DNA from: Chlorobiaceae bacterium
Lineage (GTDB): Bacteria; Bacteroidota; Chlorobiia; Chlorobiales; Chlorobiaceae
Length of the DNA: 42,788 nucleotides
NCBI GenBank assembly: GCA_016931495.1
Contig: JAFGER010000027.1
Coordinates: 1 to 42,788, forward strand
Direction: 5' to 3'
Both the position numbers and the translations under genes were made by a program. Each line of letters opens with the position of its first letter. The stretch's first letter is position 1. Positions 1-42,788 of the stretch are shown piece by piece. Under the pieces are notes generated by a model. The model did not search any database. It saw only the letters and a list, made by a program, of their open reading frames with translations, and had not been told where the DNA came from.

Positions 1-3
1 AAC

Positions 4-86
4 CGGAGCGTACACGGAGTACGTGAGGATTTCGAGCACCACCCAACGCAGCAATCGTGACGCGCAATAAGTTTTTAGAGGTGCCC
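4..86 (+). repeat. Dispersed intergenic repeat, copy 1
   Basis: This block matches, as a reverse complement, the block at 7201-7285. The best shared stretches are CGTGAGGATTTCG and CCAACGCAGCAATC, followed by a shared CGCGCAA and GTTTTT. A short inverted repeat (CGTAC, 5-nt loop, GTACG) sits near its 5' end. No plausible protein runs through it. Two copies in opposite orientation in one window suggest a genome-wide dispersed element. That copy number, and any function, are inference. Confidence 0.7.
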
Positions 87-99
87 ACAAAAAGAAATT

Positions 100-155
100 G
101 GGCTAAAGCCCCTATTTATTTCGAGTTGTCCATAACCCCGGACTAAAGTCCGGGG
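100..155. repeat. Pair of REP-like palindromes
   Basis: Two perfect GC-armed palindromes lie close together: GGGCTAAAGCCC at 100-111 and a 20-bp palindrome with CCCCGGACT/AGTCCGGGG arms at 136-155. Both have the same plan, a GC-rich arm around a CTAAAG-type core. Related palindromes recur at 371-382 and 416-435. They could form hairpins in either transcript downstream of purA. No T-run follows, so they are not called terminators. Confidence 0.6.
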
Positions 156-208
156 CAATTATCAAGAGCTCTAAACAAGACGGGAATCCGATCTTGTATT
201 TGAGAGCA

Positions 209-435
209 ATCACCGCGCCTTCCCATTCTCAGGAGGGGTTCAGCCCGGCGGACATTCACTCTTACCTTCTCCTCTGTTGCCCCGGCGCTCCCATATTCAG
301 CCAGGTTTCAACCCGGCGGACTTTCGATCTTACATTCTCCCCTGTTGCCCCGGCGCTCCCATATTCAGCCGGGCTTTAGCCCGACGGATATTCGTTCTTA
401 CACTCTCTTCTGTTGCCCCGGCTTTCAAGCCGGGG
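209..435. repeat. 68-bp tandem repeat with palindromes
   Basis: About 3.3 direct copies with an exact 68-bp period. The segment TTGCCCCGGCGCTCCCATAT begins at 277 and again at 345, and the diverged third copy begins at 413. A degenerate first copy starts near 209. The last units contain GGGCTTTAGCCC (371-382) and a CCCCGGCTT/AAGCCGGGG hairpin (416-435). The copies differ by several substitutions, so the array is not very recent. The reading frames across it are by-products of the repeat. Confidence 0.75.
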
Positions 436-479
436 ACACGGAGCCCCCAAAAAACAGATCCCGGCTTCAGCCCAATCGC

Positions 480-2377
<1,898 letters not shown>

Positions 2378-2390
2378 GGGGAAATCCTTA

Positions 2391-2420
2391 TAAAAAAATC
2401 ACGCCGCATTTTTCGCGGCG
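2391..2420 (-). terminator. Terminator-like hairpin before engB
   Basis: On the minus strand a perfect 6-bp GC stem (CGCCGC/GCGGCG, 7-nt loop) is followed within three bases by seven T. It sits about 14 bp before the engB start codon, which leaves no room for a separate promoter between hairpin and gene. It may end transcription from the gene at 2554-2802, or act as a conditional attenuator for engB-purA. Confidence 0.6.
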
Positions 2421-2452
2421 CAGTGAGTGGCCAAGCTAAAAAACCCTGGAGG

Positions 2453-2476
2453 AAAAACCCAAAGGTTTGGGCTCGG
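2453..2476 (-). terminator. Second terminator-like hairpin
   Basis: On the minus strand CCCAA, a 4-nt loop and TTGGG are followed by TTTTT. The stem is weaker than that of the hairpin at 2391-2420. It lies about 80 bp past the stop codon of the 82-aa gene and is a plausible end for that transcript. Confidence 0.4.
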
Positions 2477-2553
2477 GACTGCCCCATAGCGCTGTTATCC
2501 GAACGATTTCGCTGATGGCGCAAATGACCCCGATCTCCTTTTTTCAAGAGAAC

Positions 2554-2802
2554 TTAACTGACTGACAGATAATCTTTCGCTTTCGTCGCGTCTTCAATGA
2601 CCTTCAGCCCGCAAAACACCTCCGAGTCGCCCACACGTTTCGGCCCGACCACTTTGTTCCTGAAGCGCTCCCGGATCTTCTTCATCAGCTCAGGATGAAC
2701 CGTCACCGATGAGGGATTATTGGCGGTACGAAATCCCACAAAAACAGCGGCCATTATTTCTTCTATGAAATAATCGCCGCCAACCTCATACTTCCGTTCC
2801 AT
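2554..2802 (-). CDS. Hypothetical protein, 82 aa
   Basis: I do not recognise this protein. It is 82 aa, soluble-looking, rich in basic residues in its second half, and has no signal peptide or membrane segment. A strong ribosome site (AGGGAGG) lies just before the ATG at 2802, which argues for a real translated gene although the spacing is short. Two terminator-like hairpins follow it, so it may be a separate transcript from engB-purA. No function is proposed. Confidence 0.55.
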   Translation of the reverse strand: MERKYEVGGDYFIEEIMAAVFVGFRTANNPSSVTVHPELMKKIRERFRNKVVGPKRVGDSEVFCGLKVIEDATKAKDYLSVS

Positions 2803-2839
2803 TTACCTCCCTGTTTGCATTTCCTGAATATACCCTTTT

Positions 2840-3112
2840 CACGCGCTAATCATCCTCTCCCTGTCGGCTGTCATCGCATCGAACGCACGTGGGCGACGGG
2901 TGCGGGGGCGGATACCGCTCTGGTCAGCGCGATTGGCGTAATCTGCCGCCCCCCCCCATTTGTCCTTGCGCCATCCGCACACGCTCTCCTGGCCCACATT
3001 GCCGACAATCGCGTTCCAGTAACGATCGGTTTCGGCCTGGTCGGCGGTTGCGACCTGAAATGAGAACGTTTCATTGTGCCTGAACTCGGGGCCGCCATTG
3101 AGGTACCGGCAC
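2840..3112 (-). pseudogene. Frameshifted fragment of a PhnB-like VOC protein
   Basis: The minus-strand frame reads LNGGPEFRHNETFSF, then DRYWNAI and CGWRKDKWG. This is the typical second half of PhnB-like (3-demethylubiquinone methyltransferase-like) proteins of the VOC fold. After DKWG the frame is lost at a run of nine G (2949-2957 on the plus strand). The expected continuation QITPIALTRAV then resumes in another frame and ends near 2871. The first 50-60 residues normal for the family are missing. I read it as a decayed gene, but a phase-variable tract or a base-calling error in the homopolymer could explain the frameshift, though not the missing N-terminus. Confidence 0.65.
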
Positions 3113-3315
3113 ACAATCTGCCTCAGGTGAGCCTGACAGCATTGTGAGTTATTGGTAAGTCATCGGAGACATGGAAGATGTTAGCAATTGATGTAATAAA
3201 ACAACCCGCATTCCCCTTCAATTCTGTAAATCCACTTGTCGTTAAAAAATATTCAAAACTGAATTTGTTCGATTTTGAATATTCATAAGCTATTCGTAAG
3301 CCGGATGAACAACCT

Positions 3316-3576
3316 TCACCGATAAACCTCTTTCCGATGCCCGATCCGAACGACAAGAACTGAAACGGTCTCATCCCGGATTTCGCAAATCACCCGATAA
3401 TCACCGATGCGATACCGCCAGAGGCCGGCATGATCGCCCCGCAACGCCTTGCCCGATGAGCGGGGATCGAGGGCAACGCGCGCTCTCAGAAATTTGAGAA
3501 TCCTCTTGGCCGCAGATTTATCCAGCTTGGCCAGCTCCTTTTCCGCCGACGCGGCAAACTCAATCTTCCAAACCAA
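3316..3576 (-). CDS. RelE/ParE-family toxin
   Basis: A small basic protein of the RelE/ParE toxin superfamily, whose members cut mRNA in the ribosome or inhibit gyrase. Hallmarks are VWKIEF at the start, EKELAKLDK, the RILKFL helix, a GKAL...[15 protein letters not shown] core and the C-terminal [15 protein letters not shown] prefer the TTG at 3576 (86 aa) because family members begin with this strand and GTGGAG lies a suitable distance upstream. The ATG at 3594 would add six residues. The gene overlaps the 3' end of the antitoxin gene by 17 bp, which is usual for such pairs. The family is clear; the target (RelE- or ParE-type) cannot be told. Confidence 0.85.
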
Positions 3577-3808
3577 GACGACGCTCCACTTCATCTATAT
3601 CAGAAACAGCCTCCTCACCCCGCCTCACGCGTTCGAGAACCTCTTCTGCCAGATAAATGTCTTCAAGATCATCGAGATGCTTCATGATGGCCTCGCGAAC
3701 ATACCAGGTCTTGGTTCGGCCAGTTCTTTTGGCAAGGTTATCCAGCCGTTGGCCGACACTCTTCGGAATACGAATTCCGATCATCTGATCCGCCTTTTCC
3801 TTTTCCAT
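3560..3808 (-). CDS. RelB/RHH-type antitoxin
   Basis: An 82-aa antitoxin with an N-terminal ribbon-helix-helix DNA-binding region ([21 protein letters not shown], then YVREAI) and an acidic helical C-terminus that should wrap the toxin. It should neutralise the overlapping downstream toxin and repress its own promoter. The start is uncertain. The ATG at 3808 has GGGAG only one base away, while the ATG at 3784 gives the more typical N-terminus MIGIRIP with AAGGCGG upstream. A pair of ACATGT boxes lies 15 bp before 3808. Confidence 0.85.
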
Positions 3809-3822
3809 ACTCCCTTCGTATT

Positions 3823-3848
3823 ACATGTTGATCAATGCTGAACATGTT
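3823..3848. promoter_or_regulatory. Candidate operator of the toxin-antitoxin pair
   Basis: Two palindromic ACATGT boxes (3823-3828 and 3842-3847, the second extended to AACATGTT) are spaced 19 bp apart, just upstream of the antitoxin gene. Two short palindromes about two helical turns apart suit binding of two ribbon-helix-helix dimers. A TAATAC that could serve as a -10 overlaps the proximal box on the minus strand. The binding itself is inference. Confidence 0.5.
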
Positions 3849-4057
3849 AGACAAAAACGCCCCAAACTCAAACATTTGTTGCAAACAAATCCCGCCGGAC
3901 TGCTTTTCAAGCAAAGAGTTAAACGTAACCTCGCACCACAGGAACAAGGTTATGATGAAGAGCGGGTTCGTAATCAGGGCATTCCACCACCACCGCTGCC
4001 TGGCGCGAAGGGCATTCAGCCCCTCGCAAAAGCCAGAGCAGCGACTCACGAAAAATC

Positions 4058-5293
4058 TTATTTGTAGTCGAAATTCTTCTTCGCGGCCTGCGTTCGCAGG
4101 TTTTCGAGAATCACCGTTCCAAGGCTCTTTGAATCGGCGGTTTCCCGCTCTTTCTGCTGAACGTAGGCATCCCGTTTTTTGCTGAGCGCGGAAATCTGCG
4201 CTTTCAGGCTTTCGCGTTCCGCTTTTTTCTGCTGCACATAACTGCCGATCTCTTTGGGAGATTTGCCTTTCAGCTCATCGGGAAGGCTCTCCTTTTTGAG
4301 TCCCTCAACCGTAACGGTTTTGTTGTCAATGGCATCGACAAGATCCCAGCCGGAAGCCTTGTACAGAGACGAACCTTTCGTGGCCGCCCGTTCAGCCGCA
4401 ACCGGGGCCGACATTGCCGCGGCGTTCCTGTCCTGCATAGACTGCCTGGCCAGTCGCTCTTTGCCTTGTTCGCCATAAGGAACGTAGGTATCGTTGAGCC
4501 TGCCATTGAGTATCATGAGGTCATCGTCGTAGGGAGTGACGATGCCCCTTGTCGAGCGGTCGCTGTCGATGGCGAAATAACTGCCGCCGCCGATCGCTGC
4601 TCCGCGTTTCCAGAGCCCCTGGACACCGGCATAATAGTTGCCGCAATAGATGGTGTTGACCGCGACATCGCGCTCGGCGGCCCAGCGGCATGCCGCCTCA
4701 TAGCTCACCTCACCCTGGTCGAACGGCTCATTGCCGGCGATGTAGATCAGTTTCAGCCCATCGTGGGAGCTGTTCCACCTCAACTGGTTCAGGCTGCTGC
4801 CGATCACGTGGCCGCAATACTCCGAACCGCCGTTGGTGGTCAGCGAAAAGAGCGCTTCGGAGAGCAGATCGAGATCTTCGGTGAACGGGACGACCTGACG
4901 AATGTAGCCAGATCTGGCAGAGAGGCCGTTGTTGCCGTATTCGTAAAGCGCAACCTGCAGGCGGATCGGCTCGCCCCTTTTGCGCATTCTCGACACCTCG
5001 TTGACGATGCGCCAGAGCTGGCTCTTTGCCTGGCTGATCAGGCCGTCCATGCTGTTGCTCGTATCAAGCAACAGAGCAAGCTGCACCAGCTTGTAGTCCG
5101 ACGGGCACTGCCCCTTGACTGGTCTCAGGTTGTCATACTCTTGCGCATACTTCGCGAATGCTTTTCTCAGCGATTGGTCGCGAATTGGCTGCACTTCGGA
5201 ACGTCCGGCTTCGGTTACGGTTTTCGCTTCGAGGATGGCGTTGCCGGGCAGGACGGTGGCCGCAAGCAGCAGTGAGATCAGTTGTTTTTTCAT
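4058..5293 (-). CDS. Exported von Willebrand factor A domain protein
   Basis: The protein is 411 aa. Residues 1-24 look like a Sec signal peptide (MKKQ, a hydrophobic run, then a small-residue site). A vWFA domain begins near residue 68. Its metal-site motif is DTSNS at 77-81, preceded by the hydrophobic strand LVQLALLL. Later elements such as TTNGGSEYCG and LIYIAGNEPFDQG fit the same fold. The last 80 residues are charged and probably coiled coil (KKAERESLKAQISALSKKRD). It is likely a periplasmic protein that binds a partner through the metal site. No MoxR-like ATPase or other usual vWFA partner lies nearby. The exact role is unknown. Confidence 0.8.
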   Translation of the reverse strand: MKKQLISLLLAATVLPGNAILEAKTVTEAGRSEVQPIRDQSLRKAFAKYAQEYDNLRPVKGQCPSDYKLVQLALLLDTSNSMDGLISQAKSQLWRIVNEVSRMRKRGEPIRLQVALYEYGNNGLSARSGYIRQVVPFTEDLDLLSEALFSLTTNGGSEYCGHVIGSSLNQLRWNSSHDGLKLIYIAGNEPFDQGEVSYEAACRWAAERDVAVNTIYCGNYYAGVQGLWKRGAAIGGGSYFAIDSDRSTRGIVTPYDDDLMILNGRLNDTYVPYGEQGKERLARQSMQDRNAAAMSAPVAAERAATKGSSLYKASGWDLVDAIDNKTVTVEGLKKESLPDELKGKSPKEIGSYVQQKKAERESLKAQISALSKKRDAYVQQKERETADSKSLGTVILENLRTQAAKKNFDYK

Positions 5294-5398
5294 CGGGGTG
5301 CTTGAGGATGAGTTGGAAAAAGCCTGTACGCCTTTGACGCTGCTCCGGATGACCTCTTGTGCGCCCGCTTGAAATAAAACTTCCTGCCCCCGGACTCG

Positions 5399-7036
5399 TC
5401 ACCCCCCGCCGACGCCCCCATACCGAATCCCCGCCAATGCGGTCATCTCCCGCTTCCAGCTTACGAGGTCGGAAACGGTGAAGCGGTTGAGGTGGTCGTG
5501 GCCGCAGGCTCTTGCCATGACCTGCATCATGGCGACGGAGTTGCGCAAAAAGCGGTACACCCGTTGCGCGGCGTGGTCGATCTTGAGGCGCTGGCGCAAT
5601 TCGGGATCTTGGGTCGCAACGCCGACGGGGCAGTGGTTGTTGTGGCAGGCGCGCATCCCGAGGCAGCCCGCGGCCTGGATCGCTGCGTTGCCGAGGGCGA
5701 CGGCATCGGCTCCGAGGGCGAGCGCCTTGATGAAGTCGGACTCGGTGCGCAAGCCGCCGGTGATGACGAGGCTGACATGGTTGGCGGCGCTCTTGTCGAG
5801 ATGCCGCCGCGCCCGCGCCAGCGCCGGGATGGTCGGCACGGAAATGTTGTTTTTCAGCAGATTCGGCGATGCTCCGGTTCCGCCGCCGCGACCGTCGAGG
5901 ATGACGTAGTCCGCGCCCGCTTCGATGGCAAAGTCGAGGTCGGCCTCGATGTGTTGCGCCGAGAGCTTGAAGCCGATGGGAATGCCGCCGGTCGCTTCAC
6001 GGACACGTTCGGCCATTTCAGCGAACTCTTCGGGCGTGCGCAGATTGCGGAAGTGAGACGGGGCGTGGGCCTCGCAGTGCGGTTCGAGGCCTCGCACGCG
6101 GGCGATCTCTTCGGTGACCTTTTCCGCCGGAAGCAACCCGCCCACGCCGGTTTTGGCGGCCTGCCCGGCCTTGAAGTGAAACGCCTGGCAGCGCGTGACC
6201 TGCTCCATGTCGAAGCCAAACTCGGCAGGCGCAAGCTCATAGAAGTACCGGGAGTTTTCGGCCCGCTCCGCTTCGAGCATCCCGCCTTCGCCGGAGCAGA
6301 TGCCGGTACCGGCCAGTTCGGCCCCTCGTGCCAGGGCGATCTTGACCTCACGGCTGAGCGCCCCGTAACTCATGTCGGTGACGAGCAGGGGAATGTCGAG
6401 GCACAGCGGCCTCTTGGCACGAGGGCCGATGACCACGTCGGTGCCTACGGGCGCATCATCGTCGAGCGGCTGGACGGCGAGCTGGGCGGTGAGAATCTGG
6501 ATGTCGTCCCATTGCGGCAGCTGGTCGCCCGGCACGCCCATGGCCGAAACCGGCCCCTGCGGCGAAAAGCTGGCGGGATCGGTTTCGGCAAGCTGATGAA
6601 TGTGGCTGTTGTGAGGCTCCTCCGGGCCACCGTGGATGTCGGCGTAGAGGCCCTGATACGTTTCGCGGTTCCACGGCTGGGGATGACAGCGCGCCCAGCC
6701 GGCAATCTCGTTTTCATCGACAAGCACCGCGTCGGCCTCCCGGTCGATCCACGCCCGGAACCGGTGAAGCGCCTCCTCGTTGTTGTACTCGCTCACTCCT
6801 GTATCGAGGCGATAGTCCCAGTGGTGCACCCCGCAGATGAGGTTGTCGCCCTGCACGAAACCGTCGGCCATGAGCGCGCCCCGGTGCAAGCAGCGCCCGT
6901 AGAGCACCGAGACTTCGTCTCCGTGCCGGATCACGACAAGGTCAACCTCGCCGACCAGCGCGTAGTGGGGTTTTCTGTCTTTGAGTTCGCTCCAGATCGC
7001 GACCTTGGTCTTCTTCATGGAAACACTCTGAGTCAT
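5399..7036 (-). CDS. Rieske / FMN glutamate synthase domain fusion protein
   Basis: The protein is 545 aa and has two parts. Residues 20-110 form a Rieske [2Fe-2S] domain with C49-x-H51 and C68-x2-H71. From about 160 to the end is the FMN-binding glutamate synthase domain, with VTDMSYGALS, GTGICSGEGGM, a GGGTGASP phosphate-binding region and a [3Fe-4S] motif C458-x5-C464-x4-C469. It has no glutaminase domain, so it cannot by itself use glutamine as classical GltB does. A redox role in which the Rieske cluster feeds or drains the FMN is likely. The start at 7036 is backed by AGAGGT 7 bp upstream. The substrate is unknown. Confidence 0.85.
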   Translation of the reverse strand: MTQSVSMKKTKVAIWSELKDRKPHYALVGEVDLVVIRHGDEVSVLYGRCLHRGALMADGFVQGDNLICGVHHWDYRLDTGVSEYNNEEALHRFRAWIDREADAVLVDENEIAGWARCHPQPWNRETYQGLYADIHGGPEEPHNSHIHQLAETDPASFSPQGPVSAMGVPGDQLPQWDDIQILTAQLAVQPLDDDAPVGTDVVIGPRAKRPLCLDIPLLVTDMSYGALSREVKIALARGAELAGTGICSGEGGMLEAERAENSRYFYELAPAEFGFDMEQVTRCQAFHFKAGQAAKTGVGGLLPAEKVTEEIARVRGLEPHCEAHAPSHFRNLRTPEEFAEMAERVREATGGIPIGFKLSAQHIEADLDFAIEAGADYVILDGRGGGTGASPNLLKNNISVPTIPALARARRHLDKSAANHVSLVITGGLRTESDFIKALALGADAVALGNAAIQAAGCLGMRACHNNHCPVGVATQDPELRQRLKIDHAAQRVYRFLRNSVAMMQVMARACGHDHLNRFTVSDLVSWKREMTALAGIRYGGVGGG

Positions 7037-7200
7037 TTTGGTTACCTCTGGTTATGCGATCAGCCAAATCCCGCTGCAGCGTCGGCTGGACGGCGAGAGT
7101 TCTTGCTGACTTTTTTAAAGATACCTGAAAATGCTCTCTTTCCGGCTGTTCGCTGGCGTAAGGCTGAACAGATAACGCTTCGAGGTAGGGACACTCCCGT

Positions 7201-7285
7201 GGCGCATCGAAAAACCTTTTGCGCGCCATGATTGCTGCGTTGGTTGGTACTCGCGAAATCCTCACGGACTCAAAGTACGCGGCTC
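7201..7285 (-). repeat. Dispersed intergenic repeat, copy 2
   Basis: This is the inverted counterpart of the block at 4-86, with the same cores CGTGAGGATTTCG and CCAACGCAGCAATC. It lies between the Rieske fusion gene and the AT-rich FemAB-like gene, at the edge of a change in base composition. A short reading frame across it is most likely a by-product of the repeat. Confidence 0.7.
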
Positions 7286-7324
7286 GCTCATGACTCTTTT
7301 TCGGGGGAACCTGAACAACATCCG

Positions 7325-8383
7325 TTACTCTTGTATGCGAACGAGCTCATTTTCCTTTTTTGCAAAACAAACTGTTTCAGACAGGCCGTCATAGAGCCTG
7401 ATCTTCTCTTTTGCATCCTGACCGGAGAAGCATGCAACAGCAAGCGAATCATTTTTTTCGTGATAAATAAACGGATTACTCCTAAAGAAACCGAATGCTC
7501 CATCCGTTAAACTTACCGGAATCAGAAGAAGATGATTTCTGTATTTACTCTTAATCGATACTCCCCATTTCTTTTTATAATTCAGCACCCCATCATTGAT
7601 AAAAGCCCTTGAATAACCAAAATCAACCGCATCATAGCCCAGACCTTGAAGATACTCAAGGGAAAAATAGTAGGTGGCTGCAATTACCCCGGTTTTCCAG
7701 TAATCCAAATCACCACCAATCAGCCCGTTTCGCCACAACACCGCTCTCCCACCTTTTTCGCGAATGATCAGAACCCCGCCAACCGCCTGCTCTCCCGACT
7801 TGACAAGCAGCAACTCGCACTCACCCTTTTCAACTTTCTCGATTATAGCCGAAAGCTTGACAGGAAGTATTTTTTTATCATGCCGGACCTGCATATAGGG
7901 CACCAACATATCATAATAAAACGTTTTGACCTCATCAATGCTGATCGTCACCCTGTATGCAAGCCTGTTTTTTCTGATTTTCCGCAAATCAGACTTTACA
8001 GACTCACTCAACTTATCGAGAGGCAACGCTGTGGTGGTACTGACCCATACAGGAATTGAAAAATGATTTTTCGGGTCACTCGTCCTAAAACAGCTCCCCC
8101 TGGCTGTTTTAAAAAGAAGGTTTACGCTCATCCTGTATTTATAAAGGAAATAGAGTATTGAGAGCTGATCTTTATCTCTCTTGCAAATCTCACCACATAT
8201 TTCTTTATAAACCAATTCCGAGATATAGTTTTTCAGTTCCTCCTTGCCAACAAAGAAGATATTCACCACCTCTCCCGTCTCTTTTTCCTTTCCAGAGATA
8301 TACCAGAGATCAGCTCTTTTAAAAAGAGAAGAAATGGGATTTGAAGAAGATGAAAACAACAGATAAAAAAGTTCTCTCAGCAT
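7325..8383 (-). CDS. FemAB/GNAT-like acyltransferase
   Basis: The protein is 352 aa. The middle contains KSDLRKIRKNRLAYRV, like the basic helix of FemAB-type proteins. The C-terminal half has GGVLIIREKGGRAVLWRNG, then YLQGLGYDAVDFGYSRAFIN and YKKKWG, the usual ending of a FemAB or BioF2-like GNAT fold. Such enzymes transfer aminoacyl or acyl groups to peptidoglycan, polysaccharide or lipid. There is no signal peptide. The DNA is clearly more AT-rich than its neighbours and a dispersed repeat flanks it, which suggests horizontal gain. The start (ATG at 8383) has only a weak ribosome site. The substrate cannot be deduced. Confidence 0.7.
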   Translation of the reverse strand: MLRELFYLLFSSSSNPISSLFKRADLWYISGKEKETGEVVNIFFVGKEELKNYISELVYKEICGEICKRDKDQLSILYFLYKYRMSVNLLFKTARGSCFRTSDPKNHFSIPVWVSTTTALPLDKLSESVKSDLRKIRKNRLAYRVTISIDEVKTFYYDMLVPYMQVRHDKKILPVKLSAIIEKVEKGECELLLVKSGEQAVGGVLIIREKGGRAVLWRNGLIGGDLDYWKTGVIAATYYFSLEYLQGLGYDAVDFGYSRAFINDGVLNYKKKWGVSIKSKYRNHLLLIPVSLTDGAFGFFRSNPFIYHEKNDSLAVACFSGQDAKEKIRLYDGLSETVCFAKKENELVRIQE

Positions 8384-8445
8384 CCTGATTTATTATTTTA
8401 CTGCGGCCATCAAAAACATAGATACCCTCAAGCACCGCTTTTGCT

Positions 8446-8505
8446 CCTGTCATTCCGGGCGAAGCAACCTCAGATTCTTCGTTTCACTTCGTCCCGCCCA
8501 GCCAG
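8446..8505. repeat. Degenerate dispersed palindromic repeat
   Basis: TGTCATTCCGGGCGAAGC followed by GATTCTTCGTTTCACTTCG resembles a decayed copy of the common TGTCATTCCG...GCGAAG intergenic palindrome seen in many bacterial genomes. Only one arm is well kept. This is recognition from memory rather than an in-window match. Confidence 0.3.
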
Positions 8506-8580
8506 AACATCGATCAATCCGAACCACGCCATCAGCGCCAGTCTCCACTCGCCTTTTCAGCAGAGGTTCGGCTCCGGCAT

Positions 8581-9363
8581 TCACTTCAACTCCCAGCTCC
8601 GGTGTAACGATTGCCCTCTTCCGGCAAGAACCCGGCTGATATCGTCATAGTATTCCGGAACGAACGTGTCGGTGGAACCGGCGGGACGGTGCGTTTTTGC
8701 CCAATGGATGCCGATCAGCGCCAGCCCGGAGTTGAACACGGCAAAAGTCGGCCCGCCGGAATCGCCCGGCCCGAGCCAGGCCTCGTCACCGCCTGCCAAC
8801 GGAAGATCGCGGCCGTCGTAGTCGTACCAGATGATGAAAGCCCTCGATCCGCCGATCTTCATCAGATCGAAGCGGTCGAGCACGTTCCTTCCGAGCCGGT
8901 GATTCACGCCGTAATTGTAGAGCTCAAGCCCAAGATAGGTGTTTGAAGCGGGTAGAACCGGAACCGGGTAACGCTCGATCGAGGCATCAACGCTCACCGA
9001 CCGGTCGAACCAGCCGACCCAGAGGTCCGTCGTCCCGACTCGCGCTCCGCCGGTAACCGTGTAGGTGTAGCTCGGCCCGGCGAGCACATTGGAGGCCCAG
9101 AACGTCACTTTCGCGCCCACGGCCGGATGGCGGTGAACCGACGAAAGAAAACAGTTGTCGGACACCAGCGTTGCCCAGGTTCCTGCGCTGCAAATGCCGA
9201 CTCCCGAGAAATCGTAACGCCCGCCGACGAAAGCCTTGTCGCCCCCGCCGTAAAAGCGGTAGTGGCGCGCCGGGTTGTACTGGCGCACAAGCATGACGCT
9301 CCGGGCAACCGACGGCCACAAAAACATCAGCGCAACCAGCAGTGATGACAGAAACCTTCTCAT
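8581..9363 (-). CDS. Exported trypsin-like serine protease
   Basis: The protein is 260 aa. Residues 1-21 are a signal peptide (MRRF, a hydrophobic run, then a site after VARS). The chymotrypsin-fold triad is readable: His77 in LSSVHRHP, a likely Asp113 in TDLWVGWF and Ser202 in GPGDSGGP. It should act in the periplasm or outside the cell, and the domain fills nearly the whole mature chain. The ribosome site GAGGTGA precedes the ATG at 9363. It is divergent from a second, unrelated-looking trypsin-fold protease across a 362-bp gap. The substrate is unknown, and the match is by motifs rather than close family membership. Confidence 0.75.
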   Translation of the reverse strand: MRRFLSSLLVALMFLWPSVARSVMLVRQYNPARHYRFYGGGDKAFVGGRYDFSGVGICSAGTWATLVSDNCFLSSVHRHPAVGAKVTFWASNVLAGPSYTYTVTGGARVGTTDLWVGWFDRSVSVDASIERYPVPVLPASNTYLGLELYNYGVNHRLGRNVLDRFDLMKIGGSRAFIIWYDYDGRDLPLAGGDEAWLGPGDSGGPTFAVFNSGLALIGIHWAKTHRPAGSTDTFVPEYYDDISRVLAGRGQSLHRSWELK

Positions 9364-9725
9364 GGCTCACCTCATGGATGCAACCGCTCCGGGAACATGC
9401 AACAATACGGGAATCTCTTTTTGAGAAAATAATCCAAAATTTGCAGAACCGCCCGTATGCGTCCCTTTCAAAACCATCAGGCCGATCGATCCTGAAAATC
9501 ACGGCGGCTTTTTGCAGAATGCGAAAATTCACCAAACACCGGTTTCAGGACATGAAAGCGCTCTTGCCGTTCAAAACTTTACGGCACAGAAACTTGCAAG
9601 ACTTATGAACCGATGCTGCCTCTCCCCGCGTACGGCGTGATGCGCTGTACGGTTTGCCGCCATCCTTTCGTATCTTGAAAGGTGCAGTATGCTTCCTTTC
9701 CAATTCAAAAACAAAGGAGCGCATC
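9364..9725. other. Divergent intergenic region between two protease genes
   Basis: This 362-bp region should hold both promoters. I see no convincing gene. The only clear signal is AAAGGAG at 9713-9719, the ribosome site of the plus-strand protease. The short frames that cross it have no recognisable features. Confidence 0.5.
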
Positions 9726-10724
9726 ATGGAACCCATGCTTTCTACGATCATCCCTCTGCTCAAGTCCGTCCGTTCATCGCTGATGGGCCGCAAGAACGTT
9801 GTCGCCACGGGAATCGGCTACAAAATTTCGGCAGGAAAGAAGACGGGCGACTTAAGCATCATCTGCTCCGTCGAGCGCAAAGAGCCGTCGTCGAGGCTTC
9901 TCGCCTCGGAAATGGTGCCCGCCTCCGTCGATGGCATTCCGACCGATGTGGTGGCGACCGGCCGCATCCGGGCGCTCCAGCCGCCGACGGGCAGGTTCCG
10001 GCCCGCGCCGGGCGGGGTGAGCATCGGGCATTTCGAGATCACCGCCGGCACGCTCGGCTGCCTGGTGCGCAAGAACGGTGAACTGTTCATCCTCTCGAAC
10101 AACCACGTGCTGGCCAACAGCAACGATGCGGCGATCGGCGACCCCATTCTCCAGCCGGGGCCGTATGACGGCGGCCTGAACCCCGCCGACAAGATTGCCG
10201 AGCTTGCCGAATTTGTGCCCATCACCTATTCCGGCTCGTCGAGCACCTGCCCGGTAGCCAACTCGATTGCCGATGTGTGCAACCTTTTAGCGGCAATAAC
10301 CGGAAGCGACACCCGGTTGCAGGCCATTTCGGTGCAGGCCGCCGAGAATCTGGTCGATGCCGCGCTGGCCCGTCCGGTGAATCCGGCAGATGTGCGGAAC
10401 GACATGCTCGGCATCGGCGCGATTGCCGGCACGGCTGAAGGCACACTCGGCATGGCGGTCAAAAAGAGCGGGCGCACAACCGGACTGACGACGGGCGAAA
10501 TCCAGCAGATCGATGTGACGGTCAACGTCAGTTATGGCGGCGACCGGGTCGCGCAGTTCCACGACCAGCTGCTGGCCGGAGCCATGAGCCAGGGCGGCGA
10601 CAGCGGCTCGGCGGTGCTCGACACCTCGAACAACCTTGTCGGCCTGCTCTTTGCCGGAAGCGACCAGACAACGGTCATCAACAGAATCCAGAACGTGTTC
10701 AGCATCCTCGGCGTAACGTTATGA
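9726..10724 (+). CDS. Trypsin-fold serine protease with N-terminal GIG domain, no signal peptide
   Basis: The protein is 332 aa from the ATG at 9726, which has a strong AAAGGAG 6 bp upstream; the longer open frame from 9654 has no such site. Residues 20-85 form a small domain (NVVATGIGYK ... VERK ... DGIPTDVVATGRIRAL). The protease domain follows, with a readable triad: His127 in SNNHVLAN, Asp211 in NLVDAALARP and Ser293 in GGDSGSAV. It resembles the chymotrypsin-like proteins that include plant NAL1. No signal peptide or membrane segment is seen, so it is probably cytoplasmic. Its stop overlaps the next gene by 4 bp (ATGA), so the two are likely coupled. The role may be defence-related, but that is inference. 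Confidence 0.8.
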   Translation: MEPMLSTIIPLLKSVRSSLMGRKNVVATGIGYKISAGKKTGDLSIICSVERKEPSSRLLASEMVPASVDGIPTDVVATGRIRALQPPTGRFRPAPGGVSIGHFEITAGTLGCLVRKNGELFILSNNHVLANSNDAAIGDPILQPGPYDGGLNPADKIAELAEFVPITYSGSSSTCPVANSIADVCNLLAAITGSDTRLQAISVQAAENLVDAALARPVNPADVRNDMLGIGAIAGTAEGTLGMAVKKSGRTTGLTTGEIQQIDVTVNVSYGGDRVAQFHDQLLAGAMSQGGDSGSAVLDTSNNLVGLLFAGSDQTTVINRIQNVFSILGVTL

Positions 10725-11005
10725 AGCCAGCGCGAATCGCGCTTCTGTGCCTGCTGCCGTTGATCACCAATTGCGTAAAAGGGACGGATATGAAAACGAT
10801 CAGGGAGACAAAACAGGCACACGAGGCATCGCTGCTTGCTCTGCCCGATGTGGTGTCGGTGGGAATCGGGCAGGATGAAAAAGGCGGGCCGGCCATCGTG
10901 GTCGGCCTCGCCCGCGACAACGCGGAGACAAGAGAGCGCCTGCCCGAACAGCTTGAGGGCTACAAGGTTATCGTGAAAATAACGGGCGAGATCAGGGCGC
11001 AATAA
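10721..11005 (+). CDS. Small protein repeating the protease N-terminal domain
   Basis: The residues PDVVSVGIGQDEKGG, then PAIVVGLARDN and LPEQLEGYKVIVKITGEIRAQ, follow the same pattern as residues 24-84 of the protease just upstream (NVVATGIG..., VERK, DGIPTDVVATGRIRAL). This gene is therefore a free-standing copy of that domain. Two starts are possible. The ATG at 10721 overlaps the protease stop and adds a hydrophobic N-terminus ending in a poor lipobox (LITNC). The ATG at 10790 has AAAAGGGA well placed and gives a 71-aa cytoplasmic protein. An inhibitor, chaperone or regulatory subunit of the protease is the natural guess. The SLATT-like gene follows 59 bp later. Confidence 0.75.
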   Translation: MKPARIALLCLLPLITNCVKGTDMKTIRETKQAHEASLLALPDVVSVGIGQDEKGGPAIVVGLARDNAETRERLPEQLEGYKVIVKITGEIRAQ

Positions 11006-11064
11006 GTGGTGAACCGCCACCTCGCTCCGGTGATACTTCAATCAATCAAAAGGAGTTACGACTT

Positions 11065-11586
11065 GTGAGCAACAACGATGATTCTGTTATCGCGAAGAAA
11101 CAACAGCTTCTGGAAAAATGGCTCACCGGATTGCGGATTCTCCAGAAAGGCAATTTCCTGGCATCAACGCATTATGGAAAATGCGGCAAGATGTTCGGCA
11201 TTCCCGTCGTAATCATGACCAGCATTGTCAGTTCGACGATCTTTGCAACCTTGGGAAACAACCCGAATCAAAATATTCAGATCGCGGCTGGACTTGTCAG
11301 CATCGGCGCTACCGTCTTGTCATCCCTCCAGACATTTCTGGGCTACGCCGATCGGGCAAGCTCTCACAAGGAGGCGGCCGTAGGGTACGGAGAACTCCGG
11401 ACGGAAGTTCAGGTGTTGCTGGCCTCTTCCCTGCCGGAAATCGATGACCTGGATGCACGTATCGACTCCATCAGAACCAGGTGGAGTGCTCTCGACAAGG
11501 CCTCACCAACCTTGCCCGCATGGATCATCAAGAACGTCACGAAATCCGGCGATCCCGGAAATGATCCGCACAAAGCCCGCATGTAA
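11065..11586 (+). CDS. SLATT-like two-transmembrane protein
   Basis: The protein is 173 aa from a GTG at 11065, with AAAAGGAG at 11048-11055. A cytoplasmic N-terminal helix (KWLTGLRILQKGNFLASTHYGK) is followed by two membrane segments, about 44-63 and 71-92. Then come the family-typical LQTFLGYADRASSHKEAAVGYGELRTEV and a helical tail. This pattern matches SLATT domains, which are predicted pore-forming effectors in bacterial conflict systems, usually next to nucleotide sensors such as SMODS or SLOG. No nucleotidyltransferase or SLOG gene is present here; the neighbours upstream are the protease and its domain copy. The family call is by pattern. An effector role is inferred from the family. 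Confidence 0.7.
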   Translation: MSNNDDSVIAKKQQLLEKWLTGLRILQKGNFLASTHYGKCGKMFGIPVVIMTSIVSSTIFATLGNNPNQNIQIAAGLVSIGATVLSSLQTFLGYADRASSHKEAAVGYGELRTEVQVLLASSLPEIDDLDARIDSIRTRWSALDKASPTLPAWIIKNVTKSGDPGNDPHKARM

Positions 11587-11906
11587 CAGAAACGCCAACA
11601 AACGGCGCCTTTGTGCAACCGGGCTGGCGTTGCCACGCCGGCCGGATGAGGTGAATCTCATGCCCGGGAAAGAAATTGAAGAGACTGTTAGCCGTCAACC
11701 GCTTCCTTGAGCTGTTTGTCGAGAAGCGAACCGTCATGCTGACCAGACTGCCGGCAAGCTCGCGAACCTGGACCCGCGATGCGGTTTCGACATGAAAACG
11801 CTCTTCACTCCGATGAAGTCATCGGGAACGCGATAAGGCTCTGGCGAAACGCTTGTCAGACGGAAACGTCCCGGCGGACGCTCGCCTGCCAATTCATCAT
11901 CCGTAG
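11587..11906. other. Intergenic region, convergent gene ends
   Basis: This 320-bp region lies between the end of the SLATT-like gene and the end of the DUF302 gene. I see no supported gene. A short CGCC/GGCG hairpin with a weak T-run begins just after the SLATT stop and could be a poor terminator. A minus-strand stretch near 11690-11780 could be a decayed coding fragment, but no family is recognisable. Confidence 0.4.
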
Positions 11907-12380
11907 CTATTTCGCGAAATTGATGAACTTCTGCTGCTCTTTGGCGACACTTCCGCCCATCACCTCGGCAACAACGCCGCCGAACATCTTGCCCATCAGC
12001 CCGGCGTTCATAGCGCCGACATAGGTCTTGCCGTCGGTTTTCTCATAGACGCTGATCGTGCAGGGCATCATGACCGACACGACTTTGGTGTCGTCGCCCT
12101 TCAGGATATTGAAAGCGTGAGTTGCCTGGCAGAGATTGACGAGCCTCACGGGCGGGAGGTCACCGCCGCCATGCTGTTTTATGGACTTGTCGATAGGCAT
12201 GACGTTCACAATCACCCATCCTTCGGCCAGCGCATTTTTCCTGATTGTTTCAACGGTCTCTTCAACGCCGTACGGACTCTGGTACTCCTTGAGCATCATG
12301 CCCGGCATCATCATCCACCCCGCACCTGCGGTCAGAAGAATACCGGCAACAACCCCGATCAACAGACTGCGAATGTTCAT
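11907..12380 (-). CDS. DUF302 domain membrane-anchored protein
   Basis: The protein is 157 aa. An N-terminal hydrophobic segment (about residues 5-24) serves as signal or anchor. It is followed by the DUF302 pattern: SPYGVEETVETIRKNALAEGWVIVNVMPIDKSI, then NLCQATHAFNIL and MMPCTISVYEKTDGKTYVGAMNAGLMGKMFGG. DUF302 proteins are small, often envelope-located and poorly understood; a Cys-containing MPC motif is typical. The ribosome site AAAGGAAAG precedes the ATG at 12380. It probably acts on the periplasmic side of the membrane. No operon partner is seen on this strand. Confidence 0.8.
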   Translation of the reverse strand: MNIRSLLIGVVAGILLTAGAGWMMMPGMMLKEYQSPYGVEETVETIRKNALAEGWVIVNVMPIDKSIKQHGGGDLPPVRLVNLCQATHAFNILKGDDTKVVSVMMPCTISVYEKTDGKTYVGAMNAGLMGKMFGGVVAEVMGGSVAKEQQKFINFAK

Positions 12381-12687
12381 AAGGCTTTCCTTTTGGATTA
12401 GGTTGGTTCAACGGAAACAACGGTTCGGAATGGCGGCGGCAAAGAGCTTGCCGATGCGGTGGTGATGAACAAATAGCGGAGAAACACGCTCACCGGAAGC
12501 AAGTTAACATTCTTTCACTGCATCATCAATAAAACAGCAGCGCCGCACAGGCGACTGGCGGGCCAGGCCGTGGAAAAATTCGCCGTCGGTTCTGGGCGAA
12601 AACCTTGCCTTACCTTGCCAAAAGTGTAACTTTCAAGACAATTTCCGAACCCGACCGGGGTTCTGCAACCCATTCTTTGCAATCCTG
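12381..12687. other. Divergent intergenic region before cysS
   Basis: This 307-bp region should contain the promoters of cysS (plus) and the DUF302 gene (minus). No gene is seen. A 6-bp stem-loop GAACCC/GGGTTC lies at 12647-12663, about 25 bp before cysS, with no T-run after it. There is no T-box pattern. Confidence 0.4.
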
Positions 12688-14154
12688 ATGAGCGCTTCCC
12701 TGCATATCTACAACTCGCTTACCCGCACGAAGGAACCCTTTGAACCCATCCAGCCCGGCCTGGCTACGATCTACGTCTGCGGACCGACCGTCTATGGCCA
12801 CGCGCATCTCGGCCACGCCAAGAGTTACGTGTCGTTCGACGTCGTGGTGCGCTGGCTGCGACACGTGGGCCAGCAGCAGGGCTACAAGGTTCGGTATGTG
12901 CAGAACATCACCGACGTGGGCCACCTGACCGACGACGCCGACGAGGGGGAGGACAAGATCCAGAAACAGGCGCGGCAGGAGCGCATCGAGCCGATGGAGG
13001 TTGCCCAGTTCTACACCCGCAGCTTTTACGAGGATATGGACCGGCTGGGCGTCGAACGCCCGAACATCGCGCCGACGGCAACCGGGCACATCCCGGAGCA
13101 GATCGCGCTGGTCGAGCGGCTCGTCGAAACCGGCCACGCCTACGAGTCCGGCGGCAACGTCTATTTCGATGTCAGCTCGTTCGCGGATTACGGCAAGCTG
13201 TCGGGCCGCACCGACCAGGCGGCGCTCCAGGCGGGCGGGCGCGTCGCGGAGCGAAGCGACAAGCGCAACCCCTCGGACTTCGCGCTCTGGAAAAAGGCCG
13301 AACCGGGCCACATCATGAAGTGGCAATCGCCGTGGGGCGAGGGCTATCCCGGCTGGCACCTCGAATGCTCCGCAATGGCGATGAAGTACCTCGGCGACAC
13401 CATCGACATCCACGGCGGCGGCATGGAGAACAAGTTTCCGCACCACGACTGCGAGATCGCCCAGTCCGAAGCGGCCACCGGCAAGCCCTTCGTGCGCTAC
13501 TGGATGCACAACAACATGGTGACGGTGGACGGCGTCAAGATGGGCAAATCGCTCAAGAACTTCGTGAACCTCAAAGAGCTGTTCGGGACGTTTGATCCGC
13601 TGGTGATCCGCTTCTTCATTCTGCAATCGCACTACCGCTCCCCGCTCGACTTCTCCGAAGCGGCTATCAGGGCCTCGCAGTCCGGATTCGAGAAGTTGCA
13701 GGAAGCGTACCGGCGATTGATGGAAAGTGGACAGGGTTCGGGGTCGCTCGATGTGGCCGCGTTCGAAGCGAAAATCACCGACGCGCTGAATGATGACTTC
13801 AACACGCCGGTCGCCATCTCGGTGATCTTCGAGTTCGTCAAGGCGCTGAACAGCGCGCTCGACAAGGGCGGACTTGACGCCAAATCGAAAACCGGTGCTC
13901 TGGCGCTTTTCGACACCTACGCCGGAGCGGTGCTCGGCATCCTGAAAAACCGCGACGAACTGCTTGCCGGCGAGAGCGGCGAAAGCGCCCGGACGCTCGA
14001 CGACGTCATGCAGGTGCTGCTTGAACTCCGCAGGGAGGCGAGGGCGAACAAGGATTTCGGCACCAGCGACAGAATCCGCGACCTGCTCATGGAGCGCGGC
14101 ATCGAAGTCAAGGACACGAAAGAGGGCGCAACCTGGTCAAGGAAAAAAGCCTGA
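12688..14154 (+). CDS. cysS: Cysteinyl-tRNA synthetase
   Basis: This class I synthetase charges tRNA-Cys with cysteine in the cytoplasm. The protein is 488 aa, the normal size. The HIGH-type signature HLGH is at residues 40-43, right after the zinc ligand Cys31 in [11 protein letters not shown]. Other likely zinc ligands are the Cys in WHLECSAMA and the His/Glu in [12 protein letters not shown]. The KMSKS loop reads KMGKSLKNF. The C-terminal helical domain ([19 protein letters not shown], then [13 protein letters not shown]) is complete. The gene ends in a good intrinsic terminator that also serves the opposing gene. Confidence 0.97.
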
Positions 14155-14158
14155 ACGC

Positions 14159-14193
14159 AAAAAAGCCGGAGCGACAAACCTCCGGCTTTTTTT
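14159..14193. terminator. Bidirectional intrinsic terminator
   Basis: A perfect GCCGGAG/CTCCGGC stem with an 8-nt loop is flanked by six A on the left and seven T on the right. It can therefore end transcription of cysS (plus) and of the convergent guanylyltransferase gene (minus). Confidence 0.85.
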
Positions 14194-14223
14194 CTCCTCT
14201 TTTTCCAGCGAATTGCCTCACCC

Positions 14224-15354
14224 TTACAGAAACCCTTCCAGCCCCGGTTCCCGCCGCAACACCTCGACAGCCTTTGACACATCCACCGACTGCCCTTTCC
14301 GGCAGATCAGCAGCGCGTCGGGCGTATCGACCACGATGATGTCATCCACGCCGATGGTCACCACCGCCTTGCCATGCGGTTTCCTGACGAAGACCTGGTT
14401 CGAGTCGATCATGATCACTTCACGGCCATCCATGTCCCGCCCTTCGAGACCCAGCCCGACCTTGATGACCTCATCCCAGCAGCCAAGGTCGGTCCATCCG
14501 AAATCACCGGCGAGCATAAAGACCTTTTCAGCCTTTTCCATGATGCCGTAAGCAATCGAAACCGGGTGAATCCAGCTGTAAACATCCTCGATCACCGACT
14601 CCTGACGCTCCGTGCCGATAAAGGTGTGCACGTTCTGCATGTCTTCGTAGAGGTCGGGCAGCGAGCGCTGGAATTCCCGGTTGATATCATCGACGTGCCA
14701 GATGAACACCCCGCTGTTCCACCAGAAATCCCGGCTTTGCAGAAACTGCTCGGCGGTGGCGATGTCGGGCTTTTCGGCGAAGGTTTTCACCCGGAACAAG
14801 GCAATGTCGTCGTCATCGGGATCGTTGTTCTCATCGTCGATCAGCAGCGACGCCTCGACCTGAATGTAGCCATAGCGCGTTTCGGGCCGGTCGGGATGGA
14901 TGCCGACGGTGATCAGCCCCTGCTTTTCACGCGCGAGGCAAACGCCTTTTTCAACCGTACGCAAAAAGCGCTCCTCATCGTGCACGAGGTGGTCAGCCGG
15001 CAGCACGACAGTGACGGCATCGGGGTCGCGCTTGCGGATGAAGGTGGTCGCCAGGGCAATGCAGGTTGCCGTGTCCCTGACGGCGGGTTCGATGATGATG
15101 TTGCCGGTATCGAAATCGGGGAGTGAGTCGAGAATCAGCCGCCAGTGCTGTTTGGTGGTAATGATGAGGATGTTCTCCATCCTGACGGTGCGCGCAATTC
15201 GCTCGACTGTCTTGCGGATCATGGTTCCGCCGTCGAAAAAGTGCAGAAACTGTTTGGGATGGCGCTTGCGTGAAAGCGGCCAAAGCTTGCTGCCTATGCC
15301 TCCAGCCATGATCACCGCATAGACATGGCTGCTGAAATTCCCGGTGTTGACCAT
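14224..15354 (-). CDS. manC: Mannose-1-phosphate guanylyltransferase
   Basis: This nucleotidyltransferase makes GDP-mannose from mannose-1-phosphate and GTP for polysaccharide, LPS or glycan synthesis. The protein is 376 aa, the short form without the phosphomannose isomerase domain. The signature AGGIGSKLWPLSRKRHPKQF is at residues 17-36; Lys replaces the usual Arg in the GSR position. Further motifs are IIEPAVRDTATCIALA, VVLPADHLV, TFAEKPD, FWWNSGVFIW and GDFGWTDLGCWDE. All are typical of the family. It stands alone, convergent with cysS. The nucleotide specificity follows from the family and was not tested. Confidence 0.88.
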   Translation of the reverse strand: MVNTGNFSSHVYAVIMAGGIGSKLWPLSRKRHPKQFLHFFDGGTMIRKTVERIARTVRMENILIITTKQHWRLILDSLPDFDTGNIIIEPAVRDTATCIALATTFIRKRDPDAVTVVLPADHLVHDEERFLRTVEKGVCLAREKQGLITVGIHPDRPETRYGYIQVEASLLIDDENNDPDDDDIALFRVKTFAEKPDIATAEQFLQSRDFWWNSGVFIWHVDDINREFQRSLPDLYEDMQNVHTFIGTERQESVIEDVYSWIHPVSIAYGIMEKAEKVFMLAGDFGWTDLGCWDEVIKVGLGLEGRDMDGREVIMIDSNQVFVRKPHGKAVVTIGVDDIIVVDTPDALLICRKGQSVDVSKAVEVLRREPGLEGFL

Positions 15355-15619
15355 ACTGTTCTTGCTCTACCTTCAGGCCCAAGGCATCATCATCCCGTCA
15401 ACTTCCGGGACAGGTGCTTCACCGATGCCGTTGAGACCGTGCAAATGTCTTTAATTTTGTAATGTACGACAAATTTAAGCACCGCTCTCCAATTTTCCCG
15501 TACCCCTCCGGCTGCAGGGGTACTCATCCCATCACAATTCCGCGTCTCGCCCTTGCCATTTCCGGCAAAATCGCTTTCTTTCTGGAAGAACATTTTTCAT
15601 CGCACCAGAACGATCCGTC

Positions 15620-16273
15620 ATGCAGAACAACCTGCGTCTTTTGGAAGCGCTTTGCCGTGAACACAACATCCCCGCTGCCGATAACGCCCTGAACCTCCTG
15701 GTGCGCTACACGAAGCTGCTTGAGGAGTGGAACCATAAAGTCAACCTCATCAGCCGCAAGGAGGATGCGCCGGTGATCGTGAAGCATGTGTTTCACTCAC
15801 TGCTCATCAGCCGCATCCACGAGTTCATGCCCGGCGAAAAGGTGCTCGACCTTGGCACCGGCGGCGGACTGCCCGGCATTCCGCTGGCCATTCTTTTCCC
15901 GGAGACCTCGTTCCTCCTGGTCGATTCGACCGGCAAGAAGATCGCCGCCTGCAAGGCGATGATCAGGGAGCTCGGGCTGAAAAACGTGATGGCGTTGCAT
16001 TCGCGGGTCGAAGAGCTGAGGGGGGTGATATTCGATACGGTGCTCAGCAGGCAGGTCGCGCCGCTTGAAGAGCTGTGCGGCTACTGCTCGAAACTGCTGA
16101 AGCGCGATGGAGCCCTGATCTGCCTGAAGGGAGGGAATCTTGAGGGGGAGATTGCGGCGGCCATTGAGGCGCGTGAAAAACATTTCGGATTTCCGGCATC
16201 GGTCGATCAGTTGCCCATCGACGAGATCGATCCGCTCTTCTCCGAAAAGCAGATAGTCATCGCCCGCTGGTGA
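15620..16273 (+). CDS. rsmG: 16S rRNA m7G527 methyltransferase RsmG (GidB)
   Basis: RsmG methylates N7 of G527 in 16S rRNA using S-adenosylmethionine. The protein is 217 aa, the normal length. [13 protein letters not shown] is at residues 37-49, KHVFHSLL at 55-62, and the SAM-binding motif [16 protein letters not shown] at 75-90. [11 protein letters not shown] and a closing KQIVIARW also fit. The gene is convergent with the alpha operon: its stop lies 65 bp from the rplQ stop. No strong ribosome site precedes the ATG at 15620. Loss of this enzyme is known to give low-level streptomycin resistance. Confidence 0.95.
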
Positions 16274-16338
16274 TCCTGAAGATCTTGCGAACGATGACTA
16301 CCTTGTTTCCTTGCTGGCTGCCGTAGCCGGACGGGCTA

Positions 16339-16803
16339 TTATTCTGCGGACTCGCCGCCCTCTTTTTCAGCCTCGGCCTTTTTGGAGCCTTTGACGCGCC
16401 GGGAGCGATCCTGCCTGGCTGCAACCGGTGCCGCTGCCGGAGCCTCGGCGTAATCGACCAGCTCGATGACGGCCATCTTGGCGGCATCGCCAAAACGGGG
16501 AGCGAGCTTGATGATTCGGGTGTAGCCGCCGTTACGCGAGCCAATACGGCCTACGATCTCCTCGAACAGCTCCTGAACGGCCTCCTTGCTGCGAAGGGCG
16601 CTGAAAATTTCACGCTGTGCATGGTTCGTGCCCTTGCGTGCCTTGGTGATGATTTTTTCGACAACCTTGCGGGTTTCCTTGGCTTTCGCTTCGGTGGTCT
16701 CGATACGCTTGTGGATCAGCAACTGCGTCGAAAGGTTCGACAGGGTAGCTTTTCTATGGGCGGTCGTTCTCCCGAGTTTCCTTGCTGGCTTTACTTTACG
16801 CAT
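16339..16803 (-). CDS. rplQ: 50S ribosomal protein L17
   Basis: A 154-aa large-subunit protein and the last gene of the alpha operon, 47 bp after rpoA. The core is [23 protein letters not shown], then [22 protein letters not shown] and [26 protein letters not shown]. The C-terminal tail is long and low in complexity ([11 protein letters not shown], then basic and Glu-rich), which is longer than in E. coli. No clear terminator follows before the convergent rsmG. Confidence 0.97.
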
Positions 16804-16850
16804 GTCTTGTTTCCGCTCTCATTGATTTCAATTGTACAAATGGCCTGTCT

Positions 16851-17837
16851 TCACCCTTTCATCTGGTAACGGGTGATATCCATCCCGAACCTGAGTCCCT
16901 CCTTCTCAAGGGCCTCTTTAAGCTCTGTCAGCGACTTCTTGCCGAAGTTCTTGTAGTTCAGCAGCTCATCCTCGCGTCTGGAAACCAGATCGGCAAGCGT
17001 GTCGATCTCGGCAAGCCTCAGGCAGTTGTGCGAACGCACCGAAAGGTCGAGGTCCTCAATCTTGGTCTGGAGTTTCTTGCGCATGTTCTCAAACTCCTCG
17101 TCAAGCTGCTTGTACTCCTCTTCGGCGTACTCCTCTTCGGTCGGCGAGAAGTTGGCGAAGAAGGTGACATGATCGTTGATGATCCTGCCGGCAAGGCTGA
17201 TGGCGTCGTCGGGAGTGATCGAACCGTCGGTTTCGACATCGAGAATCATCTTCTCGTAGTCGGTTCTCTGGCCGACGCGGGTGTTCTCGACGGTCAGCCT
17301 GACGTTCCGGATCGGGGTGTAGATCGAGTCGATGGCGATGAAGCCGATCGGCATGCCGTCGCTGCGGTTCTCCTCGGCAGGCACATAGCCACGTCCGCGA
17401 CCGATGTAGATGTCGATGGTTACCGTTGCTTCGGAATTGATCGTCGCGATATGCAAATCCTTGTTGAGCACCTCGAATTCACCTTCATGGGCGATGATGT
17501 CGCCGGCAAGGAACTCTTTGGGGCCGGCAAGGGTCAGGGTGGTTTTACAGCTGCGTTTGCAGTTCGACCTGAAACGCACTTTTTTCAGATTGAGCACAAT
17601 CTCGGGCACATCCTCACGAACACCGTCGATCGTTGAAAACTCGTGAAACACGCCGTCGATCTTGATCCCGGTGATTGCAGTACCGGGAAGAGAGGCAAGC
17701 AGAACCCTTCTCATGGCATTGCCCAGCGTAACTCCGTATCCCCTCTCCAGCGGCTGGGCTATGAAGCGCCCGAAGCTGCCGGTGTGAGTCGCTTCGTCCA
17801 CATCGATCTTTGCAGGCATCTGCATCTGATATATCAT
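16851..17837 (-). CDS. rpoA: RNA polymerase subunit alpha
   Basis: RpoA (328 aa) dimerises to nucleate RNA polymerase assembly, and its C-terminal domain contacts UP elements and activators. The N-terminal domain has [32 protein letters not shown], the dimer and beta-contact region. A linker rich in Glu (about 230-250) leads to the alpha-CTD with [20 protein letters not shown] and [15 protein letters not shown]. It lies 29 bp after rpsD. Length and motifs are normal. Confidence 0.98.
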
Positions 17838-17866
17838 AGTCTTGCTTCCTTATGAATTCAAAAAGA

Positions 17867-18478
17867 TCACTTGGAGTACAACTCAACGACAAGCTGTTCG
17901 TTATAGGGCTCCTGCACGCCTTCGCGCTCCGGAATGGCGAGGAACACTGCCTTGCGGTTCGCTTTGTCAACCTGGATCCATGCCGGAATGCGCGATTCGG
18001 CTGCCTTGTTGAGCGAATCGGCAACGGCATCGAGATTGCGGCTCTTCTGGCGGAACTCGATCAAGTCGCCGGGAGAAACCAGATAGGAAGGAATGTTGAC
18101 CTTCTTGCCGTTGACGAGCATGTGGCCGTGCGTCACAAGCTGTCTTGCGCCGGCACGTGACGGTGAGAATCCGCAGCGATAAACCACGTTGTCGAAACGG
18201 CGTTCGAGCAACTTCACCAGGTTGTCACCGGTAACGCCACGCTGGGCAACCGCTTTCTTGTAGTAAATCCTGAACTGCTTTTCAAGAATGCCGTAAAGAT
18301 ATTTCATCTTCTGCTTCTCTCTCAACTGCAGCGCATATTCCGAAACCTTGCCCCTGCGGGACTGGCCGTGCTCGCCGGGAGCATAGGGACGTCTTTCGAG
18401 ATATTTTTCAGCCTTGGGAGAAAGAGCTATTCCCAACCTGCGAGAAACCTTGGTAATTGAGCCTCTGAATCGTGCCAT
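17867..18478 (-). CDS. rpsD: 30S ribosomal protein S4
   Basis: This 203-aa primary 16S rRNA-binding protein starts assembly of the 30S body. It begins [16 protein letters not shown] and lacks the N-terminal zinc Cys cluster found in some S4 proteins. The S4 RNA-binding domain is at about 90-155 ([41 protein letters not shown]). In E. coli S4 represses the alpha operon; whether it does so here cannot be seen. It lies 36 bp after rpsK. Confidence 0.98.
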
Positions 18479-18514
18479 AGCAATTGCTTCATTGATAATT
18501 CTTGATAATAACCA

Positions 18515-18898
18515 TCAGACCCTTCTGCGCTTGGGAGGCCTGCAACCGTTGTGCGGAAGCGGCGTAATGTCGCGGATGGAGCGCACCTCCAGACCAACAC
18601 CCTGAAGCGCCCTGATGGCCGCATCACGTCCGGCACCGGGGCCTTTGATAAACACGTCAACATGACGCATGCCGAGATCGTAGGCCTCTTTGGCTGCCGC
18701 CTCGGATGTAACCTGCGATGCGTAAGGGGTATTCTTCTTGGAGCCCCTGAAGCCGTTCTTGCCGGCGCTCGACCAGGAAACCGTATTGCCGAGCGTATCG
18801 GTGATGGTCACCATGACGTTGTTGAACGATGCCTTGATATGGACGGTACCTTCCGGGGTAACCTTGACTTTCTTTTTTTTCCTGCTCGCTGTTGCCAT
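18515..18898 (-). CDS. rpsK: 30S ribosomal protein S11
   Basis: A 127-aa platform protein of the 30S subunit, near the mRNA exit. [22 protein letters not shown] is followed by [14 protein letters not shown], then [14 protein letters not shown] and the ending [15 protein letters not shown]. All are standard. The basic N-terminus ([12 protein letters not shown]) is typical. It is cotranscribed with rpsM, 47 bp upstream. Confidence 0.98.
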
Positions 18899-18945
18899 GA
18901 GTCTGTCGGTGTTTTATCTCTCTTGTTGCTTGATTGCTCCGCTCG

Positions 18946-19323
18946 TTACTTCTTGCCGGCCTTCTTCTTGCCTGCAACGGTCTTGCGCTTGCCCTTCCTG
19001 GTTCTGGAATTGGTGCGGGTGCGCTGGCCGCGAACCGGCAGGGAGCGTCTGTGACGCAAACCGCGGTAGCATCCGATATCCATGAGGCGCTTGATGGAAA
19101 GTTGCTGTTCGGCACGCGCCTCGCCTTCAACCGTGAATTCGTTGCCGATGATCTCCCTGATGGCGTGAGCCTCTTCATCGCTCAACTCCGAAATTTTCTT
19201 GTCAGGAGCGATCCCGGCTTTGGCGAGTATGTTTTTGGCGGATGTTTTCCCGATGCCATACACATAGGTCAATGCAATGACCGCATGCTTGTTCAATGGC
19301 AAATTAACCCCAGCTAACCTCAT
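18946..19323 (-). CDS. rpsM: 30S ribosomal protein S13
   Basis: A 125-aa 30S head protein that contacts the P-site tRNA and the B1 bridges to the large subunit. [26 protein letters not shown] is the helix-two-turn-helix start. [27 protein letters not shown] is the conserved C-terminal part, ending in a Lys-rich tail. It is the first long gene after rpmJ, 35 bp away. Confidence 0.98.
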
Positions 19324-19358
19324 ATGTTTTTCTCAAATCTGTTGATTGTTCCTGAAGA

Positions 19359-19475
19359 TCACCCCTGGCGCTGCTTATGGCTTGGATTCACCTTGCAGAT
19401 CACGTACCGTTTTCCTTTGCGCTTGATAATCCTGCAGTGCTCGCAACGTTTTTTGATAGACGAATAAACTTTCAT
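19359..19475 (-). CDS. rpmJ: 50S ribosomal protein L36
   Basis: I found this 38-aa gene by direct translation. It begins [20 protein letters not shown] and ends NPSHKQRQG. It is the zinc-binding form: Cys11, Cys14, Cys27 and His32 form the ribbon (C-x2-C ... C-x4-H). L36 sits near the peptidyl-transferase side of the large subunit. It lies between infA (113 bp upstream) and rpsM, its usual place. A promoter-like sequence sits in the gap before it. Confidence 0.97.
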
Positions 19476-19530
19476 GGTAAACCCCACATGCTATGATTGT
19501 CCGGTCTGTCCAAAATATGAAAAGGCATGT

Positions 19531-19559
19531 AATGTAATCAAAACATACCAAAGTATCAA
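19531..19559 (-). promoter_or_regulatory. Candidate internal promoter before rpmJ
   Basis: On the minus strand TTGATA (19554-19559) and TACATT (19531-19536) are exactly 17 bp apart, a good sigma-70-like layout. It lies in the 113-bp gap between infA and rpmJ, the widest between protein genes from rpsL to rplQ apart from the one holding the tRNA. It could give the alpha operon its own transcription start. The match is by eye only. Confidence 0.4.
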
Positions 19560-19588
19560 CCGGCTGAAGCCTAAATATTTTCTTTTTT

Positions 19589-19807
19589 TTATTTGTACCG
19601 ATAGGTAATCCGGCCTTTGCTCAGGTCGTATGGTGAAATCTGAACCTTCACCTTGTCGCCGGGAAGGATGCGGATGTAGTGCATCCTGATTTTGCCCGAT
19701 ACGTGCGCGAGCACTTCGAGACCATTTTCGAGCTTCACCCTGAACTGCGCATTCGGGAGCGCTTCCAGAATTTCGCCTTCTACCTCTATTGATTCTTCCT
19801 TGGCCAC
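19589..19807 (-). CDS. infA: Translation initiation factor IF-1
   Basis: A 72-aa OB-fold (S1-like) protein that occupies the ribosomal A site during initiation. It reads [20 protein letters not shown], then [28 protein letters not shown] and [13 protein letters not shown], the full family pattern. It lies 56 bp after map and before rpmJ, as in many spc operons. Confidence 0.98.
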
Positions 19808-19863
19808 TCTCTCTCTCCGCTTTTCTTCTGTTCGTTTAACAATGATGCTCTCGCTTCCGGGTC

Positions 19864-20637
19864 TTACCGGGTGAGAATTTCAGCCGGACCATCGCCAATG
19901 GCGATCGTATGCTCGAAATGAGCCGAGGGCTTGCCGTCTTCGGTTACAGCAACCCAGGCGCCACGCTTGCTGACCGCCCGACGGGAACGCCCGAGCGCGA
20001 TCATCGGCTCGATTGCCAGCGTCATGCCTTTACGCAGTTTGACGCCGGTATTGGGCCGACCGTAGTTCGGCACTGGAGGCTCTTCATGCAGCTCGCTGCC
20101 GATGCCATGGCCTACCATGTTCTCGATCACGCTGTAGCCGAACGAGCGCGCATGCTTCTCGATTGCCGAGGAGATGTCGTGCAGACGATTGCCCGCAACG
20201 GCCTGCTCGATACCCCGGTAAAGACATTCGCGCGTTACATCGACCAGCTGCTGCACCGCAGGGTCAACCTGCCCGATGACGAACGTCCTTGCCGAATCTC
20301 CGTGATAACCGCTTTTATAGACGCCGCAATCGACCGAAACAATTTCACCTTCCTGAATGATGCGCTTGTCGCTGGGCACACCGTGCACCACCTCTTCATT
20401 GATCGAAACGCAGAGGGTTGCCGGATAGGGCGTCACGTTGGGTTCACCTTTCGGCACGTAATTCAGAAAACTGGGAACGGCCTGGTGGTCACGAATGAAC
20501 TGCTCTGCAAGCTCGTCGAGGCGCTTGGTGCTCATGCCGGGAGCGATCTCGCGCTCAAGCATGTCGAGCACGCGCCCGACCAGCGCTCCGGCCTCGCGCA
20601 TCAATCCGATTTCACGCTCGCTTTTGATCGTAATCAT
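19864..20637 (-). CDS. map: Type I methionine aminopeptidase
   Basis: This enzyme removes the initiator methionine from new proteins. It is 257 aa without an N-terminal extension. The two-metal site is readable: Asp in [18 protein letters not shown] (both Asp), His in [13 protein letters not shown], Glu in AIEPMIALG and Glu in [10 protein letters not shown]. It lies 16 bp after secY and probably shares its transcript. adk, often found between secY and map, is absent. Confidence 0.96.
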
Positions 20638-20653
20638 TGCACCGCCTCCCCTC

Positions 20654-21979
20654 TCATCGGCGCCCCCGTGCCTTGGCGGTCTTCATGAAACCGTCGTAGT
20701 GGCGCATCATCAGGTGGCTCTCAACCTGCTGAAGCGTGTCGAGACCGACGCTGACAATGATGAGCAGGCTGGTGCCGCCGAAAAACTGGGCGAAGCCGGG
20801 AGTCACATTCCCGAACTTGGTCAGGAAGGTGGGCAGCACGGCTATCAGCGCCAGCGCGATTGCGCCGGGCAGCGTGATTCTGGTCAGGATATTATCGATG
20901 AATTCCTCGGTGCTCTTGCCGGGACGCACCCCGGGAATGAAGCCACCCTGACGGCGCATCGTGTCGGCGACCTCTTTGGGATTGAACGCGATGGCCGTAT
21001 AGAAATAGGTGAAGAAAACGATCATGAGTCCGAAAATGAGCGCATACCACCACGAGTCATAAGCAAATGCCGACGCGACCTGCTGCATCACCTCGCTTTC
21101 AGGGAAGAACGACAGGAACGTACTCGGCAGAAACATGATCGACTGCGCAAAAATGATCGGCATGACGCCGGCCGTGTTCACCTTCATCGGAATGTACTGC
21201 GTGCCGCCACCATACACTTTTCGGCCAACCACCCGCTTGGCATGCTGCACCGGAATTCTTCTTGTCGCCACGGTCAGCAGCACGACCGCTGCGACGATCA
21301 GCGCCATGAGCGCCATGATCACCAGTTCAACGATCCAGTTCTTGCTGCCGAACGAGACCGACTGAATCTCAGCCACGAGTGACTGCGGAAAGCCCGCAAG
21401 AATACCGATCATGATGATGAGCGAAATACCGTTTCCGATACCGCGCTCCGTTATCAGTTCGCCGAGCCACATGATGAACACGGTGCTGGCGGTCAGAATG
21501 ACGATAGCCGTGATCGTGAAAAAGATGCCAGGCTCGGGCACAACAACCTTGCCGAACGAAGCCGGACTTGACAGGTTGACACTCACACCCCAGGCCTGGA
21601 GAAATGCCAGGAGCACCGTGCCGTACCGGGTGTACTGGTTGATTTTCTGCCGCCCCTCTTCGCCCTCTTTCTGAAGCTTCTGAACGTACGGTGTCACCGC
21701 ACCGAGAAGCTGGATGATGATCGATGCCGAAATGTAAGGCATGATGCCGAGCGAAAAGATCGAGGCGCGTGCAAACGCGCCTCCGACAAACAGGTCAAAC
21801 AGACCGAACAGGTCATTGCTGTGCGTGTTGGTTGCGCTCGCAATCGCCGAGGCGTCAACTCCGGGGATGGTAATGTGCGATCCCATCCTGTACACGAACA
21901 GGAGCAGGAGGGTATAGAGTATCCGCTGCCTTAACTCAGGGATTTTATTGATATTGCGAATGCTCTCAGTAAGCTTCAT
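20654..21979 (-). CDS. secY: Preprotein translocase subunit SecY
   Basis: SecY (441 aa) is the channel of the Sec translocon in the inner membrane. Ten hydrophobic segments can be followed along the chain. TIPGVDASAI near the plug region, LGIMPYISASIIIQLLG, ITERGIGNGISLII and FFTYFYTAIAFNPKEVADTMRRQGGFIPGVRPG are strong signatures. It ends with the cytoplasmic tail HYDGFMKTAKARGRR. It lies 18 bp after rplO. Confidence 0.98.
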   Translation of the reverse strand: MKLTESIRNINKIPELRQRILYTLLLLFVYRMGSHITIPGVDASAIASATNTHSNDLFGLFDLFVGGAFARASIFSLGIMPYISASIIIQLLGAVTPYVQKLQKEGEEGRQKINQYTRYGTVLLAFLQAWGVSVNLSSPASFGKVVVPEPGIFFTITAIVILTASTVFIMWLGELITERGIGNGISLIIMIGILAGFPQSLVAEIQSVSFGSKNWIVELVIMALMALIVAAVVLLTVATRRIPVQHAKRVVGRKVYGGGTQYIPMKVNTAGVMPIIFAQSIMFLPSTFLSFFPESEVMQQVASAFAYDSWWYALIFGLMIVFFTYFYTAIAFNPKEVADTMRRQGGFIPGVRPGKSTEEFIDNILTRITLPGAIALALIAVLPTFLTKFGNVTPGFAQFFGGTSLLIIVSVGLDTLQQVESHLMMRHYDGFMKTAKARGRR

Positions 21980-21997
21980 GGCAGCTCATTCCGTGGT

Positions 21998-22558
21998 TCA
22001 AGACTTGGCTGATTTCTTCTGCTTCTTTATCTTTACAACTTTAGCTTTTGGAGTCAGGAGAGCCTCTTCGAACGGCAAGCCATTGACTTTGGCGGCCTCT
22101 TCGAGCGTGCGGTGAGCCGTGACCGTCTTGCCGCCAGCATTCTCGATCTTCTCCACAGCGCTCTTGCTGAAGAAATGAGCCGTAATGGTCACAGCGGAAG
22201 AAAGCTCACCGTTGCCGAGCACCTTGAAATACTCCTGGTTGCTTGCGTTGCAGAGGTGCTTGAGATCGAGCAGGCCAATCTCTTCGCCAATGAGCCCCTT
22301 CTCGATCCACATCTGGATCTGGGCCACGTTGATGCAAGCCACCTTCTTTCTGTTGGGAGGCGTGAAACCGAATTTGGGAAGACGCCTGTAGATCGGCATC
22401 TGACCGCCTTCAGCGACCGGACGGGTATAACCGCTTCTCGACTGCTGACCCTTGTTGCCTTTGCCGGCAGTGGTGCCGTTGCCTGAACCGGGTCCGCGGC
22501 CGACCCTTTTTCTTCCCTTGACAGCGCCTTTGGCAGGGCGGAGTGAACTTAAATCCAT
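21998..22558 (-). CDS. rplO: 50S ribosomal protein L15
   Basis: At 186 aa this is longer than the roughly 145 aa of E. coli, mostly through a basic C-terminal extension. The N-terminus has the typical DLSSLRPAKGAVKGRKRVGRG, then GNKGQQSRSGY and EGGQMPIYRRLPKFGF. L15 joins late in large-subunit assembly. It is spaced 34 bp after rpmD. Confidence 0.96.
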   Translation of the reverse strand: MDLSSLRPAKGAVKGRKRVGRGPGSGNGTTAGKGNKGQQSRSGYTRPVAEGGQMPIYRRLPKFGFTPPNRKKVACINVAQIQMWIEKGLIGEEIGLLDLKHLCNASNQEYFKVLGNGELSSAVTITAHFFSKSAVEKIENAGGKTVTAHRTLEEAAKVNGLPFEEALLTPKAKVVKIKKQKKSAKS

Positions 22559-22592
22559 TGTTTGAATTCCCGACTTTCTTTAGTGATTCTTC

Positions 22593-22778
22593 TTAAAGCT
22601 CTTCAACCTTGACAAGGTGCTGAACGACGCGTATCTGACCTCTGGTGCAGGCGTTGTCCTTGATCTGAACCTTGTAGTTGGGTCTTCCCAGACCGAGAGC
22701 CTTGATCGTAGCCTTCTGCTTCTTGGTGCCGCCGATAACGCTGCGCACCTGGGTAACCTGTAACATTTTCTCGCTCAT
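22593..22778 (-). CDS. rpmD: 50S ribosomal protein L30
   Basis: Start at the ATG at 22778 (61 aa, MSEKMLQVTQVRSVIGG). AGGAG lies 8 bp before it, while the in-frame GTG at 22787 overlaps that site. KKQKATIKALGLGRPNYKVQIKD is the L30 signature. It is 15 bp after rpsE and cotranscribed. Confidence 0.95.
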   Translation of the reverse strand: MSEKMLQVTQVRSVIGGTKKQKATIKALGLGRPNYKVQIKDNACTRGQIRVVQHLVKVEEL

Positions 22779-22793
22779 GCTCGCCACTCCTTT

Positions 22794-23312
22794 TTAGCTT
22801 TCGTATACCTCTTGCAGGGTCTTCGAGCGGCGCTCGGCCACATCGTTGGCATCGGAGATGCTCTGAAGACCCCTGATGGCTGCCTTAACCACGTTGTGCG
22901 GGTTTGAGGAGCCGAGAGACTTGGTCAGGATGTCATGGATACCGGCCATTTCAAGCACGGCCCTGACAGCTCCGCCGGCGATCAGTCCCGTACCGGGAGT
23001 CGCAGGCTTCATCAGCACTTTGGCTGATCCGTATTTTGCGACGATCGGGTGGGGAATGGTTCCCTTCACGATCGGCACCTTGATGACGTTCTTCTTGCCA
23101 TCTTCAACGCCTTTGGCGATGGCATCCTGAACTTCGTTGGCTTTTCCGAGCCCGTATCCAACATGGCCTTCCTTGTCACCGACAACGACAATAGCGTTGA
23201 AACCGAAGCGCTTGCCGCCCTTGACCACCTTGGCGGTTCTGTTGATGTGCACCAGCTTCTCTTTCAGATTCAACTCACCGGGCTTGATATTCCTGGCAGA
23301 TTTTTTCGACAT
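22794..23312 (-). CDS. rpsE: 30S ribosomal protein S5
   Basis: A 172-aa protein with the N-terminal double-stranded-RNA-binding domain ([39 protein letters not shown]) and the C-terminal domain ([37 protein letters not shown]). S5 helps set decoding accuracy. Normal length; 20 bp after rplR. Confidence 0.98.
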
Positions 23313-23332
23313 GTACGTTCTCTTTGAAAATT

Positions 23333-23692
23333 TTAAAAGATCAGGCCTGCTTGGCGTGCGCCATCGGCCAGAGCCTTGATGCGCCCGTGGTAGCGGAATC
23401 CGTTCCTGTCGAAAACGACGCTGGAAATGCCCTGGGCAATCGCTTTCTCGGCAATCTGTTTGCCAATCGCGGCGCTCTTTTCGGATTTGGAACCCTGAAG
23501 ACCGGCATTGTCTTTTGACATCGTCGAAACCGCAATAAGTGTCTTGCCGCTTTCATCGTCAATCAGTTGCGCATAGATCTGCGACAGACTCCTGAACACG
23601 CACAGCCTGGGCCTTGTTCCGGTGCCTTGCACAGTCGCCCTGCTTCTTGCCTTGATTTTCTGCCTGCGGGCAGTTTTATCGATTTGGCTCAT
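23333..23692 (-). CDS. rplR: 50S ribosomal protein L18
   Basis: A 119-aa protein that binds 5S rRNA with L5. It has [31 protein letters not shown] and ends [26 protein letters not shown]. The N-terminus is basic, as usual. It lies 59 bp after rplF. Confidence 0.97.
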
Positions 23693-23751
23693 TATCTCTA
23701 ACCGTATAAATGTTTGTTACCTGACTTTTTCGGATCACCGGCACGGCTGGC

Positions 23752-24291
23752 TTACTTGCCCGCAGCCTTGCCTTCCTTGCGGCGGATGACTTCACCTTCG
23801 TACTTGATGCCTTTGCCGCGGTACGGTTCCGGCTTTCTGAAGGAGCGGATCTTTGCTGCGATCTGGCCTACCAGAGCCTTGTCGATACCACTGACAAGAA
23901 TAACGGTCGGTTCGGGCACCTCGATTTTGATTTCGGCAGGAGCCTTGAAATAGATCATGTGCGAGAAACCGACGGTCAGCGCAAGCATGTCGCCCTTCAT
24001 CTCGGCGCGATAACCGACACCCGACATTTCGAGCTTGCGGGTAAACCCTTTGGTCACACCCTCGACCATGTTGCTGACCAACATGCGGTACAGTCCGTGC
24101 ATGGCACGTGAACGCTTGTTGTCATCGATCCTCGTAACGGTCACGGCGCCATCTTCAACCGTAACGGTAACCTCATCGACCAGAGCCTGCGAAAGCGAAC
24201 CCTTCGGGCCGGTTACGTTGATCATCTTGTCCTTGACCTCGACCTTAGCCTGATCAGCAAGCCTGATCGGCATTTTTCCTATTCTTGACAT
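23752..24291 (-). CDS. rplF: 50S ribosomal protein L6
   Basis: A 179-aa protein with two duplicated alpha/beta domains near the GTPase centre. It has MSRIGKMPIRL, GPKGSLSQ, HGLYRMLVSNMVEGVTKGF and the C-terminal PEPYRGKGIKYEGEVIRRKEGK. Normal length. It is 29 bp after rpsH. Confidence 0.98.
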   Translation of the reverse strand: MSRIGKMPIRLADQAKVEVKDKMINVTGPKGSLSQALVDEVTVTVEDGAVTVTRIDDNKRSRAMHGLYRMLVSNMVEGVTKGFTRKLEMSGVGYRAEMKGDMLALTVGFSHMIYFKAPAEIKIEVPEPTVILVSGIDKALVGQIAAKIRSFRKPEPYRGKGIKYEGEVIRRKEGKAAGK

Positions 24292-24320
24292 GGTAAACTG
24301 ATGCTCTTTGGCTTAGAAAA

Positions 24321-24722
24321 TTAATAAATACGGAACAGCACCTCGCCGCCGACGTTCTGCTCGCGTGCTTCCTTGTCGGTCAGGATACCTTTTGAAGTCG
24401 AAAGAATGAACAGGCCGAGCCCGCCAAGGTATCGCTTGATATCCTTGCCCTGATAGACCCTGCGGCCCGGTTTGCTGACCCTCGAAATCTCCTTGATGGC
24501 ATGCCGTCCGTCAGCCGTGTATTTCAGCTCGACACGGATGAGAGGGAACTTGTCTTCTTCGGTTTTGATCACCGTGTAGTTCTGGATGTACCCTTTTTCG
24601 ACAAGCAGTTTGGAGAGATTCTCCCTGACCCTGGTGTAAGGAATATCGGTCGTCTTGTTTTTTGCGCTCCCGGCATTTCTGATGCGGGTGATGAAATCGG
24701 CTATGGAATCCGTTACGGGCAT
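24321..24722 (-). CDS. rpsH: 30S ribosomal protein S8
   Basis: This 133-aa protein binds helix 21 of 16S rRNA. It has [46 protein letters not shown] and ends GGEVLFRIY. In E. coli S8 represses the spc operon at the rplE leader; no such site was checked here. It lies 62 bp after rpsN. Confidence 0.98.
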
Positions 24723-24784
24723 GGCTAACAGTTGGTTACATTCGTAAATGATCAGACATCTATCTATCGATCCCGGCGGCGCGC

Positions 24785-25054
24785 TTACCAGCTTGCCTTT
24801 CTGACGCCGGGAAGCTTGCCTTCAAGGGCCAGTTTGCGGAACATATTCCGGCAAAGTCCGAACTTCTCGTAGTTACCGCGGCCCCGGCCGGTCAGAACGC
24901 AACGATTGCGGACCCTCGTGGCGGAACTGTCGCGGGGAAGCTTGCGAAGGGCTTCGTAATCGCCGGCTTTTTTCAGCTCTTCACGTTTTGCCGCGTATTT
25001 TTCGACAAGCTCCTTCCTTTTTTCGTTACGTGCAATGATGCTTTTCCTTGCCAT
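24785..25054 (-). CDS. rpsN: 30S ribosomal protein S14, zinc-free form
   Basis: An 89-aa S14 of the longer type without the CxxC zinc ribbon. It runs [24 protein letters not shown], then [21 protein letters not shown] and [25 protein letters not shown]. It assembles into the 30S head. It is 21 bp after rplE. Confidence 0.97.
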
Positions 25055-25075
25055 CTTGATTCGTCCTTTATATGA

Positions 25076-25660
25076 TTAGTTCTTCTTTTTGAAGGGCATG
25101 CCGAGCAGGCTGAGAAGCTCGAAGGCCTCCTCATCCGTTTTTGCCGAAGTGACGAAACTGATATCCATGCCGTTGATCCTCGGCACCTTGTCGATGTCGA
25201 TTTCCGGGAAGATGATCTGCTCGCGAATGCCCGCATTGTAGTTGCCGCGTCCGTCGAAGCTCGTGTCGCTCAGACCGCGGAAATCGCGGATACGCGGCAC
25301 GGAAACCGTCACGAAACGATCAAGGAATTCATACATCATTCTGCGGCGGAGGGTAACTCGGCAGCCGATTGCCTGGCCTTCGCGAAGCTTGAAGTTCGAG
25401 ATAGCCTTTTTGGCCTTGCGAACCTGGGGCTTCTGGCCGGTAATCTGGCCGAGCTCCTGCATGGCGGTTTCGAGCAGCTTGGGCTCCTGGGCGGCTTCAC
25501 CCACACCGATGTTCACCGCAATCTTCTCGAGGCGGGGAACCATCATGATATTCTTGTATTTGAATCGCTCCATGAGCTTCGGAACAACGGTCTCCCGGTA
25601 ATAGACCTCAAGGCGTGCAGGCGCTAATACTTCCTGCTCTACAGTCTCTTTTTTGGACAT
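25076..25660 (-). CDS. rplE: 50S ribosomal protein L5
   Basis: A 194-aa 5S rRNA-binding protein that also touches the P-site tRNA. Signatures are [62 protein letters not shown] and [23 protein letters not shown]. The N-terminus has a short family-variable extension. It is 63 bp after rplX. Confidence 0.98.
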
Positions 25661-25723
25661 CTTTGCTTTTACCTGTTACACAGGATGGTCTTGGTCATCC
25701 TGCCTTTTTATTGAAAATCCCTG

Positions 25724-25966
25724 TCAGCTCTTTTTGACGTTCGACGCATGAATTGGAAACTCACGCTCGATGATCGTGCCCTGCGGCATGGCCTGCGTCG
25801 GACGCATGTGACGTTTGCGGATATTGACTCCCTCGACGATCACGCGGCCTTTCTGCGGATAGACCTTCAGAACCTTGCCCGACTTGCCCTTGTCGTTTCC
25901 GGCGATGACAACGACATCATCATTCTTCTTGACGTGGAGCTTGACCTTTTTAATGCCTGTTTTCAT
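25724..25966 (-). CDS. rplX: 50S ribosomal protein L24
   Basis: At 80 aa this is a compact L24, an assembly initiator for the large subunit. The KOW motif lies in [23 protein letters not shown], followed by [13 protein letters not shown]. The tRNA-Gly gene lies 31 bp upstream on the same strand, between this gene and rplN. Confidence 0.97.
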
Positions 25967-25997
25967 GGTTGACCTGTATAATATTATTCATGAACTG

Positions 25998-26070
25998 AGC
26001 GGGAGACGGGACTCGAACCCGCGACCAACAGCTTGGAAGGCTGTGACTCTACCAGCTGAGTTACTCCCGC
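25998..26070 (-). tRNA. tRNA-Gly (anticodon UCC)
   Basis: A full cloverleaf on the minus strand. The acceptor stem is GCGGGAG/CTCCCGC, the D-arm ACTC/GAGT, the anticodon stem ACAGC/GCTGT with loop CTTCCAA (anticodon UCC, reading GGA and probably other GGN codons), and the T-arm GCGGG-TTCGAGT-CCCGT with one G-U pair. The discriminator base is U, as expected for glycine, and CCA is not encoded. It sits 11 bp after rplN and 31 bp before rplX, so it is almost certainly cut out of the ribosomal protein transcript. Confidence 0.97.
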
Positions 26071-26081
26071 TGATCGGCTCC

Positions 26082-26450
26082 TCAGAGAACTTCCGGAGCC
26101 AGCGATACGATCTTCATATATCTTTTGTCGCGAAGCTCGCGTGCGACCGGTCCGAAAATTCGCGTGCCTCTCGGTTCACCCTGCGCATTGAGCAGCACAA
26201 CAGCGTTCTCGTCGAACCTGATGTATGAACCATCCTTGCGCTTCTGCTCCTTGACGCAGCGAACGACCACTGCCTTGCAGACATCTTTTTTCTTGACGAC
26301 GCCGCCGGGAACCGCTGCCTTGACCGTTACCATGATCTGGTCTCCGAGGGCTGCATAACGCCTTCCGGTACCACCGAAGACATGAATGCACCGCACCTTT
26401 TTCGCTCCGCTATTATCGGCAACAACCAGATTTGTCTCTTTCTGGATCAT
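26082..26450 (-). CDS. rplN: 50S ribosomal protein L14
   Basis: A 122-aa, very conserved protein that bridges the two subunits. [27 protein letters not shown] starts it, followed by [29 protein letters not shown] and [31 protein letters not shown]. Exact usual length. The tRNA-Gly gene follows 11 bp downstream. Confidence 0.98.
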
Positions 26451-26485
26451 CCTGCATTAACCCCTGTTAATTGATAATAAATCGG

Positions 26486-26770
26486 TTACTTGGCTTTTTC
26501 GACGATTTCGACGAGCCTGCAACTCTTGTTTTTGCTGAGCGGCCTGCACTCGGTGACCCGAACCAGATCGCCCACACCAGCCTCGTTGTTTTCGTCATGA
26601 GCCATGAGGCGGGTGGTCTTCTTAAAGTACTTCTTGTACACCGGATGCTGAACCCTGCGTTCGACGGCAACGACGATACCCTTGTCCATACTGTCGCTTA
26701 CAACCTTGCCCAACCAGCTCTTTTTTCTGCCCCTCGCTTCAGCTCCACTTGACATTGCTGCGTTGTCCAT
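26486..26770 (-). CDS. rpsQ: 30S ribosomal protein S17
   Basis: A 94-aa OB-fold protein. The conserved core is [34 protein letters not shown], then [36 protein letters not shown]. About 15 extra residues precede the core. CAGGAAA lies 11 bp before the ATG at 26770. It is 52 bp after rpmC. Confidence 0.96.
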
Positions 26771-26822
26771 TTTGTTTTATTTCCTGTTGAAACCGGTTAT
26801 TGATAACTCTGCCGGACGCTTG

Positions 26823-27029
26823 TCAGGCTTTGCTGTTTTCCTGAAGCTCCATCTGCGTGAGCCTGGTCTTCATCCTGGCGATGTCACGCCTGGAATTGCG
26901 GAAAACCATCGGATTCTGCGGCGGTTCGATCGCCTTGTGAAAGTTGATATCGGCCAGTCTGTTTTCAAGCTCGTCGATTTTTTCGATGAGCTCTTTGCTG
27001 CTCATAGCCGCAATTTCATAGTTTTTCAT
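26823..27029 (-). CDS. rpmC: 50S ribosomal protein L29
   Basis: A 68-aa two-helix protein near the exit tunnel. I chose the ATG at 27029 (MKNYEIAAMSSKELIEKIDE) because AGGGG lies about 8 bp before it. The in-frame GTG at 27038 directly touches that site. NPMVFRNSRRDIARMKTRLTQ is the conserved C-terminal helix. It is 30 bp after rplP. Confidence 0.95.
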   Translation of the reverse strand: MKNYEIAAMSSKELIEKIDELENRLADINFHKAIEPPQNPMVFRNSRRDIARMKTRLTQMELQENSKA

Positions 27030-27059
27030 AATACGCACCCCTGGCGGTTAGATTGCTCT

Positions 27060-27479
27060 TTATCCTTCGTAATCGGGCCTGACGATAAATCTGGTCTTGA
27101 TCGGCAGCTTTTTGGCGGCCAGCCTGAATGCTTCCTGCGCAACTTCACGAGATACACCGTCAGCTTCAAACATGACACGGCCCGGCTTGACGACAGCAAC
27201 CCAGAACTCCGGATTACCTTTTCCAGAACCCATTCGGGTTTCTGCCGGCTTCTTGGTGACCGGTTTGTCAGGGAAAATCCTGATCCAGATCTTTCCGTCC
27301 CTCTTCATATAACGGTTCATGGCGACACGGGCTGCCTCGATCTGGCGGCTAGTAATCCAGGCCGGCTCCAGAGCCTTCAGGCCGAAGGTGCCGAACGTAA
27401 CGGCTGTGCCGCGCTGGGCGTTCCCCTTCATACGGCCACGCTGTGTCTTTCTATACTGAACCCTCTTTGGCATTAACAT
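27060..27479 (-). CDS. rplP: 50S ribosomal protein L16
   Basis: A 139-aa protein near the A site and the tRNA elbow. It begins [19 protein letters not shown] and has the typical [50 protein letters not shown] and [11 protein letters not shown]. Normal length. It is 50 bp after rpsC. Confidence 0.98.
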
Positions 27480-27529
27480 ACCGGCAACTCCATTCTATTT
27501 CTTCAAATTATATGGTACTGTGTATCTGT

Positions 27530-28291
27530 TCACGCCTTCTTGGACGGACGGCGGCGGCGTTTCGCTCCGCGGGTGTCGCCACGGCCCCGGCCGCGTGTAT
27601 CACCGCGACGCTCCTGCATCTTCTTCATCTCTTCCTCTTCGATAGCGTCGAGCCTCTGGACAAGGACTTCACCTTTGTAAACCCAGACCTTGATGCCGAT
27701 AGCACCGGCAATGGTGTGGGCGGTCACGCTGGCGTAATCAACATTGGCGCGGAGCGTGTGCAGCGGAATCTTGCCCTCCTTGTACTGCTCGGCCCTGGCA
27801 ATTTCGACACCGCCAAGACGGCCTGCGCAGCGGATTCTGACACCTTCGGCGCCAGCACGCATCGCCTGCTGGATCGCCATCTTCATGGCACGGCGGAACG
27901 AGACGCGGTTTTCAAGCTGGTAAGCAATGTTCTCGCCGATGAGCTGCGCCTCGATTTCGGGCTTGATCACCTCGATGACATCGATCTTCACCTCTTTGCT
28001 GGTGATGCGGGTCAGCTCCTGGGAAAGGTTGTTGATCTCCTCGCCCTTGCGACCTACCACAGCGCCTGGACGTGCGGCGTGGATATTGAGCTTGATATGC
28101 TTGGTCGTACGCTCGATAACAATCTTCGAAATACCGGCCTTCTCTTTCTTCAGCCTTGCCTGGACGTAGTTGCGGATAACCTGATCCTGCTTGATCTTTT
28201 CGGCGATAACCGGTCCGTCGTCATACCAGCGGGAGGTCCAGTCTTTGATGATTCCCAGCCTGAATCCGGTTGGATTTACTTTCTGACCCAA
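27530..28291 (-). CDS. rpsC: 30S ribosomal protein S3
   Basis: A 253-aa protein with an N-terminal KH domain ([21 protein letters not shown], then [19 protein letters not shown]) and the S3 C-terminal domain ([30 protein letters not shown]). The C-terminus is extended by Arg/Gly-rich repeats ([14 protein letters not shown]), which is longer than in E. coli. It acts at the mRNA entry tunnel. It is 14 bp after rplV. Confidence 0.98.
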
Positions 28292-28305
28292 TGCTATCTC
28301 CTTGT

Positions 28306-28665
28306 TTATTTGGTTACCGGTGTCTTGACCTTGTCAACCACGATGGTCAGGTGGTTGGAGCGCTTGCGGATCCTGTATGCACGACCCATCGGCGCAGGCA
28401 GAAGCCTCCTGAGCGAAGGACCTTCGTCCACGAACACGGCCTTCACGAAAAGCTCGTTGTCGCTCACTCTTTCATCGGGATTGAGCTGCGAGTAATTTGC
28501 AACAGCCGATTTGAGCGTAACCATCACGTTACGGGCAGCGCTTTTGGTGGAGTTGAGCAGGATGGCTTTCGCCTGATCGACCTGCTTGCCACGAACAAGG
28601 CCGGCTACGAGCCGCATTTTGCGGGGCGACGTCGGTGTATGCCGTAAAATTGCTTTAGCTTGCAT
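28306..28665 (-). CDS. rplV: 50S ribosomal protein L22
   Basis: A 119-aa protein lining the exit tunnel. It begins [27 protein letters not shown], with AAILLN-type helices and the beta-hairpin loop region [29 protein letters not shown], the macrolide-sensitive constriction. No unusual change is seen. It is 31 bp after rpsS. Confidence 0.97.
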
Positions 28666-28696
28666 GATATATCTTTACCTTTCCGCTTGATTCAGA

Positions 28697-28993
28697 TTAT
28701 TTTTTCCTGGGTGCCGAGCCGCCCTTTTCAGCCTTGCCGCCCGCATGGCCGCGGTACAACCTGGTTGGAGCGAATTCGCCAAGTTTGTGGCCGACCATGT
28801 TTTCGGTAACGTACACTGGAACATGGGTCTTGCCGTTATGAACCGCTACGGTGTGACCGACAAAATCAGGAGAGATCATCGAACTTCTCGACCAGGTCTT
28901 CACCACCTTTCTCTCACCTTTGCTGTTCATGTCGAGGATCCGCTTTTCCAGCTTGACTTCGATGAATGGACCCTTCTTCAGTGATCTTGGCAT
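28697..28993 (-). CDS. rpsS: 30S ribosomal protein S19
   Basis: A 98-aa protein of the 30S head that pairs with S13. It begins [19 protein letters not shown], then [30 protein letters not shown] and [20 protein letters not shown]. The C-terminal tail is slightly longer than usual ([12 protein letters not shown]). It is 33 bp after rplB. Confidence 0.98.
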
Positions 28994-29026
28994 AATTCTC
29001 TCTGCTTGTTGTTTGTTACCGCAATG

Positions 29027-29866
29027 TTACTTGGCTTTCCTGCCGCGAACGATCAGCTTCGTCGAGGCTTTCTTTTTATTTCTGGTCTTCTGACCTTTGG
29101 CAAGCTGACCCCATGGCGATTTCGGATGCTTGCGGCCACCGCCAGATTTGGATTTACCTTCACCACCGCCCATCGGGTGATCGACCGGGTTCATGGCCAT
29201 ACCGCGAGTCTGGGGACGAATGCCCAGCCAGCGGCTGCGACCTGCTTTACCCAGGCTTACATTCTCGTGCTCCGAGTTGCCGATAACGCCAATGGTTGCA
29301 CGGCATTCGACTCGGACTTTCCTGATTTCACCGGATGGCAGCTTGAGTGTTGCATGAACGCCTTCACGAGCAGCAAGCACAGCGTATGAACCGGCTGACC
29401 TTGCCATCTGCCCACCCTTGCCGGCCTTCATTTCGATGTTGTGCACATCGGTACCGAGCGGGATGTTTTTCAGGGGCATGGTGTTGCCGACCCTGATATC
29501 AACCTTGTCACCGCTTTCAAGGTGGTCGCCCACCTTCAGACCTTTCGGGGCGAGAATATAACGTTTTTCTCCATCAACATAATGAAGAAGTGCAATTCTT
29601 GCCGAACGGTTGGGGTCATACTCGATTGCAGCGACTTTTGCGGGAACATTATCCTTGTTGCGCTTGAAATCGATGATTCTGTAGAACCTCTTGTGACCGC
29701 CGCCCATGTGGCGAGAAGTCACCCGTCCGTTGCTGTTGCGTCCACCCGTTCTCTTGATCGGGACAAGAAGACTTTTTTCGGGCTCACTCTTGGTGATCTC
29801 CTCGAAGCTTGCATAGGATGCGAACCTTGTGCCCGGAGTGTTCGGAGCTAATTTCCTGACTGCCAT
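29027..29866 (-). CDS. rplB: 50S ribosomal protein L2
   Basis: A 279-aa core protein next to the peptidyl-transferase centre. Signatures are [39 protein letters not shown] and [20 protein letters not shown], the last holding the conserved His. Full length. It is 23 bp after rplW. Confidence 0.98.
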
Positions 29867-29889
29867 CGTACTGTTTATCTATCCGGTTG

Positions 29890-30207
29890 TTAATCCTGTT
29901 TATCGCTCTTTTCGGCTGGCCTGGCATAGTAATCGATCGCCTGGCCATCGCCAAGCGTCACGATCGCTTTCTTCCAGTCGCTCTTCTTGCCGGCGATCAG
30001 GCCTTTCCTGGTGTACTGCCGCTTTGACTTGCCGAGGCAGTTGATCGTCCGGATGGAAACGACATCGACGTTGAATTTCTCCTCGACAGCCTTTCTGATA
30101 TCGCTTTTGTCGGCATCCTTTTTGACCTGGAACACATATTGGCCTTTCTGCTCGGTGAGTTTGGTGCTCTTTTCGGTCAGCCACGGCCGCAACAACGGGT
30201 TTTTCAT
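29890..30207 (-). CDS. rplW: 50S ribosomal protein L23
   Basis: A 105-aa exit-site protein and docking point for trigger factor and SRP. It has [45 protein letters not shown] and [21 protein letters not shown]. It is 33 bp after rplD. Confidence 0.97.
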
Positions 30208-30240
30208 TGCAATCTTCTCCTTTTTACTGGCAAACGGTAA

Positions 30241-30867
30241 TTACCCTAATGTTTCTTCTATTTTCTGCAGGGCGGCCTTCTGGAAAAGCACGGCCTGGCT
30301 GTTGAGAATATCGTAGGTCGAAGCCTGATCGGCGACCTGGATGTTCAGCTTCGCGATATTTCTGCCGGAAGTGCTGACCACATTATCGTAGTGCGGCATC
30401 ATGAGCAGGGTTTTCTTTTCGGCAAGACCGAGATTCTTGAGCATGTCGGCAACAGGACGGGTCCTGATCGACTCCAGGCTGAAATCCTCGACCACGACGA
30501 TCTGGCCAGCTGCAGCCTTTGCGCTCAGTGCGGAACGGCGTGCGAGCTGCTTGACCTTGCGGTTGACCTTCTGCTCGTAGGTGCGGGGCTGTGGGCCGAA
30601 AATGGACCCGCCGCCAACCATGAGACCTGAGCGAGTCGAGCCCTGGCGAGCGTTACCGGTGCCCTTCTGGCGATACGGTTTTTTGCCGCCGCCGCGAACT
30701 TCTGCGCGGGTCTTGGTCTTGTGGGTTCCCTGTCTGCGGTTGGCCAGAATCGCCTTCACATCGAGGTACATAGCGTGTTCGGAAACCTCAACGGCGAAAA
30801 TCTCATCGTTCAGCGTAACCACTTCACCGGTTTCTGCGCCTTGTATATTGAGTACTTTTAATTCCAT
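30241..30867 (-). CDS. rplD: 50S ribosomal protein L4
   Basis: A 208-aa protein if begun at the ATG at 30867 (MELKVLNIQGAETG), with AGAG just upstream. The in-frame GTG at 30879 would add four residues. The tunnel loop THKTKTRAEVRGGGKKPYRQKGTGNARQGS and the GGSIFGPQPR stretch are typical. In E. coli L4 binds the S10 leader and causes early termination. A terminator-like hairpin lies before rpsJ here, so similar control is possible but unproven. Confidence 0.96.
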   Translation of the reverse strand: MELKVLNIQGAETGEVVTLNDEIFAVEVSEHAMYLDVKAILANRRQGTHKTKTRAEVRGGGKKPYRQKGTGNARQGSTRSGLMVGGGSIFGPQPRTYEQKVNRKVKQLARRSALSAKAAAGQIVVVEDFSLESIRTRPVADMLKNLGLAEKKTLLMMPHYDNVVSTSGRNIAKLNIQVADQASTYDILNSQAVLFQKAALQKIEETLG

Positions 30868-30886
30868 TGTTCTCTGCACTCACCGT

Positions 30887-31516
30887 TTACTTGGTTGTTG
30901 AAACAATCTTGACATAGGAGTTCTTCGGTCCCGGCACAGCGCCTTTGACGACGATAAGATTCGACTCGGGCATAACCTTGACGATCTCGAGATTTCTGAC
31001 CGTTTTGTTCTCTCCGCCCATTCTGCCTGCCATTCTGGTACCCTTGAAGGTCCTGGAAGGATCGGACGAACCGCCCACCGAACCCGGGGCCCTGAGCCTG
31101 TCGGACTGGCCATGCGTTCTCGAACCGCCGCCGAAGTTGTGACGCTTGACGACACCGGCAAAACCTTTACCCTTGGTGACACCGAGCACATCGATCTTGT
31201 CGCCTTCCTTGAAGACATCGACCGGCACCGTGGCGCCAGCGGCAAGCTCTTCCTGAATCAGGCTCTTGCTGACTTCAGACAGAATATATCCTGGATTCTT
31301 GCCAGCTTTTTTATAGTGGCCTGCCAGAGGCTTGGAGACCTTTTTTTCATCACGCTCGCCAAAACCGAGCTGATAGGCATCGTAGCCATCCTTTTCCACG
31401 CTCTTTACCTGAGTCACATAACACGGCCCGGCCTGAATCACCGTGCAGGGAACAGCTTCACGTTTACTGTTATATAAACGGGTCATGCCGATTTTTTTCC
31501 CGAGAATCGCACCCAT
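30887..31516 (-). CDS. rplC: 50S ribosomal protein L3
   Basis: A 209-aa protein reaching the peptidyl-transferase centre. It begins [32 protein letters not shown], and has [39 protein letters not shown] and [16 protein letters not shown]. Normal length. It is 34 bp after rpsJ. Confidence 0.98.
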
Positions 31517-31550
31517 ATCCGATTAGCTTTTCTATTTACTTTAAAACACT

Positions 31551-31862
31551 TTAAGACTTGATTTCCACATCAACGCCACTGGGAAGCTCGAGCTTCATGA
31601 GCATATCAATCGTCCTGGCCGTCGGGTTGATGATCTCGATCAACCTTTTGTGCGATGAAAAGGCAAACTGCTCACGGGATTTCTTGTCCACATGAGGTGA
31701 ACGGTTGACCGTATAAACATGAGTTTTGGTGGGAAGCGGAATGGGGCCAAAAATGATGGCATCCGTCTGCTTGACCACATCGATAATCTTCAAAGCCCAC
31801 TTATCGACGATGCTATGGTCGTACGACTTGAGCTTAATCCTGATCTTTTGCTGAACAGCCAC
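31551..31862 (-). CDS. rpsJ: 30S ribosomal protein S10
   Basis: This 103-aa protein (also NusE) takes part in the ribosome and in NusA/NusB antitermination. It has [50 protein letters not shown] and ending [15 protein letters not shown]. It starts at a GTG (31862) with AGGGA 8 bp upstream. A strong hairpin with a T-run lies about 30 bp before this start. Confidence 0.98.
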
Positions 31863-31891
31863 TGGTCTATCCCTGTTTCGATGGTTTCAAT

Positions 31892-31921
31892 AAAAAAGGG
31901 GCGAGAGCGCTGCCTCGCCCC
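31892..31921 (-). terminator. Terminator or attenuator between tuf and rpsJ
   Basis: On the minus strand a perfect 8-bp stem (GGGGCGAG/CTCGCCCC, 8-nt loop) is followed directly by six T. It lies in the 77-bp gap between tuf and rpsJ, only about 30 bp before the rpsJ start. A new promoter would hardly fit after it, so partial readthrough or regulated antitermination is the likely way S10 genes are expressed from here. Confidence 0.75.
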
Positions 31922-31939
31922 GGGATAACAATCAATCGA

Positions 31940-33121
31940 TTACTCGACGATCTTGGTTACCGAACCGGCACCAACCGTACGGCCGCCCTCGCGGATAGCG
32001 AACCTGAGGCTCTCTTCCATGGCGATAGGAGCGATCAGCTCGACATCGACGGAGAGGTTGTCGCCAGGCATAACCATTTCGACGCCCTCAGGAAGGGTCA
32101 CCGAACCGGTCACGTCAGTGGTTCTGAAATAGAACTGCGGACGATAGCCGTTGAAGAAAGGCGTGTGGCGGCCACCCTCTTCCTTCTTCAGGATGTAAAC
32201 CTCAGCCTTGAACTTGGTGTGCGGGGTGATCGAACCCGGTTTGGCGATAACCATGCCGCGCTCAAGCTCGGTCTTGTCAACACCGCGGAGGAGCAGACCG
32301 GCGTTGTCGCCTGCCACACCCTCATCGAGGATCTTCTGGAACATTTCGATACCGGTGACGACCGATTTGCGGGTCGGCTTGATACCGACGATCTCGACTT
32401 CCTCGCCAACCTTGACGCGGCCACGCTCGATACGGCCAGTACCCACGGTACCACGGCCAGAGATGGAGAACACGTCTTCGACCGGCATCAGGAACGGCTT
32501 GTCAACGTCGCGGACAGGCTGCGGAATGTAGCTGTCAACGGCATCCATGAGCTCCATGATCTGCTTCTCGCCTTCGGGATCGCCGTTGAGAGCAGCCAGA
32601 GCGGAACCTTTGATGATCGGAATATCGTCGCCAGGGAAACCGTACTCGGTGAGGAGCTCGCGGAGTTCCATTTCGACCAGCTCGAGAAGTTCCGGATCGG
32701 CGATGTCAACCTTGTTCAGGAAGACGACCAGCGCGGGAACGTTCACCTGACGGGCAAGCAGGATGTGCTCGCGGGTCTGGGGCATCGGGCCGTCAGTACC
32801 GGCAACGACGAGGATAGCGCCGTCCATCTGGGCAGCACCAGTGATCATGTTCTTGATGTAGTCGGCGTGACCGGGGCAGTCGATATGCGCGTAGTGACGG
32901 TTTGCAGTCTGGTACTCGACGTGTGCGGTCGAGATGGTAATACCGCGCTCTCTCTCTTCCGGAGCCTTGTCGATGTCGCCGAACTCACGGAAAGCGGCCA
33001 TGCCCTGCTTGGCAAGTACGCTGGTGATGGCGGCGGTAAGGGTGGTTTTGCCGTGGTCAACGTGACCGATAGTACCAATATTTACGTGAGGTTTATCCCT
33101 CTTGTATGACTCTTTAGCCAT
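31940..33121 (-). CDS. tuf: Elongation factor Tu
   Basis: EF-Tu (393 aa) carries aminoacyl-tRNA to the ribosomal A site as the GTP complex. It has [13 protein letters not shown] at residues 19-31, [48 protein letters not shown], then domain 2 ([28 protein letters not shown]) and domain 3 ([18 protein letters not shown]). Normal and complete. It lies 50 bp after fusA, and a terminator-like hairpin follows. Confidence 0.99.
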
Positions 33122-33171
33122 AGCTCTTCTCCCTGTCGGTTATCTGTTTAGTGATGCGGTGATGAAAAATG

Positions 33172-35286
33172 TTATTCGGAATCCCTGCCGCCTCTCTTCT
33201 CCTGCAGTCCTTCGGCGATATTGCGCGGCACTTCACGGTAGCTCTCGAACTCCATCGAGTAGTTTGCACGCCCCTGAGTCATGGAACGAAGATCGGTCGA
33301 GTAGCCGAACATTTCGGACAGCGGCACTTTAGCGCTGACGAACTGTGCGCCGGCGCGCTGCCCCATACCCTCGATGTGACCGCGACGTCCCGAGAGATCG
33401 CCCATCACATCGCCAAGATACTCTTCCGGAGTGATGACCTCGACCTTCATGATCGGCTCGAGCAGCACCGGATTGGCTTTTTTGGCCGCCCCTTTGAAAC
33501 CGATGGAACCGGCAATCTTGAAGGCCATTTCCGAAGAGTCAACCTCGTGATACTTGCCATCGATCAGGGCAACCCTGACATCCTGCATCGGGAAGCCGGC
33601 AACAACGCCGTCTTTCATGGCCTGCTGGATACCAGCATTGACCGACGGGATATACTCCTTGGGAATAACACCGCCCTTGATCTCATCGACAAACTCGTAG
33701 CCCTTGCCCTCTTCGAGAGGCTCAAGCCTGAGCACAACCAGACCGAACTGGCCTTTACCGCCAGACTGGCGGACAAACTTGCCTTCGTGCTCAACCGTGC
33801 CGCGGATGGTCTCGCGATAAGCCACCTGTGGCTGACCGACGTTGGCCTCGACCTTGAATTCACGCTTCAGGCGGTCAACAAGAATTTCGAGGTGAAGCTC
33901 ACCCATACCGGCGATGAGCGTCTGACCGGTCTCCTCATCGGTTTTCACCCTGAAGGTCGGATCCTCTTCGGCAAGCTTGGCAAGCGACATGCCCAGCTTG
34001 TCGTTGTCAGCCTTGGTTTTAGGCTCGACAGCGATCTCGATGACCGGCTCGGGAAACACCATCTTCTCAAGCACGATCGGCTTGCTCTCGTCACAGAGCG
34101 TATCACCGGTTCTCACGTCCTTCAGACCAACGGCCGCCGCGATATCGCCGGCATACACTGCATCACGCTCTTCGCGCTTGTTGGAGTGCATCTGCAGAAC
34201 GCGGCCTACGCGCTCTTTCTTGCCGGTGACGGAGTTGAGCACGTAGCTGCCGGCATTGAGCACGCCGGAATAAACGCGGAAGAAGGTCAGTTTACCGACG
34301 AAAGGATCGGTCGCAATCTTGAAGGCAAGCGCGGCGAACGGCTCCTCATCTTTCGGCTCGCGGACGATCTGCTCTTCGGTTCTGGGGTCGTGACCTTCGA
34401 CAACACCGTCATCGACCGGCGAAGCCAGGTAATCGATCACGGCATCGAGCATGAACTGCACGCCCTTGTTTTTGAAGGAAGAACCGCAAAGCACCGGAAT
34501 GATGGTCACACCGAGGGTAGCCTGGCGAAGCACGGAGCGAATCTCCTCTTCGGTAATATCATCGCCGTTCAGATATTTCTCGAGAAGGGTTTCGTCAAGC
34601 TCGGAGACAGCTTCAAGCATGTTGATGCGCCAGGTGCGGGCCTCGTTCTCCAGATCGTGCGGAATCTCGACCTCGGTGTAGGTGCTGCCATCCTCCTTGT
34701 CGTAGATGATTCCCTTCATGCGGATCAGATCGACAAAGCCGGCGAAGATTTCGCCCTGACCGATCGGAATCTGGATCGGCACCGGGTTGGCGCCGAGACG
34801 TTCCCGGATAGCCTTGACGGCATCGAAGAAGTTCGCGCCGACGCGGTCCATCTTGTTGACGTACGCGATTCTCGGCACGCCGTATTTGTTGGCCTGGCGC
34901 CAGACCGTCTCGGACTGGGGCTCAACGCCGCCCACGGCACAGAACAGCGCGACAGCGCCATCAAGCACGCGCAGAGAGCGCTCCACCTCGACCGTAAAGT
35001 CAACGTGGCCAGGAGTATCGATAATATTGATCCTGTGATTGATGCCGACATAGTTGCCATACTTCGGCGTCCAGAAACAGGTGGTGGCCGCAGAGGTAAT
35101 CGTGATGCCCCGCTCCTTCTCCTGCTCCATCCAGTCCATGGTGGCGCCGCCCTCATGAACCTCGCCCATCCTGTGCAAGCGACCCGTGTAGTAGAGAATT
35201 CTCTCGGTCGTCGTGGTCTTGCCAGCATCAATATGGGCCATGATGCCGATGTTTCTAACCTTATCTAACGCAACCTGCCGTGCCAT
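33172..35286 (-). CDS. fusA: Elongation factor G
   Basis: EF-G (704 aa) drives translocation and, with RRF, ribosome recycling. The G domain has [42 protein letters not shown] and [10 protein letters not shown]. Later domains contain [20 protein letters not shown] and [22 protein letters not shown]. It is complete. It lies 41 bp after rpsG, in the str operon. Confidence 0.99.
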
Positions 35287-35327
35287 AAATCAATCGATGT
35301 TTAATAATTCGTTCTTTCTTTACAGAA

Positions 35328-35798
35328 TCAGAACCTGAAGTGCGCAAACGCTTTGTTCGCCTCGGCCATGCGGTGCACCTCATCACGTTTCTTCACGGAA
35401 GCGCCCTGCTCGTTCGAAGCATCCAGCAGCTCGGCTGCCAACTTCTCGGCCATTGAACGACCACCGCGCCTCGTAGCGAACTGCTTGATCCAGCGGAAAG
35501 CCAGCGCAGTCCTGCGGGACGGCTGAACCTCCATCGGAATCTGATAGGTGGCACCACCAACGCGCTTGCTGCGAACCTCGACCAGAGGAGCCACATTGCC
35601 CATGGCCTTGCGGAACACCTCGAGAGCGTCACCACCCTCAACCTTGCCGGCAATAATATCAAACGCATCATACACAACCTTGGTCGCCACAGCCTTCTTG
35701 CCATCAAGCATGACCGCATTGATCAGACGGGCAACCGTCTCATCGTTGTAACGAAAATCGCCGCTGCGCAGTCCGTATCCGGAACCCTTCTTTCCCAT
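35328..35798 (-). CDS. rpsG: 30S ribosomal protein S7
   Basis: A 156-aa primary assembly protein of the 30S head. It has ARLINAVMLDGKKAVATKVVYDAFDII, EVFRKAMGNVAPLVEVRSKRVGGATYQIPMEV and the ending KRDEVHRMAEANKAFAHFRF. In E. coli S7 represses the str operon. It is 24 bp after rpsL. Confidence 0.98.
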   Translation of the reverse strand: MGKKGSGYGLRSGDFRYNDETVARLINAVMLDGKKAVATKVVYDAFDIIAGKVEGGDALEVFRKAMGNVAPLVEVRSKRVGGATYQIPMEVQPSRRTALAFRWIKQFATRRGGRSMAEKLAAELLDASNEQGASVKKRDEVHRMAEANKAFAHFRF

Positions 35799-35822
35799 GA
35801 TAATCCGAGTTATGATTCAGTT

Positions 35823-36221
35823 TTATTTCTTCTTTGCAGGCGCAGCACCGGGCTTGGGCACCTTGGCGCCGTACTTGGAACGACTCTGCTTGCGATCAGC
35901 CACGCCCGATGTATCGAGGGAGCCGCGAACAATATGGTAGCGAACACCGGGAAGATCCTTCACCCTTCCGCCGCGGATCAGCACAATGGAGTGCTCCTGG
36001 AGGTTATGGCCTTCGCCAGGGATGTACGCCGTCACCTCAATCTTGTTTGACAGCCTGACACGAGCAACCTTGCGAAGCGCGGAGTTCGGCTTTTTGGGAG
36101 TGGTCGTGTAAACACGGGTGCAAACACCTCTCTTCTGAGGGCATTTTTCCAGAGCTGGTGAGGCGGTCTTTGACGCCTTCATACTTCTTCCGTGCCTGAT
36201 AAGCTGCTGAATCGTCGGCAT
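35823..36221 (-). CDS. rpsL: 30S ribosomal protein S12
   Basis: A 132-aa decoding-centre protein and the first gene of the supercluster. [30 protein letters not shown] is followed by [23 protein letters not shown] and [21 protein letters not shown]. The Lys residues in TPKKPNS and GRVKDLPG are those of streptomycin-sensitive forms. The C-terminus is slightly extended ([13 protein letters not shown]). The promoter should lie within the 650-bp divergent region upstream. Confidence 0.98.
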
Positions 36222-36874
36222 ACAGTAAACTCTTTTTCTATTACGTTTGAGACTTCCGATGAAAAATCAATCAGGAAAAACCATAAGGACGACCAAAGTA
36301 AAAGTTTTACCACAAAAAACAAAATATGAAATCCCGTTTTTTTGATTTAACCGCCACTTTTGTCCAATCTTTTGTCCTGTCAGCAAAAACCCGCCAGACT
36401 TTGGTCACCTCCGGAAAACCTGTTCCGCAACCCGATTGCCGGCCTGCGCCCAACCTGTCGGCCCGGAATTCCCCTTGCGCTGCGCGAACACTCCGGACTC
36501 TCTGCACCGCTCACTTTGCTCCCGCCTCGCCCGCCTCACCTTCAAGAGATGCGCTGGCACGTCTCCCGTCCCGTTCCGGACGCCCGTTCCGGGTGCGCTC
36601 TTGGGTGAACGCACCGAATCATCCACACCGTCATTCATCTCGGCAGCCCCTCCAATCCGGAGGCGGAAGGCCTCCCGCATAGCTTGAATTCCACAACTTT
36701 ATTTCGTAAATATACAAGCCCGCAGGATAGCCGTCAGTCCGCCTCCGGCGTACTATCCACTTGCGACATCAGCCTTTTCACAAGACATCGGGCAGCATTG
36801 TCACGCAAAAGAGATCCATACACGCAGGGTGCAGCTGCTGCCTTGCCAAACGGCCTGACTGAAATAAACCGATC
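36222..36874. other. Divergent intergenic region, rpsL / NRPS
   Basis: This 653-bp stretch lies between two divergent genes and must hold both promoters. I see no convincing gene; the several short frames in it disagree with each other. The 36240-36360 part is AT-rich and contains a perfect palindrome GTAAAAGTTTTAC (36298-36310), about 80 bp before rpsL. Two hairpins lie nearer the NRPS: GGTGCG/CGCACC (36592-36615) and GGAGGC/GCCTCC (36659-36675). Neither has a T-run. No -35/-10 pair was clear enough to call. Confidence 0.5.
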
Positions 36875-39800
36875 ATGACACCATCCGGACAGCGCGATAA
36901 TGGAAACCATCTGCCGTCCGGCGATGCGTTCCCCTCTCTTTTTCCATCCTCCTCGCTGCAGAAAGAGCTGTGGCGCTTGCAGCACGAAAACACGCCGCCG
37001 CAAGGCAACGTGCCGCTGATGGTCACCCTTGCCGGACCGCTGAACGTGAAAGCCCTGGTTTCAAGCCTTGAGCACCTGCTCATGCGCCACGAGATGCTGC
37101 GCACCGTTTTCACGTTTGAACAAGAGCAGCTCATGCTGCGGGTGCTGCCAGCATGGACGCCCGAGCTGCGCCAGATCGATCTGTCCGGCAGCAGCCGGCC
37201 GCTCATCGACCTGGAAATCGAGCGCATTATCGAACAGGAGCGCACGAGAATCTTCGACTCTGAAAATGCGCCATTGTGGAACGCGCTCCTCCTCAGGCTC
37301 GGCGCCAGCGATGCCCGCCTGTTCATCACCTTCCATCGCCTGATAATCGACGAACCATCCATCAGCCACTTCGTCAGCGAGCTGGCGCTCTGCCATGAGG
37401 CCTTTTCGCGAGGAGTGCCGCCGGAACTGCCCTCGCCACGCGCCTCATACGGGCACTTCGCGTTGCAGCAGAACCGGAGCATCGAAAGCGGCTCGTTTGA
37501 TCCTCAGCTCGAATACTGGAAACGCACCCTTAAAGACTGCCCGTTCACCCAGGAAATCCCCGGCGACCTTACCAGACCGGCATTGCAGACCTTCTCTGGA
37601 GCTCGTCACCGTTTCGGTCTCGATCCGCAGCTCTCCAATCAGCTCAACCGCTGGTGCCGGCAAAACGGCTGTTCGCCTGAAGCTTTTTTCCTGGCGATCT
37701 TCCAGACGCTCATCCATCGCTACTCTGGACGCTCATGCATCATTACCGGCGTGCAGAGCGATCACCGGAACGGTTCGGCAGAGGAACAACTCATCGGCAA
37801 CTTCGCCAACAAGCTTCCCCTCAGAACCGACTTTGACGCAGAAGCCAGCTTCACGAGCGTGCTCGCCCAGGTCGGCAGCAAGGCTCGCGAGGCGTTCGAG
37901 CACGGCAACGTTCCCTTCGAGCTCATACCGGAAAGCCTCGGAGGCGAAGGCGACCGCAGCCGTCATCCCGTCTTCCAGAACCTCTTCATCTTCCGGAATC
38001 AGCCCGAAACCTCCTTCAGGGCGGGCGATATTGACTTTCGGTACGAAACGCTTCCGGGCGGCACGGTACCGCTCGATCTCCAGCTTCAGCTCAACATGGG
38101 GCGCGACAGCTTCGATGCCTGGATCGACTATAACACCGACCTGTTCAAAAGCAGCACCATCCAGCGTTTCGCCACCGATTTCGCCTGGGCGGCAGCTCAT
38201 GCGCAGACGAACCCGGAGATGCCGGTCGGCGCATGGCAGCTGCCCTCCGTGCCGGTGATCGGCTGCGACCTTGCCGATCCCGGCCACGGCTCCTGCTGCC
38301 ATCACCTGGTCGAGGTGCACGCCAGAGCCAATCCGGATCACCCGGCCATCATCAGCGGAACCCGTCAGCTCACCTACCGGGAACTCGATGCCGCCGCCGG
38401 CCGTCTTGCCTCGCTGCTCGTGGCGCGCGGCATCACTGCCGACACGCCGGTCGGCCTGTGCATGAACCGCTCTCCGGAGATGTGCATCGGCATTCTCGGC
38501 ATCCTGAAAGCCGGCGGCGCCTACCTCCCCCTCGATCCCGCCTATCCTGAAGAACGCCTGCGCTTCATGATCACCGATTCCGGCATGCGCCTTGCCCTCA
38601 CCGACCAGGCGACCGCCGAATCGCTCACCTGCGGCGAACTGGTCGAACTCCTGCTCATCGACCGGCTGCCGGAGATGCCGGCCGCAGAACCGCCGGCCAG
38701 CCGTATCGATTCCAGTAATCTGGCCTACATGATGTACACCTCCGGCAGCACCGGCACGCCGAAGGGGGTCATGATCACGCATGGCAATGTGGTGAGCTTT
38801 GCCCTGTCGGCCGTAGCGCGCTATGGCATTACGGCTTCCGACCGCGTGCTGCAATTCTTCTCCGTCAGCTTCGACGGCTCGATCGAGGAGATCTTCACCA
38901 CCTGGGCCGCAGGCGGCACGCTGGTGCTCCGTGACTTTCCGGTCGAGCTCACCGCCGACGATTTTTTCCGGCAGATCGACAAGTACCGCATTTCCGTCAT
39001 CGACCTTCCGACCGCGTTCTGGCACGAGCTGGTCAACAGCATCCGCAGTGACAGGATGCAGCTGCCCGGCTCACTCCGGCTGGTCATCATCGGCGGCGAA
39101 CAGGCCTCACTACCGATTTACCGGAAATGGCGCAACCTGTTCGGCGACACCCCGAAGCTCATCAACACCTACGGCCCTACCGAAACCACGGTCGTGGCGC
39201 TCTGCGCCGATCCGGCAACCATCGACCGGCTCGAAGAGCATCAGGGAGGCCTGCCGATCGGCACGCCGCTCGACAACACCTGCATCGCCGTGGTCAGCGA
39301 ATCCCTGAACCTCATGCCCTTCGGCATGCCGGGCGAACTGCTCATCGGCGGCACCGGCGTGGCCCGAGGCTATCTGAACCGCCCCGAACTCAACCGGGAA
39401 AAGTTCATCGAAGGCCTGCCGCATCGCGCTGCTGCTGGCGGGCGCTTCTACCGCACCGGAGATCTGGTGCGCTTTCTCGAAGACGGAAACCTCCTGTTTC
39501 TCGGCCGCACCGATCACCAGGTCAAAATCAGAGGATTCAGAATCGAGCCGACCGGCATCGAAGCGCAGCTCAACCTTCATCCGTCGGTCAAAAACTCTGC
39601 GGTGATCGACTATAAAGACAATGCGGGCCAATCATTCCTCGTAGCCTATATCCTGCCCGAAACCACGGCCCCCGCGCCCGGCGAGCTGAAGAGCCACCTG
39701 TCGAAACAGCTGCCCGATTACATGGTGCCGCCGCACTTCATCTGCCTCGACGCCTTTCCGATGCTGCCAAACGGCAAAATCAACCGGAACGGCTTTCCCC

Positions 39801-41458
39801 CGCTGGAGCTGGAATCAACACGGCAGGAGCGCCCGATCACCCCGCCATCGAGCGAGCTCGAAGGCAGACTCGTTGAAATCTGGGAACAGGTGCTCGGCAT
39901 CAGCCCCATCGGCATCGACGACAACTTTTTTGACCTCGGCGGCCACTCCCTCATGGCCGTGCGACTGTGCGCCAGCATCAACGAACAGCTGCAAACCAGC
40001 CTCACGCTCTCCGGCCTGTTCCAGAACCTGACGATTGAAACCCTCGCCCGGCAGCTCAAGAAGAACAAACCGCAGGAAAACCTGCAAGGCACCATCCTCA
40101 TGCAGCCGGGCGCACCGTTCGGAACGATGCCGCCGCTTTTCTTCATTCATGTGCTCGGCACGGGGCTGAAATTCTGCCGCCCGATGGTCACCCATCTCGG
40201 CAAAGAGCTGCCCGTGTACGCCCTGTCGGTTCAGCTGCTCCAGGAGAGTCCGCTGAAAGAGAACTCCATCGAAGAGCTTGCCGCGTTTTATATCGGGGAG
40301 ATCAAAAAAATCGTGCCCGAAGGCCCCTATCTGTTCGTCGGCATCTCCTTCGGCGGCATGGTAATCTTTGAAATGGCCCGCCAGCTCGAAGCCGCCAATG
40401 ACGATGTCCGCCTCGTCGGGCTCATGGATACCATTCCCCCATGGGCCTACACAACGCTCGACTCCTCCAGCCGGCTCAAAGAGCACGGCGCCCGGCTCAG
40501 GGAAGAGGGCGTCGGCTACCTCGCAAGAAAAATACAGGACCGGCTGACCCATGAACGGGAAATGGCGATCATGCGGCTGAAGAATTTCCAGAACAGCCTG
40601 ACGCTCAGCTATTACCTGAAGAGCGGACGGGCGGATCAGATGCCCGTCGGGATCAAGGAGTTCGCCGCCCGGCAGGAAAACGACGAGGCATCGGCACGCT
40701 ATTCACCGGCTCCGTACAAAGGCAAGGTCACGCTCTTCAAAAGCCTCGAACGATCGAGCGCCATCAGCGTCGTTACAGACCACGAGCTTGGGTGGAGCAG
40801 ATTCGCCCTGGGAGGCGTGGAAATCATCGACTGCCCCAGCGACCACCTTGGCATGCTCAGCGAACCCTATGTGCGCACCGTGGCCGAACAGCTCTCGCAA
40901 TGCATCACCAGATCGCTCTCGGAGGAGCGTGAGACGGGTGCGGCTGAACGCTTCCGGATCCGGCCGATCAGAACCGGTGACGGCCAACTGCTCAAAACGG
41001 TCACGCTCCGCTCGGTGCAGGAATCGCCTGACGCCTTTGTCATCACGCTCGAAGAGATTCACAGCAACCCCGACGCCTTCTGGGAAAATCTTGCCGACTT
41101 CATCGCCTCGTCGAAACAGGATGAAATCTATCTGCTGTTCGACAACGGCCAATGCATCGGCTACTCCGGCGGTCATATCGACAGCCGGAAACCCGGCACA
41201 GGCCATCTTCGCTGGATGTGGGTGGACCCGGCCTCAAGAGGGCACGGTCTTGGCTCGAAGCTGATTAAAAAAATCGTAGATTGGGCAAAACAGAAGGGTG
41301 CGCGTGAAATGGAACTCTGGGTCTCGCAAACCCAGGAGGCCGCCATTGGAGCTTACCGGTCCAATGGCTTCCGTCTCACCGGCGACATTGAAGCCGTTCG
41401 GCCCGGCTCGACGATCATGTCGAAAAAAATGATCAGGGACATCACGACGGAAACATGA
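36875..41458 (+). CDS. One-module NRPS (C-A-PCP-TE) with C-terminal GNAT
   Basis: The protein is 1527 aa. Condensation domain, about 20-450: RHEMLRTVF is intact, but the HHxxxDG site reads HRLIIDE (154-160), so the catalytic second His appears to be Arg155. Adenylation domain, about 475-975: YTSGSTGTPKG, NTYGPTE, YRTGDL and Lys968 in NGK are all present. Carrier domain: DNFFDLGGHSL with Ser1025. Thioesterase, about 1085-1340: GISFG with Ser1158, Asp1185 and His1324. GNAT acetyltransferase, about 1358-1520: RGHGLG at 1455-1460. The C-A-PCP-TE order is that of EntF; the GNAT end is unusual. The PPTase gene follows 12 bp later. The product is unknown. Confidence 0.92.
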   Translation: MTPSGQRDNGNHLPSGDAFPSLFPSSSLQKELWRLQHENTPPQGNVPLMVTLAGPLNVKALVSSLEHLLMRHEMLRTVFTFEQEQLMLRVLPAWTPELRQIDLSGSSRPLIDLEIERIIEQERTRIFDSENAPLWNALLLRLGASDARLFITFHRLIIDEPSISHFVSELALCHEAFSRGVPPELPSPRASYGHFALQQNRSIESGSFDPQLEYWKRTLKDCPFTQEIPGDLTRPALQTFSGARHRFGLDPQLSNQLNRWCRQNGCSPEAFFLAIFQTLIHRYSGRSCIITGVQSDHRNGSAEEQLIGNFANKLPLRTDFDAEASFTSVLAQVGSKAREAFEHGNVPFELIPESLGGEGDRSRHPVFQNLFIFRNQPETSFRAGDIDFRYETLPGGTVPLDLQLQLNMGRDSFDAWIDYNTDLFKSSTIQRFATDFAWAAAHAQTNPEMPVGAWQLPSVPVIGCDLADPGHGSCCHHLVEVHARANPDHPAIISGTRQLTYRELDAAAGRLASLLVARGITADTPVGLCMNRSPEMCIGILGILKAGGAYLPLDPAYPEERLRFMITDSGMRLALTDQATAESLTCGELVELLLIDRLPEMPAAEPPASRIDSSNLAYMMYTSGSTGTPKGVMITHGNVVSFALSAVARYGITASDRVLQFFSVSFDGSIEEIFTTWAAGGTLVLRDFPVELTADDFFRQIDKYRISVIDLPTAFWHELVNSIRSDRMQLPGSLRLVIIGGEQASLPIYRKWRNLFGDTPKLINTYGPTETTVVALCADPATIDRLEEHQGGLPIGTPLDNTCIAVVSESLNLMPFGMPGELLIGGTGVARGYLNRPELNREKFIEGLPHRAAAGGRFYRTGDLVRFLEDGNLLFLGRTDHQVKIRGFRIEPTGIEAQLNLHPSVKNSAVIDYKDNAGQSFLVAYILPETTAPAPGELKSHLSKQLPDYMVPPHFICLDAFPMLPNGKINRNGFPPLELESTRQERPITPPSSELEGRLVEIWEQVLGISPIGIDDNFFDLGGHSLMAVRLCASINEQLQTSLTLSGLFQNLTIETLARQLKKNKPQENLQGTILMQPGAPFGTMPPLFFIHVLGTGLKFCRPMVTHLGKELPVYALSVQLLQESPLKENSIEELAAFYIGEIKKIVPEGPYLFVGISFGGMVIFEMARQLEAANDDVRLVGLMDTIPPWAYTTLDSSSRLKEHGARLREEGVGYLARKIQDRLTHEREMAIMRLKNFQNSLTLSYYLKSGRADQMPVGIKEFAARQENDEASARYSPAPYKGKVTLFKSLERSSAISVVTDHELGWSRFALGGVEIIDCPSDHLGMLSEPYVRTVAEQLSQCITRSLSEERETGAAERFRIRPIRTGDGQLLKTVTLRSVQESPDAFVITLEEIHSNPDAFWENLADFIASSKQDEIYLLFDNGQCIGYSGGHIDSRKPGTGHLRWMWVDPASRGHGLGSKLIKKIVDWAKQKGAREMELWVSQTQEAAIGAYRSNGFRLTGDIEAVRPGSTIMSKKMIRDITTET

Positions 41459-41470
41459 GGACAACAGACG

Positions 41471-42196
41471 ATGATCATCAGCAACGAGGGTGTCACGGCC
41501 ATCCATACCGACGTTCAGGCCATCGGCATTCCCGCCGAAGAGCTGTCCGCCCTCCTTTCGGACGATGAACGGACGCGGGCCGGCTCGTTTCGTTTCGAGA
41601 CCGACCGCATGCGCTTCATCATCCGGCGAGGCCTGCTCAGGCGGATGCTCGGCGCGGCGCTCGGCGTCCAGCCCGCCATGATCCGCTTTTCGGCCACCGA
41701 GGTCGGCAAACCCTTCATCGCCTGGCCCGAACAGCCTGGCCTGCACTTCAACCTCTCGCACTCCGGCGACCAGATCGTCTATGCCTTCTCCCGCCATCCC
41801 GAAACCGGCATCGACATCGAGCGCATCCGCACGGTTGACGGCATCGACCGGCTGGCCCGAAACTACTTTTCCGCCGAAGAGTACGCGCTGGTCATCAACC
41901 TCCCCGCGTGGGAAAAGAACAAAGCCTTCATCAAGCTCTGGTGCATCAAGGAGGCGCTCATCAAGGCCAGCGGATGGACGCTCGAACACGGCCTCACCGC
42001 TTTCGATGTGGCGGCGCAATACCGCATGAACCGCTTCCGGGTGCCGTTCGGCGATACCCGCACGCTCACCTGCATCACCCCCGTCTTCGAGCACATCTGC
42101 GGTTACGCCACCACCCTTGCCATCCGCCTCGACGAGGGCGAAGCCCTGCGCCTCCACCGCTACACCTTCCAGAGCGGCGAAGCCGTCCGGCTCTGA
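41471..42196 (+). CDS. Sfp-type 4'-phosphopantetheinyl transferase
   Basis: This 241-aa enzyme moves phosphopantetheine from CoA to the carrier-protein Ser. The Sfp-type motifs are GKPFI at 79-83, LHFNLSHSGD at 91-100, GIDIE at 113-117 (Mg-binding Asp115 and Glu117), FSAEE at 133-137 and WCIKEALIKA at 157-166. It starts 12 bp after the NRPS stop, with GAGGA near the stop codon serving as ribosome site, so the two genes form an operon. Its obvious target is Ser1025 of the NRPS. It could also serve other carrier proteins in the cell. Confidence 0.95.
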   Translation: MIISNEGVTAIHTDVQAIGIPAEELSALLSDDERTRAGSFRFETDRMRFIIRRGLLRRMLGAALGVQPAMIRFSATEVGKPFIAWPEQPGLHFNLSHSGDQIVYAFSRHPETGIDIERIRTVDGIDRLARNYFSAEEYALVINLPAWEKNKAFIKLWCIKEALIKASGWTLEHGLTAFDVAAQYRMNRFRVPFGDTRTLTCITPVFEHICGYATTLAIRLDEGEALRLHRYTFQSGEAVRL

Positions 42197-42510
42197 ACCC
42201 GCTTTCGTGACGCACCCGGCCATCAGGAGCCGGAGCCGCGCACATCGGCACACGGCATAGCCCGGCCGACGTCCCTTTTCAAATCGCTGATAAAAGAGTA
42301 TGTTTAAAAAATAAAGCCGACAAGCCCTTCCGGGTGACGCGGTTTTCTGCAAGGTGAGTTCCGGACGGCTCCGGGATGAACGGGAGCGGAAGGTGAGTGC
42401 AAACCTGACGCCCAAACGTTTTCGGGATCACGATGTCAATCCGGGCCACGCTCCGGAGGATTTTAAGTGGCAAACGGACAGGCAAAAAATCCCGAACAAC
42501 AGCATCAGCC
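42197..42510. other. Structured leader region before the PASTA gene
   Basis: This 314-bp gap follows the PPTase gene. It contains a GCTCC/GGAGC hairpin near 42368-42386 and a 9-bp direct repeat AAGGTGAGT at 42351-42359 and 42390-42398. GGAGG at 42455-42459 precedes a GTG at 42467 that opens a 15-codon frame (MANGQAKNPEQQHQP), whose TGA overlaps the ATG of the next gene. An RNA leader is possible. No known riboswitch was matched. Confidence 0.4.
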
Positions 42511-42514
42511 ATGA
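42467..42514 (+). CDS. Possible 15-codon leader ORF
   Basis: It opens with GTG, 7 bp after GGAGG, and encodes a Gln-rich 15-aa peptide. Its TGA overlaps the next start as ATGA. The downstream ATG at 42511 has no ribosome site of its own, so coupling through this small frame is attractive. It could instead be chance: the in-frame ATG at 42433 would start the next gene earlier and make this frame irrelevant. Confidence 0.3.
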   Translation: MANGQAKNPEQQHQP

Positions 42515-42788
42515 GAAAAACTCTCCTCACATGGTGCCTTGCCTGGCTGATCGCCATGCTGCAAAGCCTTGAGCTGCAAGCCCTTGGCCGAGACAACATG
42601 GCACTGATCGGCGCCTCGAACACCGTAGCCCAGATCGACGGCACCTCACCGGCACGCACGCTCATGCGCCCCGTACTGACCCCTGTCCCCGATCTTGCCG
42701 GCATGTCACTCAACGACGCCCGCGCGGCGCTTCTGGAAGCGAACTTGCGGGTCGGCCAGGTCACCTCCGCCGAATCCCGCAGCGAACC
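42511..42788 (+). CDS. Exported PASTA-domain protein, 5' part only
   Basis: The gene runs off the window end; about 92 codons are visible. It begins MRKTLLTWCLAWLIAMLQSL, a likely signal peptide or anchor. Residues from about 54 match a PASTA domain: PVLTPVPDLAGMSLNDARAALLEANLRVGQVTSAESRS. PASTA domains bind muropeptides or beta-lactams and occur in cell-wall enzymes and kinases. The start is uncertain: the ATG at 42511 lacks a ribosome site, and the in-frame ATG at 42433 would add a basic N-terminus. No kinase or penicillin-binding domain is visible in this part. Confidence 0.7.
   Translation, partial: MRKTLLTWCLAWLIAMLQSLELQALGRDNMALIGASNTVAQIDGTSPARTLMRPVLTPVPDLAGMSLNDARAALLEANLRVGQVTSAESRSE

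Follow-up and report, generated by a model that had tools for sequence, protein, structure and literature searches.

A single-module NRPS with a degenerate condensation domain and a fused acetyltransferase in a green sulfur bacterium

An NRPS gene between rpsL and a PPTase gene

The window considered here is a stretch of 42,788 nucleotides that makes up an entire contig (C50) of a Chlorobiaceae bacterium and is readable to the contig ends only. The 2.25-Mb source assembly comprises 106 contigs and is 92.65% complete. The forward strand carries an NRPS gene (36875–41458) that encodes 1527 amino acids from an ATG start codon with no internal stops. It is followed, 12 bp past its stop codon, by a gene for an Sfp/HetI-type PPTase of 241 amino acids (41471–42196), which matches the Pfam families ACPS (2e-15) and AASDHPPT_N (3.7e-12). 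The ORF list of the window contains both ORFs as described in an earlier note on this DNA, and the Pfam domain order confirms its reading of a C-A-PCP-TE-GNAT arrangement in one chain with an Sfp-type PPTase directly behind. The region between rpsL and the NRPS gene (36222–36874) aligns with the conserved rpsL leader over its first ~150 bp, and the remainder is unique. Horizontal import was considered on grounds of composition and is unsupported, as the GC3 of the NRPS gene (0.77) lies inside the range of the window's genes. A partial ORF with a PASTA domain is located at the contig end (42433–42786), and such an ORF also adjoins the PPTase gene in genomes G002, G003 and G015.

The protein begins with a condensation (C) domain (amino acids 24–457; 36944–38245; Pfam 7e-71) that is of the LCL type by descent and is predicted to be inactive. 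Its C3 motif, identified by alignment and confirmed in the codons, reads HRLIIDE (amino acids 154–160; 37334–37354) in place of HHLIIDG. The adenylation (A) domain (amino acids 480–968; 38312–39778) consists of an AMP-binding region (amino acids 480–834; Pfam 1.3e-88) and a C-terminal subdomain (amino acids 895–968). Next is a peptidyl carrier (PCP) domain (amino acids 998–1060; 39866–40054; PP-binding, 6.7e-16), whose LGGHSL motif includes Ser1025. The thioesterase (TE) extends over approximately amino acids 1085–1345 (40127–40909), has a Pfam Thioesterase match at amino acids 1089–1191 (1e-16), and carries the residues Ser1158, Asp1185 and His1324. The C-terminal GNAT acetyltransferase (amino acids 1359–1506; 40949–41392; Acetyltransf_1, 8.7e-20 at amino acids 1403–1499) retains an intact acetyl-CoA motif, RGHGLG, and the gene closes with a segment (41401–41458) encoding PGSTIMSKKMI.

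A genome-wide domain search detected this single C domain in the 2.25-Mb assembly and only two carrier domains, which are the PCP of the NRPS and a 90-amino-acid AcpP. No further NRPS gene was found in the window or in the rest of the assembly. The absence of siderophore-type partners noted earlier is thus borne out, and a known siderophore cluster beyond the window was rejected as an explanation, as the genome has neither a second C domain nor an extra carrier. The unit was also proposed to be self-contained, which holds only insofar as the genome offers no partner NRPS or additional carrier; the PPTase is not its own (see below). The earlier anatomy was correct as far as it went, although it overlooked both HRLIIDE in place of HHxxxDG and the additional N-terminal A-PCP of the relatives.

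Dimodular relatives and the TE-GNAT fusion

Across 86 genomes searched within the family, the C-A-PCP-TE-GNAT block was detected in five others (G009, G020, G005, G001 and G045), in two of which (G001 and G045) it is split into two pieces. The ORFs of G009, G020 and G005 are 2156–2164 amino acids long, align to amino acids 8–1522 of the window NRPS at ~45–46% identity, and carry an additional A-PCP upstream of the shared block. The relatives therefore have the dimodular order A-PCP-C-A-PCP-TE-GNAT, whereas the window NRPS is without the first A-PCP. Four of the five dimodular relatives are located beside groESL rather than beside the resident PPTase as in the window. In the closed genome G001, the dimodular NRPS (L044:10895–17381) occupies two overlapping frames that meet at an FFF stretch, reflecting either a frameshift or a sequencing error.

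Other members of the family are shorter or damaged. G013 has a dimodular form without the GNAT, G007 has A1-PCP-TE with the PPTase adjacent, and G068 has A1-PCP-TE-GNAT with a degraded acetyl-CoA motif. An A-PCP-TE copy in G057 (L031) is broken by frameshifts and constitutes a pseudogene of the same family.

The earlier note had suggested looking for the same fusion in other Chlorobi, and a GNAT profile indeed recovered it in seven of 98 Chlorobia genomes, the source genome included. No stand-alone close relative of the GNAT was found with this profile in the 98 genomes, where the remaining matches score ~35–40 bits versus 285–320 bits for the fused copies. No additional fusion emerged from 394 genomes sampled across the phylum. 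These profile searches indicate that the fusion is genuine and, within the genomes searched, confined to the Chlorobiaceae. Back-translated patterns run against GTDB contigs yielded seven loci, all merely generic NRPS or A-domain matches. Our survey of the literature on NRPSs in green sulfur bacteria found no NRPS product, and the dimodular A-PCP-C-A-PCP-TE-GNAT enzyme is unnamed in the papers searched.

Degeneration of the condensation domain

Two substitutions, H155R (codon CGC) and G160E (codon GAA), turn HHLIIDG into the HRLIIDE of the window. The motif is HHLIIDG in G009, G020, G005, G001 and G045 and SHLIIDG in G013, such that the second His and the Gly are kept in all six relatives. These two residues of HHxxxDG are listed as catalytic for C domains, and the same source names the RHExLRT and YW residues as important for folding (PMC1894796). 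The window C domain thus lacks what a functional LCL domain has at this motif, although alignments suggest that its folding residues are kept.

The change is not limited to the motif. Among positions invariant in the six relatives, the window protein keeps only 63% in the C domain, whereas the values for A, PCP and TE are 88, 89 and 78%; for C, A, PCP and TE in that order, the G013 branch, used as a control, keeps 80, 87, 86 and 85%, respectively. The ratio of the window branch to the G013 branch is 1.79 for the C domain (95% CI 1.37–2.36), 0.96 for A and 1.05 for TE. Maximum-likelihood trees agree, with window and G013 branches of 1.29 versus 0.67 for C and 0.50 versus 0.53 for A. The window sequence, including H155R, G160E and the absent module, is known from one assembly of the species, and a domain-wide rate change is something that sequencing error cannot produce. 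We read this pattern as a probable relaxation of catalytic constraint on the C domain after loss of the donor module. Because a C domain without a donor would be unexpected as the original state, we infer that the first module was lost here rather than gained in the relatives.

Predicted substrate

The A domain carries the specificity code DGEDIGTVVK, which is shared with module 2 of G020, G001 and G013, is identical or nearly identical to the A2 codes of the dimodular relatives in general, and is unlike their module 1 code, DVYYLGGICK. It matches the lysine code DGEDHGTVVK (PMC12283262) at nine of ten residues, the single difference being I for H. The latter code has also been predicted for the first lysine of Pseudomonas syringae pyoverdine (PMC7139650), although an SVM predictor disagreed for that code (PMC3207962). 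The A domain of the window is therefore predicted to activate L-lysine or a close diamino acid. The nearest code to DVYYLGGICK is DVWYLGGICK, reported for methionine, and the substrates of both modules are predictions from such codes. The serine activation typical of EntF is not expected from this lysine-like code.

Green sulfur bacteria have been reported to contain the osmolyte N-acetyl-beta-lysine (Triado-Margarit 2011, as cited in PMC12776343). A link between this compound and the NRPS gene was considered, and we found no evidence connecting the two.

Thioesterase and acetyltransferase

The TE is matched far better by the profile of Pks13 (1.8e-22) than by that of EntF (4.8e-5). The PDB profile match to the Pks13 TE spans residues 10–274 and covers the full domain with its lid region, and an AlphaFold2 model (mean pLDDT 80) retrieves the same TE as the top PDB match in Foldseek (4.4e-14). 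The catalytic triad is present as well, making this the expected set of features for a Pks13-type TE. Pks13 ligates its mycolyl product to trehalose (PMC9900942), whereas the substrate predicted here is aminoacyl. The same TE subtype occurs in three loci situated amid glycosyltransferase genes (L048, L050 and L051 in G072, G075 and G060), where it ends proteins of order A-PCP-C-A-PCP-TE or A-PCP-TE that might carry out polysaccharide aminoacylation. The likeness of the TE to Pks13, together with these relatives among glycosyltransferase genes, makes transfer to a hydroxyl or amine acceptor possible, with hydrolysis as the alternative. However, the likeness amounts to ~20% identity and the model superimposes with an rmsd of 7–10 Å over two domains, so acyl transfer is at most weakly suggested.

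The RGHGLG sequence of the GNAT conforms to the acetyl-CoA signature R/Q-x-x-G-x-G/A. The solved structures nearest to it, all of them distant, belong to PaiA and further GNATs that are either general or act on small amines, and the domain scores below every cut-off for known amine acetyltransferases. GNAT domains are known from the loading regions of CurA-type PKSs, where they are N-terminal and fused to the assembly line. The window GNAT is likewise fused to an assembly line, but is located at the C terminus, after the TE.

The PPTase gene as a resident of the str locus

The PPTase had been taken to be the NRPS's own. However, an orthologue adjoins rpsL, beside the str operon, in eight relatives (G001, G002, G003, G004, G005, G009, G013 and G015), and coordinates place it there in G008 and G019 as well. 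No NRPS match at E ≤ 1e-20 was found in six of these ten (G002, G003, G004, G008, G015 and G019). For this reason, the PPTase gene is best described, from its genomic context, as a resident of the str locus and not as part of an NRPS cassette. All genomes of the genus also have a separate AcpS. Even so, G002, G003, G004, G015 and G019, where AcpP is the sole detected carrier, retain an intact Sfp-type PPTase; the loci of four of these that have no NRPS are L080, L081, L083 and L086 (G002, G003, G015 and G004, respectively).

In G002 and G003, the bases immediately before the PPTase gene align in frame with the 3ˊ end of the window NRPS gene (MSKKMI, preceded by PxxTx in G002). The alignment scores are 40 (G002) and 36 (G003), compared with maxima of 31 and 32 among shuffled sequences, and none of 500 shuffles reach them. 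Scores in six other relatives are 25–28, and the best match of the G002/G003 stretch across the whole window is this 3ˊ end. Although only ~45 bp long, the stretch is likely a deletion scar of the GNAT end, in which case the NRPS gene was once present at this site in the shared ancestor; conceivably, host sequence was instead captured during an insertion. A conserved element, GGGAACGATGC...CAAAAAATCGTAGATTGAGC, lies in the rpsL-PPTase intergenic region upstream of the PPTase gene in G001, G004, G005, G009 and G015 (L082, L083, L084, L086 and L087), and was not seen at this position in the window, G002 or G003.

A proposed one-module enzyme and competing explanations

With moderate confidence, we favour a model wherein the window NRPS is a shrunken descendant of a dimodular enzyme, working as one module that loads lysine and releases or transfers an acetylated lysyl group, its C domain being vestigial. 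The ancestor would have been a dipeptide synthetase with the order A1-PCP1-C-A2-PCP2-TE-GNAT, as in other Chlorobiaceae. Disappearance of the first module would have deprived the C domain of its upstream donor, after which the catalytic His and Gly were presumably replaced and the entire domain drifted as A, PCP, TE and GNAT stayed conserved. In the present enzyme, Ser1025 of the PCP would be phosphopantetheinylated, probably by the neighbouring resident PPTase, and the A domain would load L-lysine or a close diamino acid onto it. The TE might then take the lysyl group on Ser1158 and release it by transfer to an acceptor or by hydrolysis; the GNAT would acetylate one of the lysyl amino groups, either ahead of this release or following it. 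The C domain may persist in frame because it supports the A domain structurally. A small acylated amino acid is a plausible product. A donor module acting in trans, which would count against the one-module model, could be missing from the assembly, because this is 92.7% complete and divided among 106 contigs. A further reservation is that losing the catalytic His does not in all cases abolish every C-domain reaction.

We consider it unlikely that the gene is simply a decaying NRPS, damaged first in its C domain and yielding little or no product. The family has repeatedly been lost or broken, as seen from the probable scars in G002 and G003, the G057 pseudogene, the split frame of G001 and the degraded GNAT motif of G068. 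Yet the 4.6-kb frame is open throughout, the evolutionary rates of A, PCP and TE equal those of intact relatives, and the active-site residues of PCP, TE and GNAT are intact.

The C domain might instead be active as a starter domain that draws on AcpP or acyl-CoA for a fatty acyl group and gives N-acyl-lysine, with release by the TE and GNAT action on the free amine. AcpP is present, no in-line donor exists, and the fold-related residues appear to be kept, all of which suit such a role. This alternative is nevertheless quite improbable, given that both catalytic motif residues are gone, the domain drifts as a whole, and its descent is from an in-line C domain rather than from the starter clade.

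The version put forward in the earlier note, a working EntF-like C-A-PCP-TE enzyme with a dedicated PPTase and its donor in trans, draws on the domain order and on the 12-bp spacing, which makes co-transcription of the two genes likely. It fares poorly against a genome that has no second C domain, no other NRPS carrier and no aryl carrier, a dead C motif, and a PPTase gene that adjoins rpsL in six relatives lacking any NRPS match. Moreover, the protein scores 336.5 bits against an NCBIfam EntF cut-off of 2400, and its TE is Pks13-like. We regard this version as very unlikely, and the enzyme is better viewed as a dimodular synthetase reduced to one module.

An artefact of assembly or of the called gene start is hardly credible as the reason for the absent first module, even with 106 contigs, since the gene is flanked within the contig by rpsL and the PPTase gene, both at their usual positions, no A1-PCP1 remnant was found upstream of it, the whole assembly has one NRPS carrier domain, and the two modules of the relatives, only ~38–40% alike in protein, are too different to collapse.

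Comparison with known systems and implications

EntF (enterobactin synthase component F) and AB3403 (PDB 4zxh) share the C-A-PCP-TE order with the window NRPS, but have an active C domain, another TE subtype and no GNAT. A parallel for the C domain itself is the X domain of glycopeptide NRPSs, a P450-recruiting domain of the last module. As an inactive LCL domain, it too remains part of the protein despite having lost the catalytic His (PMC1894796), although the dead C domain of the window is N-terminal and has no known partner.

What is known of natural module loss from NRPS assembly lines comes mostly by inference from engineered systems or distant cases. A single family appears here to display the steps side by side, with intact dimodular enzymes, a single-module form with a dead C domain, A1-only forms (G007 and G068), a pseudogene (G057) and probable scars (G002 and G003). 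The window gene would therefore be an unusual natural example of assembly-line shrinkage, and the conserved TE-GNAT fusion suggests that green sulfur bacteria make an acetylated amino-acid product that has not been described.

More speculatively, and to be held only tentatively, lysine might be loaded, acetylated and transferred by the Pks13-like TE to a cell-envelope or sugar acceptor, such that a dipeptide synthetase has given rise to an aminoacylation enzyme with the C domain as a scaffold. If so, the L048, L050 and L051 systems of the glycosyltransferase clusters would be sister systems. Larger NRPS systems also exist in the group: in six genomes of a second genus (G027, G030, G050, G051, G066 and G023), large multi-gene NRPS clusters contain ORFs of ~3200 to 4200 amino acids.
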